Shown here: positions 1 through 64,000 of the stretch, piece by piece | Numbering within the stretch: the stretch's first letter is position 1 | Layout: each line of letters opens with the position of its first letter | Assembly: GCA_001304015.1 (NCBI GenBank) | Contig: LJUY01000001.1 | Span: 62,001 to 126,000, forward strand | DNA from: a candidate division Zixibacteria bacterium SM23_81 | Lineage (GTDB): Bacteria > SM23-81 | Length of the DNA stretch: 64,000 bases | Reading direction: 5' to 3' | Notes under the pieces: generated by a model | What the model saw: the letters and a program-made list of their open reading frames with translations, nothing else | What the model was told of the DNA's origin: nothing | Databases searched by the model: none | Translations under genes and position numbers: made by a program

Positions 1-755
1 ACTTGGTGATCATCGCTGGGAGGCCCTCTATGGGTAAAACCGCCTTGGCCCTTAATATTGCGCGTAATGCCTCCGTGGAGCATAAAAAGCCCGTTGCCAT
101 TTTCAGCTTGGAAATGGCAGGATACCAGCTGGCTCAGAGGATGTTGTGCAGTGAGGCTCGCGTGGACGCTCATCACGTGCGAAAGGGCACCCTTCCCGAC
201 CAAGATTGGTCCAAATTGAGCATCTGTGTGGGCGAATTGGCTGAGGCTCCCGTCTATATCGACGATTCGCCTGGATTGGGGGTCTTGGAAATTCGGGCCA
301 AAGCTCGTCGGCTGCTGGCTGAGAAGAAAATAGAGATGGTGGTCATAGATTATCTCCAATTGATGCACGGACCTAAAGGGGCAGAGAGTCGTCAACAGGA
401 AATTTCCATGATATCCCGATCGTTAAAAAGCCTGGCTAAAGAACTCCAGGTACCAGTACTAGCCCTTTCCCAGCTCTCAAGAGCCGTATTAACCCGGGGG
501 GGTGATCGGCGTCCCCAGCTTTCTGATTTGAGAGAATCTGGCGCCTTGGAGCAAGATGCTGACGTGGTCCTGTTCATCTATCGAGGCGAGTTGTATGATC
601 GCGATAATGAAGACCTGAAAGGTAAGGCGGAGATTATCATCGGCAAGCAGCGCAACGGCCCCATAGGGACGGTCAATCTGACCTTCAACAACCGATATAC
701 CCGTTTTGACGAGCCGGCTTTTGTGGAGGAACAGCCAATTATCGGAGAGGTCTGA
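1..755 (+). CDS. dnaB: Replicative DNA helicase DnaB, C-terminal part (5' end outside window)
   Basis: This is the RecA-like motor domain of the hexameric helicase that unwinds DNA at the replication fork. The frame is already open at the left edge and enters directly at the Walker A motif GRPSMGKT. It is followed by the FSLEM segment, the Walker B stretch [10 protein letters not shown], and the [14 protein letters not shown] and [12 protein letters not shown] motifs typical of DnaB. The N-terminal primase-binding domain lies upstream of the window, so neither the start nor the presence of an intein can be judged. The stop codon overlaps the ATG of the next gene (TGATG), which suggests translational coupling to mlaE. 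Confidence 0.95.
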
Positions 756-1525
756 TGGCCAACCCGTTGGCCTTCATCGGTCGGAAATCCATCTCCTTCG
801 TCGAGCAGGTCGGCGGCGTGATCTTTCTCTTGGGGCGAATTTTCAAAAGCTTACCTAAGCTCTTTGGCAATTTCGGTCTGACTGTTGAGCAGATGTCGCA
901 GATGGGAGTGAGCTCTCTTCCTCTCGTTCTCCTGACCTCTGTCTTTACGGGAGCCGTCTCATCCGTTCAGGCAGCCTACCAGTTTCAGGACTTCGTTCCC
1001 ATGCGATATCTGGGTACCGCCGTGGGCAAGGCGGTGGTGATCGAGCTGGGTCCCGTTCTCACCGCCTTGGTTGTGGCAGGCCGAGTGGGGACTTCCATAG
1101 CCGCTGAGTTGGGGACCATGAAGGTCACCGAGCAAATCGATGCCCTAGAGACTTTAGCCATCGATCCGGTTCCTTTTCTGGTAACCCCGCGCTTCATCGC
1201 CGGATTAACGATGCTCCCCATTTTGACGATCATGGCCGATTTCGTGGCAATTATGGGCGGCTATACAGTCGCCCTTCTCTTTCTTGATGTCAGCTCGCAC
1301 ACTTTTTTGAGTGGCTTGAAGATGTTTTTTCACTTTCGGGATGTCATCGCCGGGCTGTTCAAGGCCTTCATCTTCGGAGGCATCATCGCCACCATTGGGT
1401 GCTATCAGGGATTTCAAACCAGGGGAGGCGCCAAAGGTGTGGGGCAATCCACCACCAGGGCTGTGGTGATTTCCTCGGTTCTGATCCTCATTGGAGACTA
1501 CTTCATCGCCTCACTGCTGTTCTAA
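755..1525 (+). CDS. mlaE: MlaE-type ABC transporter permease
   Basis: This 256-residue polytopic inner-membrane protein belongs to the MlaE/YrbE permease family, which moves phospholipids between the inner and outer membranes. Visible family features are the segment FTGAVSSVQAAYQF near residue 70, the central ELGPVLTALVVAGRVGTSIAAELGTM block (quoted here as position about 107-130) and several hydrophobic helices up to the C-terminus. It starts inside the dnaB stop codon and is followed 27 bases later by its ATPase partner. No MlaD (MCE-domain) gene follows, so the substrate-binding component must be encoded elsewhere. Family assignment is firm; the exact substrate is inferred. Confidence 0.9.
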   Translation: MANPLAFIGRKSISFVEQVGGVIFLLGRIFKSLPKLFGNFGLTVEQMSQMGVSSLPLVLLTSVFTGAVSSVQAAYQFQDFVPMRYLGTAVGKAVVIELGPVLTALVVAGRVGTSIAAELGTMKVTEQIDALETLAIDPVPFLVTPRFIAGLTMLPILTIMADFVAIMGGYTVALLFLDVSSHTFLSGLKMFFHFRDVIAGLFKAFIFGGIIATIGCYQGFQTRGGAKGVGQSTTRAVVISSVLILIGDYFIASLLF

Positions 1526-1552
1526 TTAAGCGAGGCACATCTTAGGGATGTC

Positions 1553-2299
1553 ATGATCCAGATCGTTGATCTGCACAAAAAATTCGGCGATAATCATGTG
1601 TTGCGAGGCGTTAACCTTACTTTCGAGCGATGCGAAACGACTGTTATCATTGGCAGAAGTGGATGTGGAAAAAGCGTTTTAGTGAAACACCTCATAGGGC
1701 TTCTTAAGCCGAATCAAGGCAAGATCATCGTAGACGGGGAGGATATCACGAACTACCGGGGAGCGAAGCTCTTCCGGCTGAGGAGAAAGTTCGGCATGCT
1801 CTTTCAAGGATCGGCGCTTTTGGACTCTATGACCGTTGGGGAGAACGTCGGCCTGGGACTGCGGCACCATACTGCCCTTGGCGAGGAAGCCATTCAAGAA
1901 CGGGTCAAATCTCGTCTTGCTCTGGTGGGCCTGTCGGGCTTGGAGTCTCTGTACCCAGCTGAGCTCTCCGGCGGCATGAAGAAGCGAGTTGGTTTGGCCC
2001 GAGCCATGGCTCTGGATCCCCAGTACGTGATCTTTGACGAGCCCACTACGGGCCTCGATCCCATCATGGCTGATGTGATCAACGAGCTCATCATCCGGCT
2101 TCAAAAGGAACTCTGCATCACCTCCATAGCCGTCACACACGATATGGTCAGCGCCACGAAGATCGCCGATCGTATTGCCATGCTCCACGAGGGCCGGATC
2201 ATCTTCGACGGTACCCCTGAACAGATACGCCAGTCCAAAGATCCGATCGTTCAACAGTTCATACAAGGCAGCGCATCGGGGCCCATTAAGCCCGTGTAG
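1553..2299 (+). CDS. mlaF: MlaF-type ABC transporter ATP-binding protein
   Basis: This is the 248-residue cytoplasmic ATPase that powers the MlaE permease encoded just upstream. Walker A is GRSGCGKS near residue 34, the Q-loop follows at MLFQGSALLDSMTV, the ABC signature is LSGGMKKRVGLARA, Walker B is YVIFDEPTTGLDP, and the switch histidine is in AVTHDM. The sequence matches the organic-solvent-tolerance (Ttg2A/MlaF) subfamily better than other importers, as the adjacent mlaE also indicates. It probably forms one transcription unit with mlaE and dnaB, since spacing is under 30 bases and no terminator is visible. Confidence 0.92.
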   Translation: MIQIVDLHKKFGDNHVLRGVNLTFERCETTVIIGRSGCGKSVLVKHLIGLLKPNQGKIIVDGEDITNYRGAKLFRLRRKFGMLFQGSALLDSMTVGENVGLGLRHHTALGEEAIQERVKSRLALVGLSGLESLYPAELSGGMKKRVGLARAMALDPQYVIFDEPTTGLDPIMADVINELIIRLQKELCITSIAVTHDMVSATKIADRIAMLHEGRIIFDGTPEQIRQSKDPIVQQFIQGSASGPIKPV

Positions 2300-2313
2300 G
2301 TGGAGCCAAAGGG

Positions 2314-3678
2314 ATGGCCACAGGAAAATCCAGGTACATCTGTCAGTCTTGCGGATATATGACCCCTAAGTGGTTGGGTAAATGTCCTGATTGTGGACAA
2401 TGGAACAGCCTCATGGAGGAGCAGCTGGAATCCCCCGGGTCAAAGAAGAGGGCCGGGGAAAAGGCCGCAGCTCCGATCCCCATCACCCAAGTAAAATCCG
2501 AGAGTCAGAGCCGATTCCCCACTGGAATCGGGGAATTCGACCGCATACTCGGGGGTGGAGTGGTTCCGGGATCCCTGGTTCTGGTGGGAGGAGACCCGGG
2601 CATCGGAAAATCCACCCTATTGCTTCAGGTGGCCTCCAAACTCAGCTCGCATCACAAAGAGATACTCTACGTTTCCGGGGAAGAATCCGCCGCCCAAACC
2701 AAGCAACGGGCCGAGAGGTTGGGAACGCTGTCCCAAAAGCTTCTGGTGTTCACCGAGGTGGACTTGGAAAAAATCCTGGATTATGTGGAGGTCACGAATC
2801 CCCCGGTGACCATCGTGGATTCCATTCAGACTGTTTATCACCCAGAACTGAATGGAGCCCCGGGCAGTGTTAGCCAGATACGTGAGTGCACTGACCGATT
2901 TATGCGCCTGGCCAAGTCGCGAAACGTAGCCTTCTTTCTCATCGGTCATGTGACCAAATCAGGAGCCATAGCCGGTCCCAGGCTCCTGGAACATATTGTG
3001 GACACCGTTCTCTACTTCGAAGGCGATCGTCATCATGCCTTCCGTATATTGCGAGCGGTAAAAAACAGATTTGGTCCCACCAACGAGATCGGTGTTTTCG
3101 AGATGAGCCCTCGAGGATTGGCAGAGGTCTCCAATCCTTCCAAGATCTTCCTTGCTCAGAGAGGGGAAAGGCTGGCTGGCTCCGTGGTTGTGGGCAGCCT
3201 GGAGGGCACACGCCCACTGTTGGTGGAGCTACAGGCCCTGGTCAGTCGAAGCAATTACAGCATGCCCCAGAGAGTCGTCACAGGCGTTGAATATGGGCGC
3301 CTGGTGATGCTTCTGGCCGTGCTGGAGAAGAAGTATGGGATGCGCTTGGGAACTCAGGACGTCTTCGTCAACGCCGTCGGCGGCATTAAGGTGGATGAAC
3401 CGGCTGCCGATTTGGGCATCGTCGCGGCCATCGCATCCAGTTATCGCGACAAACCAGCGAATCCGGATACTGTTGTTATCGGAGAAGTGGGATTGGGAGG
3501 TGAGGTTAGGGCAGTAAGCCAACCGGAGAAAAGGATCAAGGAAGCCCAAAAACTTGGCTTCAAACGCTGCCTGATATCCGCTGGAAACCTATCGAGCCTG
3601 GCCAAGAAGGTCTCTCTCGAGATCGTTGGGGTGAAAACCGTTCAGCAAGCGCTGGAGAGTCTATTGGAAGCTACCTAG
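2314..3678 (+). CDS. radA: DNA repair protein RadA (Sms)
   Basis: RadA is a RecA-like ATPase that promotes branch migration in recombination and repair. The 454-residue protein has the N-terminal four-cysteine zinc finger (CQSCG near residue 9, CPDCGQW near residue 28), Walker A GGDPGIGKST near residue 94, the RadA-specific KNRFG motif near residue 251, and a C-terminal Lon-protease-like domain from about residue 275. Length and domain order are normal for the family. The start ATG lies 14 bases after mlaF, and the next gene begins at the base after the stop, so this looks like part of a continuous operon. Confidence 0.96.
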   Translation: MATGKSRYICQSCGYMTPKWLGKCPDCGQWNSLMEEQLESPGSKKRAGEKAAAPIPITQVKSESQSRFPTGIGEFDRILGGGVVPGSLVLVGGDPGIGKSTLLLQVASKLSSHHKEILYVSGEESAAQTKQRAERLGTLSQKLLVFTEVDLEKILDYVEVTNPPVTIVDSIQTVYHPELNGAPGSVSQIRECTDRFMRLAKSRNVAFFLIGHVTKSGAIAGPRLLEHIVDTVLYFEGDRHHAFRILRAVKNRFGPTNEIGVFEMSPRGLAEVSNPSKIFLAQRGERLAGSVVVGSLEGTRPLLVELQALVSRSNYSMPQRVVTGVEYGRLVMLLAVLEKKYGMRLGTQDVFVNAVGGIKVDEPAADLGIVAAIASSYRDKPANPDTVVIGEVGLGGEVRAVSQPEKRIKEAQKLGFKRCLISAGNLSSLAKKVSLEIVGVKTVQQALESLLEAT

Positions 3679-4269
3679 GTGAGGGTACATTTGGCCAAGA
3701 AATTACTGGACTCGTCCACGATGCTCGTGCCCGTTCCGGCAGCCCTGATTAGTTGTCAGAAGCCGGGTGGAAGGCCTAACATCATCACCATCGCCTGGAT
3801 CGGGGTAGCCTGTTCTCGGCCGCCCATGCTGGCTTTGGGCATTCGTCCGGGGCGTTTCTCTCACGCGCTGATTCGGCAGGCAGGAGAACTGGTGGTCAAT
3901 ATTCCCCGGCGAGATCTGCTGGATAAAGTAGACTGGTGTGGATTGGTCTCGGGACGAGATAAGGACAAATTCCAGGAAACGGGTTTGACCGCCATTCCCG
4001 GCCAGAAGGTGACAGCACCTCTCATCCGGGAATGTCCCTTGAATATGGAATGCCAGCTTCGTCATGTAATTCCCCTGGGAAGCCATGACCTCTTCTTGGT
4101 CGAGGTAGTGGCCCTTTGGGCCGATGATGATATTCTCGACGAGAACAATCAGGTGAACGTGGCTCATATGGATCCCCTGGCATACTGCGCAGGTGTTTAT
4201 GAATATTGGGGACTGTCTCGACGCCTGGGAAGATTTGGGATTGGGAAAAAGCTCTCTGCGCAACGGTGA
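3679..4269 (+). CDS. Flavin reductase-like FMN-binding protein
   Basis: This 196-residue protein resembles the flavin-reductase-like split-barrel family (flavoredoxin and related FMN-binding proteins), which bind FMN and transfer electrons or reduce flavin. Typical features are the opening VPVPAALISCQ, the segment PNIITIAWIGVACSRPPMLALGIRP (position about 31-55) and the GELVVNIP strand near residue 71. The start is GTG placed directly after the radA stop codon, with no spacing. The physiological electron donor and partner cannot be read from the sequence. The neighbours radA and tgt do not suggest a pathway. Confidence 0.8.
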   Translation: MRVHLAKKLLDSSTMLVPVPAALISCQKPGGRPNIITIAWIGVACSRPPMLALGIRPGRFSHALIRQAGELVVNIPRRDLLDKVDWCGLVSGRDKDKFQETGLTAIPGQKVTAPLIRECPLNMECQLRHVIPLGSHDLFLVEVVALWADDDILDENNQVNVAHMDPLAYCAGVYEYWGLSRRLGRFGIGKKLSAQR

Positions 4270-4295
4270 GGGAACAAGTCTGAGAGAGGAGGGAC

Positions 4296-5435
4296 ATGGC
4301 TTTTTCATTCCGCCTGCTGGCTCAAGACAAAAGTACCTCTGCTCGTGCAGCGGTGATGATCACCAGCCACGGGGAGGTGCAAACGCCGGCCTTCATGCCC
4401 GTGGGAACCCAGGGGACGGTGAAAACCCTCTCACCCCGGGAACTGGGGGAGGTAGGCGCCCAGATCATACTCAGCAACTCCTATCACCTTTACCTCCGAC
4501 CCGGGCCGGAAGTGATCGAGCAAGCGGGTGGGCTGCATCGCTTTATCGGCTGGGACAAACCCATCCTCACTGATAGCGGAGGTTACCAGGTCTTCAGTCT
4601 AGCCGATTTAAACATGGTCGGCGAGGAGGGCGTGACCTTTCAGTCACATCTAGATGGGTCTCGCCACCTGTTCACTCCAGAAAAGATAATGGAGATACAG
4701 CATGCTCTAGGAGCCGACATCATCATGTGTCTCGATGAGTGTACGGCTTACCCTTGCACCCATCAGGAAGCGCAAACCTCAGCGGAGCGCACTTTTCGAT
4801 GGGCCTCCAAGAGCAAAGAGGCCCACAACCGCCTGAGCGCCGTCCGGGATCAAGACCAGTGCCTTTTCGGGATCGTCCAGGGAAGCACCTATCCCGATCT
4901 TCGAGAAAGGAGCGCTAAAGCTCTGGTTGAGCTGGATTTTCAGGGCTATGCCGTGGGAGGGCTCTCTGTGGGAGAGCCGAAGTTGGCCATGTATGAAATG
5001 ATAGACGCCACCATCCCGCATCTACCGGTTGAAAAACCTCGATATCTCATGGGAGTGGGCATGCCGGAGGACTTGGTGGATGCCGTCTCGCGGGGGGTAG
5101 ATCTGTTCGACTGCGTTATTCCCACCCGTAATGCCAGAAATGGATCTGTGTTTACTCACCAAGGGCAGTTGGTCGTCAAAAATGCTGAGTATGCAAGGGA
5201 TTTTACACCCATCGATTCCTCCTGCCAATGCTACACCTGCCGTCATTTCAGTCGGGCCTACCTGCGCCATCTGTTCCAGGCCGGCGAGATCCTGGCTCCT
5301 CGTTTAGCCACCCTGCACAGCGTTTACTTCTTTATGAGTTTAATGAGGGATATGCGCAGGGCCATCGTGGAAGGCCGATTTGATGTGTGGAGAAGGGATT
5401 TTCTCAAGGTATATAAAAACAACTCCAAAAATTAG
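4296..5435 (+). CDS. tgt: Queuine/preQ1 tRNA-guanine transglycosylase
   Basis: The enzyme exchanges guanine-34 of GUN-anticodon tRNAs for preQ1 in queuosine synthesis. The 379-residue protein has normal length. The catalytic aspartate region TDSGGYQVFSL lies near residue 90, the GGLSVGEP loop near residue 217, the second catalytic region DLFDCVIPTRNARNG near residue 270, and the zinc site CQCYTC with a following histidine near residues 305-335. It sits upstream of yajC, a common tgt-yajC arrangement in bacteria. The ATG is preceded by GAGAGGAGG. Confidence 0.96.
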   Translation: MAFSFRLLAQDKSTSARAAVMITSHGEVQTPAFMPVGTQGTVKTLSPRELGEVGAQIILSNSYHLYLRPGPEVIEQAGGLHRFIGWDKPILTDSGGYQVFSLADLNMVGEEGVTFQSHLDGSRHLFTPEKIMEIQHALGADIIMCLDECTAYPCTHQEAQTSAERTFRWASKSKEAHNRLSAVRDQDQCLFGIVQGSTYPDLRERSAKALVELDFQGYAVGGLSVGEPKLAMYEMIDATIPHLPVEKPRYLMGVGMPEDLVDAVSRGVDLFDCVIPTRNARNGSVFTHQGQLVVKNAEYARDFTPIDSSCQCYTCRHFSRAYLRHLFQAGEILAPRLATLHSVYFFMSLMRDMRRAIVEGRFDVWRRDFLKVYKNNSKN

Positions 5436-5482
5436 GGCACTTTGTGAAAAGTCTGGGCGGGTCCTTTAACCGGAGGTGAACC

Positions 5483-5800
5483 TTGAATAACTTGGTCTTA
5501 GCCATGAGTTCGTCTGGTGGTGGCGGTGGTGGTGGAGCCTTAGGTTTTCTCCCATTTGTGCTGATGTTTGTGATTCTTTACCTTCTTTTAATCCGGCCTC
5601 AGCAGAAAAAGCACCGAGAGCACCAGCAGATGCTTCAGACCTTGAAAAAGGGCGACCAGGTCGTCACCACGGGAGGCCTTTACGCAAAGGTTTTGAATAT
5701 CAAGGAAAAGGAGAACATCGTGGTTCTACGGCTGGCAGAGAATGTTAAGGTGGAGATACAAAAGGGAGCCATCGCCGCAAAAATCGCCAAAAGCGAGTGA
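5483..5800 (+). CDS. yajC: Preprotein translocase subunit YajC
   Basis: YajC is a small accessory subunit of the SecDF-YajC protein-export complex. The 105-residue product has a glycine/serine-rich N-terminus, one transmembrane helix (about residues 20-40), the conserved IRPQQKKHREHQ turn and a short cytoplasmic domain with GDQVVTTGGLYAKV. The start is taken as TTG because it is preceded by a strong GGAGGTGA site and gives the normal family length. An internal ATG seven codons later is the alternative. No secD/secF follows; fmt follows four bases downstream. Confidence 0.9.
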   Translation: MNNLVLAMSSSGGGGGGGALGFLPFVLMFVILYLLLIRPQQKKHREHQQMLQTLKKGDQVVTTGGLYAKVLNIKEKENIVVLRLAENVKVEIQKGAIAAKIAKSE

Positions 5801-5804
5801 ACAG

Positions 5805-6737
5805 ATGCGTATTGTTTTTATGGGCACGCCCGAATTCGCGCTGCCCAGCTTAGAGAAATTGTTGGCCAGTGACCACGATGTCCTGGCTGTGGTCACCCGA
5901 CCCGATCGTCCTAGAGGGCGTGGCCTACGAGAGGCATCGCCTCCTATCAAGGTTCTGGCAGAGGGGCATGGGCTACCTGTATTACAGCCCGAGAAGCTTC
6001 GAGAAGAGTCCTTCGTCCGCAAGCTTTCTGAGTTGAAAGCAGACCTACTCGTGGTTGTCGCTTTCCGCATATTGCCCCGGGAAGTATACACCATGCCTCC
6101 CAAGGGCACCATCGATCTCCATCCATCCCTTCTGCCGAAATATCGAGGCGCCGCGCCGATCCACTGGGCCATCATCAACGGGGAACGCCAAACGGGCGTC
6201 ACCGTTTTTTACATCGGCGAGAAAGTAGATGCCGGCGATACCATCCTGCAGCGGACAGTTCCCATTGGGCCGGACGAAACTGCCGGAGAGTTGAGCCAGA
6301 GATTGGCCGACATAGGCGCCCAGGTCCTTCTAGAGGTGGTGGATGCCATAGATCTGGGTCAGGTCTCAGGAACGGTCCAGTCTGAAGGGGAGCCCTCGCC
6401 AGCGCCGAAGCTCAAAAGAGAGGATGGCCGCATCGATTGGACCAAGTCGGCCTCTCAGCTGAAGGACCTGATCAGGGGGCTCAATCCCTGGCCTGGGGCC
6501 TTTACCACCTATGGGGGGCAGATACTTAAGATTCATAGGGCTCTTGTGGTGGACCAATCTGATCAAGGAGCTAGGCCGGGTCAGGTGCTCAGGGCCGATC
6601 CCCGCCAGGGAATCTTGGTGAACACCGGAAAGGCGCAGCTCTATCTCCAAGAGGTTCAACTGGAGGGGAGAAAACGGATGAGCTCGGCGGAATTTCTGAG
6701 GGGCTTTCATCTCAAAGAGGGCGATCTCTTCGCTTGA
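5805..6737 (+). CDS. fmt: Methionyl-tRNA formyltransferase
   Basis: Fmt transfers a formyl group from 10-formyl-tetrahydrofolate to initiator Met-tRNA. The 310-residue protein starts MRIVFMGTPEFA, has the formyl-folate-binding HPSLLPKYRGAAPI motif near residue 108, and a C-terminal OB-fold domain from about residue 205. The open frame extends further upstream inside yajC, but this ATG is chosen because it gives the canonical N-terminus and lies just after the yajC stop. It begins an fmt-DUF116-rsmB set that recurs in other bacteria. Confidence 0.95.
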   Translation: MRIVFMGTPEFALPSLEKLLASDHDVLAVVTRPDRPRGRGLREASPPIKVLAEGHGLPVLQPEKLREESFVRKLSELKADLLVVVAFRILPREVYTMPPKGTIDLHPSLLPKYRGAAPIHWAIINGERQTGVTVFYIGEKVDAGDTILQRTVPIGPDETAGELSQRLADIGAQVLLEVVDAIDLGQVSGTVQSEGEPSPAPKLKREDGRIDWTKSASQLKDLIRGLNPWPGAFTTYGGQILKIHRALVVDQSDQGARPGQVLRADPRQGILVNTGKAQLYLQEVQLEGRKRMSSAEFLRGFHLKEGDLFA

Positions 6738-6749
6738 GGAAGCAAGCAG

Positions 6750-7610
6750 ATGAAGGGCAAAGGCATATTCCTGGGTCTATCAGCCATCAGCTTATTTGTG
6801 CTCGTGTTTATGGCCATTTTTTTATGGTATCTTGTGGCCCCTCGGCTGGCCCAGATACACATAGGATTTCCTCTTCTGGTGGGTTTTGCCATGGCTCTGT
6901 TTGCTCTGCTGGTCTCCTTAGGCCTGGTCCTCATTCTCGTCTCCACGGCTACTGAAAGAAACCTCTTGTTTCCCGGCGAATATCAGCTGACGGTGAAAGT
7001 GCTGTTTCCCATCGCCGTGGCCGTGGGGAAAATGCTGGGCATCTCCAAGGATACCGTCAAAAGGTCGTTTATCCAGGTCAATAACGGTCTGGTCCGGTCT
7101 TTGAGAGGAAAGATCGACAGTCGTCGCGTGCTTCTTCTTTTGCCTCATTGTCTTCAGAATTACACCTGCATCTATAAGATCACAGCCACCATGGAGAACT
7201 GCCGTCGGTGTGGTCAATGCGTGGTGGGTGATTTGGCCAAGCTGGCCGAAAAGTACGGTGTGGTCGTGTCTATGGCAACAGGTGGTACTCTGGCTCGCAG
7301 GGTTATCGTGGAGACAAAACCCACGGCCATCGTGGGGGTGGCCTGCGAGACGGATCTGACCAGTGGCATTCAGGATGCCTATCCCATCCCGGTCTTGGGC
7401 GTGTTAAACCGGCGTCCTTACGGACCTTGTCGCAATACCACAGTGGACTTGATGAGGGTGGAGGAGGCCCTGCGCTTTTTCCACAATTCCAGGCCGCTCC
7501 GCGCTCACAAAGAAGAGTATCGCTCAGAAGTGCATAAAAGCTCAGCACAACATGAAGGGGATGAATCAGGGTTAGAAGAAAACCGTGAGTTTAATAAAGG
7601 TCAGGATTAG
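6750..7610 (+). CDS. DUF116 family membrane protein
   Basis: The 286-residue protein has two N-terminal transmembrane helices (about residues 5-28 and 39-64) followed by a cytoplasmic domain of the DUF116 type. Visible signatures are VLLLLPHCLQN near residue 129, the cysteine cluster CRRCGQC near residue 151 and VACETDLTSGIQD near residue 197. The clustered cysteines suggest metal or cluster binding, but the function is unknown. The last 30-40 residues are charged and low in complexity. Its position between fmt and rsmB is the usual context of the family and hints at a role linked to translation or one-carbon metabolism, which is inference only. Confidence 0.8.
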   Translation: MKGKGIFLGLSAISLFVLVFMAIFLWYLVAPRLAQIHIGFPLLVGFAMALFALLVSLGLVLILVSTATERNLLFPGEYQLTVKVLFPIAVAVGKMLGISKDTVKRSFIQVNNGLVRSLRGKIDSRRVLLLLPHCLQNYTCIYKITATMENCRRCGQCVVGDLAKLAEKYGVVVSMATGGTLARRVIVETKPTAIVGVACETDLTSGIQDAYPIPVLGVLNRRPYGPCRNTTVDLMRVEEALRFFHNSRPLRAHKEEYRSEVHKSSAQHEGDESGLEENREFNKGQD

Positions 7611-7622
7611 AAAAAGAAGCCA

Positions 7623-7781
7623 ATGGAGAGGAGATCATTGCTTCCCGAACTGGCAGAAAATTTGGCAGGAGGAGGATTAAATCCCTTTGCACAGGTGGTG
7701 ATTGGGAAAAACGCAGTAATTGGAAAGAGTATCGCCGATTTGACGCACCCTCTCTGTTGTTCTGGTGCGGCAAGGGTCTGA
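7623..7781 (+). CDS. Possible small protein, 52 residues, unknown
   Basis: A short open frame begins at an ATG 12 bases after the DUF116 stop and ends inside the leader of rsmB. The translation starts MERRSLLPELAENLAGGG and ends CCSGAARV. No family is recognised and the upstream Shine-Dalgarno match (AGAAG) is weak. It fills an otherwise non-coding gap of about 180 bases in a tightly packed operon, which is the only reason to list it. Confidence 0.25.
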   Translation: MERRSLLPELAENLAGGGLNPFAQVVIGKNAVIGKSIADLTHPLCCSGAARV

Positions 7782-7791
7782 GGTGGGGGAG

Positions 7792-9150
7792 ATGACCGCC
7801 CGAGAGACGGCTCTACGTGTCTTGCATCGACTGGATGAAAGTGATCTGTTTGCCGATTGGGCCTTGGATTCTGCCCTGAGAAGATCCCATCTTCAACGGC
7901 GAGACAGAGCTCTGGTGACAGAACTGGTCAACGGCGTGCTGCGCTGGCGCAAATATCTTGATGGCGTTCTGGATTATCTTCTCAAGGGAACAAGGACTGC
8001 GGGTTTGACATCGTGGATCCGTAACATCCTGCGGATAGGCCTTTACCAAATCCTGTTCCTTGACAAAATCCCTCCGGCTGTTGCCACTCACGAATCCGTG
8101 TCCCTGGCGAAGAAGTTTGGCCACACAGGGACGGCTTCTCTGGTCAACGCTGTTCTGCGCAACGCTATCAAAGCTGGGCGGATCGAAACGTTCTATCCGC
8201 CTCTGGCAAAGGACCCCGTGGGACACATCGGAATGCGCTATTCCCATCCCGACTGGATGGTGAGGCGCTGGCTGGAGCGGTATGGCCAAGAGGATACTAT
8301 CGCTCTATGTCTGGCCAACAACCAGGTTCCCGGTGTTGTGGTGCGGGTGAATCCTTTGAAAACTACAGTGGATCGGTTGAAAGAGAACCTGCGCAGTGAA
8401 GGGTTAAAAGTCGATAACGGGAGCCTGGTGCCAGGTTATTTGCATCTCAAACGGGTTGGCGATATCCGCCGTCTGGAGGCATTTCGCCAGGGTTGGTTCC
8501 AGGTCCAGGACGAGAGCGCCGGCCTATCTTTGCTTCTGCTGGCTCCTGAACCGGGCGAAGTGATCCTGGACCTTTGCAGCGCGCCGGGAGGAAAGACGGC
8601 TCATATAGCGGGTTTAATGGGCGACCGGGGACTCATTCTGGCGGTGGACCGACATAAGAGACGACTCAAAGATCTTGTGGATAATTGCCATAGGTTGGGT
8701 ATTTCCTCAGCGCGTCCTCTTGTGGCGGACGGAAAAAACCTATGGGTTCAACCAGTGGATCGAGTGTTGGTCGATGCCCCTTGTTCGGGCCTGGGGGTGT
8801 TGGCCCGTCGTGTCGATCTTCGCTGGGGAAAAAAAGATGAGGACATCCCTCGCCTAGCGCAGCTTCAGCTTCAGCTTCTGATGACCGGTGCAAATGTGCT
8901 GAAACCAGGTGGGGTACTGGTCTACAGCACCTGCACAATTGAGGATCAGGAAAATGAAGAGGTGGTTGCCAGCCTTCTATTCCAACGTGACGATCTTCGG
9001 CTTGAGAGCGCCACTTCCTTTGTGCCCGCTGAGACTGTCACTGAAAAAGGGTTCGTGCGCACGTTTCCTCATCGAGACGGTCTCGATGGAACGTTCGCGG
9101 CTCGACTGAGAAAACTCAAGAGAGGATATTTTCCTTGGACCAAGTCGTGA
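7792..9150 (+). CDS. rsmB: 16S rRNA (cytosine-967-C5)-methyltransferase RsmB
   Basis: RsmB methylates C967 of 16S rRNA using S-adenosylmethionine. The 452-residue protein has an N-terminal NusB-like RNA-binding domain (about residues 1-140), then a Rossmann methyltransferase domain with LDLCSAPGGKTAHIA near residue 257, the motif IV cysteine in VDAPCSGLG near residue 325 and the catalytic cysteine in YSTCTIEDQENE near residue 378. The ATG is preferred over a GTG 27 bases upstream because AGGTGGGGGAG precedes it. The last 16 bases overlap the next gene. Confidence 0.95.
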   Translation: MTARETALRVLHRLDESDLFADWALDSALRRSHLQRRDRALVTELVNGVLRWRKYLDGVLDYLLKGTRTAGLTSWIRNILRIGLYQILFLDKIPPAVATHESVSLAKKFGHTGTASLVNAVLRNAIKAGRIETFYPPLAKDPVGHIGMRYSHPDWMVRRWLERYGQEDTIALCLANNQVPGVVVRVNPLKTTVDRLKENLRSEGLKVDNGSLVPGYLHLKRVGDIRRLEAFRQGWFQVQDESAGLSLLLLAPEPGEVILDLCSAPGGKTAHIAGLMGDRGLILAVDRHKRRLKDLVDNCHRLGISSARPLVADGKNLWVQPVDRVLVDAPCSGLGVLARRVDLRWGKKDEDIPRLAQLQLQLLMTGANVLKPGGVLVYSTCTIEDQENEEVVASLLFQRDDLRLESATSFVPAETVTEKGFVRTFPHRDGLDGTFAARLRKLKRGYFPWTKS

Positions 9151-9881
9151 GTATGCTGAAAAAGGGGTTCTTTGTGGTGGTCTTTTGGACCCTTCTGTCT
9201 ATTGGGATTGTTGTGGCGATAGATCGGGCGGTTATGCCGTGGCTGGTGCAACAAAACCAGCAGATCCAGGTGCCCGACGTGGTGGAGCTAAGCTTGTTCG
9301 AAGCCGATTCCATCCTGGTCCACGCAGGGCTGACCATGATCGAGGCAGCTCCGGAGTACGATCCGTTGGTCCCTCCTGGATTAATATTATCTCAAAATCC
9401 AGAGGGAGGTAGCTTCGTAAAAGGTAAGGGAAGGTGGGTCCGGGTAGTGGCCAGCAAGGGGAGGGAGAAGGTCACGGTGCCTAACCTGCAAGGGGTTTCC
9501 CTGCGTCAAGCTCAGCTACTTCTTCAGAGATCAAGACTGGTATTGGGGCACATCTCCTGGATGTATACAGAAGACTTTCCCGAAAGAGTGGTCATCTCCA
9601 GTGCTCCCGGATATAGGGCAGAGGTGTTTCAGGGAGAGACCATCGATCTTCTGGTCAGTCAGGGTTCTGTACCACCCACGGCCATCGTGCCTCATTTCGT
9701 GGGCCAGAGCCTAGAGGGAGCCATTCTGCTAGCTCGGGATGCCGGTTTGAAAATTGGAAAGATCACCTATCTACCAGACGAGGATCTCTTGCCAGAGACC
9801 GTTCTCGAGCAGTCGATAAAGGCGGGACAAGAGGTGAGCCGCGACGCGGTCATCGACGTAGTAGTCAGCACCATCGAGTGA
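9135..9881 (+). CDS. Membrane-anchored PASTA-repeat protein
   Basis: The 248-residue protein has a short cytoplasmic N-terminus, one transmembrane helix (about residues 10-30) and three extracytoplasmic PASTA domains (about 45-110, 112-180 and 183-248). Each opens with a PDVV/VPNLQG/VPHFVG-type strand and contains LxxAxxLLxxAGL-like helices. PASTA domains bind peptidoglycan fragments in kinases and penicillin-binding proteins. Here neither a kinase nor a transpeptidase domain is present, so it may act as a cell-wall sensor or scaffold. The TTG start overlaps rsmB; an ATG at 9153 is an alternative. rseP follows 12 bases downstream. Confidence 0.85.
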   Translation: MDQVVSMLKKGFFVVVFWTLLSIGIVVAIDRAVMPWLVQQNQQIQVPDVVELSLFEADSILVHAGLTMIEAAPEYDPLVPPGLILSQNPEGGSFVKGKGRWVRVVASKGREKVTVPNLQGVSLRQAQLLLQRSRLVLGHISWMYTEDFPERVVISSAPGYRAEVFQGETIDLLVSQGSVPPTAIVPHFVGQSLEGAILLARDAGLKIGKITYLPDEDLLPETVLEQSIKAGQEVSRDAVIDVVVSTIE

Positions 9882-9893
9882 AAGAGAGCACAT

Positions 9894-11186
9894 ATGCTCA
9901 CAGTGATAGCCGCCATTTTCGTCCTGGGTGTGTTGATTTTCATCCATGAGCTGGGCCATTTCTTGGTGGCCAAGGGCACTGGCATCCGGGTGGAACGCTT
10001 TTCCCTCGGGTTGCCGCCTAAGATGATCGGCAAAAAGCTAGGCGAGACGGAATACCTTATCTCCTGGATTCCTTTGGGAGGATATGTGAGGATGGCGGGG
10101 GACAATCCCGAGGAGCCTCTCACCGGAGAGCCGTGGGAGTTTTTATCTCGTCCCCGGTGGCAGAGGATGATGGTCATCGTTGCCGGTCCAGTTATGAATT
10201 ACCTTTTCGCCTTTCTGCTGGTCTGGTGGATCCTGTTCTTCGGAGGCATCGCCACCCTTGATCCGGTCATCGACCAAGTGGTGGAGGGCTCGCTGGCGGA
10301 AAGATCGGGGCTTGTATCTCAAGATAAAATTACGACCCTGAGCGGCAGGCCGGTCACTTCCTGGGACGAGATCTTTGAGATTTTGCTCCGGGAGCAAGGC
10401 AAACCTGTCTCTGCTGAAGTAGAGCGTGATGGACAAGTCCAACAACTCCTCCTCGACCTGAGAGGTATTTCCCAGGAGGAAATCCGAGATTTTGGGATAA
10501 CGCCTCTGATGACGACGATGGTCGGTGATGTGGAAACTGGCGGTCCAGCCGAGCAAGCCGGGATTCGGTCCGGCGACATCATCCTCACAATCGACGATGT
10601 GCCCGTGAGCCGTTGGTCAGAGATGGTCGCTCTCATTCACAACAAGACGGATACCACAATCTCCGTTCAATGGCTGCGAGGAGCCGAGACACATAAGGCT
10701 CTCATCAAAACCAAGGTCTTCAAAATTCCGGACGAGCACGGCAAAATGAAGCCCACGGCCTTCATCGGCATCACCTCTCGGGTCACCTACAAGAACATCG
10801 GAATCCTCCGCTCGGCTCTGGAGAGCAGCAAATGGACTTTTGATGTCACCAAACAGATCGCATTTTTTGTCAAAGGCTTGGTCACTGGAGAAGTTTCCGC
10901 CAGAATGGTGGGCGGGCCCATATTCATCGCCCAAGTGGCGGGACAGAGTGTCAAGCAGGGTTTCGCCTCTCTGCTTTCTTTTATGGCTTTGTTGAGCGTC
11001 AACTTGGCCCTGCTCAACTTGCTACCCATCCCAATTTTGGATGGCGGACACCTGCTGATTCTATTGGTGGAAGCGGCCAAAAGGAGCTCACTGAGTACCA
11101 AGCAGAGAATGGTCATTCAGCAGCTGGGCCTCGTTTTGATTATCTTTATGGTTCTGTTTGTGATATTCAACGACGTGACCCGCTGA
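9894..11186 (+). CDS. rseP: RIP metalloprotease RseP (site-2 protease)
   Basis: This intramembrane zinc protease cleaves transmembrane anti-sigma factors or signal-peptide remnants. The HELGHF zinc-binding motif lies in the first transmembrane helix near residue 18. Two PDZ-like regions occupy about residues 115-285, and the second catalytic motif NLLPIPILDGGHLL is near residue 370, followed by a final membrane helix. At 430 residues it has the normal length. It often sits in envelope operons near dxr or bamA; here it follows the PASTA protein. A new promoter begins after its stop. Confidence 0.95.
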   Translation: MLTVIAAIFVLGVLIFIHELGHFLVAKGTGIRVERFSLGLPPKMIGKKLGETEYLISWIPLGGYVRMAGDNPEEPLTGEPWEFLSRPRWQRMMVIVAGPVMNYLFAFLLVWWILFFGGIATLDPVIDQVVEGSLAERSGLVSQDKITTLSGRPVTSWDEIFEILLREQGKPVSAEVERDGQVQQLLLDLRGISQEEIRDFGITPLMTTMVGDVETGGPAEQAGIRSGDIILTIDDVPVSRWSEMVALIHNKTDTTISVQWLRGAETHKALIKTKVFKIPDEHGKMKPTAFIGITSRVTYKNIGILRSALESSKWTFDVTKQIAFFVKGLVTGEVSARMVGGPIFIAQVAGQSVKQGFASLLSFMALLSVNLALLNLLPIPILDGGHLLILLVEAAKRSSLSTKQRMVIQQLGLVLIIFMVLFVIFNDVTR

Positions 11187-11202
11187 TCTTTCCAAAAAGA
11201 GT

Positions 11203-11231
11203 TTGACAAATACCACTTGAGAGCGTATTAT
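11203..11231 (+). promoter_or_regulatory. Sigma-70-type promoter for the aminotransferase gene
   Basis: A perfect -35 box TTGACA (11203-11208) is followed after 17 bases by TATTAT (11226-11231). It lies in the 103-base gap between rseP and the aminotransferase and predicts a leader of about 50 bases, with GGGAGG just before the start codon. Confidence 0.8.
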
Positions 11232-11289
11232 GTGAATTCCACGGAAAAAACGAGAGCAGAAGGCTGTTGAATTTGGGAGGTTAGAGACT

Positions 11290-12453
11290 ATGAAATTGGC
11301 AAATCGTATGGGCAAGTTAGGCACAGAAACCGCCTTTGTGGTTTTGGCCAAGGCAAAAGCTTTAGAGGCTCAGGGCAAAGATGTGATCCACCTGGAGATT
11401 GGCGAGCCGGACTTCGACACTCCAAAGAACATTCGAGAAGCGGCCAAACGGGCTCTGGACGAGGGGTACACCCATTACGGACCTTCAGCAGGTTTCCCCG
11501 CCTTCCGTGAGGTGATCGCACAGGAGATCTCCAAAAGGTGGGGAGTATCTGTGACGCCGGAGCAGGTGGTGGTTACTCCAGGAGCTAAACCCATCATGTT
11601 CTTCGCTATATTGGCACTGATCAACTCCGGCGATGAGGTCATCTACCCTAATCCCGGTTTTCCCATCTACGAGTCGGTGATAAACTTAGTGGGTGCCAAT
11701 CCCGTTCCCATTCTCCTTCGGGAGGAAAACGATTTCGAGATGGACATCCAGGAGCTCAGGGACAAAATCACCTCTAAAACCCGTATGCTGATTATCAACT
11801 CGCCTGGAAATCCCACAGGGAGTGTATTGAGCAAGACGAACGTGGAGGCCATCGCCGAGATAATCCGAGGCAAAGAGATCATGGTGCTCAGCGATGAGGT
11901 TTATCACCGCATCCTCTATGAGGGAGAGCATCACAGTATCTTCTCTGTGCCGGGCATGCAGGAACAGACCATTCTCCTAAACGGTTTCTCCAAAACCTAT
12001 GCGATGACCGGTTGGAGATTAGGATTTGGGGTGATGAGAGAGGACCTGGCCCAGAAGATCGCCCAACTGATGACCAATAGCAACTCTTGTACCAGCAGTT
12101 TCACTCAGATGGCGGGTATAGAAGCCCTCCAGGGACCGCAGGATGAGGTCGACAGGATGGTGGCAGAATTTCGTCGTCGTCGCCAGGTTATCGTTGAGGG
12201 ACTTAACGCCATCGATGGCATCTCCTGCAAGAAACCCAAAGGCGCTTTTTATGTCTTCCCGAATGTCAAGGAGATCGGTTGGAACTGTGGTAAATTGGCC
12301 GACTACTTTCTCGAGAAAGCCGGGGTGGCGGTGCTATCTGGCCTCTCCTTCGGCCAATTTGGAGACGGCTACCTGAGGCTTTCCTATGCCAACTCAGTGG
12401 AGAACATCCAAAAAAGCCTGGAACGGATTCGGGATGCCATCGCGGCCATCTAA
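11290..12453 (+). CDS. Class I/II pyridoxal-phosphate aminotransferase (aspartate aminotransferase family)
   Basis: This cytoplasmic fold-type I PLP enzyme has 387 residues. Family features are EIGEPDFDTPKNI near residue 34, the PGAK cofactor loop near residue 97, NSPGNPTG near residue 165, LSDEVYHRILYEG near residue 198, and the Schiff-base lysine in LNGFSKTYAMTGWRLG near residue 234, with the C-terminal arginine in YLRLSYAN. The sequence fits the subgroup Ib aspartate aminotransferases, which can also act on other amino acids, so the exact substrate is not fixed. It has its own promoter and a hairpin terminator downstream, so it appears monocistronic. Confidence 0.88.
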   Translation: MKLANRMGKLGTETAFVVLAKAKALEAQGKDVIHLEIGEPDFDTPKNIREAAKRALDEGYTHYGPSAGFPAFREVIAQEISKRWGVSVTPEQVVVTPGAKPIMFFAILALINSGDEVIYPNPGFPIYESVINLVGANPVPILLREENDFEMDIQELRDKITSKTRMLIINSPGNPTGSVLSKTNVEAIAEIIRGKEIMVLSDEVYHRILYEGEHHSIFSVPGMQEQTILLNGFSKTYAMTGWRLGFGVMREDLAQKIAQLMTNSNSCTSSFTQMAGIEALQGPQDEVDRMVAEFRRRRQVIVEGLNAIDGISCKKPKGAFYVFPNVKEIGWNCGKLADYFLEKAGVAVLSGLSFGQFGDGYLRLSYANSVENIQKSLERIRDAIAAI

Positions 12454-12491
12454 TTGAAGAGGATGGCCAGAAGAGAAAAGCCGGATATAAC

Positions 12492-12519
12492 AGAGGGCGG
12501 CTCACGGGGCCGCTCTTTT
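12492..12519 (+). terminator. Rho-independent terminator after the aminotransferase gene
   Basis: A 10-bp stem with two G-U pairs (12492-12501 against 12509-12518), a seven-base loop and a short T run follow the aminotransferase stop by about 40 bases. The T tract is only four bases long, so termination may be partial. Confidence 0.6.
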
Positions 12520-12544
12520 GTGTATCAAAAGTGGGGGGAATTCG

Positions 12545-14878
12545 ATGGGGGGCAGTTTCGCGAATGACCTGATCATCGCCACAGAGAGCGGAAAGAGCCG
12601 GGAGTATGTGTATACCAACAAAGTGGCGGCCCATTTCAGCGGAGAGACGCGTTCTGGTCCCACCAGAAGCTACCATGGCCTGTGTGTGCGCATGCAAAAG
12701 CTCTTGGAAGATTGGAGGTTTCAACTTGGGGGCGTCGAGTGTAAACCCGAGGAAACCACCCAAGTACTCGCCTATCCACACCGTCTGGTCAGGATCTTTG
12801 AGCATCCTCCAGCCCGCGAGCACATATGCCTTCTGGATCGATGGAACGTTCTCGTAGTGGACTTGATGGCAAAGGACATGGACATAGGCGCCTTGTGGCC
12901 CCTGGTGGATATACGGCCTGTGCGTTTGGCTGTGAAGCCAGTTTATCAAGTAGCTTGGCAGCCCCATAACAACCTCTTATTGATTCGAGGCACTTGTGGA
13001 AGCAAAACCTCCTCTGGAAACTTCGTCTGGCTGGGAGTGACCTGCAGCGCACCTATGGATTTTTCTCCCCAGCAGCGTTATCTGCCCACCGTATATGTTC
13101 GCGGACAGCAGCGGGAAGTGATGGGGAGGGGCACTCCTTTTGTTCCCGGACTGCTACGCTTTCGTCCGGAGAGGGGTAGAGCCCGCTTTCTGTTCATCGC
13201 TGGCCGCAGCCAGCGAGAGGTGGCCACCACGGCAAGGGTCGTTTTGGACTCCGCAACCATACAAGTACACCGTAAAAAAGAGCGATTGGAGAGGCTTATA
13301 TCAAAAGCCTCTGTGAAGAGCCAGGATCTTCGCCTTAACGCCGCGCTGGCCTGGGCCCAGATATCCCTTGATGCCTTGTTGATGTGCCAGGAGGAACCAG
13401 GGATCTACGCCGGTCTGCCCTGGTTCGCAAACTACTGGGGGCGAGACACGGCCATTTCCCTACCGGGGGCCACCTGGGTTACCGGACAGTTCTCCTGGGC
13501 AAAAAAGATATTGGCAACCCTGGCTCGCCATCAAGATAGACGAGTCACTTCAAGGACCTATGGGAGAATTCCCAATATCCTGGAGCCCGACATCAAATTG
13601 TACAACACAGCCGATGGAACTCTCTGGTTCATACGCCAGGCGGAAGAATACGTTCGTTATTCTGGAGATGTAAGGACGATCCGGAATTTTTTTCCCGCTG
13701 TAAAAAGAGCTATTCGAGGGGAGCTCTCTTTGAGGACCGATCAAAATGGGCTGGTGGTTCACGGGCCGGCTGAGACCTGGATGGATGCTGGGGGAGAGGA
13801 CCATCCCGTCACGCCCAGGGACAATCGGGCGATAGAAATTCAGGCTCTCTGGTATGCGGCCCTTCTCTCTGGGGCACAGTTGGCCCTTTTGGTAAACCAG
13901 CCATCTCTCTCTGCGGAATGGACTCGTCTTTCTAAAGGAGTGCACAAAGCCATTATCGAACGCTTTTGGAATCCTAAGGGCCAATATCTCTATGACCATA
14001 TCAATCTCGATGGCAGCCCCGACGAGCAAATCCGTCCCAACCAGCTATTGGCCTTGACCGCCCCCCTCTATCCCCTTCTCTCCTGGGATCAGGAAAAGTC
14101 TATCTTAGATTTTATGCTGAGTCACTTGGTGTATTCTCATGGAGTGGCGTCTCTGGCTCCCGGAGATCCTCAATTCCGCCCTCGCCATCTGGGTTATGGC
14201 CGATATCACTTTGACCAGGCGTACCACAACGGAGACGTCTGGCTCTGGCTCACCGGACCTATGGTCACCGCGCTGGTGAGGCATGGCCGAAGAGAGATGG
14301 CACACATCCTCACCGAGACGCTAACCAATCACATTTTAGATAGGGGCGCTGTGGGCACTCTTGGGGAACTCTTCAATGCCTCTCCCACCAGAGAGAACGA
14401 CAATGAGGCAGGCACCTTCACCCAGGCCTGGAGCCTGGCCGAATATATCCGGGTCGTCTACCAAGATTACTTGGGCGTGAAGCCAAACGTGCCAAAGAAA
14501 GAGGTTGTCATCGAGCCATCAGTGCCGGCTCAATGGGGTGATGTGGATTTTCAATTTGTCGTATCCCGAGGGCGTGTGGAAGCTCAATACCGGTTTTCCG
14601 CAGGATCCCAGACATACATCTTTCAGCCAAAAGACCTCATTCAACCACTGCGAATCCGTCTACGAATTCATCTGCCCGGTGGAGTGCTCCTCACTCTTAT
14701 CCACCCCCTGAGATCTGACCGAAAGATAGAGATACAGGTGGTCTCTCATGGCCAAGGCTGGCTCGTCAGGGCGGACGGAAGGAGGGTGAATGGTCATTTC
14801 CAAAAGACAGACTTCGATGTCGGTAGGGAACAGAAAATCACCTTCAAGAAACCGCCCGTGTCGCGTAGCAGGATATAA
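12545..14878 (+). CDS. Glycogen debranching enzyme (amylo-alpha-1,6-glucosidase type)
   Basis: The 777-residue protein combines an N-terminal GDE-N beta-sandwich domain (about residues 10-235) with a GH133-like (alpha/alpha)6 catalytic domain (about 290-680). Recognisable segments are LPWFANYWGRDTAISLPG, ETWMDAGGEDHPVTPRDNRAIE, SPDEQIRPNQLLA and the GELFNAS/ENDNEAGTFTQAWSLAE stretch, which holds likely acidic catalytic residues. About 100 extra C-terminal residues form a predicted beta-rich tail. It would remove alpha-1,6 branches during glycogen breakdown. The ATG is chosen over a GTG at 12518 because GTGGGGGG precedes it and the GTG lies in the upstream terminator. No other glycogen gene is adjacent. 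Confidence 0.88.
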   Translation: MGGSFANDLIIATESGKSREYVYTNKVAAHFSGETRSGPTRSYHGLCVRMQKLLEDWRFQLGGVECKPEETTQVLAYPHRLVRIFEHPPAREHICLLDRWNVLVVDLMAKDMDIGALWPLVDIRPVRLAVKPVYQVAWQPHNNLLLIRGTCGSKTSSGNFVWLGVTCSAPMDFSPQQRYLPTVYVRGQQREVMGRGTPFVPGLLRFRPERGRARFLFIAGRSQREVATTARVVLDSATIQVHRKKERLERLISKASVKSQDLRLNAALAWAQISLDALLMCQEEPGIYAGLPWFANYWGRDTAISLPGATWVTGQFSWAKKILATLARHQDRRVTSRTYGRIPNILEPDIKLYNTADGTLWFIRQAEEYVRYSGDVRTIRNFFPAVKRAIRGELSLRTDQNGLVVHGPAETWMDAGGEDHPVTPRDNRAIEIQALWYAALLSGAQLALLVNQPSLSAEWTRLSKGVHKAIIERFWNPKGQYLYDHINLDGSPDEQIRPNQLLALTAPLYPLLSWDQEKSILDFMLSHLVYSHGVASLAPGDPQFRPRHLGYGRYHFDQAYHNGDVWLWLTGPMVTALVRHGRREMAHILTETLTNHILDRGAVGTLGELFNASPTRENDNEAGTFTQAWSLAEYIRVVYQDYLGVKPNVPKKEVVIEPSVPAQWGDVDFQFVVSRGRVEAQYRFSAGSQTYIFQPKDLIQPLRIRLRIHLPGGVLLTLIHPLRSDRKIEIQVVSHGQGWLVRADGRRVNGHFQKTDFDVGREQKITFKKPPVSRSRI

Positions 14879-14959
14879 AACAATGCGTTGTATGCAATGT
14901 AAAGAGCTTCGGCATGTCTGGAGCCCATTAATCTCGCCGGTTCGAAAGAGGTGAAGCGT

Positions 14960-16654
14960 ATGAGATACTCCATGCCCTGGGGGATGTCTGCTGTTCTTTT
15001 CCTGTTGATGGGGATATGGTCGCTTTCATTTCTCAATTGCGGCCCCAAAGTACGCGTCCCCCGTCCGATAAAGCCAAAGGTGGAGCCTACCATTCGGGTA
15101 GGTATTCTCCAGAATAGTGACCAGATCTCCTTCCGCTGCCCCCTTGGATTTCGAGTAATCGATGATCAGGGTGCCGCTATCCTCTCCTCGGGCACCTCAG
15201 GGGGCAAATGGTCCGTGAGGGTGAAATTCGGTCAGCCCGCCGAGATGGTCTATAGAATTGGGCTATACGCGGGAGGGGATATGGCAACAGCCCTACGCCG
15301 TGTCGACGAGGTGAGCGCTCTGGGCCAACAGCCCAAAATCATTCAGGTGGGTCAGGAATTGCTTCTGGGGACCCGCGTGCTCAACGATAACCGAAAATAC
15401 TGGCTCACCATCGGACCATATGCCACCAAGGAGGAAGCTACGGCACATAGAGAAAACCTTCCTTCAGAGGCAGCGGGTTCGATCATCACGGAGATTTCCT
15501 CTCCACCCCTAGGAGTGTTAGACCTGGTGGACCCCGCGGGTCGAGTGGCCTTCTCTTCAGGAGAGCCCTTCGTTTTGGAGCTCAACGACCCAGAGGAGGG
15601 ATTGTTTACCCTCTTCGAAATACCTGTTGGTCGGGGTTTCTGGTGGGAGCGCCAGGAGGATCGATCGTATCGCGGTAAGATGGAGTTTCGTATGGGCAAC
15701 GATGGCAAGATGTTGGTGGTCAACGAGCTCGATTTAGAGGATTATCTTAAGGGCGTTCTACCTTCAGAGATGAATCCAGGTTTTCCCTCGGCGGCGCTGC
15801 GAGCCCAGGCCATCGCCGCAAGAAGTTATACTATTGCCAAACTGGGCATACAGCATCCCCTGGATCCCTTCGACCTCTGCGCCAATGTGCATTGTCAGGC
15901 TTACTCTGGCACCACAAAAGAGCATCCCACCACCAGCCAAGCTGTGGAGGAGACCAGAGGCCATGTGCTGTTGTACCAAGGTGAGGTGTGTGCGACGGTG
16001 TACAGCGCCGTATGTGGAGGACACACGGAGAACACCGAAAATGTGTGGGGCGGACAACCCCAGGCCTATCTTGTGGGCGTGCCCGATGCCTCGCCCGAGG
16101 AGAGCGCAACTTTGCCAAAGAATTTGAGCTCCAATGAGGAAGCCGTGAGAAGGTGGGTCACCAGCACACCGCCCGTTTTCTGCAACCACCTGTCTGAAGA
16201 AACTCCCTCAGCCTTACACTATGCCCGCAAGCACTTCCGTTGGAGTGTGAACTATTCTCGCCAGGAACTGGAGGAGATTCTGGCTCAGAAGACGAGGGAA
16301 AAAATCGGAAATCTGCTGGATATCATCCCCATCAGCAGGGGTCCTTCGGGGAGACTCATCAAAGTGAAAATTGTAGGCGATGCCGGCCATTTTATGGTGG
16401 AACAGGAGCTGAACATTCGTCGAGCCCTATCCCCGTCTCACCTGCGAAGCGCCTGTTTCGTGGTGGACAGAGAGATGGGATTCGATGGACTCCCCACTAC
16501 CTTTGTCTTTCGAGGCGCCGGTTGGGGCCATGGAGTGGGAATGTGCCAGTGTGGGGCGGCGGGTATGGCATTCCGTGGTATGGACCATCGGCAAATCCTT
16601 TCTCACTATTTTCAGGGCACCGAGGTGGCCAAAATATACGGCGTTCTCTTTTAG
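14960..16654 (+). CDS. SpoIID/LytB-domain lipoprotein with a SPOR-like segment
   Basis: The 564-residue protein begins with a lipoprotein signal ending in LSFLNC, so it is probably a membrane-anchored envelope protein. A SPOR-like segment (YWLTIGPYATKEEA, about residues 150-185) may bind denuded glycan. The C-terminal half (about 255-560) is a SpoIID/LytB domain with the family motifs LEDYLKGVLPSEM, ALRAQAIAARSY, HCQAYSG and the final GAGWGHGVGMCQCGAAGMA. SpoIID of sporulating bacteria is a lytic transglycosylase; homologues also occur in non-sporulating Gram-negatives. ATG is chosen over a GTG nine bases upstream because AGAGGTGAAG precedes it. Confidence 0.87.
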   Translation: MRYSMPWGMSAVLFLLMGIWSLSFLNCGPKVRVPRPIKPKVEPTIRVGILQNSDQISFRCPLGFRVIDDQGAAILSSGTSGGKWSVRVKFGQPAEMVYRIGLYAGGDMATALRRVDEVSALGQQPKIIQVGQELLLGTRVLNDNRKYWLTIGPYATKEEATAHRENLPSEAAGSIITEISSPPLGVLDLVDPAGRVAFSSGEPFVLELNDPEEGLFTLFEIPVGRGFWWERQEDRSYRGKMEFRMGNDGKMLVVNELDLEDYLKGVLPSEMNPGFPSAALRAQAIAARSYTIAKLGIQHPLDPFDLCANVHCQAYSGTTKEHPTTSQAVEETRGHVLLYQGEVCATVYSAVCGGHTENTENVWGGQPQAYLVGVPDASPEESATLPKNLSSNEEAVRRWVTSTPPVFCNHLSEETPSALHYARKHFRWSVNYSRQELEEILAQKTREKIGNLLDIIPISRGPSGRLIKVKIVGDAGHFMVEQELNIRRALSPSHLRSACFVVDREMGFDGLPTTFVFRGAGWGHGVGMCQCGAAGMAFRGMDHRQILSHYFQGTEVAKIYGVLF

Positions 16655-16680
16655 GAAACACTTTCCTCAGGTATTTTTTG

Positions 16681-16709
16681 TTGACAAGCTCTCTTTTGTT
16701 TGCTAATTT
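16681..16709 (+). promoter_or_regulatory. Extended -10 promoter for the zinc-ribbon/radical SAM genes
   Basis: TTGACA (16681-16686) is separated by 17 bases from TAATTT (16704-16709), which carries an upstream TG (16701-16702). Transcription should begin near 16716 and give a leader of about 50 bases before the zinc-ribbon gene. Confidence 0.75.
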
Positions 16710-16764
16710 GAGAGAGGGCCTTTCATCTTTTTCAGTTATCTCATACACACAAGTGGAGGATGTC

Positions 16765-16959
16765 ATGGCCAAGGATCACAGTTTCGCTGCCAAAGTAGCC
16801 CGCAGCACATCCAAAGGGCAGAGAAACTGTCCCGTGTGCGGCGGGCCCATTCAGACTATCAGATTGGTGACCTCAGAGATCTCTCCCCGTAATGCTTACA
16901 GGTTCAACCAAAAGATGGTAAATGTCTGCAAATGCAACAGCAAGGAGATTTACGGATAG
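16765..16959 (+). CDS. Small zinc-ribbon-like protein, 64 residues
   Basis: The product begins MAKDHSFAAKVARS and contains a CPVCGG knuckle near residue 22 and a second cysteine pair (VCKCN) near residue 56, spaced like a zinc ribbon. A TSEISPRNAYRFNQ segment joins them. It has a strong GTGGAGGA Shine-Dalgarno site and an extended -10 promoter. Its last 28 bases overlap the radical SAM gene, so the two are probably translationally coupled. No named family is recognised. A nucleic-acid-binding or metal-binding accessory role is plausible but unproven. Confidence 0.75.
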   Translation: MAKDHSFAAKVARSTSKGQRNCPVCGGPIQTIRLVTSEISPRNAYRFNQKMVNVCKCNSKEIYG

Positions 16960-19571
16960 CGCATGCCAGCGAGGAGCTAGGGCAGAAGATTCATAGTATT
17001 TTGCCTCTGGTAACTAAGCCCAATCAATATTTAGGCAATGAGTTAAACATCTGTTCCAAGAAACATTCTGAGGTTGATCTCCGGGTTGTGCTGGCCTATC
17101 CCGATAGCTATACCATCGGGATGTCTCATCTGGGTCTCAGAATTCTGTACCACATACTGAACAGAAGGGACGATGTTCTCGTCGAACGGGCTTTTGCGCC
17201 ATGGGTGGACATGGAGAGTCAGATGCGAAAGAGGGGGATCCCCCTCTTTTCGTTAGAATCCCATACCCCCCTTGGTGAGTTTGACCTGCTGGGATTCACT
17301 CTTCAGTATGAACTGAACTTCACAAATCTGCTCAACATGTTAGATTTAGCGCAGATACCTCTGCGCACTGGGGAACGAGATGGGCGTCATCCTGTGGTCG
17401 TCGCCGGCGGGTCATGTGCTTCTAACCCAGAGCCTCTGGCTGAGTTCGTGGACGCCTTCGTCATCGGGGATGGGGAGGTGGTGGTGGAGGAGCTGGTCGA
17501 TCTGCTTATCCGCAGCAAGAGGGAAAGGTGGAGCCGGCGAGAGCTGTTGTTATGTCTGGCAGACCTTGAGGGAGTGTATGTACCCTCTCTCTATCGCGCT
17601 GAATATGACCAAGCCGGACAGTTTCAGGCCCTCACTTCCTTAGACCATTCTGTGTCCTTCAAAGTGAAGGCCAGGGTAATTGAGCACTTAGATCTGAAAA
17701 ACTATCCAGATCGTCCTCTGGTGCCGACGACCGAGATTGCTCACGACCGACTGAGCGTTGAAATCATGCGGGGATGCACACGGGGATGTCGCTACTGTCA
17801 CGCCGGCATGATCTATCGTCCCCTTAGAGAGAAGTCACCTGAGGACGTCTTACAAGAGGTAGTTTCAGGCATCGCCAACAGCGGTTGGGATGAAATCTCT
17901 CTGGTTTCTCTTTCAAGCTCCGACTATAGCTGTTTGCACCCTCTGGTTTCCGAGATCAATCGAGCTCTGACCAATAAGATGGTGGCCCTTTCTTTGCCCT
18001 CTATGCGACCGGAGACCTTTTCTGACAAGTTGGCCCAAGCCATCAAGGATGTGCGCAGAACTGGCCTTACCTTTGCCCCGGAAGCGGGGACTCAGCGTTT
18101 GCGCAAGGTCATCAACAAGAGTTTTCAGGAAGAGGATCTTCTGGAGACCATGCGCATCGCCTTTGAAAATGGATGGGAATCTCTCAAGCTGTATTTTATG
18201 ATTGGCCTGCCTACCGAGACTCAAGCCGATCTGGACGGCATCGTCGATCTGGGCAGCAAGGTTCATCGCATCAGCCAGAGGAGGGGCAGGAAAGACATCA
18301 ACGTGAGCATCTCACCGTTCACCCCCAAACCCCACACGCCCTTTCAGTGGGAGAGACAAGATTCCGTTGAGGTCTTGGCCCAAAAATCCAGATACCTGAA
18401 ATCTCGCCTTCCCCACCGAGGGATGCGCGTAAAATGGAGAGATCCTCACGTCTCATTCTTGGAGGGCGTCTTTGCCCGAGGCGATCGTAAACTGTGCAAA
18501 GTGCTGGCCTTGGCTTGGCAAGCAGGCTGCACCTTTGACAGTTGGTCGGAGCGGTTCCATTTTTCTCGCTGGGCCTCAGCTTTTTCCCGAGCTGGTGTCG
18601 ATGCGCAACGCTATGTGGCCGAATGGCCATTAGATAGGCCTCTACCATGGGATCATATCGATTATGGGGTTCGTCGGCAATTTCTCTTGCAGGAAAGGCA
18701 AAGAGCACTGCATGGCCAATTAACGGCAGACTGCCGTTCCGGTCGTTGTCTCAAGTGTGGCGTGCACCAGGAGGGAGGCCTCAAAAGAAAACCGGCTCTG
18801 GAGAGAGCTCAGACACTTGCGGTGAAAATCCAGCCCACTTATGGTCGCAAGAAGAAGATTCGGGCGCGGGGGAGGCCCCAAATAGCTCGGACCAGAATGC
18901 GGGTTCGTTATGCCAAGAGAACTCCTCTTCAATACCTTTCCCACCTGGACCTGATCCGCCTGTTTGAACGAGCTATTCGGCGAGCTGATCTGCCCATCGC
19001 TTATAGCGAGGGGTTTCACCCCCATCCCAAGATCGCTTTTGGGCCTCCTCTTCCCCTGGGATTGACCAGCCAGGCGGAGTATTTGGACATACAATTTGCC
19101 AAGCCCATGGTGGGGGACCTGACCTACAAATTGGGTTCTAATTTGCCCCCAGGTGTTGAGATTTTGGCCACCAAGGCGATATTTCGCAAAACGGAATCCC
19201 TGACGGCAGCCATTAACGTAGCTGAGTATCGAGCGGAGCTGAAAGATATTCATACGCCCGATAACTTCCAAGAAGTTCTGACCCGCCTGCTGGAGGATAA
19301 TCATCTGTCTGTTCGGCGGGTGACTCCTAAGGAGTCCAAGAAGGTCGACATAAGGGAGCACATCTTAGAAGTAAAACTTGAAGGTTCAAAAGAAAGGGAG
19401 ATCCTGAGCATGCGATTGAGAGTGGGGCAGAGTGGCCATGCACGTCCCCGTGAGATTCTGGCTGCGATCTTGAGCCACTCCGACGAGGAGCTTTTAAGGA
19501 TTCCCATCCAGAGGACAGGGTTGTTTATCGAGAGAAATGGGCAGCTGATCTCTCCTCTGGATGTCGTTTGA
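16932..19571 (+). CDS. Radical SAM protein with fused C-terminal DUF2344 domain
   Basis: This 879-residue fusion joins a B12-binding-like/radical SAM module (TIGR03960 type, about residues 25-600) to a DUF2344 (TIGR03936) domain (about 655-870). The radical SAM cluster motif is MRGCTRGCRYCHAG near residue 280; EAGTQRLRKVINKS follows near residue 382. The C-terminal domain shows PLQYLSHLDLIRLFERA and AYSEGFHPHPKIAFGPPLPLG. In other genomes the two parts occur as neighbouring or fused genes next to rng and rplU, as here. Substrate and product are unknown. The start is uncertain: the ATG at 16932 overlaps the preceding gene, and a TTG near 16999 would give the usual family N-terminus (ILPLVTKPNQYLG). 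Confidence 0.9.
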   Translation: MQQQGDLRIAHASEELGQKIHSILPLVTKPNQYLGNELNICSKKHSEVDLRVVLAYPDSYTIGMSHLGLRILYHILNRRDDVLVERAFAPWVDMESQMRKRGIPLFSLESHTPLGEFDLLGFTLQYELNFTNLLNMLDLAQIPLRTGERDGRHPVVVAGGSCASNPEPLAEFVDAFVIGDGEVVVEELVDLLIRSKRERWSRRELLLCLADLEGVYVPSLYRAEYDQAGQFQALTSLDHSVSFKVKARVIEHLDLKNYPDRPLVPTTEIAHDRLSVEIMRGCTRGCRYCHAGMIYRPLREKSPEDVLQEVVSGIANSGWDEISLVSLSSSDYSCLHPLVSEINRALTNKMVALSLPSMRPETFSDKLAQAIKDVRRTGLTFAPEAGTQRLRKVINKSFQEEDLLETMRIAFENGWESLKLYFMIGLPTETQADLDGIVDLGSKVHRISQRRGRKDINVSISPFTPKPHTPFQWERQDSVEVLAQKSRYLKSRLPHRGMRVKWRDPHVSFLEGVFARGDRKLCKVLALAWQAGCTFDSWSERFHFSRWASAFSRAGVDAQRYVAEWPLDRPLPWDHIDYGVRRQFLLQERQRALHGQLTADCRSGRCLKCGVHQEGGLKRKPALERAQTLAVKIQPTYGRKKKIRARGRPQIARTRMRVRYAKRTPLQYLSHLDLIRLFERAIRRADLPIAYSEGFHPHPKIAFGPPLPLGLTSQAEYLDIQFAKPMVGDLTYKLGSNLPPGVEILATKAIFRKTESLTAAINVAEYRAELKDIHTPDNFQEVLTRLLEDNHLSVRRVTPKESKKVDIREHILEVKLEGSKEREILSMRLRVGQSGHARPREILAAILSHSDEELLRIPIQRTGLFIERNGQLISPLDVV

Positions 19572-19612
19572 GAGAGACCTCCGCGTTCTTCCTTAAGAGG
19601 AGAGAAATTCTG

Positions 19613-21148
19613 GTGCATAATGAGATCGTGATCAATGTGGCCATTAACGAGACCAGAATTGCCATGCTTGAGGATGGTCATCTGGTAGAGCTTTGGGTGG
19701 AAAGACCGGAAAAAGAGCGCATGGTGGGCCACATTTATAAGGGCGTGGCCACCTCTATACTACCCGGTATGCAAGCGGCTTTTGTGGATATCGGGCTCCT
19801 CAAGAGAGCATTTCTTCACGCCTCCGATATAGATAATTCAGCCGTCGAATTTAGCAGTTTTGTGGACATGCCCGCCGAGGATGAATTTCTGGAACGACCT
19901 CGGGGACGAGGTGTTCCCATTCAAAACCTCTTACAAAAGGGTCAAGAGATCTTAGTTCAAGTTATAAAGGAGCAGATTGGGACGAAAGGTCCCCGGGTGA
20001 CCTCTCAAATTTCACTTCCTGGACGTTTTTTAGTCTTGATCCCCAAGGAGGAACATGTGGGGGTGTCCCGCAAAATCGAGGCCTGGTCGGAGAGGAAACG
20101 GCTGAAGAGATTAGTGGCCAACTTGAGGCCCCAGGGCTTTGGTCTCATTGTGAGAACCATTGGCAAGGACAAAACAGAAAAAGAATTCCGGCAAGATATC
20201 CACAATCTGATGAAGACCTGGAAGCGAATCAAACAGCGTGCAGAGAAAGTGAAAAGCCCCGCTCTGGTTCATCGAGAAATGGGCATTACCTCCAGTCTGA
20301 TTCGAGATCTGTTCTCTGAGGATATCGACCACTTAGTGTTGGATTCACAAAAGGAATACGACGAGATCATCTCCTATCTTAAGGTTGTTTCTCCAGATCT
20401 CTGCACTCGAGTGGATCTCTACACCGAGAGCGTCCCCATTTTTGATGCCTATCACATCGAGTCCGAAATTGACAAGACGTTCCATCGTAAGATCTGGTTG
20501 AAAAAGGGAGGCTATATCGTCATAGATCACACTGAGGCATTGGTGACTATCGACGTGAATACTGGGCGCTACGTGGGCAAAGGAAATCAAGCCGAAACCG
20601 TTCTGCGGACTAACTTAGAAGCAGCCAACGAGATTGCTCGACAACTGCGATTGCGGGATATCGGGGGTATCATCGTCATCGATTTCATCGATATGGAGGA
20701 CTCTCGCCACAAGCGAATGGTTTTGTCCGAGCTGAAAAAAACTCTCAAGAGAGATCGCGCTAAGACCTCGCTTTCAGAAATGAGCGAGTTTGGCTTGGTG
20801 GAGATGACCCGGCAGCGGGTTCGCCCCAGTCTTATTCACACTTTCAGCGATGCTTGCCCAACCTGCGATGGGACGGGCCGAGTGACGTCCATCATGACCG
20901 TGGTGACCAGAATCGATCGTTGGCTAAAGAGAGCCAAGGTAAACTCCACGGAGAAGCGTTTCCTTTTCATAGTTCACCCACTTGTACGCGAGCTCTTGCT
21001 CAAAAACAGAGAGGAACAGGTGGCCAGGCTTCGGCGACAATATCGTTTTCGAATACAGGTGGAAGGCGATTCCACCTTGAATATGGATCAATATAGGGTT
21101 TTTTCTTTGAGTTCCCAAAGGGATATCACCGACCAATTTAAGGCTTGA
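19613..21148 (+). CDS. rng: Ribonuclease G/E family endoribonuclease
   Basis: This single-strand-specific endoribonuclease acts in rRNA and mRNA processing. The 511-residue protein has an S1 RNA-binding domain (about residues 35-130), the catalytic magnesium-binding aspartates in TIDVNTGRYVG and GGIIVIDFIDMED, and the zinc-link CPTCDGTGR near the end. The long acidic scaffold tail of RNase E is absent, so RNase G is the better name. The GTG start is chosen over a TTG 45 bases upstream, because it gives the family N-terminus EIVINVAINETRIAMLEDG and has AGGAG ten bases before it. The rplU promoter overlaps its stop codon. Confidence 0.93.
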   Translation: MHNEIVINVAINETRIAMLEDGHLVELWVERPEKERMVGHIYKGVATSILPGMQAAFVDIGLLKRAFLHASDIDNSAVEFSSFVDMPAEDEFLERPRGRGVPIQNLLQKGQEILVQVIKEQIGTKGPRVTSQISLPGRFLVLIPKEEHVGVSRKIEAWSERKRLKRLVANLRPQGFGLIVRTIGKDKTEKEFRQDIHNLMKTWKRIKQRAEKVKSPALVHREMGITSSLIRDLFSEDIDHLVLDSQKEYDEIISYLKVVSPDLCTRVDLYTESVPIFDAYHIESEIDKTFHRKIWLKKGGYIVIDHTEALVTIDVNTGRYVGKGNQAETVLRTNLEAANEIARQLRLRDIGGIIVIDFIDMEDSRHKRMVLSELKKTLKRDRAKTSLSEMSEFGLVEMTRQRVRPSLIHTFSDACPTCDGTGRVTSIMTVVTRIDRWLKRAKVNSTEKRFLFIVHPLVRELLLKNREEQVARLRRQYRFRIQVEGDSTLNMDQYRVFSLSSQRDITDQFKA

Positions 21149-21172
21149 CAATCCCCATGGAGATGTTATATT
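21145..21172 (+). promoter_or_regulatory. Promoter for rplU overlapping the rng stop codon
   Basis: TTGACA (21145-21150) and TATATT (21167-21172) are separated by 16 bases, with an extended TG two bases before the -10 box. The -35 box overlaps the rng stop codon. The predicted leader before rplU is about 50 bases. Confidence 0.75.
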
Positions 21173-21228
21173 GGTTAGCGCCTTATGGGGAGATCTCTCG
21201 TTCACCAAATCGCACGAGGAGCTGTCTT

Positions 21229-21552
21229 ATGTATGCCATCGTTGAGACGGGAGGGATGCAATTCAAAGTTTTTCCCCGTCACATTATCAGGGTTCCCAAA
21301 CTTGATGTAGAGGAGGGCAAAAGGATTAACCTGGAGAAGGTGTTGCTTCTTCAAGACGGGAAAAAAACCTTGATCGGGTCACCTGAGGTGAAAGGCGCCA
21401 AGGTCATCGCTGAGGTTCTCAGTCATGGAAAAGAGGGTAAAGTGGTCGTCTTTAAAATGAAGAAAAGGAAAAACTACCGTCGCAAAAGAGGTCATCGCCA
21501 ATCCTATACCGATCTCCTTATCAAAGAGGTGCTCGGACCCAAGAAGACTTGA
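21229..21552 (+). CDS. rplU: 50S ribosomal protein L21
   Basis: L21 is a 23S rRNA-binding protein of the large subunit. The 107-residue protein starts MYAIVETGGMQFKV and contains VLLLQDGKKTLIGSP and the basic C-terminal KMKKRKNYRRKRGHRQSYTD block typical of L21. The ATG is chosen because GAGGAG precedes it and the N-terminus is canonical, although the frame stays open 84 bases upstream. The usual partner rpmA (L27) does not follow; bamA follows instead. Confidence 0.96.
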   Translation: MYAIVETGGMQFKVFPRHIIRVPKLDVEEGKRINLEKVLLLQDGKKTLIGSPEVKGAKVIAEVLSHGKEGKVVVFKMKKRKNYRRKRGHRQSYTDLLIKEVLGPKKT

Positions 21553-21591
21553 AGGGTCTCGGTATCCAATCATAGTGTGGTGAGAATTACT

Positions 21592-23883
21592 ATGAATGAG
21601 AAAAGAAAATGCTGTTTATTTCTGACCGCCCGAATATTGTTGCTCGCGCCGACCATCATCCTGCTGGCTACCTCTCTTTCCGCTCAAGAGGGTTTGGTGA
21701 CAGATCTGGTTGTTCGGGGTAACACCCATGCTGACTCGGCTCTCATTGTGAACACAGCTGGCCTTAAAATTGGAGACGAGATCAATCCCGATGTAATTCA
21801 ACAAGTTATCCGAGGTCTCTATTCATTGGGATTATTCTCTGATGTGCAGGTAGAGGCCAAACCCCTGGAGGAAGGAGTGCAGTTGGCTTTGGTGGTGGAG
21901 GAGTTCCCTGTGCTGGAGAAATTGGTTGTGTCCGGTCATGATAAAGTGGACTTGGAGGATATCACAACCGTCATCGGGTTGGGGGAGGGACAGATTGTCG
22001 GTCCGGCCACCATCCAACAAAGAGGACAAAAAATTAAAGAGCTTTATGAATCTAAAGGATATCTTCTGACCACCGTCGAGGCTCAAGTCGCCGACGGCGA
22101 GCTCGAGGGACGCATCGTTCTGACCTACCTCATTCGTGAAGGTCATAAGGTACACGTGAAGAAAATTGAGGTGCAGGGCAATGAGGCCATCTCCGATAGC
22201 AAAATCAAAAAGGTCATGGACACGAAGGAGAAGCGATGGTGGCGAAGCGGAAAGTTCGATAGGGAGAAGTACGAAGAGGACAAAACAAAGATTGCCGAAT
22301 TCTATCGTAAGGAGGGATATATCGACGCCGCCGTCGTCTCGGACTCTCTTTGGTATAGCCCTTCTAAAAAAGACCTTTTCATCAGCCTAACCGTTGCGGA
22401 GGGAAAACGGTATCGGGTTGGTGAGATGACTCTGCAGGGGAATACACTGTTTTCCCACGACGAATTACGGAATAAGTTTAATCTCCAAGCGGGCGACATC
22501 TACGATCAGGAAAAGTACGACGAAACTTTGGCAAATTTATATACAGCCTACCAAGAACAAGGTTATCTTTACACCCAGGTGGTGGACCGGCGAGTGCCCA
22601 GCGACTCTCTGGTGAACATCGACTTCAACATCATCGAAGGCACCCCAGCGCGTGTCCATAAGATTCACATCACCGGCAACACGAAGACGAAAGAGAAGGT
22701 TATCCGGCGAGAGTTGGTGATCAAGCCCGGCCAGGTCTTCAAAAGATCGGCCTTTCTGAGGAGCCACAGAGAGGTCTATTATCTTAATTTCTTTAGCAAC
22801 GTTGTCCCAGATTACCAAACCTTGCCCAACGGAGATATCGACCTCATCTTTCGGGTAGAGGAGAAACCCACGGGGCAGGCTCAGGTAGGCGTGGGCTACA
22901 GTGAGAGAGATAAGCTCGTGGGCACCATCGGTCTGGGCATCCCCAACTTATTCGGCAACGGCCAGAGATTAGATTTTACTTGGGATTTTGGAAAGGTGCG
23001 GCAGAATGTGCGTATTGGTTTCACAGAACCGTGGCTCTTCGACACGCCCACAAGTGCCGGATTCGACCTCTATCAATCCAGCAGGCGGTGGACAAATTAT
23101 TACACTGAAGTCCGCAGGGGCGGTGACCTGAGAATCGGTAGGAGGTTGTCTTGGCCGGATGATTACTTTAGAATCTACTGGAAGTATCGGCTAGAAGATG
23201 TTGAGTATACTGATTTTGCCTCATCCTATGATCCGCCAGCGGCATATGACCTTTCATTGATTAAGTGGCCCCAACGGACCAGCAGCACCACGATCACATT
23301 GATTAGAGATAGTCGTGACCTGCCAGAATTCGCCACAATGGGTTCTGTGCATTCTTTAAGTTCAGAATTCGCAGGGGGCTTCCTCAGTGGGGATGTGGAC
23401 TATCACAAACACATTTTTGACTCTGCATGGTACTTCAGGAACTTTTGGAATCTTACCTTGATGTTTAAAACACGCCTGGGCATCGTCGATACTTACAAAA
23501 GCTCACAAACTGTTCCTTTCAGCGAACGCTTTATGCCTGGGGGCACAAGCTACGACGGAATGATCAGGGGATACGATAACCGCTCTGTGGGCCCGAGACA
23601 AGACAACACCGAAATAGGTGGCAAAACCATGCTTATCTTCACGCTGGAGTATCAGTTTCCCGTCGTCCAACAGCAAATCTACGCACTTTTCTTTGCAGAC
23701 GCGGGGAATGCTTGGAGGAGCGTGGGCGAAACAGACCTCACCGATCTGAAGCGATCGGCGGGGGTGGGGGTCAGGATCGTCGCTCCCATGCTGGGGGTAA
23801 TCGGATTCGATATGGCTTACGGTTTTGACAACGAATTTGGTGGCGAGTGGCACCCGCATTTCCAATTGGGCACCTCTTTTTAA
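21592..23883 (+). CDS. bamA: Outer membrane protein assembly factor BamA
   Basis: BamA inserts beta-barrel proteins into the outer membrane. The 763-residue precursor has a signal peptide ending near SLSAQE, five POTRA domains (about residues 35-420, each with a turn such as VVRGNTHADS, VVSGHDKVD, EVQGNEAISD, TLQGNTLFSH or HITGNTKTKE) and an Omp85 barrel with the RGYDNRSVGP motif near residue 665 of the L6 loop. It ends in phenylalanine, as expected for Bam substrates. The ATG is preferred over a GTG 15 bases upstream because GGTGAG lies seven bases before it. It begins an outer-membrane biogenesis cluster. Confidence 0.97.
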   Translation: MNEKRKCCLFLTARILLLAPTIILLATSLSAQEGLVTDLVVRGNTHADSALIVNTAGLKIGDEINPDVIQQVIRGLYSLGLFSDVQVEAKPLEEGVQLALVVEEFPVLEKLVVSGHDKVDLEDITTVIGLGEGQIVGPATIQQRGQKIKELYESKGYLLTTVEAQVADGELEGRIVLTYLIREGHKVHVKKIEVQGNEAISDSKIKKVMDTKEKRWWRSGKFDREKYEEDKTKIAEFYRKEGYIDAAVVSDSLWYSPSKKDLFISLTVAEGKRYRVGEMTLQGNTLFSHDELRNKFNLQAGDIYDQEKYDETLANLYTAYQEQGYLYTQVVDRRVPSDSLVNIDFNIIEGTPARVHKIHITGNTKTKEKVIRRELVIKPGQVFKRSAFLRSHREVYYLNFFSNVVPDYQTLPNGDIDLIFRVEEKPTGQAQVGVGYSERDKLVGTIGLGIPNLFGNGQRLDFTWDFGKVRQNVRIGFTEPWLFDTPTSAGFDLYQSSRRWTNYYTEVRRGGDLRIGRRLSWPDDYFRIYWKYRLEDVEYTDFASSYDPPAAYDLSLIKWPQRTSSTTITLIRDSRDLPEFATMGSVHSLSSEFAGGFLSGDVDYHKHIFDSAWYFRNFWNLTLMFKTRLGIVDTYKSSQTVPFSERFMPGGTSYDGMIRGYDNRSVGPRQDNTEIGGKTMLIFTLEYQFPVVQQQIYALFFADAGNAWRSVGETDLTDLKRSAGVGVRIVAPMLGVIGFDMAYGFDNEFGGEWHPHFQLGTSF

Positions 23884-24003
23884 CACGGCCGCTTGACCTA
23901 GAGCTTCTGGGAAGCTGTTGCTGCACAGGAGTGTTTTGGACTTGTGGAGATGGTGATTTTTTATTTTGGGCATTTATAGCTCCTATCAAAGGAGGAATAC
24001 AGA

Positions 24004-24573
24004 ATGTTCATGATACGGATGTTAAAGGCTGGATTTGTCGCGGGCTTGATGCTCTCTTTGGTCCTTTTTACCTCGGCGCTGGCTGACGAGATGAAATTTG
24101 GGTATGTGAACTCCGCTGAGATCTTTTCCAGATACAAATCCTTTGCCGATGCGCAACAGAAGTTCAACAAAGAAGTCGAGGATTGGCAAAACAAAGCCCA
24201 AACCATGAAGTCCGAAGTGGATAGCTTAGCGTTATACCTCAAAGGGGAAACGGATGTCATTCCACCCCGACTTCCCTTTCAAGCCCTCAGCGAGAACAAA
24301 CAGAGGGAGAAACAAGAGGAATACAAAGCGAAAGAAGCCGCCTACCTGGAATATGTGAACACCATCTTCGGCCCCGATGGCACAGCGGAGCGCAGAAATG
24401 CCGAGTTAACGCAGCCCATACTCGACAAAATTAATAGCATCATCGCCAAAATTGCCCAGGATGAGGATTATGCATTCGTATTTGACGCCGTCGGTGGTGC
24501 TATCGCTTACGCCGCACCTAAATATGACCTCACCGAGACAGTAATCGATGAGCTGAATAAAGAGATCGAGTAA
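24004..24573 (+). CDS. OmpH/Skp-family periplasmic chaperone
   Basis: The 189-residue precursor has a signal peptide (cleavage near SALADE) and then the OmpH/Skp pattern: a short strand FGYVNSAEIFSRY, a long charged helical arm (about residues 50-125, predicted coiled coil) and a C-terminal strand region with YAFVFDAVGGAIAYAAPKYDLTETVI. Skp escorts unfolded outer-membrane proteins through the periplasm to BamA. Its placement between bamA and lpxD is the classical arrangement. AAAGGAGG precedes the start by eight bases. Confidence 0.92.
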   Translation: MFMIRMLKAGFVAGLMLSLVLFTSALADEMKFGYVNSAEIFSRYKSFADAQQKFNKEVEDWQNKAQTMKSEVDSLALYLKGETDVIPPRLPFQALSENKQREKQEEYKAKEAAYLEYVNTIFGPDGTAERRNAELTQPILDKINSIIAKIAQDEDYAFVFDAVGGAIAYAAPKYDLTETVIDELNKEIE

Positions 24574-24597
24574 GGCACCTCGCCGTCAGAGGAATCC

Positions 24598-25623
24598 ATG
24601 GTCAAGACGGTAGCGGAAATAGCTCGCTTTCTCGATGGCCAACTCGTGGGAGATGGCACCGCCCAGATCAGCGCCGTCTCGGGAATCGCTGAAGCCAAGC
24701 CAGGAGAGATCACCTTTCTTGCCACCCCTCAATACCACCGTTTCCTGAGAACTACCGCTGCCTCAGCAGTCATCGTTCCTCCATCCGTTGAGTTTCCCCA
24801 GAAAACTTTGATCCGCGTGCACGATCCTCGCCTAGCTTTTGCCAGAGTGATGAGGCTTTTTTATGCATGCTTTCCCGAGGGGCCTCAGGGTATACACCAA
24901 ACAGCGGTGATAGGCCAGAGGGTGAATCTGGGGCATGGAGTGAACATTGGAGCCTTGGTTTGCATAGAGGACCAGGTCACCGTTGGCGATGACGTGACCA
25001 TCTTTCCCGGTGTGTTCATCGGCAGAGAATCGCAGATAGGGTCGGGCACAGTCATCTATGCCAATGCTACCATACGTGAGCAGACGGTTATAGGCAAAAA
25101 TGTCATCATCCACAGTGGCACTGTCATAGGCAGTGATGGCTTCGGATACGCCAAACAGGGGGATAAACACCTGAAAATACCGCAGAAAGGCATTGTGGTT
25201 ATTGAGGATGAAGTGGAGATAGGGGCCAATGTGGCCATCGACCGGGCTACCTTGGGAGCGACCCGTATCGGCAGGGGGGCCAAAATCGATAACCTGGTCC
25301 AGCTCGGCCACAATGTGGTCATTGGGCCTCATTGTTTGGTAGTGGCCCAAGTGGGCATATCCGGCAGCACGGAAATCGGATCTGGAGTCATTTTGGCAGG
25401 CCAAGTCGGCCTGGTGGGCCATATCAAGATAGGAGACGATAGCATCATCGGTGCCCAGTCAGGTGTTCGTAAATCGGTACCACCTGGCTCTGTGCTTTTC
25501 GGGTACCCTGCTCGGCCTCATGTAAAGGCAAAACGCATAGAGGCCTGCCTGAATCGTCTCCCGGAGCTATTTAAGAAGGTAAACGCTTTGGAAAGGGCAC
25601 TGAAGCTCCTTAAGAGGAAGTAG
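24598..25623 (+). CDS. lpxD: UDP-3-O-acylglucosamine N-acyltransferase LpxD
   Basis: LpxD adds the second acyl chain to UDP-3-O-acyl-glucosamine in lipid A synthesis. The 341-residue protein has an N-terminal uridine-binding domain (about 1-100, with [11 protein letters not shown]) and a left-handed beta-helix of hexapeptide repeats (about 100-290), including the conserved [13 protein letters not shown] and the catalytic-histidine segment QLGHNVVIG, followed by a C-terminal helix. The stop is one base away from lpxC-fabZ, indicating an operon. Confidence 0.96.
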
Positions 25624-25624
25624 C

Positions 25625-27022
25625 ATGACCACGCTTACCAGAACCATTAAAAAACCGGTCTCCTATTCGGGAATCGGCCTCCATACGGGAAACAAGACGA
25701 CCATCACCTTTCGACCTGCCGCCGTGAACTCAGGAGTCACGTTTGTGCGCACAGACCTGCCTGAGCGTCCGGAGATTTCGGCGACCATCGAGCACGTGAC
25801 GGGCCTAGAGAGAGGAACAACCCTCGGCAAGGACGAGGCTAGAATTCACACCGTGGAGCACGTCCTGGCCGCTCTGGGAGGCCTTCAGATTGACAACCTC
25901 TTTGTGGAGTTGGACGCCAATGAACCGCCGGTGGGAGATGGGAGCTCAAAGCCTTTTGTGGACGCTCTGCTGAAGGCGGGCATTTTGGAACAGGATGTCC
26001 CCAAAGAATTTATGGAGATCGACACACCCATTTGGTATTCAAAAAAGAAAGAGAAGGGTGTTGAGTTGGTAGCCTTGCCCTCGGACGATTTTATGATCAC
26101 TTTCATGGTCGATTACAAACACCCAGCCCTGGGCACTCAATACACGGCCATGTATTCCCTGGAGAAAGAATTTGTCAAAGAGTTCGCCCCAGCCAGGACT
26201 TTCGGTTTTCTCCACGAAGTTGAGGCGCTAAAAGAACAGGGTTTGATAAAGGGAGGCACCCTGGATAATGCCTTGGTGGTGGGCGACCATGAGGTCGACG
26301 AAAAGGAGCTGGTCTATTTACAGAAGCTATTTGGTTTGAAGGATAGGGTGTTTATGGGCGAAAATGGTTTCCTAAATAACGCCCAGCTCCGTTTTCCCAA
26401 TGAACCTTGTCGGCATAAAGCTCTGGATTTAATTGGAGATCTCTTTCTTTTGGGTGTTCCCCTCAAGGCCCACGTTCTGGCAGCTCGCTCTGGTCACGCG
26501 GCTAATGTGGCTCTGGTGAAGGAAATTCGTAAGGTTTACGAGAAAAAACGCCTCCTCTCAAAATACCAGGGCAAGAAGACAGGGCAGTATCAGCTTGACA
26601 GTCAGGCTATCAGAAAGATCTTACCCCACCGGTACCCATTCCTGCTTATCGATAGGATCATCGATTTAGAGAGCAGCAAACGGGTGGTGGCCATCAAGAA
26701 TGTCACTGCAAATGAGCCCTTTTTCCAAGGACACTTCCCAAGCCATCCCATCATGCCCGGTGTGCTGATTATCGAGGCGATGGCGCAGGCAGGTGGCGTT
26801 TTGCTGCTCAACACGGTGAAGGATCCCGAGGATAAACTGGTTTATTTCACGGCCATCGATAAGGTCCGCTTGCGCAAGCCGGTGATGCCGGGTGATCAGA
26901 TTCGGTTTGAGCTAGAGATGCTTCAATTTCGCCTTAGCCGGTGTAAGATGGTGGGCAAAGCTTTCGTAGAAGGTCAACTAGTGGCTGAGGGAGAACTCAT
27001 GGCCGCCGTGGTACCACGATGA
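25625..27022 (+). CDS. Bifunctional LpxC deacetylase / FabZ dehydratase fusion
   Basis: The 465-residue protein joins two enzymes. Residues about 1-295 are LpxC, the zinc-dependent UDP-3-O-acyl-GlcNAc deacetylase, with [13 protein letters not shown] (zinc histidines), [32 protein letters not shown] and the late AARSGHAAN segment. Residues about 320-465 are FabZ, the 3-hydroxyacyl-ACP dehydratase, with [13 protein letters not shown], the hot-dog-fold catalytic histidine in [13 protein letters not shown] and EAMAQAGG. This fusion is known from Bacteroidetes, Chlorobi and related groups and is the best lineage marker in the window. It links the first committed lipid A step with fatty acid synthesis. 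Confidence 0.97.
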
Positions 27023-27053
27023 ATTTTTCGATGAGGAGGCCAGAGAGGAATCG

Positions 27054-27824
27054 GTGAATATCCATCCATCGGTTATCGTGCACCCCAGTGCTGAGCTTGG
27101 TCGAGATGTGCATATTGGACCCAACTCCATCGTGGGGGAGAAGGTGATCATTGGCGATGGCACCTGGATTGCCAATGGGGTGGTGGTGCAGAGAAATACG
27201 CGCATCGGCTCGGCGTGCCGTATCTATACTGGAGCGGTATTGGGAACAGAGCCTCAGGATTTGAAGTACAAGGGCGAAGAAACCTTCCTCGAGATCGGAG
27301 ATCGAACGACCATTCGGGAGTTCACCACCGTTAATCTGGGCACGGCTCAAAGGGGTAAAACGACTGTTGGCAACGACGCCATGTTGATGTCCTATGTGCA
27401 CGTTGCCCACGACTGTGATATTAGAGACCATGTTATTCTGGCCAATGCCGTCAATATGGGCGGCCACGTTGAGATTCACGAGCATGCCGTGGTGGGGGGC
27501 GTGGTTCCCATCCATCAATTTGTGAAAATTGGTTGTCACGCCATGATTGGCGGGGGATACCGGGTCAACCAGGATATCTGTCCCTATGTTCGTGTGGCTG
27601 GTTATCCCCTTCGGGTGGTCGGTTTGAATACCATTGGGCTGAGACGAAAGGGATTTTCCTCGGAGACTTTGACCCTTCTTAAGAAGGCCTACTCCCTGCT
27701 CTTTCACAGCAACTTAAACGTTTCCCAGGCGGTGAAACGAATCACAGGCGAGCTGCCTAAAACTGAAGAGATTGAAAGAATTGTGCACTTCGTGACCAAC
27801 AGTCAGAGGGGCATCGTTCGGTGA
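27054..27824 (+). CDS. lpxA: UDP-N-acetylglucosamine O-acyltransferase LpxA
   Basis: LpxA catalyses the first step of lipid A synthesis, transfer of a 3-hydroxyacyl chain from ACP to UDP-GlcNAc. The 256-residue protein starts with hexapeptide repeats (IHPSVIVHPSAELG), has the catalytic-histidine segment VHVAHDCDI near residue 120, GGVVPIHQFVKIG near residue 145 and a C-terminal helical domain with GLRRKGFS. The start is GTG with GAGAGGAA upstream. A strong terminator follows, closing the bamA-lpxA segment. Confidence 0.96.
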   Translation: MNIHPSVIVHPSAELGRDVHIGPNSIVGEKVIIGDGTWIANGVVVQRNTRIGSACRIYTGAVLGTEPQDLKYKGEETFLEIGDRTTIREFTTVNLGTAQRGKTTVGNDAMLMSYVHVAHDCDIRDHVILANAVNMGGHVEIHEHAVVGGVVPIHQFVKIGCHAMIGGGYRVNQDICPYVRVAGYPLRVVGLNTIGLRRKGFSSETLTLLKKAYSLLFHSNLNVSQAVKRITGELPKTEEIERIVHFVTNSQRGIVR

Positions 27825-27855
27825 AGGAAAACGGCAGGGAAAAAACCCATGCGTT

Positions 27856-27890
27856 CGGCCTGAAAGGGGGAACACAGGCCGGTTTTTTTT
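27856..27890 (+). terminator. Rho-independent terminator after lpxA
   Basis: A seven-bp GC-rich stem (CGGCCTG, 27856-27862, against CAGGCCG, 27875-27881) is followed by a run of eight T. It lies about 30 bases after the lpxA stop and directly before a new promoter. Confidence 0.85.
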
Positions 27891-27902
27891 GCCTAAAAGG
27901 TG

Positions 27903-27931
27903 TTGACACCGGCCCCACTTTTTGGTAAATT
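27903..27931 (+). promoter_or_regulatory. Promoter for the Gfo/Idh-lpxB-waaA-lpxK operon
   Basis: TTGACA (27903-27908) and TAAATT (27926-27931) are spaced by 17 bases. The promoter starts 12 bases after the T run of the lpxA terminator. It separates the lipid A genes into two transcription units. Confidence 0.75.
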
Positions 27932-27968
27932 GATGCAGCTTTCCGGCTTTGCCGAAGAAAGGACTATC

Positions 27969-28988
27969 GTGGAACCCTGTAAGGTGGGTGTCATTGGAGT
28001 GGGCCATCTGGGCCGATGTCACGCTCGTGCATACGCCCAAATGCCAGAGGTACGCCTCGTGGGCCTGGTCGATATCAATCCGACTCGGGCCCAGGAGCTT
28101 GCTCAAGAATTGGGCATCGCAGCCATGACTGACTTGGATGAGCTGTTGAGCACCGTCAGCGCCGTTAGCGTGGCAGTTCCTACGCCACAACATCATCGAA
28201 TTGCCAAGAGATGTCTCGAGAGAGGAGTTCATGTATTGGTGGAGAAACCCATCGCCACCACGCTGGAGGAGGCAGATGACCTTATCGCCAATGCGCAACG
28301 GACTGGTGTGGTGCTGCAGGTGGGGCACATCGAGAGATTCAATCCCACCTTTCGGGCCATATCCAAGCTGAACCTGGCGCCTATGTTCATCGAGTCCCAT
28401 CGTTTAGCCCCCTATACCCCACGGGGAGCTGACGTCGCCGTCATTTTAGATCTTATGATCCATGACATCGACCTGACTCTGGCTTTGATCAAAGCCAAGG
28501 TGAATCATGTTTTGGCTGTTGGCGTAGCTGTGGTTTCGGACAGTGAGGATATCGCCAATGCCCGAGTGACCTTCTCCAACGGCACCGTGGCCAACTTGAC
28601 CACCAGCCGGATATCGCCCCGGGCTATGCGGAAGATGCGTCTGTTTCAGCGAGACGCCTATATCTCCGCGGATTTTCTAAACCACTCTGTGGACATTTAT
28701 CGGCTGCAAAACCAAGGTACAGGAGATGAGAAGGGAGATCATCCCCTGGGTTCCTCTGCTCAAACGGCGCTCCTCTCCAGAGGACAATTTGTGGTCTGTG
28801 AGCGCCCAAAGCTGGAGCAGGAAGATGCCCTTACAATGGAGTTGCGAGCCTTTCTCTACAGCATTCGGAAAGAGGAAAAACCCCTCGTGAGCGGTCAAGA
28901 TGGACGCAAGGCCCTATCGCTGGCGCTGAAGATCATGAAATGCCTTCAGGAGCATGCCCATTGGATTCAGAAGTCTGGTCATCCATGA
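27969..28988 (+). CDS. Gfo/Idh/MocA-family NAD(P)-dependent oxidoreductase
   Basis: The 339-residue protein has an N-terminal Rossmann domain (VGVIGVGHLGRCHARAYAQ) and the family EKP motif (HVLVEKPIATT, near residue 94), followed by the GHIERFNPTFRA segment and a C-terminal beta-sheet domain with LDLMIHDIDLT. Family members oxidise or reduce sugar carbons. GnnA of Leptospira and Acidithiobacillus, which acts on UDP-GlcNAc during lipid A synthesis, belongs to this family, so the location between lpxA and lpxB is suggestive. No GnnB-type aminotransferase is adjacent, so that role is unproven. The GTG start is chosen because the upstream open frame runs through the promoter; AAAGGA precedes it. 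Confidence 0.87.
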   Translation: MEPCKVGVIGVGHLGRCHARAYAQMPEVRLVGLVDINPTRAQELAQELGIAAMTDLDELLSTVSAVSVAVPTPQHHRIAKRCLERGVHVLVEKPIATTLEEADDLIANAQRTGVVLQVGHIERFNPTFRAISKLNLAPMFIESHRLAPYTPRGADVAVILDLMIHDIDLTLALIKAKVNHVLAVGVAVVSDSEDIANARVTFSNGTVANLTTSRISPRAMRKMRLFQRDAYISADFLNHSVDIYRLQNQGTGDEKGDHPLGSSAQTALLSRGQFVVCERPKLEQEDALTMELRAFLYSIRKEEKPLVSGQDGRKALSLALKIMKCLQEHAHWIQKSGHP

Positions 28989-30136
28989 GAGGGCCCTCCA
29001 TTCTCATCGTGGCCGGCGAAGCCTCAGGCGACCTACATGGTTCTCGCTTGGCATTGGAGCTAAAACATCTGAGACCTGACTGTCAACTGAAGGGCATTGG
29101 CGGTCCTAAAATGGAGCAGGCCGGTGTCCAACTCCTATATTCCCTCCAAGATTTCGCCTTCCTGGGTTTCAGCGAGGTGCTAAAACATCTGCCTTTCATA
29201 CGCCGGGTCTTGCATCGGCTGAATCGTCTTTTTCTCGAGGACAAACCCGATCTGCTTATTCTCATCGACTATCCGGGCTTCAACCTTAGGCTAGCCAAGC
29301 TGGCCAAGCAACGAAGTATCCCCGTTTTTTACTATATCAGCCCCCAGGTTTGGGCTTGGCATCCTCGACGAGCCCACGCCATCGCCCGAGTTGTGAATAA
29401 GTTGGCTGTGATACTTCCCTTCGAAGTGGATTTCTATAGAAGAAGGACGGGATTACAGGTTCATTTCGTCGGTCATCCACTGCTGGAGATTGTCCAGCCC
29501 CAACTGCCCAAGGAACGTTTTTGTCGACGCTGGAGTCTCGACCCGGAGAAGCCGGTGCTGGGTTTGTTGCCTGGAAGCCGAGAGCAGGAGATCGTCCGTC
29601 TGCTGCCCATCATGTTGAATGCGGGCCAAATCTTATGCCGAAGGATACCCGATCTTCAGATGGCCGTGGGTGCCGCCTCCTCCGTGAAAGTGGACCTTTA
29701 CCAGGATCTATTTGGCAAGCATAGCGTTGGGGCGGTTCTGGTCACCGATCAAACCTATGATTTGATGAGTCACGCCCGACTTCTGTTGGTGGCCTCCGGT
29801 ACAGCCACTTTGGAATCAGCTATTCTGAATACACCCATGATCGTCCTCTACCGTGTTTCCTTCCTCTCCTGGCTCCTGGCTCTTCTTCTGGTGAGAGTCG
29901 ATCACATTGGATTGGTCAATTTGGTGGCCGGAGAGAGGATCGTTCCTGAATTGGTTCAGCATCAGGTCACCGCGGCGAGGGTCGCCAGAGAGGCTTATGG
30001 TCTGCTCAAGGACGATCGCCGACGCGCTCAGATAAAGGATAAGCTGCTAACAATCCAACGCCGTTTAGGGGAGAGAGGTGCCTCTCGCAGGACCGCGAAA
30101 TTGGCCTTAAGCTTGATTGATCGGGAAGGTGATTGA
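28985..30136 (+). CDS. lpxB: Lipid-A-disaccharide synthase LpxB
   Basis: LpxB is a GT19 glycosyltransferase that condenses lipid X with UDP-diacylglucosamine. The 383-residue protein shows VAGEASGDLHGSRLA at the N-terminus, IDYPGFNLRLAK near residue 90, YYISPQVWAWHPRRA near residue 113 and LPGSREQEI near residue 190. The ATG overlaps the stop of the oxidoreductase gene (ATGA), so translation is probably coupled. The next gene begins at the base after its stop. Confidence 0.96.
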   Translation: MRGPSILIVAGEASGDLHGSRLALELKHLRPDCQLKGIGGPKMEQAGVQLLYSLQDFAFLGFSEVLKHLPFIRRVLHRLNRLFLEDKPDLLILIDYPGFNLRLAKLAKQRSIPVFYYISPQVWAWHPRRAHAIARVVNKLAVILPFEVDFYRRRTGLQVHFVGHPLLEIVQPQLPKERFCRRWSLDPEKPVLGLLPGSREQEIVRLLPIMLNAGQILCRRIPDLQMAVGAASSVKVDLYQDLFGKHSVGAVLVTDQTYDLMSHARLLLVASGTATLESAILNTPMIVLYRVSFLSWLLALLLVRVDHIGLVNLVAGERIVPELVQHQVTAARVAREAYGLLKDDRRRAQIKDKLLTIQRRLGERGASRRTAKLALSLIDREGD

Positions 30137-30817
30137 GTGAGAAGACGCGCCTCATTCAGAGAAAGAGTTTTCCTGTTTCTCATCTCTCGTCTGGGGGCTC
30201 TCTTTATATGGATCATGGGCAAGACTTGGCGTCTTCACTGGGCTGGACAGGAACATCTTCGCGCCATACGATCGGCGAGGGAAAACGTCATCTACGCTTT
30301 CTGGCACGGGCGTATGCTGGCTCTTTGCTTTAGTCACCGGCGACAAAACATACACATCATGGTCAGCGAACATCGGGATGGTGAGATTGTCGCCCAAACA
30401 GTGAATCTGCTGGGCTTTGTGCCCATTCGCGGATCAACTACCAAAGGGGGACGCAAAGCCCTCTTCCGAATCGCCGAGCGAGCCCGATCAGGCTACGATG
30501 TGGCCATTACTCCTGATGGTCCTCGAGGACCATGCTGGCGAGTGCAGCCCGGAGTGATCACTCTGGCTCAAAGGACGGGGATGCCCATCATACCTGTGGC
30601 CAACGGAGCCTCTCTGGGGAAAACTCTTTCATCCTGGGACAGGTTTCTCATCCCCATGCCCTTTTCCAGGGTGGCCATTTTTTTGGGGGCTCCCATCTCT
30701 GTGCCAAGGGAGCTCTCCGAAACGAGCTTTGAGGAAAAAAGGTTAGAACTGGAGCGAGCAATTCTGGCTTTGACTCAGAGGGCTGACCATCTCTTTTCAC
30801 GATCTCATAGCCGGTAG
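30137..30817 (+). CDS. DUF374-family lysophospholipid/lipid A acyltransferase
   Basis: The 226-residue membrane-associated protein belongs to the DUF374 branch of the LPLAT superfamily. It carries the acyltransferase histidine region AFWHGRMLAL near residue 55, VSEHRDGE near residue 76, and ITPDGPRGPCWRVQPG near residue 128. Some DUF374 proteins (LpxJ of epsilon-proteobacteria) are late lipid A acyltransferases. The position between lpxB and waaA supports such a role here, though this is inference. The start is GTG immediately after the lpxB stop. No classical LpxL/LpxM gene is seen in the window. Confidence 0.87.
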   Translation: MRRRASFRERVFLFLISRLGALFIWIMGKTWRLHWAGQEHLRAIRSARENVIYAFWHGRMLALCFSHRRQNIHIMVSEHRDGEIVAQTVNLLGFVPIRGSTTKGGRKALFRIAERARSGYDVAITPDGPRGPCWRVQPGVITLAQRTGMPIIPVANGASLGKTLSSWDRFLIPMPFSRVAIFLGAPISVPRELSETSFEEKRLELERAILALTQRADHLFSRSHSR

Positions 30818-30820
30818 AAT

Positions 30821-32098
30821 ATGCTATTTCTATACGATGTGATTCTTTCCATAGCCTTGTTGGTCGCGCTTCCATATCTGTTGCCCAAAGTGCTGTTGGG
30901 GCGCCACGGTCTGAAAGAACGCCTCGGTCTGTGGTCGAAGGAGTTTTTCCGAAGAGCTAAATCCGATCCCATTCTCTGGCTACACGCAGCCTCAGTGGGG
31001 GAGGTAAACAGCTTGGCGGCCTTTCTGCCGATCCTGAGGAAAAGAGCTCCTGGATACCAGTTTATACTGTCAGTTACCACCCGAACAGGAAAAGAACGAG
31101 CTTCCCGTCTACGAGGAGAAGTCCGCTGGATCTTTTACCTCCCCGTGGACCTCTCCTTTCTGGTCAGGCGAGTTCTGCATTGGACCAATCCGAAAGTCTT
31201 GCTGTTGGTCGAGACAGAACTGTGGCCCAATCTCATCCTTCAGGCTCAGCGAAGGGGAGTGAAGCTGGCTTTGATCAACGGTCGGCTGTCTGCCCGCAGC
31301 TTTTCACGTTACAGAATGTTCCCAGGACCTATGGCTCACATTCTCACCTCCTTGGATTTGCTCTGTGTTCAGACCGAGGAGGACGCCCATCGTTTTCGAG
31401 CATTAGGAGCGGAGGGCTCCAAGGTGATGGTGACGGGGAACTTCAAGGAGGACCTGCTGGCCGTTCCCCAAATGCGGGCGGAGCGGGAGCTGGTTCGCGG
31501 TGCCCTTGGCATACCAGATGGCACTCATGTGTTGGTGGCTGGGAGCACTCGTCCCGGAGAGGAGAATGAAATCGCAGAGACTATTGTAAGTCTCAGGAAT
31601 GAGAACAACACCTTCCGGGCTATCGTGGCTCCTCGGCATGTGAAGCGCGCCAAGAAAGTGGCACGCCTTCTTGCGACGAAAGGATTGGAGGTTCAACGAT
31701 ACAGCCTCGGAGAAAGACTTCAGGCGGCTCACTGGGATGTCCTGGTGGTGGATATATTAGGGCAGCTGATGCGCTTATATTCTGCTGCCGATGTGGCTTT
31801 TGTGGGAGGAAGTTTGTTGCCTTACGGAGGACATAATCCCCTAGAACCTGCCGCATATGGGATTCCAGTTCTCTTTGGCCACCACATGGAGCATTGTCGC
31901 CGCAGCGCACAATTGCTTTTGCATGGGGGAGGGGGTATTCAGGTGGCGAACGGAATTGAGTTGAAGAAAATAGCCTCTCGCCTATTCCACTCGGACCAGG
32001 AGCGTCGTCGACGAGGTCGGGCCGCCCTCCGAGCCGTTCAGGAAAGTCGAGGAAGCTCTGAAAAAACGGTTCAGGCGCTCAAGGAAACGGTACTGTAG
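30821..32098 (+). CDS. waaA: 3-deoxy-D-manno-octulosonic acid (Kdo) transferase WaaA
   Basis: WaaA (KdtA) is a GT30 enzyme that attaches Kdo to lipid IVA at the inner membrane. The 425-residue protein has an N-terminal membrane anchor (about residues 1-22), LHAASVGEVNSL near residue 50, VETELWPNLI near residue 130, and the C-terminal sugar-nucleotide domain with FVGGSLLPYGGHNPLEPAAYG near residue 327. It starts three bases after the preceding stop. Whether one or several Kdo units are transferred cannot be told from the sequence. Confidence 0.95.
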   Translation: MLFLYDVILSIALLVALPYLLPKVLLGRHGLKERLGLWSKEFFRRAKSDPILWLHAASVGEVNSLAAFLPILRKRAPGYQFILSVTTRTGKERASRLRGEVRWIFYLPVDLSFLVRRVLHWTNPKVLLLVETELWPNLILQAQRRGVKLALINGRLSARSFSRYRMFPGPMAHILTSLDLLCVQTEEDAHRFRALGAEGSKVMVTGNFKEDLLAVPQMRAERELVRGALGIPDGTHVLVAGSTRPGEENEIAETIVSLRNENNTFRAIVAPRHVKRAKKVARLLATKGLEVQRYSLGERLQAAHWDVLVVDILGQLMRLYSAADVAFVGGSLLPYGGHNPLEPAAYGIPVLFGHHMEHCRRSAQLLLHGGGGIQVANGIELKKIASRLFHSDQERRRRGRAALRAVQESRGSSEKTVQALKETVL

Positions 32099-32146
32099 CT
32101 GGCCAGGCGGATTCACATACCCTCTGGATGGCATCACTTTTGGCAG

Positions 32147-33205
32147 ATGGCCATCCTGGAACATCGGAAAGGGCTGATTTTCTCGGTGATGAGGTGTCTC
32201 TGCGCCTTGCTCACCGTGCCCGTATCAGCAGCGGTGCTCATTCGTAGGCATCTTTACCGGGTTGGACTGATCCCGGTACATAGCCTCAGGGCTCGGGTGA
32301 TCAGCATCGGCAATATCTCCATGGGCGGTACCGGAAAAACGCCAGCGGTCCTCATGGTGGCCAAGCATCTGGCGGCCAGGGGCGAAAGGGTGGTGATCCT
32401 CACACGGGGTTATGGTCGAACCACTTCTCAAAGGAGAATCCTGGTCGGCGACCAATATCATTGGAAAGAAGTCGGGGATGAAGCTCGGATGTTATCTCGG
32501 CTCCTTCCTACGATCCCCATCGTGGTGGGCAAGAACAGGGTCTCCGGGGGCAGGCTGGCTGTGGAGAAGTTCCGGCCCCGATTCGTGATCCTGGATGATG
32601 GCTTGCAGTATCTTCGGCTGGCCAGGGATGTGGAGATGGTGATCATCGACGCTACCTATCCTTTTGGCAATGGCCGACTCTTCCCAGGGGGCATCCTGAG
32701 AGAAAACATCAGCGCCCTGAGACGTGCTCACATGTTTTTTGTGACTAAAGTAGACCAGGCCGAGAATGTAGGCGATTTACTGGCTTTTCTCCAGCGAACT
32801 TACCCCCATGCGCCGGTGGTACAAGGGACTTACCAGCCGTCAAGCTTACGAGACGTGCGTTCCCATGACCAAGTAAGCCTAAAGTTCTTGCGGGGAAAGC
32901 CCGTAGTGGCCATGTCTGGAATCGGAAATCATATCTCCTTTGAGCGGTCGCTGGAGCAAATTGGCGCCCGCCTGGCCGAGAGAGTGCGCCTCCCAGATCA
33001 CCATCCCTATCGCCGAGAGGAAGTATTAGCAACTGCCCGTCTAGCTCTGAAAGTAGGCGCTCAGTGCGTCGTCACCACGCAGAAAGACGAGGTGCGACTG
33101 CCAGACATGGAAAAGTTGGCCATTCCCCTTCTGTCCCTGGGCATTCAACTTCAGGCGGTATCTGGGGAGGAACAGCTGTGGGACTTCCTCGAAAGGGGGC
33201 TTTGA
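32147..33205 (+). CDS. lpxK: Tetraacyldisaccharide 4'-kinase LpxK
   Basis: LpxK phosphorylates the 4' position of the lipid A disaccharide. The 352-residue protein has an N-terminal membrane helix, the P-loop SIGNISMGGTGKTP near residue 52, ILTRGYGR near residue 84, GDEARMLSR near residue 108 and DDGLQYLRLARDVEMVIID (about residues 145-163), all typical of the family. It follows waaA after 48 bases and is followed at one base by ilvC, so the biosynthetic operon continues into amino-acid metabolism. Confidence 0.94.
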   Translation: MAILEHRKGLIFSVMRCLCALLTVPVSAAVLIRRHLYRVGLIPVHSLRARVISIGNISMGGTGKTPAVLMVAKHLAARGERVVILTRGYGRTTSQRRILVGDQYHWKEVGDEARMLSRLLPTIPIVVGKNRVSGGRLAVEKFRPRFVILDDGLQYLRLARDVEMVIIDATYPFGNGRLFPGGILRENISALRRAHMFFVTKVDQAENVGDLLAFLQRTYPHAPVVQGTYQPSSLRDVRSHDQVSLKFLRGKPVVAMSGIGNHISFERSLEQIGARLAERVRLPDHHPYRREEVLATARLALKVGAQCVVTTQKDEVRLPDMEKLAIPLLSLGIQLQAVSGEEQLWDFLERGL

Positions 33206-33206
33206 A

Positions 33207-34202
33207 GTGGCAATCATTTTCAAAGAGCAACATGCCAACCTCAACATCCTCAGGGATAAGAAGATCGCGATTATTGGATACGGATCCCAAGGGAGTGCAC
33301 AGGCTCAAAATCTGCGGGATAGCGGACTGGATGTCCTGGTCGCCGATGTGCCCGACAGCTCGGCTTGGAGGAAAGCGGATGAAGACGGTTTTCATCCGCA
33401 TCTCGCCAAAGAGGCCTCCGCATTGGCCCAGGTTATCCTCATGCTTATCCCGGATCATCTTCATGGTCAGGTGTTTCGGAGCGAGGTGCTTCCCGGTTTG
33501 ATCGCCGGGGACGCTTTGATTTTCGCTCACGGTTTCAGCATTCACTACCGCCAAGTCATTCCTCCTTCAGGAGTGGACTGCCTCATGGTCGCGCCCAAGG
33601 GCCCCGGTGGATTAGTAAGAAATCTGTATCGACGAGGGCTGGGGGTGATCTGTCTATTGGCTGTCTGCCAGGATGCCACTGGTCATTCTCAGGAGATTGG
33701 GTTGGCCATTGCCAAGGGCATAGGCGGTACCCAAGCCGGAGTCATAGAGACCACCTTCTCGGAGGAGACGGAGACCGACCTGTTTGGCGAGCAGGTGGTA
33801 TTATGTGGTGGATTAACAGCTCTCATCAAGGCTGGATTCGAGACCCTGGTGGAGGCCGGATACCAGCCGGAAATCGCGTACTTTGAATGTCTCCACGAGG
33901 TCAAACAGATCGCAGATATGATCTATAGGTACGGGATCCAGGGGATGCGTGGTCGAATCAGCGACACGGCCCGATATGGCGATCTCACTCGAGGCCCTCA
34001 GGTTATCTCTTCGCTGATTAAGAAGAGGATGGCAGAAATCCTGGATGAGATAAGAGATGAGCGCTTTGCTCAGGAATGGCTGGCTGAAAATCGTGCTGGA
34101 AGACCTCGTTTCTCCAAGCTCATTCACGAGGATGATGACCATCCCATAGAGGGAGTGGGGAATAAGCTACGATCCTTGATGCCCTGGCTGGAGGAAGTTT
34201 AG
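33207..34202 (+). CDS. ilvC: Ketol-acid reductoisomerase, class I
   Basis: IlvC converts acetolactate or acetohydroxybutyrate to the dihydroxy acid in branched-chain amino acid synthesis. The 331-residue protein has the cofactor motif IIGYGSQGSAQAQNLRDSG near residue 21, VAPKGPG near residue 129, and the metal ligands in DLFGEQVVLCGG near residue 190, ECLHE near residue 229 and ISDTARYG near residue 250. Length fits the short class I type. The GTG start lies one base after the lpxK stop. No ilvB, ilvN, ilvD or leu genes are present, so this is an ilvC placed at the end of a lipid A operon. Confidence 0.94.
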   Translation: MAIIFKEQHANLNILRDKKIAIIGYGSQGSAQAQNLRDSGLDVLVADVPDSSAWRKADEDGFHPHLAKEASALAQVILMLIPDHLHGQVFRSEVLPGLIAGDALIFAHGFSIHYRQVIPPSGVDCLMVAPKGPGGLVRNLYRRGLGVICLLAVCQDATGHSQEIGLAIAKGIGGTQAGVIETTFSEETETDLFGEQVVLCGGLTALIKAGFETLVEAGYQPEIAYFECLHEVKQIADMIYRYGIQGMRGRISDTARYGDLTRGPQVISSLIKKRMAEILDEIRDERFAQEWLAENRAGRPRFSKLIHEDDDHPIEGVGNKLRSLMPWLEEV

Positions 34203-34272
34203 GGGAAAATCCTTATCCTCGAGAATCAACTGGTCACTTGTAGCCTTTTATAGACCAAAAGAGAGATAGGAG

Positions 34273-34902
34273 ATGAAGGACAATATCAAAAACGTACTTA
34301 TCGTCGGAGTGGGTGGACAGGGTGTGCTGCTGGTCAGCGAGATCTTGGCTGAGATCTGCATGGAGGCGGGCTACGATGTCAAGAAAAGCGAAGTGCACGG
34401 CATGGCCCAAAGAGGAGGCACTGTGGTAAGCCATGTCCGTTATGGACCCAAGGTCTATTCCCCATTGATTGAGATGGGAACTGCCCATGTGCTATTGGCT
34501 TTGGAAGAACTGGAAGCTCTTCGTTGGGTGAACTATTTGCGTCCGGATGCCGTGGTGATCGTCAATCGACAGCAGATTAAACCCCTGCCCGTGGCCGTGG
34601 GCTTGCAGGCATATCCGAAAGGAGTTTTGACCAGGCTCAGAAAAGCCGCCAGAGTGGTGGTTATAGACGGTGTCCGCATCGCTGGCCAAGTGGGAGACAT
34701 GCGAGCCATCAACATTGCCCTCTTAGGCGCTCTTGCGGTGCTCCTGAACTTAAGTCCCGCTCAGCTACGGCGAATTATCAAGAGGAAGTTACCTCAGAAA
34801 ACGCTCAAGGCAAATTTAGCCGCTTTTGAGAAAGGCAGGGACGCTATGGAAGTTGAGCAAAAACAACATCGTACACACCGCAAAAAGGAGCACACCAGAT
34901 GA
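34273..34902 (+). CDS. iorB: Indolepyruvate ferredoxin oxidoreductase beta subunit-like (IorB)
   Basis: The 209-residue protein is the 2-oxoacid:ferredoxin oxidoreductase gamma/beta-type domain, with VLIVGVGGQGVLLVSEIL at the N-terminus, KKSEVHGMAQRGGTVVSHVRYG near residue 40 and a C-terminal helical region. IorA-IorB oxidatively decarboxylates aryl pyruvates to aryl-acetyl-CoA with ferredoxin. The catalytic TPP-binding iorA partner is not in the window, so the gene is an orphan subunit here. Its stop codon overlaps the start of the homoserine dehydrogenase gene. The charged C-terminal tail (KQHRTHRKKEHTR) is unusual. Confidence 0.85.
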   Translation: MKDNIKNVLIVGVGGQGVLLVSEILAEICMEAGYDVKKSEVHGMAQRGGTVVSHVRYGPKVYSPLIEMGTAHVLLALEELEALRWVNYLRPDAVVIVNRQQIKPLPVAVGLQAYPKGVLTRLRKAARVVVIDGVRIAGQVGDMRAINIALLGALAVLLNLSPAQLRRIIKRKLPQKTLKANLAAFEKGRDAMEVEQKQHRTHRKKEHTR

Positions 34903-35945
34903 TGTATAAGTTAGCTTTCGTCGGCTTCGGAACTGTAGGCCAGGGTTTGGCTGAAATTCTCCTGAGCAAGAGGGAACTTCTGAGTCAGCATTACGATTTC
35001 CAATGCTCGGTGGTGGCCATCACGGATATTCACAAGGGCTCCATCTATCTGAAAGAAGGCCTTGATTTGGAGAGGGTTCTTGCTACAGTCAGGGAGACGC
35101 GACGGCTGGACGGCTATCCAGGGGCCACGGTAGGCTGGGATAGCCTTAAAACCATCAGGGACTGTGGCGCGGACATCGTTGTAGAAGTGACCTACACCGA
35201 CATAGAGACGGGAGAACCAGCCATCAGCCACGTTCGGGCAGCGCTGGAGAGCGGAAAACACGTGGTGACCAGCAATAAAGGGCCGGTTGCTCTGGCTGGA
35301 AGGGAACTAGTTCAACTAGCCGATCAGAAAGGCGGCAGCTTCCGCTATGAGGGCACTGTGCTCAGTGGAACTCCAGCGTTGAATCTGGCCTTGGAAACGC
35401 TGGCCGGAGTGGAAATCAAAGAGGTACGAGGCATCCTCAACGGGACGACCAACTACATTTTGAGCGAGATGGAAAAGGGCAAGGGATACCAAGAAACCCT
35501 CAAGAGGGCTCAGGATCTTGGCTACGCCGAGGCTAAGCCCGATGCCGATGTAGAGGGATGGGATGCCCTGGCCAAAATCCTGATCATCGCCAACCTCCTG
35601 ATGGGAGGAAATCTGAAAGTGAGCGATGTGGCACGAACGGGCATCACCGGAATCAGCCTTCAGGATGTGGAGACGGCCCGCCAGAACAACGAGAGATGGA
35701 AACTGATCGCTCACGCCTGGCGAGAGGCGGGTCAGGTGAGGGCCAAGGTTTCGCCCGAAAGGGTGCCCACAAAAGATTTTTTGGCCGGGGTGTGTGGTGT
35801 CACCAACGCTCTTACTTTTGGCACCGATCTTTTAGGTGAGGTGACCATCGTGGGCCCGGGCGCCGGAAAGCTGGAGACTGGTTTTTCCCTTTTGGTAGAT
35901 ATGCTCTCGATACATCGGAGAGATGTGTCCGCTGGCGGAGCATGA
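34899..35945 (+). CDS. hom: Homoserine dehydrogenase, short form without ACT domain
   Basis: The enzyme reduces aspartate semialdehyde to homoserine. The 348-residue protein has a Rossmann domain (LAFVGFGTVGQGLAEIL), HVVTSNKGPVAL near residue 124, the YEGTVLSGTPALNLA substrate region near residue 149, GILNGTTNYILSEM near residue 180, and AKPDADVEGWDALAKI near residue 216. Like archaeal short forms it lacks the C-terminal ACT regulatory domain. ATG overlaps the iorB stop with AAAAGGAG upstream. The neighbours are a dehydrogenase and an unknown protein rather than thrB/thrC, so a role other than threonine synthesis is possible. Confidence 0.88.
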   Translation: MMYKLAFVGFGTVGQGLAEILLSKRELLSQHYDFQCSVVAITDIHKGSIYLKEGLDLERVLATVRETRRLDGYPGATVGWDSLKTIRDCGADIVVEVTYTDIETGEPAISHVRAALESGKHVVTSNKGPVALAGRELVQLADQKGGSFRYEGTVLSGTPALNLALETLAGVEIKEVRGILNGTTNYILSEMEKGKGYQETLKRAQDLGYAEAKPDADVEGWDALAKILIIANLLMGGNLKVSDVARTGITGISLQDVETARQNNERWKLIAHAWREAGQVRAKVSPERVPTKDFLAGVCGVTNALTFGTDLLGEVTIVGPGAGKLETGFSLLVDMLSIHRRDVSAGGA

Positions 35946-36001
35946 GCGACGAGAACATCAGCGAAAAGCGTAGAGGAAAAACTGATTGAGGAGGACGAAA
36001 G

Positions 36002-37414
36002 ATGAAAATGCTCATAGGCGGAAAGTGGGTGGATCGGGAGAAAAAAATAGAGGTCACAAATCCTTACGATAACTCTTTGGTTGACACAGTTCCCGCAGGC
36101 AGCGCCGAGGATATGAAAGCCGCCATCGCGGCAGCTGTGGAGGGATTTCAGGAAACGAAAAGACTGTCTACCCTGGAACGAATAACCATCTTGGCCAAAA
36201 CGGCTGGTCTGATGGAGGGGAAGCGAGACGAGTTGGCCCGGATGATTTCCTCTGAGGGCAGCAAAACTATACGAGAGGCTCGTTTTGAGGTGGGTAGGGC
36301 CATTACGACCATGACCGTTTCCTCCGAGGAGGCCAGAAGAATTGACGGTGAAACTCTCCCTTTCGATAGCCGGCCTGGCTCCCAGAACCGGCGGGGTTAT
36401 TACTATCGATTTCCCATCGGGGTCATCGGAGCCATAACGCCCTTCAATGATCCATTGAACCTGGTGGCTCACAAGCTGGGCCCCGCATTGGCCAGCGGCA
36501 ACTCCGTGGTCTTGAAGCCTGCTACGGTTACACCTCTGGTAGCTCTAAAGCTGGGAGAGCTGCTCCTAGAGGCTGGTTTGCCCTCCAAGGGTTTGAACAT
36601 CGTCACCGGTTACGGACATGAGATCGGCGACGCTCTGGTGACCGATGATCGGGTCAGAATGATTACCTTTACAGGCGGGCCTGAAGCCGGCCTGGATATC
36701 GTCAAAAAGGCAGGTTTGAAGAAAATTGGCATGGAATTGGGTTCAAACTCTGCGGTGATTGTGATGGATGATGCCGATTTGGAACGGGCCGTGCCGGCTT
36801 GTGTCGATGGCGCTTTTGGATGTGCTGGTCAAAACTGCATCGGGGTTCAGCGACTCTTCGTTCATGCCAAGATTTTTAGCGAATTTAAAGACGAGTTCGT
36901 TACCAAGACCAAAAAGCTGGTGGTGGGACCTCAACGCGACGAGAAAACCGACGTGGGTCCCATGATCACCGAGGGGGAGGCGGAGAGGATCGAGGCCTGG
37001 GTTCAGGAGGCCATCTCTCAGGGCGCCAAGGTCTTAACCGGAGGCATGCGCCGAGGGTCCGTCTATCAACCCACCATCCTTGCCGACGCTCCCCTCACCG
37101 CGAAGGTTGTGGCCGAAGAAGTCTTCGCCCCCACAGTGGCTCTTTTTGAGTTTCGAGATTTGGCTTCTGTTATCGAGATTATCAACAGCTCCAAATATGG
37201 GCTGCACGCCGGCATATTCACCCAGGACATCAACAACGCCTTCCAGGCCATCGAGGACATCGATGTTGGCGGCATCATGGTCAACGATACCTCCGATTAC
37301 CGCATTGATCAGATGCCCTTTGGAGGTGTTAAGCTAAGCGGTCTTGGCCGCGAGGGCATCAAATTTGCCATCTACGAGATGACCGAACCCAAGGTGGTGT
37401 GTTTCAATTTATGA
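36002..37414 (+). CDS. NAD(P)-dependent aldehyde dehydrogenase
   Basis: This 470-residue ALDH-superfamily enzyme oxidises an aldehyde to an acid. It has ITPFNDPLNLVAHKLGPAL (about residues 142-160), the NAD-binding SGNSVVLKPA near residue 163, FTGGPEAG near residue 224, the general-base glutamate in MELGSN near residue 245, and the catalytic cysteine in GCAGQNCIGVQR near residue 280. The pattern resembles the lactaldehyde/non-phosphorylating glyceraldehyde-phosphate group, which has varied substrates, so the substrate is open. It follows hom after 56 bases with a strong GAGGAGGA site, and precedes an unrecognised gene with 40 bases between. Confidence 0.87.
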   Translation: MKMLIGGKWVDREKKIEVTNPYDNSLVDTVPAGSAEDMKAAIAAAVEGFQETKRLSTLERITILAKTAGLMEGKRDELARMISSEGSKTIREARFEVGRAITTMTVSSEEARRIDGETLPFDSRPGSQNRRGYYYRFPIGVIGAITPFNDPLNLVAHKLGPALASGNSVVLKPATVTPLVALKLGELLLEAGLPSKGLNIVTGYGHEIGDALVTDDRVRMITFTGGPEAGLDIVKKAGLKKIGMELGSNSAVIVMDDADLERAVPACVDGAFGCAGQNCIGVQRLFVHAKIFSEFKDEFVTKTKKLVVGPQRDEKTDVGPMITEGEAERIEAWVQEAISQGAKVLTGGMRRGSVYQPTILADAPLTAKVVAEEVFAPTVALFEFRDLASVIEIINSSKYGLHAGIFTQDINNAFQAIEDIDVGGIMVNDTSDYRIDQMPFGGVKLSGLGREGIKFAIYEMTEPKVVCFNL

Positions 37415-37454
37415 GGAAACCCAGATTGTCCAAAACAGAGAGGGAGGTACGTTC

Positions 37455-38405
37455 ATGAAACTGAGTGATGTGGCGAAATTGATGGAAAAGCACGGTATTC
37501 CCGGCAGAGACGCTCATGATCTCCCTACCAGCACAAAGAGATTTCCCGACGGCGGCTGGTATCGTATAGAAATCTCTGGGGTAGAGAGACCTCATGTGCT
37601 GGCAGCTCTCATCGACGAGATGAATAAGCGTCGGGTCGCCATTCACCGCATCATATCCGTGGTGATGGGAGCTACCCTGTTGGACAAATCGGAGCTCAGG
37701 GATTTCGCGCAGATGGCTGCCGAGGCAAAGCTGGAGGTGATCCTCACCCCGGGCCCTCGTGCGTCATGGGATGTCGGTCGGCAATTGATCACTCCGGAGG
37801 GGGCCTTTTCGGGACTCAGGTATCGAGGCAGCGATCAGCTACGCCAGGTTATCACCGACATTTATCGATGTGTTGATCTGGGCTTTCGCGGTTTCCTGGT
37901 CTCCGACGAAGGCCTTCTCTGGCTTTTGAACGAGATGAAGAAAGGCGGCGATTTGCCCGAAGGAGTTACCTTTAAGGTTTCCATCTATGCCGGACATGCC
38001 AATGCGGCTGGGGGAAAATTGCTTCAATCCCTGGGAGCTGGCAGTTTCAATCCCGTGGCTGATTTGAGCTTAGCTCAATTTGCCAGTATACGTCAGATAA
38101 TCGACATCCCTGTGGATGTTCACATTATCCTGACTGATTCTTTTGGTGGATACATGCGCTTCTATGAGGCACCGGACATGGCACGTGTGGCGGCACCATG
38201 CTACTTTAAAATAGAGCCTGGCCCGGGCTGTGCTGCAGGCCCCGGAGCTCTCTACAAGCCATGGACCAACGCCCAGATGATGGCCGACTGGGCTCGAGAG
38301 AAAGTCAAGTACGCTCAAATTATTCATGAGCTTATCCAAGAGAACTTCCCGGAGGCCGCTATGTCCGGCCAGGGGCCAGATGATTTGGCAGTACCCAGAG
38401 TTTAA
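37455..38405 (+). CDS. Conserved-looking protein of unknown function, possible TIM-barrel
   Basis: I do not recognise this 316-residue protein with certainty. It starts MKLSDVAKLMEKHGIPGRD and contains alternating strand-helix stretches (LEVILTPGPRASWD, GFRGFLVSDEGLLWLL, VTFKVSIYAGHANAAGGKLL, IPVDVHIILTDSFGG, YFKIEPGPGCAAGPG) that suggest a TIM-barrel, loosely like U32-peptidase-type proteins. No signal peptide or membrane helix is present, so it should be cytoplasmic. The glycine/proline-rich EPGPGCAAGPGALYKPW segment near residue 256 could be a loop at an active site. It is the last gene of the hom-ALDH set. GGGAGG lies upstream of the ATG. Confidence 0.75.
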   Translation: MKLSDVAKLMEKHGIPGRDAHDLPTSTKRFPDGGWYRIEISGVERPHVLAALIDEMNKRRVAIHRIISVVMGATLLDKSELRDFAQMAAEAKLEVILTPGPRASWDVGRQLITPEGAFSGLRYRGSDQLRQVITDIYRCVDLGFRGFLVSDEGLLWLLNEMKKGGDLPEGVTFKVSIYAGHANAAGGKLLQSLGAGSFNPVADLSLAQFASIRQIIDIPVDVHIILTDSFGGYMRFYEAPDMARVAAPCYFKIEPGPGCAAGPGALYKPWTNAQMMADWAREKVKYAQIIHELIQENFPEAAMSGQGPDDLAVPRV

Positions 38406-38450
38406 GATGACGATCCGAGGGAATTTTTTTCCGGAACAGGTAAATCTACC

Positions 38451-38478
38451 TTGACATCAAGGAAATATTGGTTATATT
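38451..38478 (+). promoter_or_regulatory. Promoter for the TPR lipoprotein gene
   Basis: TTGACA (38451-38456) and TATATT (38473-38478) are separated by 16 bases in the 105-base gap before the lipoprotein gene. The ATG lies about 30 bases downstream, with GAAGGAGG as ribosome binding site. Confidence 0.7.
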
Positions 38479-38510
38479 ACTCAGAGATTTGACGTGAGAA
38501 GGAGGTTGAT

Positions 38511-38894
38511 ATGAGAAGCTTAGCTTTCGGGATGGCCTTGATCGCGACGTTGATACTTTTCCTGGGCGGCTGCGGCTCCAAAACGCCGGAGGAGCTCTTT
38601 AACTTGGCTCAGAAGGCGGAGAATGAAGGTGATTTTGAAGAGGCCATCGATTTTTACACCATGCTGTTGAACAAATATCCTCAAAACGAGCATAATTACA
38701 AGGCTCAGTTTATGGTTGGCTTTATCTACTCCGAGGAGTTAAAGGATTACGATAAGGCCAAGGTGGCCATGCAAAAGGTTATAGACGATTACCCGGATTG
38801 TGATTTGGCCGATGATGCCCGTTGGATGTTGGAGCACATGGGGGAGAATCTAGAGCAGATGGAGTTTATGGGGGAAGCGAAGGGAGGATCATAA
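38511..38894 (+). CDS. Small TPR-repeat lipoprotein
   Basis: The 127-residue precursor has a lipoprotein signal ending in LFLGGC and two to three TPR-like helical hairpins (EELFNLAQKAENEGDFEEAIDFY, about residues 27-49, and KAQFMVGFIYSEELKDYDKAK, about residues 64-84). The mature protein resembles a short form of BamD/YbgF-type envelope TPR proteins, but length is too small for BamD. It has its own promoter and a terminator about 110 bases downstream, so it is probably transcribed alone. The function is unknown beyond a likely periplasmic scaffold role. Confidence 0.8.
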   Translation: MRSLAFGMALIATLILFLGGCGSKTPEELFNLAQKAENEGDFEEAIDFYTMLLNKYPQNEHNYKAQFMVGFIYSEELKDYDKAKVAMQKVIDDYPDCDLADDARWMLEHMGENLEQMEFMGEAKGGS

Positions 38895-39001
38895 CCGTTT
38901 CAAGACAATCTATTTTAGAGTCCTAAGCACGATTAATATCGCTGCCGAGCTTCTCATCTTTAAAGCACTTTTGCTCTGAAAGAGGACAAATTCCATCACG
39001 A

Positions 39002-39034
39002 AAAAGGCCGTTGCAACAGCATCGGCCTTTTGTA
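39002..39034 (+). terminator. Bidirectional hairpin terminator after the TPR lipoprotein gene
   Basis: A nine-bp stem AAAAGGCCG (39002-39010) against CGGCCTTTT (39023-39031), extended by an inner TGC/GCA pairing, gives a strong hairpin flanked by A and T runs. It closes the lipoprotein transcript and insulates the downstream riboswitch unit. Confidence 0.85.
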
Positions 39035-39161
39035 CTTCAGGATCAGCACGGTGTAAAATGTGCTTTCTCAATGTCACCGAGAATATCAGGATCAATGCAG
39101 TTGCTCTCTTGTGAGGAGCGCGGATCGAGAGAGAAAAACTCTCCTCGGAGATATTTTTCGC

Positions 39162-39190
39162 TTGACAAGTTGAGCCAGCCGCGATATATT
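39162..39190 (+). promoter_or_regulatory. Promoter for the cobalamin riboswitch transcript
   Basis: TTGACA (39162-39167) and TATATT (39185-39190) are spaced by exactly 17 bases. Transcription should start near 39197, about 14 bases before the riboswitch. Confidence 0.8.
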
Positions 39191-39210
39191 GAGCGGGAAA
39201 AGTAAAGTAG

Positions 39211-39407
39211 AGGGTGCAGGTGCCGCCCCAGCGGAGAATAGGGAAAACGGTTGAAAACCGTGCGGCCCCGCCACTGTGATCGGCAGAATTCTCGGACTTT
39301 GCTCAGCCCGAGAATTAAGAAACGAGCCCATGTTGGCCACTGGGGAGAAAATTCCGGGAAGGCCGGCTCGTTTCATCGCTGAGAGCCAGGAGACCTGCCT
39401 GTACCCT
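39211..39407 (+). ncRNA. Cobalamin (B12) riboswitch
   Basis: The segment matches the cobalamin riboswitch consensus in order: P1 (AGGGTGCAGGT at 39211 pairing with ACCTG...TACCCT ending at 39407), the AGGGAA element followed by a GCGGCCCCGCCACTGTGA core near 39273-39289, the GCCACTGGGGA element near 39336, GGGAAGGCCGG near 39356 and the B12 box GAGAGCCAGGAGACCTGCCT at 39381-39400. Adenosyl- or methyl-cobalamin binding would repress the downstream S component and BtuB-like receptor through the terminator at 39447. The variable hairpin between the conserved blocks (about 39290-39330) is lineage-specific. Confidence 0.95.
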
Positions 39408-39446
39408 GCGAAACATAAGCCTTCGAGGGAAGGTGACGTTACCAAT

Positions 39447-39472
39447 CCCAACTTTGAAGGTTGGGTTTTTTT
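39447..39472 (+). terminator. Riboswitch expression-platform terminator
   Basis: CCCAAC (39447-39452) pairs with GTTGGG (39460-39465) and is followed by seven T. It lies between the riboswitch aptamer and the first codons of the S-component gene, so it is probably the ligand-controlled intrinsic terminator. I did not identify the alternative antiterminator pairing with confidence. Confidence 0.75.
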
Positions 39473-39512
39473 AATCTTCCCTCAGGGGAAGTTTTTTTAT
39501 GGAGTCTTGATT

Positions 39513-40019
39513 TTGGTCCGCGATCTGGTCCTCTGCGCCACCTTCGTGGCCTTAGCGGTTGCCTTGGGCTTCGCCTTGGTGCATATGCCCAATGTAGAGC
39601 TTGTTACGCTGGTGGCTTTCATGTCCGGTTATCTCTTAGGAGCCAGTCGGGGCTTCCTCATCGGTTTCATCTCCATGGCTTTTTTTACCATTCTCAATCC
39701 TCTGGGCATACCGGTGGTCCCGGTGGTAGCGGCTCAGGTCGGTGGGATGGCGGTCATCGGGTTCGTTGGAGGGCTGACAAAGAGGTGGTCGAAAAAGGGG
39801 CCAGCCTGGATTAAGCTGGGCTTTCTGGGATTAGCCTGTACCTTTTTCTACGACTTGACCACAAATGCGGCCATGGCCGTTTCTTTCGGGTTGATTTCCA
39901 AGCTATTCGCCGTGTTGGCAGCCGGACTGGCTTTTTCTGTCCTGCACATGGTTTCCAACCTGCTCATCTTTGCCGCGGCCGGTCCTTTTTTAATTAAACT
40001 TAAGCCCCCAACGAGATGA
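39513..40019 (+). CDS. ECF transporter S component (predicted cobalamin-related)
   Basis: The 168-residue protein is almost entirely hydrophobic, with about six predicted membrane helices (VLCATFVALAVALGFAL, LVTLVAFMSGYLLGAS, GFLIGFISMAFFTILNPLG, VGGMAVIGFVGGL and two more). It matches small energy-coupling-factor S components, which bind a vitamin and dock with a shared ATPase/T module. The cobalamin riboswitch upstream suggests cobalamin or a precursor as substrate. No ECF A or T gene is nearby. The start is not certain: the open frame continues upstream through the riboswitch, and TTG at 39513 is chosen because GGAG lies eight bases before it; TTG at 39507 is also possible. Confidence 0.78.
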   Translation: MVRDLVLCATFVALAVALGFALVHMPNVELVTLVAFMSGYLLGASRGFLIGFISMAFFTILNPLGIPVVPVVAAQVGGMAVIGFVGGLTKRWSKKGPAWIKLGFLGLACTFFYDLTTNAAMAVSFGLISKLFAVLAAGLAFSVLHMVSNLLIFAAAGPFLIKLKPPTR

Positions 40020-40096
40020 AGCCATCGGCTTCGCTCAAAGGGGAAAAACGACGAGTCGCAGATGCGATTATTTATGACAGCTTTTTGGAGGGGGGT

Positions 40097-42016
40097 ATGA
40101 TGCGCTTTCGTCTACTGTTTGGGGCCTTCTTGCTCATGTCGACCATCAGTGTCCAAGCGGATATCATCGCGATGACCACGGGAATAGTGGATGAGCAAGT
40201 TGACTATCAGCTTCAGCCCATTGTGGTCACGGCGACCAGGACACCCCATACCCTGGGGGAAAGCGACGCCAATGTGGACGTGCTATCCAGCGCCGATATC
40301 CAGCAATCCACAGCCCTGCACCTTGGTGATGTCCTTAAGTTATTACCTGGAGTCAATATCGGGGCATTTGGAGGAATTGGGCAAAACCTCACTCTGGGGA
40401 TGCGCGGGAGTACCTCTGCGCAGGTCTTGATTATGGTGGATGGAGTGCCGGTCAACGATCCTCAATACGGCGGTCTGGATCTAAATCTCATCTCCTTAGA
40501 TAACGTGGAAAGGATAGAGGTCATTCGAGGAGGAGCCTCATCTCTCTATGGCGCCGATGCCTTGGGAGGTGTGGTTAATCTCATCACTCGATCGTCCACA
40601 TATGAGAAGCCCTTCTCGAGCATAGACTATCAAGAGGGAAATGATGACTTTGAGAAAGTTGTGGCTCGATTTGACAGCAGATCTGTCCATGGCGTGAGCC
40701 TGAACTTCATGGCCTCCTCCAAGGAGCATGGCGGCCATCGGATCAACAGCGATTATCTGGGACGACACCTATCCGGCAGGATCAACTGCGCCCTGGGCGA
40801 GGGGGGAAAGCTTAGCTACAGTACCCAGATCTACCGGGGGGAACTTGGCGTTCCCGGTATGGACATCATGCCCACACCCAAGGCCCGTCAGGAGGATCGC
40901 AGCTGGAATCAAGCTCTTGCTCTGCAAACCGTTCCGGCTCAGGGCCATCAGCTCCGAATGACCCTCTACCGAAATGACAACCAGCAGGAATACGTAAATC
41001 CTGATTGGTTCACAAAGGCAAGTCATCGACGCTGGACTCATGGGTTTGAGCTTCAACATAGCTTCGCCTTCAGTGATGTGCAAAAGCGCACAGCTGGACT
41101 AGAGCTCCAAAGAAGGAGTTTAGATTCCACAGAAAATGGTCGACATCACCTGGATCGAGGGGCTCTGTTTTTTCAGGAGGAGCTTGATGTGCATAGTGAA
41201 ATACGGCTGAGGCTGGCCGCCCGGTTTGATCATCATGCCAAATTCAAAGATCAGCTCAATCCCAATTTGACCCTCGCATGGCTTCCCAGTGACTTCACAT
41301 CAATTTTTATCTCCTTTGGGCGGTCCTATCGAGTTCCGACCTTCAACGACCTCTATTGGCCCACGAGTGAGTACGATAGTGACTTCAACGGCCAGCCGGA
41401 CTACAAGGAGAGCGGCAATGGCTCTTTAAAGCCAGAGTGGGCCACCGCCTTTCAGGGGGGTCTACGGGCGCAGGCTGGTGAGGTCTCAGGCAACGTGTGC
41501 CTCTTTTACCGGAAAGTTCGCGATCTCATCCAGTGGGACAATGTGGACCAAAGCTACTTGTATGGCTTCTGGATGCCGGTCAACAGGTCCCAGGCCACCG
41601 TGAGCGGTTTGGAATGCCAGACCACTGCTCTGTTGGGCAAAAATGGGCAAGCCTCTTTGACCTATACTTACTTGGACGCAAAGGATGACCTGCTGAACAA
41701 ACACCTGCCCTATCAGCCGGAGCATCAATTTGCCGCTCACCTTCAGTATGGGTTGAGCGTTATCAGAAAGCAGCTGGAGGTCATCTGTCGGTTGGGAGTC
41801 GAACATATTGGCGAACGTTATGCGGATGCCCGGGAAGGTGAGAAACTACCCTCCAGCACTGTCGTCAACGGAAAGCTGACCGCAAAGGTCCTGGACCGTG
41901 TTCGCGTCTATCTGGTGGGCAAGAATCTCCAAGATAAAGAATACTCCCTGCGGTCAGGATACCCTCTTCCTGGGAGGACCTTCTACGGGGGTATCTCTTG
42001 GGAATTTTGGGATTGA
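40097..42016 (+). CDS. btuB: TonB-dependent outer membrane receptor, BtuB-like
   Basis: The 639-residue precursor has a signal peptide ending near SVQAD, a TonB box region (PIVVTATRT) and a plug domain with DVLKLLPGVNI, GMRGSTSAQVLIMVDGVPVND (about residues 100-120) and IEVIRGGASSLYGADALGGVVNLIT (about residues 140-165). The rest is a 22-strand barrel that ends with an aromatic residue near the C-terminus (WEFWD). Control by the cobalamin riboswitch indicates corrinoid uptake. ATG is chosen because GGAGGGGGG precedes it; the frame is open 81 bases further upstream. No TonB/ExbBD genes are adjacent. Confidence 0.92.
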   Translation: MMRFRLLFGAFLLMSTISVQADIIAMTTGIVDEQVDYQLQPIVVTATRTPHTLGESDANVDVLSSADIQQSTALHLGDVLKLLPGVNIGAFGGIGQNLTLGMRGSTSAQVLIMVDGVPVNDPQYGGLDLNLISLDNVERIEVIRGGASSLYGADALGGVVNLITRSSTYEKPFSSIDYQEGNDDFEKVVARFDSRSVHGVSLNFMASSKEHGGHRINSDYLGRHLSGRINCALGEGGKLSYSTQIYRGELGVPGMDIMPTPKARQEDRSWNQALALQTVPAQGHQLRMTLYRNDNQQEYVNPDWFTKASHRRWTHGFELQHSFAFSDVQKRTAGLELQRRSLDSTENGRHHLDRGALFFQEELDVHSEIRLRLAARFDHHAKFKDQLNPNLTLAWLPSDFTSIFISFGRSYRVPTFNDLYWPTSEYDSDFNGQPDYKESGNGSLKPEWATAFQGGLRAQAGEVSGNVCLFYRKVRDLIQWDNVDQSYLYGFWMPVNRSQATVSGLECQTTALLGKNGQASLTYTYLDAKDDLLNKHLPYQPEHQFAAHLQYGLSVIRKQLEVICRLGVEHIGERYADAREGEKLPSSTVVNGKLTAKVLDRVRVYLVGKNLQDKEYSLRSGYPLPGRTFYGGISWEFWD

Positions 42017-42047
42017 AGAGGAAACAGGTACATTTTCTTAAATTCAG

Positions 42048-42074
42048 GCCCCCAAGTTTCCTTGGGGGCTTTTT
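42048..42074 (+). terminator. Rho-independent terminator after btuB
   Basis: GCCCCCAAG (42048-42056) pairs perfectly with CTTGGGGGC (42061-42069) around a TTTC loop and is followed by five T. It closes the cobalamin-uptake unit. Confidence 0.93.
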
Positions 42075-42100
42075 AGGGCTCTGAATAAGCTAAAAAAGCG

Positions 42101-42129
42101 TTGACAATTTTGGTAAAAAGTTGTAAATT
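42101..42129 (+). promoter_or_regulatory. Promoter for the NlpC/P60-HNH genes
   Basis: TTGACA (42101-42106) and TAAATT (42124-42129) are spaced by 17 bases. The start codon is about 30 bases after the expected transcription start. Confidence 0.75.
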
Positions 42130-42165
42130 AAACAAAATTAGCGTTTTGAATCTCGTCTGAGGTCA

Positions 42166-43008
42166 ATGTTGAACTCTTGGGGATTGGTCAGGGTCAGCGT
42201 TGCCGATATCCACAGGGAGCCTGACCATAAGTCAGAACAGGTTACCCAGGCCATTATGGGGATGGCTCTGGAGATCTTGGATCAGCGTCAGAATTGGCGT
42301 TACGTCCGATTGCCAGACGGTTATCTGGGCTGGGTTAGCGAATCTCTGCTGCAGTTGGGGGATGAGAAGCTGGTTCAGCGCTGGCGAGCCAGTCCTAAGG
42401 TGATGGTGACATCTCAGGTGGCCCTTGTTCTGTCTCGGCGGCAAAGCGCATCGATCCCCGTGAGCGATGCAGTAATCGGAACGGAACTGCTTCGTTTGGA
42501 AACCGGACGGCGCTGGCACCGCGTCGCCTTACCAGATGGACGCCAGGGGTGGATAGCTCATAAGGACATCGCCGATGTGGGAAATCTCATTCACATAGAG
42601 GGTGGCAGTGCGGAGCAAATCCTCAAAACAGCTCATAGCTTCATGGGTCTTCCCTATCTGTGGGGGGGGACAACTCCTAAGGGATTTGATTGCTCAGGGT
42701 TTGTGCAGACGGTCTTCCGACTCAATGGGTTTTCCTTGCCGCGCGATGCCTCTCAGCAGTTCACTCAGGGCAGAGAGGTTTTCCACCGACAGCAATTAAG
42801 ACCGGCAGATCTGGTTTTTTTCAAATCCCCAGATGCCGACAGAATCACTCATGTGGCCATTCACATCCAGAAGGGTAAGTTCATTCACTGCTCCGCATAT
42901 ATCAGGACCAACAGCCTGGAACAATCCGCAGAGGATTATGATGCCTCTCTAGAGGCACAATATGTTGGGGCTAAGAGGGTTGTAGGAGGTTTGACTGGTC
43001 AATGTTAG
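42166..43008 (+). CDS. NlpC/P60 endopeptidase with bacterial SH3 domains (YkfC/DPP VI-like)
   Basis: The 280-residue protein has two SH3b domains (about residues 5-65, WRYVRLPDGYLGWV, and 80-130, WHRVALPDGRQGWI) followed by an NlpC/P60 cysteine peptidase domain with GLPYLWGG, the nucleophile in FDCSGFV near residue 181, RITHVAIHI near residue 227 and HCSAY near residue 244. It lacks a signal peptide and starts straight at the first SH3 strand. This matches the cytoplasmic gamma-D-glutamyl dipeptidyl endopeptidases that recycle murein peptides rather than secreted hydrolases. Its stop overlaps the next gene by seven bases. Confidence 0.87.
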   Translation: MLNSWGLVRVSVADIHREPDHKSEQVTQAIMGMALEILDQRQNWRYVRLPDGYLGWVSESLLQLGDEKLVQRWRASPKVMVTSQVALVLSRRQSASIPVSDAVIGTELLRLETGRRWHRVALPDGRQGWIAHKDIADVGNLIHIEGGSAEQILKTAHSFMGLPYLWGGTTPKGFDCSGFVQTVFRLNGFSLPRDASQQFTQGREVFHRQQLRPADLVFFKSPDADRITHVAIHIQKGKFIHCSAYIRTNSLEQSAEDYDASLEAQYVGAKRVVGGLTGQC

Positions 43009-43505
43009 ACCGATATGTGCTTGTGCTTAATCAAAATTACGAGCCATTGAGCATTTGTACTGCCAAGCGGGCCATCGTGCTGGTTTTTTTGGGCAAGGCC
43101 GAAATCGTGGAGAAGCTCGCGCTAGAGGTACGGACTGTATCACGAGCTTATCCCATGCCCAGTGTCGTTCGCCTCTATATGTATATCACCATCCCTCGGA
43201 AAAAGATCTTATTGACTCGCAAAAACATCCTCAAGAGAGACGGATATCGTTGCCAGTACTGTGGCCAAAAAAGAAATCCCCTGACTCTAGACCATGTCAT
43301 TCCGAAAAACAAAGGTGGATCAGACAGTTGGGAGAATCTGGTGTGCGCCTGTGCCCGTTGCAACAACAGAAAGGGACAACGTACGCCTGAGGAGGCCAGA
43401 ATGACCTTGCATCGTCAGCCGCGAAGGCCAAACTATTTGATGTTCATTCGACATTTCGTGGGCATCAGTGACTATCGCTGGCGCCGGTATTTGTTTTTGG
43501 AATGA
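43002..43505 (+). CDS. HNH endonuclease-family protein
   Basis: The 167-residue protein has an N-terminal domain starting YVLVLNQNYEPLSICTAKRAIVLVFLGKAE (about residues 5-34) and a C-terminal HNH module with CQYCGQKRNPLTLDHVIPKNKGG and NLVCACARCNNRKGQRTP (about residues 84-126), which gives two zinc cysteine pairs and the catalytic DH pair. This domain combination is widespread as a stand-alone HNH protein without known substrate. It overlaps the peptidase gene by seven bases. No restriction methylase or other defence gene is adjacent, so a housekeeping nuclease role is more likely than defence. Confidence 0.85.
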   Translation: MLDRYVLVLNQNYEPLSICTAKRAIVLVFLGKAEIVEKLALEVRTVSRAYPMPSVVRLYMYITIPRKKILLTRKNILKRDGYRCQYCGQKRNPLTLDHVIPKNKGGSDSWENLVCACARCNNRKGQRTPEEARMTLHRQPRRPNYLMFIRHFVGISDYRWRRYLFLE

Positions 43506-43560
43506 CTGAGCAACTGCCTTATATCAATATGACGGTTGTCATCGACTTTACAAAAAAACT

Positions 43561-44544
43561 ATGGTCAAGAAAAGGATATTGAGCGGTATGCGACCCACGG
43601 GGAAGCTGCATCTGGGTCATTTTGCTGGTGCCCTGGAAAATTGGGTTCGTCTTCAGGGCGAGTACGAGAACTTCCACATGATAGCGAATTGGCATGCTCT
43701 GACGACATCCTTTGAGGATACCGCATCTATTCATGAGAACATCTTGGACATGACCATCGACTGGCTTTGTGCCGGCATCGATCTGGAAAAAAGTTTGATT
43801 TTTGTCCAATCGGATGTCCCAGAGCACGCTGAGTTGCATCTGTTGTTTTCCATGTTAGTCACCAGCGCGCGTCTGGAACGCAATCCTACTTTGAAAGAAG
43901 TTATACGAGACCTCCATCTGGGCGAAAACGTAAGCTATGGACTTCTTGGCTATCCTGTTCTACAGGCCGCCGATATTCTCATTTACAAAGCGGATGCGGT
44001 GCCCGTGGGAGAGGATCAAGCTCCTCATGTGGAGCTGACGCGTGAGATCGCCCGTAGGTTCAACAACCTATATGGTCAGATTTTCCCAGAACCAGTAGCC
44101 CTGTTGACACCATTCAGTCGACTTCCGGGCATCGACGGGAATCGTATGAGCAAATCGGTAGGCAATACTATTCTTCTTGCTGAGAAGCCAGATCACATCA
44201 AGAAAAAAATAATGTCCACCATCACTGACCCTCAGAAAATTCACGTTTCTGACCCGGGTCGGCCGGAGATCTGCACAGTTTTTACATATCACCAGAAATT
44301 CAATCCTGAGGAGACAGAACAGATCGCCCAAGATTGCCGAAGTGGGCGATTAGGTTGTGTGGCTGACAAAAAGCGCCTTGCTGAAAAACTGTCGGAATTC
44401 CTAGAACCCTTTCGAGAAAAGCGGAGCCGTTTAGAGTCCGATATTTCTCGGGTTGAGGAGATCCTTCAGGAGGGAGGTCAAAAGGCACGGGCCATTGCCC
44501 AAGAAACCATGGCCATGGTGCGAGAGGCGATGAGTGTCCGGTAG
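43561..44544 (+). CDS. trpS: Tryptophanyl-tRNA synthetase
   Basis: TrpRS is a class I synthetase that charges tRNA-Trp. The 327-residue protein has the HIGH-like motif KLHLGHF near residue 16, the tryptophan/ATP-binding region YPVLQAADILIYKADAVPVGEDQ (about residues 127-149), and the KMSKS-like loop NRMSKSVGNT near residue 196. Length and order are normal. No T-box or leader peptide is visible upstream, so it may be constitutive. Confidence 0.96.
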   Translation: MVKKRILSGMRPTGKLHLGHFAGALENWVRLQGEYENFHMIANWHALTTSFEDTASIHENILDMTIDWLCAGIDLEKSLIFVQSDVPEHAELHLLFSMLVTSARLERNPTLKEVIRDLHLGENVSYGLLGYPVLQAADILIYKADAVPVGEDQAPHVELTREIARRFNNLYGQIFPEPVALLTPFSRLPGIDGNRMSKSVGNTILLAEKPDHIKKKIMSTITDPQKIHVSDPGRPEICTVFTYHQKFNPEETEQIAQDCRSGRLGCVADKKRLAEKLSEFLEPFREKRSRLESDISRVEEILQEGGQKARAIAQETMAMVREAMSVR

Positions 44545-44563
44545 TGGCTCGGGGAGTATGCCG

Positions 44564-45358
44564 ATGGCTGGCCATAAGACAGCAACCACTGAAGAGATGA
44601 GTTCTGCAACGGGCTATCAAGTAAAAATCCCCATTTTCGAGGGCCCACTGGATCTTCTTTTGTTTCTTATCCAGAAAGATCAGATCGAGATCCAAGACAT
44701 TCCCATCGCACGAATTACAGGGGAGTATCTTGCCTATCTCAGGCTCATGCGTCTCCTCCGTCTGGATGTGGTAGCCGATTTCTTGGTCATGGCCACCACA
44801 CTCATGTACATTAAGTCTCAGATGCTGTTGCCTCATTCGATTCAGGAGGAAGATATCTTCCAGGAGGATCCTCGTCGGGAGTTGGCGGATAAGCTTCTGG
44901 AGTACCGACTTTACAAAATGGCTGCTGAGACTCTTGATGAGAGGGAGCAGGAAGCTGCTCTTTTATTTACCAGGCCCTCCGAGCCTCAGTTAGCCGAGGG
45001 AGAAGAGGAGCAGGATCTCATAGAGGTGAGCCTCTTTGATTTGCTTGCGGCTTTTAAGGACATAGTGGAGAAAGAACCCGAGGGGGTCACTCATGAGATT
45101 TTACTTGAGGAAATCACTGTTAAAGAGCGCTTCGAGTATATATTAGATGCCTTAATACATAAAAAAAGACTTCCTTTTGTAGAGCTCATTCGATCCGATC
45201 CCCGAAAGATGGCCATGGTGGTCACATTTCTGGCCCTTTTGGAGCTAATCCGAGCTCAGCTCGTGTCCGTTAAACAGCAGAGGGCTTTTGGTCAGCTTTG
45301 GGTTTATAGGAAAGCATGTGTAAAAGTTGATCGTCATCCTTTTCGAGATACACGATGA
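44564..45358 (+). CDS. scpA: Segregation and condensation protein ScpA
   Basis: ScpA is the kleisin subunit of the Smc-ScpAB condensin. The protein contains VKIPIFEGPLDLLLFLIQKDQIEIQDIPIARITGEYL (about residues 20-57), the helical linker and a C-terminal winged-helix region. The start is ambiguous: the frame is open from GTG 44534, which overlaps trpS; ATG 44558 and ATG 44564 follow. The last is preferred because GGGGAG lies seven bases upstream, giving 264 residues. The stop overlaps the scpB start codon (ATGA). Confidence 0.93.
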   Translation: MAGHKTATTEEMSSATGYQVKIPIFEGPLDLLLFLIQKDQIEIQDIPIARITGEYLAYLRLMRLLRLDVVADFLVMATTLMYIKSQMLLPHSIQEEDIFQEDPRRELADKLLEYRLYKMAAETLDEREQEAALLFTRPSEPQLAEGEEEQDLIEVSLFDLLAAFKDIVEKEPEGVTHEILLEEITVKERFEYILDALIHKKRLPFVELIRSDPRKMAMVVTFLALLELIRAQLVSVKQQRAFGQLWVYRKACVKVDRHPFRDTR

Positions 45359-46005
45359 GTCAAACCGAGGGTATTGTTGAATCTCTGCTTTTCGCCTCCG
45401 ATCGTCCATTGACTGTGAGAGAATTCAAAACGCTCATGGAGGATGTAGGCACAAAGGACATCGAAGAGGCCATCGAGAGCTTAAAAAGGCAATACGAACA
45501 GGAGCGGCGCAGTTTTCAGATCGTGCAGGTAGCTGGAGGTTATCAGATTTGTACGCGTCCCCAGTACGCCAGATGGATTCGGGGACTTTTCCGCTCCCGA
45601 GCTCGCTCTCGACTTTCAAAGCCCGCCTTGGAGACGCTGGCCATAATCGCATATAAGCAACCGATTCTTCGCGCCGAGATCGAGTCTCTACGAGGAGTAT
45701 GTGTGGATAGCGTATTGCAGACTTTGCTGGAACGTGACCTCATTGCCGTAAAGGGTCGTAAGGCCACAGTGGGAAGACCTTTGCTGTATGGTACAACGGA
45801 CGGGTTTTTACGCTATTTTGGGCTGAACAAGATCACCGACTTACCTGCCGAGAGAGAGCTTCGGTCACTCATTGATGTTTCCAAATCCTCTGAGAGCTTG
45901 GTGACAGAATACGAAGACACGGCTGAACAAATTTTTAGCCCATCACGGCGGAATATCCAGACGTCAGGCGGATCGATCCATCCTGGAGGGGCGGGTTCAA
46001 GTTAA
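45355..46005 (+). CDS. scpB: Segregation and condensation protein ScpB
   Basis: ScpB binds ScpA as a dimer of tandem winged-helix proteins in the Smc complex. The 216-residue protein shows IVESLLFASDRPLTVREFK at the start, RLSKPALETLAIIAYKQPI near residue 84, IESLRGV and LYGTTDGFLRYFGLNKITDLP near residue 143. The family normally ends soon after that segment. The extra C-terminal 40 or so residues are low in complexity and overlap the 5' end of rluB in another frame, so this tail is probably a by-product of the overlap. Confidence 0.94.
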   Translation: MSQTEGIVESLLFASDRPLTVREFKTLMEDVGTKDIEEAIESLKRQYEQERRSFQIVQVAGGYQICTRPQYARWIRGLFRSRARSRLSKPALETLAIIAYKQPILRAEIESLRGVCVDSVLQTLLERDLIAVKGRKATVGRPLLYGTTDGFLRYFGLNKITDLPAERELRSLIDVSKSSESLVTEYEDTAEQIFSPSRRNIQTSGGSIHPGGAGSS

Positions 46006-46630
46006 TGGCCAAGAGGTGAGGGAGCTGGGTTTCCATGTGGATCCTGTAGCGGATGAGGTCTCCCTAGATGGTATAAAAGTCCTCTCCAAGAAAAATCGGC
46101 TCTACCTCTTGCTGAATAAGCCGGCTGGCTATTTGGTTACCTCCTCAGATCCACGGGGAAGACCGACAGTCTATGAGCTTCTGGGAGAGGTGAAAGACAG
46201 GGTTTTTCCTGTGGGGCGTTTGGATCGGGATACAGAAGGGCTTTTGCTTTTCACCAACGACGGAGAATTAGCCCATCGTCTGGCACATCCCAGATATGGG
46301 TTGACCAAGAGATATTGGGCTTTGGTCTCGGGAGCCGTGAATGATCGGAAGATCAAGAAGCTTCTGAAGGGTATCCGGCTTGAGGATGGCATAGCCCGAG
46401 CCACAGACGTGAAAGTTCTGGCATGTGAATCTGGCCATAGCGAAATCTGCTTGGAACTGACCACAGGAAAGAAAAGGCAGGTGAGAAGAATGTGCATGGC
46501 TATTGGTCATCCTGTGGTGAGGCTACGCAGAACGGCCTTCGCTGGTTTAAGTGACGACGGGTTGCCTTGTGGTCAATGGCGGCACCTTTCTTCGGTCGAA
46601 GTTCATAGGTTAAAATCGAGCAAGGGATAA
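45911..46630 (+). CDS. rluB: 23S rRNA pseudouridine synthase, RluB family; non-canonical ACG start proposed
   Basis: The enzyme belongs to the RsuA/RluB family. The catalytic domain has the essential aspartate in GRLDRDTEGLLLFTNDG, and the end of the domain shows GKKRQVRRM. The first ATG/GTG/TTG in frame is GTG 46016, which would cut off the S4 RNA-binding domain. In-frame codons upstream encode an obvious S4 domain (KTRLNKFLAHHGGISRRQ followed by ILEGRVQVNGQEV). The frame is bounded by TGA at 45902-45904. ACG at 45911 is six bases after GGTGA and would give the family-like N-terminus M-KTRLNKFL. It overlaps scpB by 95 bases. CTG at 45923 is a weaker alternative. Confidence 0.85.
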   Translation, partial: TKTRLNKFLAHHGGISRRQADRSILEGRVQVNGQEVRELGFHVDPVADEVSLDGIKVLSKKNRLYLLLNKPAGYLVTSSDPRGRPTVYELLGEVKDRVFPVGRLDRDTEGLLLFTNDGELAHRLAHPRYGLTKRYWALVSGAVNDRKIKKLLKGIRLEDGIARATDVKVLACESGHSEICLELTTGKKRQVRRMCMAIGHPVVRLRRTAFAGLSDDGLPCGQWRHLSSVEVHRLKSSKG

Positions 46631-46688
46631 GGAGGATTTCTCCACCTCATCGTTTGGCCGATTGTTGCCTTTTGTCGGGAAAACCTGG

Positions 46689-47387
46689 ATGAGCCGTTCT
46701 CAGCCAATAGTGGCCATTGATGGTCCAGCCAGTAGCGGTAAGGGAACTATTGGATTACTTTTAGCCGAAGAATTGGGTTGTCCTTTTGTGGACACAGGTG
46801 CCATGTATCGAGCCCTGGCCGTTCACGCTCAAAAATTAGGTGTAAATATGGACGACCAAGTTCGTCTGGAGCGTTTGGCTAGAGAGGGTCAATTTCTTTT
46901 TCAGAAGCAAGTCGACCAGAGCCGCTGGGCCTACCGGGTGTTCATCAACGGCCAGGATGTCACCGAGGAGATTCGAACCCCAGAGATCGATATGGCTTCA
47001 TCACGGATCTCCGCGTATCCCGGGGTACATGCCGCTATGGTGGAAAAGCAGCGGGCCATGGCTCGGGTCAGTGGCGTTGTGATGGAGGGACGAGATATTG
47101 GCACGGTCGTTTTGCCAGATGCCGACATCAAGTTCTATCTCACCGCCTCGGTTCAGGAAAGGGCCAGGCGGCGTCATCTCCAGATGCAAAGCTGGGGTCG
47201 GACGGTTGATAGGCGGCAATTGGAAAAACAGCTTCGTCACAGGGACCGATCCGACAGTCTAAGAGAGGTCGCCCCGTTGTCCCAAGCGGCAGATGCCATC
47301 GTCATCGATACCACCAATCTGCCCATCGAAGAGGTTCTGGAAGAAATTTTGACCCAGCTTCGAGGAACACTTGGCCCGGAGATCTAA
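46689..47387 (+). CDS. cmk: Cytidylate kinase
   Basis: Cmk phosphorylates CMP and dCMP. The 232-residue protein has the P-loop IDGPASSGKGT near residue 10, DTGAMYRALA near residue 37, VMEGRDIGTVVLPDADIKFYLTAS (about residues 134-157) and RDRSDSLREVAPL near residue 183. The ATG is chosen because it gives the canonical N-terminus, although the frame is open from TTG 46662; neither has a strong Shine-Dalgarno site. It begins the widespread cmk-plsC-rpsA gene order, here without ispH. Confidence 0.95.
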   Translation: MSRSQPIVAIDGPASSGKGTIGLLLAEELGCPFVDTGAMYRALAVHAQKLGVNMDDQVRLERLAREGQFLFQKQVDQSRWAYRVFINGQDVTEEIRTPEIDMASSRISAYPGVHAAMVEKQRAMARVSGVVMEGRDIGTVVLPDADIKFYLTASVQERARRRHLQMQSWGRTVDRRQLEKQLRHRDRSDSLREVAPLSQAADAIVIDTTNLPIEEVLEEILTQLRGTLGPEI

Positions 47388-47389
47388 TA

Positions 47390-48019
47390 ATGTGGGCCAT
47401 GAGGTCTCTGTATAAATGGTCTTGGCTGTTCTTGAATCTACTTCTCAAAACTCTTTTCGGATTTCGGGTACAAGGCCAGGAGATGGTACCGACTGATGGG
47501 GCCGTCATCGTGGCCAGCAATCATATCAGCTTGCTAGATCCTCCTGTGGTGGGAGCGGCCATTCCGCGGGAGGCCCACTTTCTAGCCAAGAAGGAACTGT
47601 TTGAAAATCGCCTTTTGTCATGGGTTATCAAGACCTATAATACTGTGCCCGTCAGCAGGGGTAGGCCTGATCGCGCTGCCCTCCGGCGAATCGCGGAACT
47701 GCTCAGGCAGGGCCAGGCCGTTTTGCTTTTTCCCGAAGGCACGAGAGGGCCTGGAGATACATTGCTAAGTGGCAAACTGGGAGTGGGCAAGCTGGCCGTG
47801 GAGGGGCAGGTACCCATTGTACCCGCTTATATCTTCGCCTCCAATAGTCTCCGGCAGACCCTATTTCGGAAGCGAAGATTAACCGTTAGTTTTGGCTCTC
47901 CCATATCCAGAAGCTGGATTGGGACCCTCGGTCGGGATAAGTCAGCTTATCGCCGTGTTGTCCAAGAGGTGATGCAACGGATCGGAGCCTTGCAGCACTC
48001 CCAGGGAACAAAATCATGA
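47390..48019 (+). CDS. plsC: 1-acyl-sn-glycerol-3-phosphate acyltransferase
   Basis: PlsC makes phosphatidic acid in phospholipid synthesis. The 209-residue membrane protein has an N-terminal hydrophobic helix, the catalytic NHISLLD (H-x4-D) motif near residue 43, and FPEGTRG near residue 119. It starts three bases after the cmk stop and precedes rpsA, as in many bacteria. It could act on fatty acyl-ACP or acyl-phosphate; the sequence does not decide this. Confidence 0.93.
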   Translation: MWAMRSLYKWSWLFLNLLLKTLFGFRVQGQEMVPTDGAVIVASNHISLLDPPVVGAAIPREAHFLAKKELFENRLLSWVIKTYNTVPVSRGRPDRAALRRIAELLRQGQAVLLFPEGTRGPGDTLLSGKLGVGKLAVEGQVPIVPAYIFASNSLRQTLFRKRRLTVSFGSPISRSWIGTLGRDKSAYRRVVQEVMQRIGALQHSQGTKS

Positions 48020-48073
48020 TTTTATGCACGGCTCTTCGGAGCCGAATCTCATAAAGAAAGGGGAAAGAGGACG

Positions 48074-50161
48074 ATGACGTTGGCAGAAGAGGTACAACCA
48101 AGCCAATCCTCCTCTGGCGAGGAGGAAAAGAGCAAAAAAGAGAAGAAAGGAGGTGAGCCCAAAGGGGCCAAACCTCGGACGACGAAAGCAAGACGGGCTA
48201 CCGCCCCAAAAGCGGCTGCTAAAAAAGAAAAAGGCTCTCCTGAATCCAAGATAAAAGAGGCCGTCGCCTCTAAACCTAAAAAGCAGGCGGAGATCGAGGT
48301 CGAGGAGAAAACTGCTGTTAAGCTGGTGGTCTACGACGATGAGGAGGGGTATTCCGAGGAGGAATACGCCGAGCTTCTCCAGATGTACGAGGAGACCATG
48401 CGCGACATAGGAGAAGGAGAGATCGTCAAGGGGAAGATCATTCAGGTCACCGAAACAGATATCTTAGTAGATGTGGGATTTAAATCTGAAGGAATCATTC
48501 CCATCACCGAGTTTGGCGAGCCTCTGAACGTCAAAGTGGGCGATGAAATCGAAGTTTATTTGGAGAATATTGAAAATCAGGATGGACAGCTGGTTCTCTC
48601 CAAACAAAAAGCTGACTTCATGAAGGTTTGGGATAAGATCAAGAATGCTTATGACAGTGGGGAGGTGGTTGAGGGGCGCCTTCTGCGACGGATCAAAGGT
48701 GGCATGGTGGTCGACCTTTTCGGGGTGGATGCCTTCCTTCCCGGTTCCCAGGTGGCTCTCAGACCCGTACCAGATCTAGATCAATTGATCGGCGAGGCGT
48801 TTCCCTTTAAGATCATCAAATTGAACAAGATGAGAAGGAACATCGTTGTCTCCCGTCGAGTCGTTTTAGAAGAGGAAAGGGCTAAGGCCAAATCTCAAAT
48901 CATTAAGGAATTAGAGGTGGGGCAAGTTCGCGAGGGCACGGTCAAGAACATCACCGATTTCGGAGCCTTTATCGACTTGGGTGGCATCGATGGACTGCTC
49001 CACATTACCGACATGTCTTGGGGCCGAGTCAGTCATCCTTCGGAGCTGGTGGCCATAAGCGATACTCTGAAGGTCAAAGTCCTCAGTTTCGAGCGGGAGA
49101 GGGAGCGCATCTCCTTGGGTTTGAAGCAGCTTACGCCATATCCGTGGGAAAATGTGGAGGAGAAATATCCTGTTTCGCAAAAGGTTCGTGGTAAAGTGGT
49201 CAGCATTACAGACTACGGGGCCTTCGTCGAATTAGAGAAAGGCATAGAGGGGTTGATCCATATCTCGGAGATGTCCTGGACGCAACACATTCGCCATCCC
49301 TCCAAGGTCGTGGCCATCGGAGATGTGGTAGAAGTGGTGGTCCTCAAGGTGGACAAAGAGGGCGAGAAAATCTCCCTAGGGCTGAAGCAGATTCAACCAG
49401 ATCCCTGGTTGACCCTGGAAGAGCGTCATCCTGTTGGCTCTCACGTGACAGGAAGGGTTAGGAACCTCACCAACTTCGGTGCTTTCGTGGAAATTGAAGA
49501 GGGCATAGATGGCTTAGTGCACATCTCCGATCTCTCCTGGACACGGCGCATTCATCATCCCAGCGAGGTTTTAAAAAAGGGCGACAAGGTGGAAGTGGCC
49601 ATCCTCAACATCGACAAGGAAAACAGACGCGTTTCTCTGGGATACAAACAGCTCATCGAGGACCCCTGGGATCACTTGGCCGAAGTCTATCCAGTGGGTG
49701 CAACCGTTTCGGGGAAGATCTTGAGACTTCTAGATCGGGGTGTCATCGTCGAGCTTCCAGAGGACGTAGAGGGGTTTGTTCCTCTCACTCAGCTAGGTTG
49801 TCCAGATATCCGCAAGCCCGCTGAGGCGTTTTCGATAGGGGAGGAAATACCCCTTAAGGTTATAGAATTCGACCTGAGCAATCGAAAAATTATCCTCAGT
49901 GCCAAAGCCTACTTCGAAGATCACGAAAAGGCTGAGCTGGAGACCTATCTGGCCAAACACCCAGTGAAATCCATTACCGTAGGCGAAGTTGCCGGAGAGG
50001 AGAGCACGGAAAAACCCACCGAGGCACCGTCAGAAAAGGAGAAACCTGCCCAACAGGAGGATAAAGAAACCGCTCGGCAGCAGGATGAAGAGCCGCCTTC
50101 CTCTGAAAAAGAAGAGGACGAGCCACCTGTCTCCGAGAAACCGGAGTCTTCTTCACCTTGA
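48074..50161 (+). CDS. rpsA: 30S ribosomal protein S1 with long N- and C-terminal extensions
   Basis: S1 binds mRNA at the 30S platform. The 695-residue protein has six S1 OB-fold domains, which begin near residues 115, 195, 280, 367, 454 and 540; domains 3-5 share the GAFxxLxxGIDGLxHISDMSW pattern. Before them lies an unusual 110-residue extension, first rich in lysine and alanine (about 18-70) and then acidic (DDEEGYSEEEYAELLQMYEE). The last 55 residues are a disordered glutamate/proline/serine tail. Typical S1 proteins of this type are 550-600 residues, so both tails are additions. A terminator follows the stop. Confidence 0.95.
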   Translation: MTLAEEVQPSQSSSGEEEKSKKEKKGGEPKGAKPRTTKARRATAPKAAAKKEKGSPESKIKEAVASKPKKQAEIEVEEKTAVKLVVYDDEEGYSEEEYAELLQMYEETMRDIGEGEIVKGKIIQVTETDILVDVGFKSEGIIPITEFGEPLNVKVGDEIEVYLENIENQDGQLVLSKQKADFMKVWDKIKNAYDSGEVVEGRLLRRIKGGMVVDLFGVDAFLPGSQVALRPVPDLDQLIGEAFPFKIIKLNKMRRNIVVSRRVVLEEERAKAKSQIIKELEVGQVREGTVKNITDFGAFIDLGGIDGLLHITDMSWGRVSHPSELVAISDTLKVKVLSFERERERISLGLKQLTPYPWENVEEKYPVSQKVRGKVVSITDYGAFVELEKGIEGLIHISEMSWTQHIRHPSKVVAIGDVVEVVVLKVDKEGEKISLGLKQIQPDPWLTLEERHPVGSHVTGRVRNLTNFGAFVEIEEGIDGLVHISDLSWTRRIHHPSEVLKKGDKVEVAILNIDKENRRVSLGYKQLIEDPWDHLAEVYPVGATVSGKILRLLDRGVIVELPEDVEGFVPLTQLGCPDIRKPAEAFSIGEEIPLKVIEFDLSNRKIILSAKAYFEDHEKAELETYLAKHPVKSITVGEVAGEESTEKPTEAPSEKEKPAQQEDKETARQQDEEPPSSEKEEDEPPVSEKPESSSP

Positions 50162-50229
50162 GAGCCTGGGAAGGTTGTAAAACTTTCACCCTCGTATTTG
50201 GATCGGGTTTTTCCCCATCAATTCTGAGC

Positions 50230-50253
50230 AAGCTGGTTCCAAACTGGCTTTTT
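50230..50253 (+). terminator. Rho-independent terminator after rpsA
   Basis: A nine-bp stem with two G-U pairs (AAGCTGGTT, 50230-50238, against AACTGGCTT, 50242-50250), a three-base loop and a T run (50249-50253) lie about 70 bases after the rpsA stop. Confidence 0.6.
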
Positions 50254-50257
50254 CTGC

Positions 50258-50301
50258 GCCCCCGGTTACGTTTTGCAGTGGTCATCGCTGGAGCCGGGGG
50301 C
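50258..50301 (+). repeat. GC-rich inverted repeat upstream of the Na/Pi symporter gene
   Basis: GCCCCCGG (50258-50265) is complementary to CCGGGGGC (50294-50301) across a 28-base loop. It sits between the rpsA terminator and the symporter gene and has a loose T-rich tail, so it may be a second terminator or a leader structure. Confidence 0.5.
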
Positions 50302-50341
50302 TCTTGCTTTGGTTTTAACCTTTTAAGAAAGTGAACTTATA

Positions 50342-51970
50342 GTGGTAAGCGAATCTTTCACAATTCTCTCTTTTATCAGCCTGTTGGGAGGTCTGAGCCT
50401 TTTTTTGTTCGGATTGAGACTGGGCGGTGATCATCTCCAGAGCATAGCCGGAAACCGCCTGCGCTATATTATCAGCCGCTTGATCAGCAATAGGTATAAG
50501 GGCATCGCCGTGGGAGCCTTGTCCACATTTACCCTTCAGAGCAGCAGCGCGACCACGGTTATGTTAGTGAGCTTCGCCAGTGTCGGTCTGATTTCGCTAA
50601 CACAGTCTCTGGGTCTTATTCTGGGGGCAGACATCGGGACAACTTTTACGGTCCAGCTTATCGCGTTTCGAGTTGCCGATTATGCCCTGCTCATGATAAC
50701 CATAGGCTTTCTCCTTACCTTTTTGAAAAAAGAGAGTCGCAGCTATCGCTTGGGTGGAGTCATATTAGCTTTCGGGATGATCTTTTTCGGAATGAAGGTT
50801 ATGTCTGACTCGGTGGCCCCGCTGAAGTTTTATCCACAGGTCACAAAGCTGATGCTGTCAGTAAAAGAGAATCCGCTGGTAGGCATCCTTATAGCCACCG
50901 CATTCACCGCCATCGTACAAAGCAGCGCAGCCACACTGGGTCTGGTTCTCAGCCTCTCATTTCAAGGCCTGATAGATTTAGAAGGCGCTATTCCGCTGAT
51001 CTTAGGAGCTAACGTGGGCACCTGCGCCACAGCTCTGTTGGCCAGCTTGGGATCAAATACGGATGGGAGGAGGGTAGCTTGGGCTCACACTCTTTTCAAA
51101 GTCGTTGGCGTGATCCTTTTATATCCTTTTATAAACGGAGTTGCTGATCTCATTGCCCGGACATCGGAGAACGTGTCACGGCAGATTGCCAACATGCATA
51201 CCTTCTTCAATGTGGGAATGGCCATCCTGTTTGTGCCCTTCATCCGGCCTTATCGGGACTTTATCGTCAAGCTTTGGCCACAAAGAGAGCTTCCGCCCCA
51301 GGAATTCGCTCCAAAATATTTAGATAACAAGCTATTAAATGCCCCCAATCTGGCTCTCGGACAGGCCACTCGGGAAATTCTGCGCATGGCTGATATTGTC
51401 TTCAGCATGGTAAAAGAAACCATGACCGTCTTCAAAGACAACGATGAGCAATTGCGCCGTCACTTGGTTAGAGAAGATGATAAAGTAGACCTCCTGGAGG
51501 AATCGATCACTCCGTATTTAACCAAACTCTCCCAAAAGGAGCTGAGTACAGAACAGGGGGAGAGAGAAATTGCTCTGGTGTTTATCACCAGCGAGCTGGA
51601 ACAGATCGGGGATCTGATCAGCAAGAATCTCATGGTATATGCCGAGAAAAAGATCGCCCAGCCTTTCTACTTCTCCGATGAAGGCTTCCAAGAAATCACG
51701 CAGTTTCACTCTGAGGTGGCGGCCACCCTACAGATGGCCATCGATGCCTTTGCGGCCTGGAACAAAAAGCTGGCCCGGGAGGTCATAGAAAGACGCAAAA
51801 TGCTATCCCTGAAGCAAAACAGGCTCCATCGAGCGCACATCAATCGTCTTCACCAGGGTTTAAAAGAATCTCTGGATACCAGCACCATCCATATGGACCT
51901 CATCGGTGATCTGAACCGGATCAATCTGCATGCCTCAAAAATCGCCTACGCCATTTTGGGAAAGGTTTAA
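50342..51970 (+). CDS. Na/Pi-cotransporter family protein with PhoU-like domain
   Basis: The 542-residue protein has two inverted membrane halves (about residues 1-320) with the family motifs LQSSSATTVMLVSF near residue 63 and VQSSAATLGLVLSL near residue 195, each preceding a GADIGTT/GANVGTC segment. The C-terminal 200 residues are a predicted cytoplasmic helical PhoU-like domain. Members take up phosphate with sodium. The start is GTG at 50342; no strong Shine-Dalgarno sequence is seen. A Usp gene follows after 14 bases. Confidence 0.92.
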   Translation: MVSESFTILSFISLLGGLSLFLFGLRLGGDHLQSIAGNRLRYIISRLISNRYKGIAVGALSTFTLQSSSATTVMLVSFASVGLISLTQSLGLILGADIGTTFTVQLIAFRVADYALLMITIGFLLTFLKKESRSYRLGGVILAFGMIFFGMKVMSDSVAPLKFYPQVTKLMLSVKENPLVGILIATAFTAIVQSSAATLGLVLSLSFQGLIDLEGAIPLILGANVGTCATALLASLGSNTDGRRVAWAHTLFKVVGVILLYPFINGVADLIARTSENVSRQIANMHTFFNVGMAILFVPFIRPYRDFIVKLWPQRELPPQEFAPKYLDNKLLNAPNLALGQATREILRMADIVFSMVKETMTVFKDNDEQLRRHLVREDDKVDLLEESITPYLTKLSQKELSTEQGEREIALVFITSELEQIGDLISKNLMVYAEKKIAQPFYFSDEGFQEITQFHSEVAATLQMAIDAFAAWNKKLAREVIERRKMLSLKQNRLHRAHINRLHQGLKESLDTSTIHMDLIGDLNRINLHASKIAYAILGKV

Positions 51971-51984
51971 CTGGAACAAAGGCC

Positions 51985-52821
51985 ATGATCAAAAGCGTTC
52001 TGGCCACAGTTGATGGGTCCGCATATAGCGACGCCGTGGTCCGCCAGAGCATCCAACTGGCCAAGAAGTATAGTGCCCTATTGCGTTTTCTAACCATTGT
52101 TGACGTGCGCATTTTCGAGTGGGCCCTTTATATCGGGGCCGATGGTTTCATGCCCATGCTCTCGGCCTCCACCTATCAGAAGCAAACCCAGAGATTTTTA
52201 GAGGAAAAGGCCGCAGAAGTTCTTAAAAAATGTGCCCAAAAGGCTCATGCTGCTGAGGTGGACTTCGTGACGACACAAATTGCTGGCTCCCCGGTAGAGG
52301 TCATCTGTGAACAGGCTCGCATGGTGGATCTGATCGTCATGGGGCGACGTGGAGAATACGCCCGATGGGAGGGAAAGCTGATGGGGGCAACCTTGGATGG
52401 CGCCGTGCGCGAGACCAATAAACCAATTTTGGTTTTGCCCAAGGAATATCGAGCCATTCGGAGAATGCTCTTGGCGTATGATCGCAGCCCCCAGGCCAAT
52501 CATGCCCTCCAGATGGCCGCTGACTTTGCCTTACATCTGAAATGTCCGCTTTTCGTGCTGGCCGTGGATGACGATGCCGCATCGGGCCGGATTACCGTCG
52601 AGGAGGCCATGGAATATTTGCGGCCTTTTGGGCTGAAAGCGAATTCCCAGGTGAGCAAAGGGTCAGCAAGCGAAATGATACTTCGAGCCAGCGGAAGGGA
52701 GAATGTGGATCTGGTCATTATGGGAGCTCATGGACACACCAGGTTAAGAGAAGCCCTGCTGGGCAGCACCACCGAAGAGGTTCTCAGGGAGATAGATCTT
52801 CCCCTTTTGCTGGTCAGGTAG
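51985..52821 (+). CDS. Universal stress protein with two tandem Usp domains
   Basis: The 278-residue cytoplasmic protein has two UspA domains (about residues 1-150 and 155-278). The first has IKSVLATVDGSAYSD and LIVMGRRGEYARWEGKLMGA; the second has MLLAYDRSPQANHALQMAAD and LVIMGAHGHTRLREALLGSTTEEVL. The GxxGHxR-x9-GSTxE nucleotide-binding pattern is better preserved in the second domain. Usp proteins help cells survive starvation or stress. It is next to a phosphate symporter, which may indicate joint control. Confidence 0.9.
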   Translation: MIKSVLATVDGSAYSDAVVRQSIQLAKKYSALLRFLTIVDVRIFEWALYIGADGFMPMLSASTYQKQTQRFLEEKAAEVLKKCAQKAHAAEVDFVTTQIAGSPVEVICEQARMVDLIVMGRRGEYARWEGKLMGATLDGAVRETNKPILVLPKEYRAIRRMLLAYDRSPQANHALQMAADFALHLKCPLFVLAVDDDAASGRITVEEAMEYLRPFGLKANSQVSKGSASEMILRASGRENVDLVIMGAHGHTRLREALLGSTTEEVLREIDLPLLLVR

Positions 52822-52875
52822 TTGAGATGGGAGCGAGCCTTTCTCACGGCTCAGGATATGAGGAGCTGTTTGCAG

Positions 52876-54168
52876 ATGTCTGATATCTATATCGACGAAG
52901 TCAGCAAGCACATCGGTACAGAGGTGACCATTAAGGGGTGGCTTTATAATAAAAGATCCAGTGGAAAACTAAGATTTTTAACATTTCGGGACGGAACTGG
53001 ACTCTTGCAAGGAGTGATGCTCAAAGGAGAGGTGGATGATGGCACTTTCTCTCTCTATGATGAACTCACCCAGGAATCCTCCTTGAAGGCCACCGGTATT
53101 GTCCGGTCCGACCCTCGAGCGCCTGGAGGGCACGAGCTGGGTATCCGCACCATCGAGCCAATCCAAATTGCCGCCGAATACCCCATCACTCCTAAAGAAC
53201 ACGGAGTCGCATTTTTAATGGATCATCGTCACCTGTGGCTGAGATCCTCGAAACAGCACGCCGTGCTGCGGGTGCGCGACGAGGTCATCAGAGCCTGCCG
53301 CGACTTTTTCACCGAGCGCGGTTTCGTGCTAGTCGATGCACCCATCTTCACCCCGGCACCAAGCGAGGGCACAACGACTCTCTTCGAGACGGGCTATTTT
53401 GACGGAAAGGCCTACCTTACACAAAGCGGACAACTCTATAACGAGGCCACAGCTATGGCCTTTGGTCGGGTGTACTGCTTTGGTCCCACATTCCGAGCCG
53501 AAAAATCCAAAACCAGACGGCACCTCACCGAATTCTGGATGGTGGAGCCAGAGATGGCCTTTTACGATCTGGAGGACACCATGGTTCTAGCCGAGGATTT
53601 TATCATTTTCATCGTCCAGCGGGTGCTTGAAAATAGACAAAAAGAACTTGCCGTTTTGGAGAGAGATCTGGAAAAATTGAGCAAGGTGGGGAAACCTTTT
53701 CCGCGCATCACCTATGGTGAAGCCGTCGAAATCCTGAAGGATGAGGGGAAGGATTTCGCCTGGGGCCAGGATTTTGGGGCAAAGGATGAGGAGACCCTAT
53801 CCCTTAGATTCGATCGTCCCGTCATCATTCATCGCTATCCTCTGAAGTGCAAAGCTTTTTATATGAAAACGGATCCCCAAAATTCTAAGCTAGCCTTGTG
53901 CCTTGATGTCTTGGCACCAGAGGGATATGGAGAAATCATCGGCGGCGGGCAGCGTGAGGACAGCCTGAGGGAATTGGAGGCCAAGATCAAGAAGGACAAA
54001 TTGCCCATGGAGGCTTTTCAATGGTATTTGGATTTGCGGAGGTATGGCAGCGTTCCACATGCCGGATTTGGGCTGGGGATTGAACGAACGGTCACTTGGA
54101 TCTGCGGACGGGATCATCTTCGGGAGGCCATTCCCTTTCCCAGGATGTTGTATAGAATCTATCCGTAA
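52876..54168 (+). CDS. asnS: Asparaginyl-tRNA synthetase
   Basis: AsnRS is a class IIb synthetase with an N-terminal OB-fold anticodon-binding domain ([24 protein letters not shown], about residues 15-38) and a catalytic core with motif 2 ([28 protein letters not shown], about residues 200-228) and motif 3 ([10 protein letters not shown] near the end). The [14 protein letters not shown] segment fits AsnRS rather than AspRS. ATG 52876 gives the canonical start and 430 residues; an ATG at 52858 is possible. A direct AsnRS route means asparaginyl-tRNA does not depend on GatCAB here. Confidence 0.94.
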
Positions 54169-54213
54169 TTTCCTTTAAAATAACCAGAAGATGGGGCAAA
54201 TCGTAGGCGAGAT

Positions 54214-56667
54214 ATGATGGAGAACTATCCTTTTAGGGAAATCGAGGAAAAGTGGCAGAAGCGCTGGACGAAAAGCGGTCTGAACACAGTTGACCTCAAA
54301 GACGCGAGTCGCAAGCTATACTGTCTGGTGATGTTTATCTATCCGTCGGGTGAAAGGCTGCATACTGGTCATTGGTACAACTACGGCCCTACGGACACCT
54401 GGGCCCGATACCAGCGAATGCGCGGCTATAACGTATTCGAGCCCATGGGCTACGATGCTTTTGGCCTTCCAGCGGAGAACTACGCTATCGAGCATGGTGT
54501 CCATCCAGCCAACAGCACTGCCGAGAATGTCTCACAGATCAGAAAACAGTTACAAGCCATGGGAGCTATGTACGATTGGGACAAGGAGATCGACACCAGC
54601 TCTCCAGAGTATTACCGTTGGACCCAATGGCTTTTCTTACAGCTGTACAAAAAAGGATTGGCGGAACGCAAAAAAGCCCCGGTCAACTGGTGTCCCAGCT
54701 GTAAGACGGTATTGGCCAATGAGCAGGTCATCGAGGGTCATTGTGAGCGCTGCGAGAATCCTGTAACTCACAAGGATTTAGAACAATGGTTTTTCAAAAT
54801 AACAGCTTATGCCGATCGGCTCCTGGATGGTTTGGATGGTATCGACTGGCCGGAGAAGACCAAGACCATGCAGCGCAACTGGATTGGTCGCAGCGAAGGT
54901 GTCGAGGTGGTCTTCCGAATTGCCGAAACAGATCAAAAGATACCCGTTTTCACCACCAGGCCCGATACCCTTTTTGGGGTCACCTATATGGTTTTGGCTC
55001 CCGAACACCCGCTCGTGGAGGAGCTTACTCCTTCTGAAAAGAGAAAAGAGGTCTCGAAATACATCGAGAAAGCCAGAAAGGAGAGCGAGATTCAGAGGAC
55101 CTCAATGGTAAAGGAAAAAACCGGGGTGTTTATCGGCACCTATGCCGTCAATCCCATCAACGATGAAAAGGTGCCCATTTGGATAGCTGACTACGTCTTG
55201 GTGAGTTATGGAACGGGCGCTGTTATGGCTGTTCCTGCTCACGATCAACGCGATTTCGAATTTGCCAAAAAATTCGATCTGCCCATTCGGAAGGTGATCC
55301 TGCCCGAGGGATGTGATCAAGACCACGAGCTTCAGGAAGCTTTTATAGAACCAGGAAAAATGGCTAACTCCTCCAAGTATAACGGTTTGAACTCCAGGGT
55401 AGGGGGGGAGAGGATCGCAGATGCTCTAGAGAAAATGAAATTAGGACGGCGATGCGTGAACTACAAACTTCGCGATTGGCTTGTTTCCCGGCAGCGTTAC
55501 TGGGGAGCGCCGATTCCCATCGTCTACTGCCAGGCCTGCGGCACCGTACCAGTTCCCGAGGAAGATCTGCCGGTTTTATTGCCCAAAGACGTGGATTTTT
55601 CTCTTCAGGGAATGGGAAAATCTCCCTTGGCCACCAACCAAGATTTTGTTCAGACCGCTTGTCCACAATGTGGAGGCTCGGCGCGTAGAGAAGTGGACAC
55701 GATGGACACATTCGTTTGTTCTTCATGGTATTTCCTGAGATACTTGAGCCCTCATAACAACGAGCGTCCTTTTGATCCAGAGCTTGTCAGAAAATGGCTT
55801 CCAGTTGACCAATATGTTGGCGGCGCTGAGCATGCCGTCATGCATTTGCTCTATGCGAGGTTTGTTACAAAAGTCCTGTACGACATGGATTACATCCACT
55901 TTGAGGAGCCTTTCATAAAACTCGTTCATCAGGGGACCATCACCAAAGATGGTTCCAAAATGTCGAAATCCAAAGGCAATGTGGTTAGCCCAGACCAATT
56001 CATCGGAGGGTATGGCTCTGATACCTTTCGCATATACTTGATGTTCATGGGTTCGTATCAAGACGGCGGCGACTGGAGCGACGAGGGCATCGTGGGGATT
56101 TCTCGATTCCTGAACAGAGTCTGGAGACTGGTGCATATGGTTCAGGAAAATAGAGTTATGGCATCAGAAGTTTCCATCGAAGAACTGAATCGCATCAAGC
56201 ACTATACCGTTCAACAGGTAGGGCAAGATTTAGATCGATTTCACTTTAACACTGCCATCAGTAGAATTATGGAGTTCGTCAACGCTTTGTACCTTCACTT
56301 GGTCGAAACACCAACAGAGTTAACTCAAAAGGAATTTTTTCATGAAGCAATGCACACTCTTGTATTACTCATCTCTCCCTTTGCGCCTCATTTAGGTGAA
56401 GAACTGTGGGAACATTTGGGAAACAAAAATAGCGTTTTTCTTGAAAAATGGCCTACCTATGATCCCAGATTTTTAGAAAAAAGGGAGCTTACCATCGTCA
56501 TTCAAGTGAATGGAAAAGTCCGCTCACGTATTCTGGTTCCTGCAGATATCTCTGAGGGAGACTTAAAAGAACGTGCTTTAAACGATCAAAGAGTGAAGCT
56601 TTATGTGGACAAGGGTGTGAAAAGGGTGGTGGTGGTGCCAGGGAAGCTGGTCAATATAGTTATCTGA
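54214..56667 (+). CDS. leuS: Leucyl-tRNA synthetase
   Basis: LeuRS is a class I synthetase of 817 residues. The HIGH-like motif is LHTGHWYNYGPTDTWARYQRM (about residues 49-69), followed by GYDAFGLPAENYA, the zinc-binding CPSCKTVLANEQV with a second CERC pair near residue 175, the CP1 editing domain with TRPDTLFGVTYMVLAPEHPLVE (about residues 248-270), and the KMSKS loop SKMSKSKGNVV near residue 585. It ends with the C-terminal IQVNGKVRSRI domain. A strong terminator follows. No T-box precedes it. Confidence 0.97.
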   Translation: MMENYPFREIEEKWQKRWTKSGLNTVDLKDASRKLYCLVMFIYPSGERLHTGHWYNYGPTDTWARYQRMRGYNVFEPMGYDAFGLPAENYAIEHGVHPANSTAENVSQIRKQLQAMGAMYDWDKEIDTSSPEYYRWTQWLFLQLYKKGLAERKKAPVNWCPSCKTVLANEQVIEGHCERCENPVTHKDLEQWFFKITAYADRLLDGLDGIDWPEKTKTMQRNWIGRSEGVEVVFRIAETDQKIPVFTTRPDTLFGVTYMVLAPEHPLVEELTPSEKRKEVSKYIEKARKESEIQRTSMVKEKTGVFIGTYAVNPINDEKVPIWIADYVLVSYGTGAVMAVPAHDQRDFEFAKKFDLPIRKVILPEGCDQDHELQEAFIEPGKMANSSKYNGLNSRVGGERIADALEKMKLGRRCVNYKLRDWLVSRQRYWGAPIPIVYCQACGTVPVPEEDLPVLLPKDVDFSLQGMGKSPLATNQDFVQTACPQCGGSARREVDTMDTFVCSSWYFLRYLSPHNNERPFDPELVRKWLPVDQYVGGAEHAVMHLLYARFVTKVLYDMDYIHFEEPFIKLVHQGTITKDGSKMSKSKGNVVSPDQFIGGYGSDTFRIYLMFMGSYQDGGDWSDEGIVGISRFLNRVWRLVHMVQENRVMASEVSIEELNRIKHYTVQQVGQDLDRFHFNTAISRIMEFVNALYLHLVETPTELTQKEFFHEAMHTLVLLISPFAPHLGEELWEHLGNKNSVFLEKWPTYDPRFLEKRELTIVIQVNGKVRSRILVPADISEGDLKERALNDQRVKLYVDKGVKRVVVVPGKLVNIVI

Positions 56668-56734
56668 CCAGACAGGACAGCGTGATCGATTATTTAGTTT
56701 ACATAATATATCTTATAGGACTCAATATGGTGTT

Positions 56735-56763
56735 AAAAAGGAGCCGATCGCGGCTCCTTTTTT
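56735..56763. terminator. Bidirectional terminator between leuS and the convergent TPR gene
   Basis: AAAAAGGAGCCG (56735-56746), an ATCG loop and CGGCTCCTTTTT (56751-56762) form a 12-bp perfect stem flanked by A and T runs. Genes converge here: leuS on + and the TPR gene on -, so it serves both. Confidence 0.95.
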
Positions 56764-56771
56764 GAAACATT

Positions 56772-57464
56772 TTATTGAACAGTTTTGTCATTAGCACAAG
56801 TAATCTCGGCAGATGCCATTTTGGCCTCGTCGTGATAACGACTTTCTGGGTAATTATCAATGAGCATCTGATAGGCCTCTATCGCTTTATCTACTTCTCC
56901 TGCAGAGAAGTAGCTGCGTCCTGCATTCATCAATGCCTCAGGGGCAGCAAAAAACTCGGGAAAATCCTCAGCTGATTTCATATAGAATTCTCCCGCCTGA
57001 GCATATTGACCCAGCTGTTCATGACAAGCAGCGATTCCTATCAAGGCTGAGCTTGTCAACAGCTCATCACGACGATATTTATCAATATAGCTCTGGAAGC
57101 TTTTTATTGCCTTTTGGTAATCGTGCAGTTTAAGGTAGATGTCTCCCAGGAAAAAAGCCGCCATACTGGCCTCCTGAGTCCCCCCATGTAAATCTATAAG
57201 AGCTTGATAGTGCTGCATAGCCTCTTGAAAATTGGCTCGTTGATATGCAATGTTGGCCTCACCGGCAAGCCGCATCACCGTTTCCTGGGTACGACTGCGA
57301 CTAGAAGTGTATACAAAAATCACGATGACCAGCACGATCACGGCTGCCAGGACGGTTAAAAAGGTGTTCTGATGTTCGCGAACAAAAGATGTCAGCTGAA
57401 AGGTCGCTGTGACAAAACGATCCTCTTTGAGGTCATGTTTACGTATCCGTTTCTTTGCAGCCAT
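56772..57464 (-). CDS. Membrane-anchored TPR protein
   Basis: The 230-residue protein has a basic cytoplasmic N-terminus (AAKKRIRKHDLKEDR), one transmembrane helix (TFLTVLAAVIVLVIVIFVYT, about residues 34-53) and a soluble domain of four to five TPR hairpins (AYQRANFQEAMQHYQALID, FLGDIYLKLHDYQKAIKSF and SAGEVDKAIEAYQMLIDNYP). It resembles YfgM-like or YbgF-like envelope TPR proteins that assist secretion or outer-membrane complexes. Its 3' end abuts the bidirectional terminator. It follows the tRNA-Arg gene at 38 bases on the - strand. Confidence 0.85.
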   Translation of the reverse strand: MAAKKRIRKHDLKEDRFVTATFQLTSFVREHQNTFLTVLAAVIVLVIVIFVYTSSRSRTQETVMRLAGEANIAYQRANFQEAMQHYQALIDLHGGTQEASMAAFFLGDIYLKLHDYQKAIKSFQSYIDKYRRDELLTSSALIGIAACHEQLGQYAQAGEFYMKSAEDFPEFFAAPEALMNAGRSYFSAGEVDKAIEAYQMLIDNYPESRYHDEAKMASAEITCANDKTVQ

Positions 57465-57502
57465 ACCAAATCCTCTTATGATAAGGGCTTAGGAGAATAC
57501 AG

Positions 57503-57576
57503 TACCCCCGGCCCGACTCGAACGGGCGACACAGGGATTAGGAATCCCTTGCTCTATCCGCCTGAGCTACGGGGGC
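57503..57576 (-). tRNA. tRNA-Arg(CCU)
   Basis: A full cloverleaf reads on the - strand: acceptor GCCCCCG with CGGGGGU, T8-A9, the D arm GCTCAGGCGGATAGAGC, the anticodon arm AGGGA-TTCCTAA-TCCCT with anticodon CCU, and the T arm GCCCG-TTCGAGT-CGGGC. The discriminator base is A. The acceptor stem begins with a G1-U72 wobble and no CCA is encoded. The tRNA reads AGG arginine codons. Confidence 0.95.
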
Positions 57577-57615
57577 ACAAGGAGTTATGGTGTTTCGTTA
57601 TTGATTCATCAGTTT

Positions 57616-57644
57616 AATATTGCCAAAAACCTAGCTAAAATCAA
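57616..57644 (-). promoter_or_regulatory. Probable promoter for tRNA-Arg and the TPR gene
   Basis: On the - strand TTGATT (57644-57639) and AATATT (57621-57616) are 17 bases apart, about 33 bases upstream of the mature tRNA end. The boxes are less perfect than others in the window. Confidence 0.45.
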
Positions 57645-57702
57645 GTCTTTTTTTACCCCTCTCCCCTATTGTGATGAACAATCAACTTGATTCACACTGC
57701 GA

Positions 57703-57743
57703 GTAAATTGAAATAGAAAAGGGGCTATGACAAACTTAGCCCC
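57703..57743 (-). repeat. 41-bp repeat copy 1, terminator-type hairpin downstream of a relic gene
   Basis: This copy reads GTAAATTGAAATAG on the + side, then the hairpin GGGGCTA (57721-57727) with TAGCCCC (57737-57743). On the - strand the stem is followed by a T run, so it functions as a terminator for leftward transcription. It matches a second copy at 58948-58988 at 38 of 41 bases. Confidence 0.8.
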
Positions 57744-57815
57744 GATGGTATGGTATGATAAAAAGGGCGGATGCCAAAGGTTGGGCTCCATAATCGGTAG
57801 ATAGACGTTCGCTCC

Positions 57816-57956
57816 TCAAAATATACTTAACGCCACTCGCTTCCAGCCTGCATTTGTATTGATGTACACGTGGTTATCATCCCAAGCTATATCTTTCACA
57901 TTTCCATTTGTTTCGCCTGTTCCTTTGGGATCAATCCCCCAGTGGTTTGAGTTCAA
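57816..57956 (-). pseudogene. Relic C-terminal fragment of a surface/structural protein
   Basis: A 46-codon frame on the - strand, starting only at TTG, encodes an end resembling the C-termini of tail-fibre-like and other large structural proteins, with the pattern GNVKDIAWDDNHVYI, then WKRVAL and a stop. It overlaps the stop of the neighbouring lipoprotein gene by 26 bases, and an in-frame stop blocks further extension. Its 3' flank, including the terminator, is homologous to the 3' flank of the large surface-protein gene at 59054. It is probably the remaining end of a deleted paralogue, not a functional gene. Confidence 0.6.
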
Positions 57957-58377
57957 ACGTCAAAAGGGCTATAAGAACACACAGCCCAATTCCTAGGGCA
58001 GATGTTCCTAGAATACAGCCGATAGTTCTCCCTGCGTCAATTTTCTTGACTTTAACATAGCTAATATCGTTGAGTTTGATTTCCACATCTTTGGCATAGT
58101 ATTTTTCCACTCTTTCGGCATAGCCTCTAACTTGATAAGGACTAACGGATGTAGTATCTCGGATAGTCCCCTGAATAACTTGCTCTTCGGCGAAAAAAAC
58201 TCCCCCTGGTGCCTCAAAATTGATTTCCTCTCCTGAAGTAACCTTTGCAGCAAGGATTTTTTTCTGCGGTTGCCTCTTTAGTTCGTCTGGGGTGATAAGC
58301 ACGACGCTGGAACAACCGAGAATACCGTTAAGCAATGCTAAAAGCGTAATGACAGCAATTATTTTTTTAGTAGTCAT
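57931..58377 (-). CDS. Small lipoprotein of unknown function
   Basis: The 148-residue precursor has a lipoprotein signal (ITLLALLNGILGC, near residues 10-22) followed by a beta-rich domain (about residues 25-115) with GGVFFAEEQVIQGTIRDTT, where SHLD-type strands alternate with charged turns, and a hydrophobic C-terminal helix (TIGCILGTSALGIGLCVLIALL, about residues 118-139). A second membrane anchor at the C-terminus is odd for a lipoprotein. No family is recognised. The start has a strong AAGGAGGG site, and a promoter lies about 120 bases upstream. Confidence 0.7.
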   Translation of the reverse strand: MTTKKIIAVITLLALLNGILGCSSVVLITPDELKRQPQKKILAAKVTSGEEINFEAPGGVFFAEEQVIQGTIRDTTSVSPYQVRGYAERVEKYYAKDVEIKLNDISYVKVKKIDAGRTIGCILGTSALGIGLCVLIALLTFELKPLGD

Positions 58378-58499
58378 GATGAATCCCTCCTTTTCAGCAA
58401 ATTATGCGAAAACTCCTGCAGCACCTCTTAAGATAAAACTCTAAATGGCCATTAGCTGAATATCATTGATGTGGAGATACTGTTACTTTAGGCAAATTA

Positions 58500-58528
58500 A
58501 AAGTACTAAGAATTCTCAAATATGTCAA
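58500..58528 (-). promoter_or_regulatory. Promoter for the small lipoprotein gene
   Basis: On the - strand TTGACA (58528-58523) and TACTTT (58505-58500) are spaced by 17 bases. The transcript would carry a leader of about 115 bases before the ATG. Confidence 0.65.
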
Positions 58529-58947
58529 GAAATATCAAAATTCTTTATTATCACAATCAATCAAAAACTATTCAAACAGGGTATGATCCTATGACGCTAC
58601 TACCGCTCGGTAACCCCTACCGGGGAGTCATTTTCTGCGGTCAAACCAGATTTTATCCTTTCCTCCAACAAAAGCTGCGCTATGTGTGACGAAATTTGAT
58701 CGAGGATTAGATATGATTCACTTATAAAAAGAAAAAAAAGCACAGACCCTAAAAAAAGCCCTTGTAAGTCATTTATATAAGGCCAAAATTAGGCGATTTT
58801 TAGGAAATGTATACTTTACCATGGGGAATTGAAAAACAAGTTGCAAATATTGCGTAACACCGTGATATCAAATATTATAGCAAAATTAATGAATCACACA
58901 AAATGTAAATAAAAGTGCCTCAGAATCCATCTCAGAGGGTCACGCGG
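58529..58947. other. AT-rich intergenic stretch without a recognisable gene
   Basis: This AT-rich region has no plausible coding frame on either strand. The only structure seen is a pair of short palindromes near 58602-58625 (ACCG-CT-CGGT and CGGTA-ACCCC-TACCG, then CCCC-TACC-GGGG), which could form alternative hairpins. I see no tRNA, no insertion-sequence ends and no known riboswitch. Confidence 0.6.
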
Positions 58948-58988
58948 GTAAATTGAAATAAAAAAGGGGCTATGAAAAACATAGCCCC
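58948..58988 (-). repeat. 41-bp repeat copy 2, terminator of the 735-residue surface-protein gene
   Basis: The hairpin GGGGCTATG...CATAGCCCC (58966-58988) has a T run on the - strand and lies about 65 bases after the stop of the large gene. It differs from copy 1 at three positions. Its outer flank (GTAAATTGAAATA) is also shared, so the repeat is more than a terminator stem. Confidence 0.85.
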
Positions 58989-59053
58989 ATCAAAAGGCAG
59001 ATACCAGAGCTTAGGGTCCAGAGGTGACAGTGCCAGTGGACTAGCTTTAACAA

Positions 59054-61261
59054 CTACCAGCAAGCTTGCCATATAGCCCCATCATAGACCATAAGCTTGT
59101 GAGTGACGCTGTCCATGTACATATCACCTTCCGCTGGGCTGGCAGGAGCAGATGATCTGGGTTCCAATCTCATTACATCATTGATATGCAATGCTCTCGC
59201 AGGCCTCGTCGTTCCAATACCCACATTCCCCGACACGGTGGAATGCAAATTGTTCCCCGAGATGGCCCAGTTGCCGACGTCACTCTTGGCAGCTTGCCAG
59301 CTGAGCGTGCCGCTGCCATCAGTCACAAGCAATTGTCCGTTGGACCTATCGGAAGCGGGAAACTCGTATCCATCGGTCTCATCGCCAAAGCGGATATGGG
59401 GCATATCGACCATAAAGGTTGAATCCTGAGTCAGCTTGCTCCCGATGCCAAAAAGATAGGAGTAATCTGCGGCAGCAGTGATGCTATCTTGATATCCTCC
59501 GAGGATTGCTGAATATGCACCTCCAACATAATTTCCACCTCCACCACCCACGGTGGCCCTACTACCGATGGCGGTGCTGTAACCTCCGCCGCCCACCGTC
59601 GCATATTGGCCGCTGACGGTGTTGCCCTTTCCGCCTCCTACGGTTGCATAGCTGCCGCCAGCGGTGTTTAAATGTCCGCCGCCCACGGTACCGGCTTCAT
59701 TGAACACGGTGTTACCTCCACCGCCGCCCACGGTCGCATAATCATCGCCGGCGTTATTGCCAGATCCGCCGCCCACAGTCGCCGAGAAGCCAGCGGCGTT
59801 GCCATAACCGCCACCGACAGTCGCACCGTTGTGTCTGGCGATGTTGCCTAACCCCCCGCCAACAGTACAGTACCTAGTAGTAATAATTGTATTCCCGGTG
59901 GTGCAGGCAACTCCTAAATTGATATGGGTATGAACACTATCACCAAACAGCATGTTACCGGCGTCACCACGGGCAACGCCGAGATAGTTAGCAGTAAACA
60001 GAACGCTATCCGGAGTGCCTCGAACCCAATCATTGTCAGTTGCTGAAGCCGAAGGGGTTTTCCAAGTCCCCTCACCCAAGGCATCGGAAGTCAACACATA
60101 ACCATCAGATGCACCCGTGGGCATCTTGAAGCCTTCCATCCGCACTGTTCCAGCCACATCCAGCTTCTCCGCCGGGTCTAGGGTTCCCAGGCCCACCTTG
60201 CTGGTGGAAAAATTGCCATAGATCAACACATCGCTAGTATCCGGTCCATTAGCGATGTAGAGCTTGCTGGAATCGGTCTCATTGTATCCGGCTTGATAGC
60301 CCAGGAAGACATTGCCGACACCAACCTGGTTGGAGTTGCCTGCATAGGTTCCCAGGTAAGTGTTCTCACTGCCCGTGGTGTTTAAGAGACCTGCTCCCCC
60401 TCCAATGAATGTGTTGTTATTGCCTTCGGTGTCAAAATAGCCTGCGATGGTTCCTAGGTACGTATTGATCGAACCTGTTGTGTGGTACTTGCCCGCCCCC
60501 CGACCCACGAAGGTGTTGTCGTTGCCTTCATTGTTTTCACCGGCTCCGAAGCCCACAAAGGTTTCGTTGCTTCCGGTATTGTTTTCTCCAGCACCAGCGC
60601 CCACGAGGACATTACCTGTACCCTCAGTGGAGAGAACTGTTTCTCCGCCGATCTTGTAAACCGAATTGATGTTGATGTCCCCGCTGACATCCAGTTTAGC
60701 CACAGGTGCAGTGATCCCGATGCCCACGGAATCAGTGTCCGTCTCCAGTCGCACGACAGTTCCATCATCGACCCATCCTCCGCTACCTCCACCACTCCGG
60801 GCATAATCTGCGCTATCCGCCTCAGCTGCCCAGAAGGCATACCCCACCGATGCGATCCGCTGCCGGGGAACCAGCTCCGGATCGCCACCTACCTGAACGC
60901 CCAGCCAACGAACAGGCTCGCTGAAAACTGTGTCCGGGATGCTATTCACACTACCCAATAGAACATTGAAAATGCCACTGCTCACCACCACCGCTGGCTG
61001 GGTTTCCGTCCATAAAGCAGTCCCTCCTACAGAAAGTGGGTAAATAGAAAAGGTCATGGAGACGGTGGTGTCCAGTGCCACACCGAATTCATCCGTGAGG
61101 GTGCCCTGATAGTTGATCAGGCCGGGGACGCCCTGGGATAAGTCCAGGTTGCGAGCGCCGTCATCAAGGCTCACCATCTTCCTGGCCGCCTGGGCAGTGG
61201 AGCAGAGAATGCAGATCAAGACAGCCAGAACCATGTTCATCGCAAGATTCCTCACTCTCAT
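59054..61261 (-). CDS. Large secreted protein with YadA-head-like and 17-residue repeats
   Basis: The 735-residue precursor has a signal peptide (cleavage near STAQA). The N-terminal domain (about residues 45-150, PGLINYQGTLTDEFGVALD and FNVLLGSVNSIPDTVF) is shared with the next gene. It is followed by SVGIGITAPVAKLDVSGDININS, a run of about seven 17-residue repeats (NTFVGxGAGxxxxTGxx, about residues 215-325) and, from about 455 to 590, eight repeats of about 14 residues with the ATVGGGxGNxA pattern, like the Hep_Hag/YadA head. It ends MVYDGAIWQACW without a membrane-anchor barrel. The protein is likely exported and surface-associated. Confidence 0.87.
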   Translation of the reverse strand: MRVRNLAMNMVLAVLICILCSTAQAARKMVSLDDGARNLDLSQGVPGLINYQGTLTDEFGVALDTTVSMTFSIYPLSVGGTALWTETQPAVVVSSGIFNVLLGSVNSIPDTVFSEPVRWLGVQVGGDPELVPRQRIASVGYAFWAAEADSADYARSGGGSGGWVDDGTVVRLETDTDSVGIGITAPVAKLDVSGDININSVYKIGGETVLSTEGTGNVLVGAGAGENNTGSNETFVGFGAGENNEGNDNTFVGRGAGKYHTTGSINTYLGTIAGYFDTEGNNNTFIGGGAGLLNTTGSENTYLGTYAGNSNQVGVGNVFLGYQAGYNETDSSKLYIANGPDTSDVLIYGNFSTSKVGLGTLDPAEKLDVAGTVRMEGFKMPTGASDGYVLTSDALGEGTWKTPSASATDNDWVRGTPDSVLFTANYLGVARGDAGNMLFGDSVHTHINLGVACTTGNTIITTRYCTVGGGLGNIARHNGATVGGGYGNAAGFSATVGGGSGNNAGDDYATVGGGGGNTVFNEAGTVGGGHLNTAGGSYATVGGGKGNTVSGQYATVGGGGYSTAIGSRATVGGGGGNYVGGAYSAILGGYQDSITAAADYSYLFGIGSKLTQDSTFMVDMPHIRFGDETDGYEFPASDRSNGQLLVTDGSGTLSWQAAKSDVGNWAISGNNLHSTVSGNVGIGTTRPARALHINDVMRLEPRSSAPASPAEGDMYMDSVTHKLMVYDGAIWQACW

Positions 61262-61281
61262 GGCCCACCTCTTTGAAGAGA

Positions 61282-61306
61282 TCGTGAATCGTGGTTCGTG
61301 AATCGT
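61282..61306. repeat. Short direct repeat between the two surface-protein genes
   Basis: TCGTGAATCGT occurs twice (61282-61292 and 61296-61306) with a period of 14 bases, in the 69-base gap between the two genes. No function is evident. Confidence 0.6.
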
Positions 61307-61330
61307 TGCCCAAAACCACCCAGCACCTGA

Positions 61331-64000
61331 CTATATCTTCTTGACAGTAGAAAGCAGGTTGCCATCCAGATCACGAAACTCGCCATCCTCGGGCAGATAG
61401 ACCTCGAAGCGCTTGTCCTGGCCGTTCCAGAACAACACCGCCCCGTTTTGCTTGTCCTCAGGCACCTCCTCAGCGACTCGGTCGATGATGGCCGCTCTGG
61501 ATTCCTTATTGTAGAGCACATAAGGGGGGTCGTTGCCACCGACGCTGGTCAGCTTGCCGGTGCAGTAGATATTTCCAACGACGTGGAGCTCTTGTGTAGG
61601 CACCATCGTCCCGATGCCCACCTTGCCGGTTGAAAAATCGCCGTATATCAACACATCGCTGTTATCTTTGTCATTGGCGATGTAAAGCTTGTTGGAGCCG
61701 GTCTCATAATATCCTGCCTTATGGCCGACAAAGACATTGCCCGTGCCCGTAATGTTGGAATAGCCCGCATGTCGTCCCAGGAATGTGTTGTCAGAGCCGG
61801 TGGTATTTTTATAGCCGGAGGCGGAGCCCAGGAATGTGTTGTCAGAACCCTCGGTGTTGGAATAGCCTGCGGCCTGCCCCAGGTATGTGTTGGAACCGCC
61901 GGTGCTATTGCTGTAGCCCGCACGCCGTCCCACAAAAACGTTGTCCCCGCCTTGGTTGTTCAACCCGGCAGAGGCTCCCACAAAAGTCGCATACCCTCCT
62001 GTATTATTCCCCCCGGCACCGGCGCCAACGAACACGTTCTGTGAGCCCTCGGTGGAAAGCACAGTACTGCCGCCGATCTTATAGAGAGAATCGGTGTTGA
62101 CATCTCCGTCGACATCGAGCATGGCAGAAGGACTGGTGGTCCCGATGCCCACCTGGCCGGTTGAAAAATCGCCGTAGATTAAAACGTCGCTTGCTCCTGA
62201 ACCATTGGCGATATAAAGCTTGTCTGAATCCGTCTCATTGTATCCAGCCTGAAAGCCGAGAAAGACATTGCCCTGGCCGGTGGTGTTTTCATGGCCGGCC
62301 TTATACCCGACGAATGTGTTTTCATCGCCTGTTTCGTTCCGGTAGCCGGCATCACTTCCAACGAATGTGTTGTAATACCCTTCGGCGTTGTAGATGCCTG
62401 CGGCGGTTCCCAGGAACGTGTTGCTGTTGCCTGTCTCGTTATTGTGGCCAGCGGACATTCCTACAAATGTGTTCGAATGAGCCGTGGTATTGTTGCAGCC
62501 AGCTTTATTTCCCAGAAATGTATTGTATTGTCCTGTCGTGTTGGCGAAACCTGTGTACAATCCTACGAATGTATTGAAACTGGCCCCGATGTTGTTGTAG
62601 CCTGCATACCCTCCAACGAACGTGTTTTCATTGCCTGTTTCATTCGAGTATCCCGAATATGGTCCTAAAAGGGTATTGTCGTTTCCGACAGTATTGGAGT
62701 ATCCTGCCTTATACCCTACGAAGGCGTTTTCATCACCTGTTTCATTCGAGTAGCCGGCATCACTTCCAACGAATGTGTTGTAATACCCTTCGGTGTTATA
62801 GAGACCTGCAGCGGTTCCCAAGAATGTATTGCTGTAACCGGTCTCATTACTGTGTCCAGCAGACATTCCTATAAATGTGTTGGAATGGGCTGTGGTATTG
62901 TCATGACCGGCGTTATTGCCCACAAATGTGTTGTATTCACCTGTGGTATTATCGAAGCCGGTATATGATCCAACGAATGTGTTGGAACTGGCCCCGATGT
63001 TGTGCAAGCCGGCAGCCCTTCCCACGAATGTGTTGTAATCGCCTTCGGTATTGTCTGAGCCGGCGGCACATCCTATGAAAACGTTGTTGCTACCCTGGTT
63101 GGTTTTTCCAGTCTGATATCCTATGAAGGTTCCATAGCTTCCAGTATTATTTAGCCCAGCGTCAACACCTGCAAAGACATTCTGTGTGCCCGGGGCGGAG
63201 AGCACCGGATTTCCACCTATTGTATAAAGGGAATCCGTATTGACATCTCCATTGACATCGAGCCTGGCCGAGGGGCTGGAGGTTCCAATGCCCACATTGC
63301 CATCTTGCTGAACGACAAAATCTGCCTCCCAGGAGCTGCCCCCATTCTCACTGGTAGCAACCGTAAAGATATTGTTGGAACCGGCACCGTCGGTGAACAT
63401 CAACATCTGCCGTTGAGTGCCGTCGTTACTGCCGATACCAATACCACCATAATCGATGTAATCTTTCCAACCCCCGCCACTATATGGAGTCACCTCCTGA
63501 ATCTCATATTTGGCCGCTCCGCTACCCATCCTCAAGGCCCCCTTGACTTGCAGTTTCGCCTGCGGGCTGGCCGTCCCGATGCCCACATTACCGGAAACGG
63601 CCGAATACATGTTGCTTCCCGCAATCGTCCAGTCCCCGTCGCTGGCGGCAGTAGCACTTCGGGCATACTCGGCCGTATCGGCCCCTGTGGCTCGAAAGGC
63701 ATAGCCCGCAGCAACAATGCGCTGTCTTGGCTCTAGCTCGGGATCGCTCTCTACCTGAACTCCCAACCAACGTGACACCCCGTTAAACACCGTGTCCGAA
63801 ATGGCGTTCACCCGACCCAGAAGGACGTTGAACAGTCCGTGGTCCACCTCAACTGCAGGCTGAGTCTCAGACCATACCTGAGTACCTCCGGTTGAGTCAG
63901 TATAGATGGTAAAGGTCATGTCAACGGTGGTGTCCAACGCCACGCCGTACTCGTCTGTGAGTATGCCCTGGTAGTTAATCATACCAGGCACATCTGCCAG
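61331..64000 (-). CDS. Large repeat-rich secreted protein, 5' end beyond the window
   Basis: The frame is open to the right edge, so the signal peptide is missing; about 890 residues are visible. It begins with the same N-terminal domain as the next gene (GMINYQGILTDEYGVALD, FNVLLGRVNAISDTVF), followed by VGIGTASPQAKLQV-type segments. It then has about 18 repeats of 17 residues in a first array (about 62219-63155) and about seven in a second (about 61690-62041), each NTFVGxxAGxxNxTGxx. Between arrays lies LYIANGSGASDVLIYGDF. The last 90 residues form a distinct domain (GGNDPPYVLYNKESRAAIID, WNGQDKRFEVYLPEDG). It has no recognisable outer-membrane anchor. Confidence 0.88.
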   Translation of the reverse strand: MADVPGMINYQGILTDEYGVALDTTVDMTFTIYTDSTGGTQVWSETQPAVEVDHGLFNVLLGRVNAISDTVFNGVSRWLGVQVESDPELEPRQRIVAAGYAFRATGADTAEYARSATAASDGDWTIAGSNMYSAVSGNVGIGTASPQAKLQVKGALRMGSGAAKYEIQEVTPYSGGGWKDYIDYGGIGIGSNDGTQRQMLMFTDGAGSNNIFTVATSENGGSSWEADFVVQQDGNVGIGTSSPSARLDVNGDVNTDSLYTIGGNPVLSAPGTQNVFAGVDAGLNNTGSYGTFIGYQTGKTNQGSNNVFIGCAAGSDNTEGDYNTFVGRAAGLHNIGASSNTFVGSYTGFDNTTGEYNTFVGNNAGHDNTTAHSNTFIGMSAGHSNETGYSNTFLGTAAGLYNTEGYYNTFVGSDAGYSNETGDENAFVGYKAGYSNTVGNDNTLLGPYSGYSNETGNENTFVGGYAGYNNIGASFNTFVGLYTGFANTTGQYNTFLGNKAGCNNTTAHSNTFVGMSAGHNNETGNSNTFLGTAAGIYNAEGYYNTFVGSDAGYRNETGDENTFVGYKAGHENTTGQGNVFLGFQAGYNETDSDKLYIANGSGASDVLIYGDFSTGQVGIGTTSPSAMLDVDGDVNTDSLYKIGGSTVLSTEGSQNVFVGAGAGGNNTGGYATFVGASAGLNNQGGDNVFVGRRAGYSNSTGGSNTYLGQAAGYSNTEGSDNTFLGSASGYKNTTGSDNTFLGRHAGYSNITGTGNVFVGHKAGYYETGSNKLYIANDKDNSDVLIYGDFSTGKVGIGTMVPTQELHVVGNIYCTGKLTSVGGNDPPYVLYNKESRAAIIDRVAEEVPEDKQNGAVLFWNGQDKRFEVYLPEDGEFRDLDGNLLSTVKKI
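62219..63034 (-). repeat. In-frame 408-bp tandem duplication inside the surface-protein gene
   Basis: Two adjacent blocks, 62627-63034 and 62219-62626, each encode eight 17-residue units and align unit for unit: xAGxxNIGAS, xTGFxNTTGxY, NxAGxxNTTAHS, MSAGHxNETGxS, TAAGxYNxEGYY, SDAGYxNETGDE, YKAGxxNT and a final variable unit. Divergence is moderate, so the event is not recent. Confidence 0.85.

Follow-up and report, generated by a model that had tools for sequence, protein, structure and literature searches.

The stretch analysed here, hereafter the window, comprises 64,000 nucleotides (C26:62001-126000) of a 3.07-Mb draft genome (G000) in 99 contigs with an estimated completeness of 92.6%. 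In it, a short open frame lies between a tRNA gene and a cluster of surface-protein genes, and the hairpin that follows this frame recurs behind the first intact fibre gene of the cluster. The locus therefore raises two questions: what the short frame is a piece of, and whether the repeated 3′ flank records a duplication of the neighbouring gene. The genes concerned are the following.

57502 to 57576, minus strand: tRNA-Arg(CCT), the conserved anchor of the island edge (ARAGORN, Rfam tRNA).

57816 to 57956, minus strand: 46-codon open frame, in which P10-F46 (57819-57929) is the C-terminal tip module of a phage-tail-like fibre protein.

57931 to 58377, minus strand: gene (open reading frame) of a 148-aa lipoprotein, adjoining the relic.

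59054 to 61261, minus strand: intact fibre protein of 735 aa, with a GIGTxxP stalk, NTFLG and ATVGGG head-type repeats and a tip ending in YDGAIWQACW.

61331 to 63991, minus strand: the cluster's second intact fibre gene, continuing beyond the end of the window.

The 46-codon frame, which ends in WKRVALSIF, opens just past an in-frame TGA and overlaps the lipoprotein reading frame by 26 nt. Its tip module follows the pattern NGNxGDIAWDDNxxYIKTxAGWKRxALSxF, directly before the stop codon. The frame has weak matches to phage tail proteins, the best PHROG match (E 0.004) covering the final 37 positions in the profile of a phage tail protein, and three phage matches to the tip likewise stop at the end of their coding sequences. 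An alignment-based scan retrieved tip matches from 15 GTDB genome loci and 21 viral contigs, the window's own record being left out of the species-genome scan. The best homologue is identical at 24/37 positions (65%, 56 bits), and the similarity lies far above that of shuffled sequences (z about 15-27). In all 25 homologous ORFs examined, from MAGs and viral contigs, the module is the very last part of the protein, with 0-3 codons between it and the stop, and it ends in WKRxALSxF/W. Most of these ORFs encode long fibre-type proteins, many with GIGT..PTAKLDV-like stalk motifs and some with NTFLG, motifs similar to those found in the two intact neighbouring fibre genes. Sequence searches of Pfam, NCBIfam and PDB with the 46-aa tail gave no match, and no other copy of this tip type, full-length included, was found in this genome, which is 92.6% complete and in which several contigs end inside fibre genes.

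In the window, the tip is preceded by the lipoprotein gene, and homology to fibre proteins stops at codon 10. Since the frame has no fibre body, it is a relic and not a fibre gene. An earlier note on this DNA had read the frame as the remnant of a lost surface-protein gene adjoining the lipoprotein gene, a reading borne out by the C-terminal position of the module in every homologue examined. The same note took the lost gene for a paralogue of the large neighbour, which was not supported: the two tips (WKRVALSIF and YDGAIWQACW) are unrelated. The point at which the body was lost can be placed closely.

57930 to 57933, no strand assigned: inferred breakpoint, where fibre homology ends at codon P10, next to the stop codon of the lipoprotein gene (57931-57933).

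Homologues carry a conserved GYDQLRLRTSYT (GYDQLRxRTSYT) ahead of the tip module, and the profile match to the window tip starts only at model position 16 of 52. Because this conserved stretch is missing from the window, the break is set at codon 10, at about 57930, at the lipoprotein stop. The repeats around the relic were then delimited as follows.

57699 to 57743, minus strand: left hairpin terminator copy (GGGGCTAAGTTTGTCATAGCCCC plus a T-run), from direct repeat, fold and genome search.

58944 to 58988, minus strand: right hairpin terminator copy, from direct repeat, fold and genome search.

58555 to 59027, minus strand: 473-bp unit of 3′ flank and intergenic sequence, duplicated at C26:127308-127780 with 81.8% identity.

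58558 to 58637, minus strand: upstream block of about 80 bp (TGACYCCCCGGYAGGGG..TATACCCTGTTTGAATAGTTTTGAT; also CCCCCGGCAGGGGTACC ... TATACCCTGTTTGAATAGTTTTGAT), before the promoter.

The likeness of two 41-bp terminator segments, noticed earlier, is confirmed: the direct repeat is identical at 41/45 positions (91%), and the 41-base pattern matches both copies in the 64-kb window, where shuffles of the window give an expectation of 0.00. Both copies fold on the minus strand as a GGGGCUA..UAGCCCC hairpin with a U-run (-12.8 kcal/mol, z -3.5 for the left; -17.0 kcal/mol, z -4.8 for the right), and in all copies the GC-rich stem is directly followed by a T-run, as in intrinsic terminators. They are not, as had been supposed, a pair. 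Searching the genome for the element retrieved three near-exact copies of the core, all in one cluster (C26:119703, 120948 and 127700), and a divergent copy on C19. The right and third copies lie in the 473-bp unit, which extends from the flank across the terminator into the region upstream of the next gene; at the left copy, only the end of this unit, about 100 bp, is present. The upstream block occurs in five copies (58558-58637 in the window; C26:126215, 127311 and 130069; C19:5461), ahead of the promoters of cluster genes, and is possibly a shared regulatory site. The suggestion that such repeats could support deletion does not account for this locus, and a deletion between the two 45-bp repeats is ruled out, as the break at about 57930 falls inside neither of them.

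The sequences adjoining the hairpins proved to belong to a larger element of about 95 nt, of which the window holds two imperfect copies.

57758 to 57790, minus strand: 3′ arm only of the element, 88% identical to C26:202156-202188 over 33 nt.

58993 to 59061, minus strand: degenerate copy behind the fibre gene, weak and shortened (17.8 bits, E 0.034).

That these adjoining flanks are alike had also been stated in the earlier note. The likeness is real, but pairwise it is weak: on the minus strand, 57758-57790 and about 58992-59018 agree by eye at about 19/26 positions with one gap, and BLAST aligns the two copies over no more than 49 bp. Further copies at C26:202156, C79:98807 and on C29 place the likeness beyond doubt, and the flank is also found behind other genes that lack the hairpin terminator. 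The left copy is without the 5′ arm and the internal hairpin and gives no full covariance-model match. As both copies in the window are degenerate, their membership of the family rests on the third and the genome-wide copies. The flank follows a 704-aa protein, 'VGEFD' proteins and fibres, which does not bear out its earlier interpretation as the duplicated 3′ end of a paralogue of the neighbour; it is a general gene ending and not the mark of a copy of the neighbouring fibre.

The element was defined by aligning full-length copies (model R1), and the model was later rebuilt (R2). It has 15 copies in this genome and two in the nearest relative (G001). Two more distant genomes yielded a single marginal match (E 0.2), and the rebuilt covariance model, run against 290 genomes, matched only these two and none of the 288 others. 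Examples of copies are C29:3510-3607, C29:5713-5812, C33:869-966 and C26:202161-202257 (loci L086-L103). The structure consists of a closed outer stem of 13 pairs, a short second stem and an inner CUUUCUC/GAGGAAG hairpin, together with a near-invariant unpaired ACCUCUGGAACC / ACCTCTGGAACC segment conserved across two genera. Standard pairs make up 88.7% of pair cells and 10 of the 28 pairs have changed on both sides, although copies within one genome are related and this covariation is less independent than the counts suggest. None of 500 shuffles reached these values, and slid registers were 41-55% paired. Every copy is oriented alike relative to the preceding gene, and 14 of the 17 begin 14-80 nt past its stop codon; 13 of these preceding genes end in a domain with a (V/C)GEFD signature, and four are of fibre type. 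A U-run often, but not always, follows the element, and its absence at L086 and L097 makes a role purely as a terminator less likely.

Four loci holding five copies gave no match in Rfam 15 up to E 0.5, and a narrow literature search found no comparable 3′-UTR motif; the element is apparently a previously undescribed structured RNA. From its sequence and placement, it is most likely an elaborate 3′ end or terminator, or a regulatory RNA of the 3′ UTR, a function that is predicted. More tentatively, it might constitute a new class of structured 3′-UTR RNA that fixes the 3′ ends or controls the expression of the secreted and surface repertoire, coordinating adhesins from their gene ends, perhaps via a ACCUCUGGAACC-binding protein, small RNA or metabolite. 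The contrary view, which takes the element for a mobile repeat (REP/MITE or integron attC) and not for a 3′-UTR RNA, would suit the numerous copies dispersed within one family, the imperfect palindrome, the position after genes and the relic of an integron integrase nearby. It appears unlikely, however, given the single orientation with respect to the preceding gene, the start mostly 14-80 nt past the stop and the lack of attC R boxes; moreover, one copy per gene, mostly after genes of the (V/C)GEFD domain, fits inheritance with the gene end. An attC identity in particular was rejected, the RYYYAAC and GTTRRRY end boxes being absent in 17/17 copies.

Taken together, a phage-tail-like surface-fibre gene would formerly have ended at 57.82 kb on the minus strand. 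Deletion or illegitimate recombination would have taken its body, joining the DNA of the lipoprotein stop codon to the last 37 fibre codons at about 57930. What would be left of the gene is its tip codons, the 3′ arm of the structured 3′-UTR element and the hairpin terminator. We consider it probable, with good confidence, that the relic at 57.93 kb arose in this way, by loss of the fibre body from a tip and ending that stayed behind, and that its flank is the common ending of many secreted and surface genes rather than a recent duplication of the neighbour's. The data show directly that the tip is homologous and C-terminal, that the break is abrupt, and that the terminator and the element family exist. 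As no relative with the undeleted gene was found, we infer the deletion of the fibre body itself from one genome, and the tip could also have been truncated already when it arrived by recombination.

Other origins of the tail were considered. It might be an orphan cassette, a silent spare tip that could recombine into fibre genes, comparable to orphan toxin tips or silent pilin cassettes: an intact fibre gene whose 3′ end is similar lies just upstream of the relic, the fibre proteins are modular with varied tips, and for the MAT fibres of Bdellovibrio diversification by exchange of tips is proposed (PMC10769870). However, tip switching requires homology upstream of the tip, where an unrelated lipoprotein gene stands here; no fibre gene in this genome has a tip of the WKRVALSIF type, and the conserved first part of the module is absent, which makes a cassette improbable. 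An assembly artefact joining two real loci is conceivable in a draft of 99 contigs and 92.6% completeness in which several contigs end inside fibre genes and a 473-bp unit is repeated. We hold this to be quite improbable, since the repeat copies differ by 18%, the junction itself lies outside any repeat, and the contig continues into tRNA-Arg, TPR and LeuRS genes in the order of the nearest relative. An independent small gene, the conserved frame against which the earlier note had set its own reading, can be dismissed as highly improbable despite a 47-codon open frame with a possible TTG start, because each homologue examined is the C-terminus of a longer ORF, homology starts only at codon 10, and the frame, which lacks an evident ribosome-binding site, runs into the lipoprotein gene and is not present in G001-G003.

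If the tail is indeed the leftover of a fibre gene, it would now belong to the transcript of the lipoprotein. The lipoprotein gene has, as read from the sequence, a good ribosome-binding site (AAGGAGGG before ATG), and, likewise read from the sequence, TTGACA-17-TACTTT upstream of it; the promoter scan did not list the latter because its second hexamer is poor. The gene is absent from G001-G003, and no relatives were found in viral contigs and plasmids. Its sole detected homologue (G175) is 27% identical, has 537 aa and runs on with SCPYVYSWDGNQYVFDAEPY. The 148-aa protein may be either short by nature or truncated. The transcript would include the 46 codons, for which no translation start is evident, and stop at the left hairpin, which is likely its terminator now. 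The leftover fibre end would thereby serve as the 3′ UTR of the lipoprotein gene, with an inherited terminator that insulates the tRNA-Arg gene.

The relic lies at the edge of an island, 240-380 bp from the tRNA-Arg. The order LeuRS/TPR/tRNA-Arg is common to this genome and its nearest relative, where the LeuRS end, the TPR protein, the tRNA-Arg and apt follow one another without interruption, tRNA-Arg and apt being about 240 nt apart. In this genome, apt is located at about C26:149020, and the intervening ~29 kb (C26:119577-149020; window 57577 onward) consist largely of surface and lipoprotein genes. This island is absent from the nearest relative, and the full-length paralogue that the earlier note proposed to look for in this interval was not found there; neither was the lipoprotein gene, apt directly following the tRNA-Arg. 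The island may be a gain in this genome or a loss in the nearest relative. Inspection of its far edge for a matching repeat revealed nothing of note, and Rfam scans detected tRNAs only, apart from sub-threshold chance matches. In the more distant relative G002, a fragment of a XerC-like tyrosine recombinase directly adjoins the tRNA-Arg (L068:105-386). Within the island, just outside the window, lies the relic of an integron integrase (L017:10049-10243, minus strand; about C26:127050-127240), after which come the ORF of a small lipoprotein and, at about L017:9483, a stretch that resembles attC (CCTAACAGGTCGTTGAAGCCGAC). It comprises the C-terminal 46 residues of the integrase (TIGR02249 positions 270-315 of 315, E 2.2e-15), so left-behind gene ends are not unique to the 46-codon site.

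About 30 related fibre loci are spread across the genome, with repetitive stalks and varied C-termini by sequence. Contigs C17, C23, C26, C40, C47 and C51 end inside fibre genes, and the repertoire is therefore probably under-assembled. The 735-aa fibre protein has a weak match to Bdello_MAT_N, below the cutoff. Five of the seven fibre paralogues tested match positions ~3-76 of 162 of this profile with 27-34 bits (curated cutoff 60), two of the five also matching YadA-type adhesin repeats; the remaining two showed no similarity to it.

The locus suggests how a repertoire of phage-like surface fibres may erode, the body of a gene being lost while its tip and transcription end are kept and then taken over by the next gene. 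The fibre relic is ordinary, and the ~95-nt RNA element is the more interesting result. The repeat noticed at the outset is part of a structured RNA, specific to the family, that sits at the ends of many genes for secreted proteins and may be new; if the element regulates them, it would provide a common 3′ control point for the surface repertoire of this bacterium.

Among known systems, the tip most closely recalls the tip modules of phage tail and virion proteins (phrog_17312; tail proteins of cyanophage S-TIM and Klebsiella phages), which have the same GDIAxDxxYxYxC/K..xxWKRxALS ending at the stop, whereas the copy in the window is detached from any fibre body. The fibre family resembles the MAT fibres of Bdellovibrio (PMC10769870; NCBIfam NF053851), whose trimeric beta-prism stalks carry variable adhesive tips, in the long repeat stalks, the varied C-terminal tips and the large repertoire, and perhaps in the conserved, beta-rich N-terminal domain of ~130 aa past the signal peptide. 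It differs in an N-terminal similarity of no more than 27-34 bits (cutoff 60) and in the YadA-type head repeats of some members, and the relic retains the tip alone. With integron attC sites, the element shares an imperfect palindrome soon after ORFs and an integron-integrase relic in the vicinity; in contrast to them, its copies are dispersed singly, not in arrays, and have no R boxes at their ends. Like intrinsic terminators and structured 3′-UTR RNAs, it places a stable stem past the stop codon, mostly followed by a T-rich stretch, but it is much longer than an intrinsic terminator and carries an inner hairpin and the near-invariant unpaired ACCUCUGGAACC.
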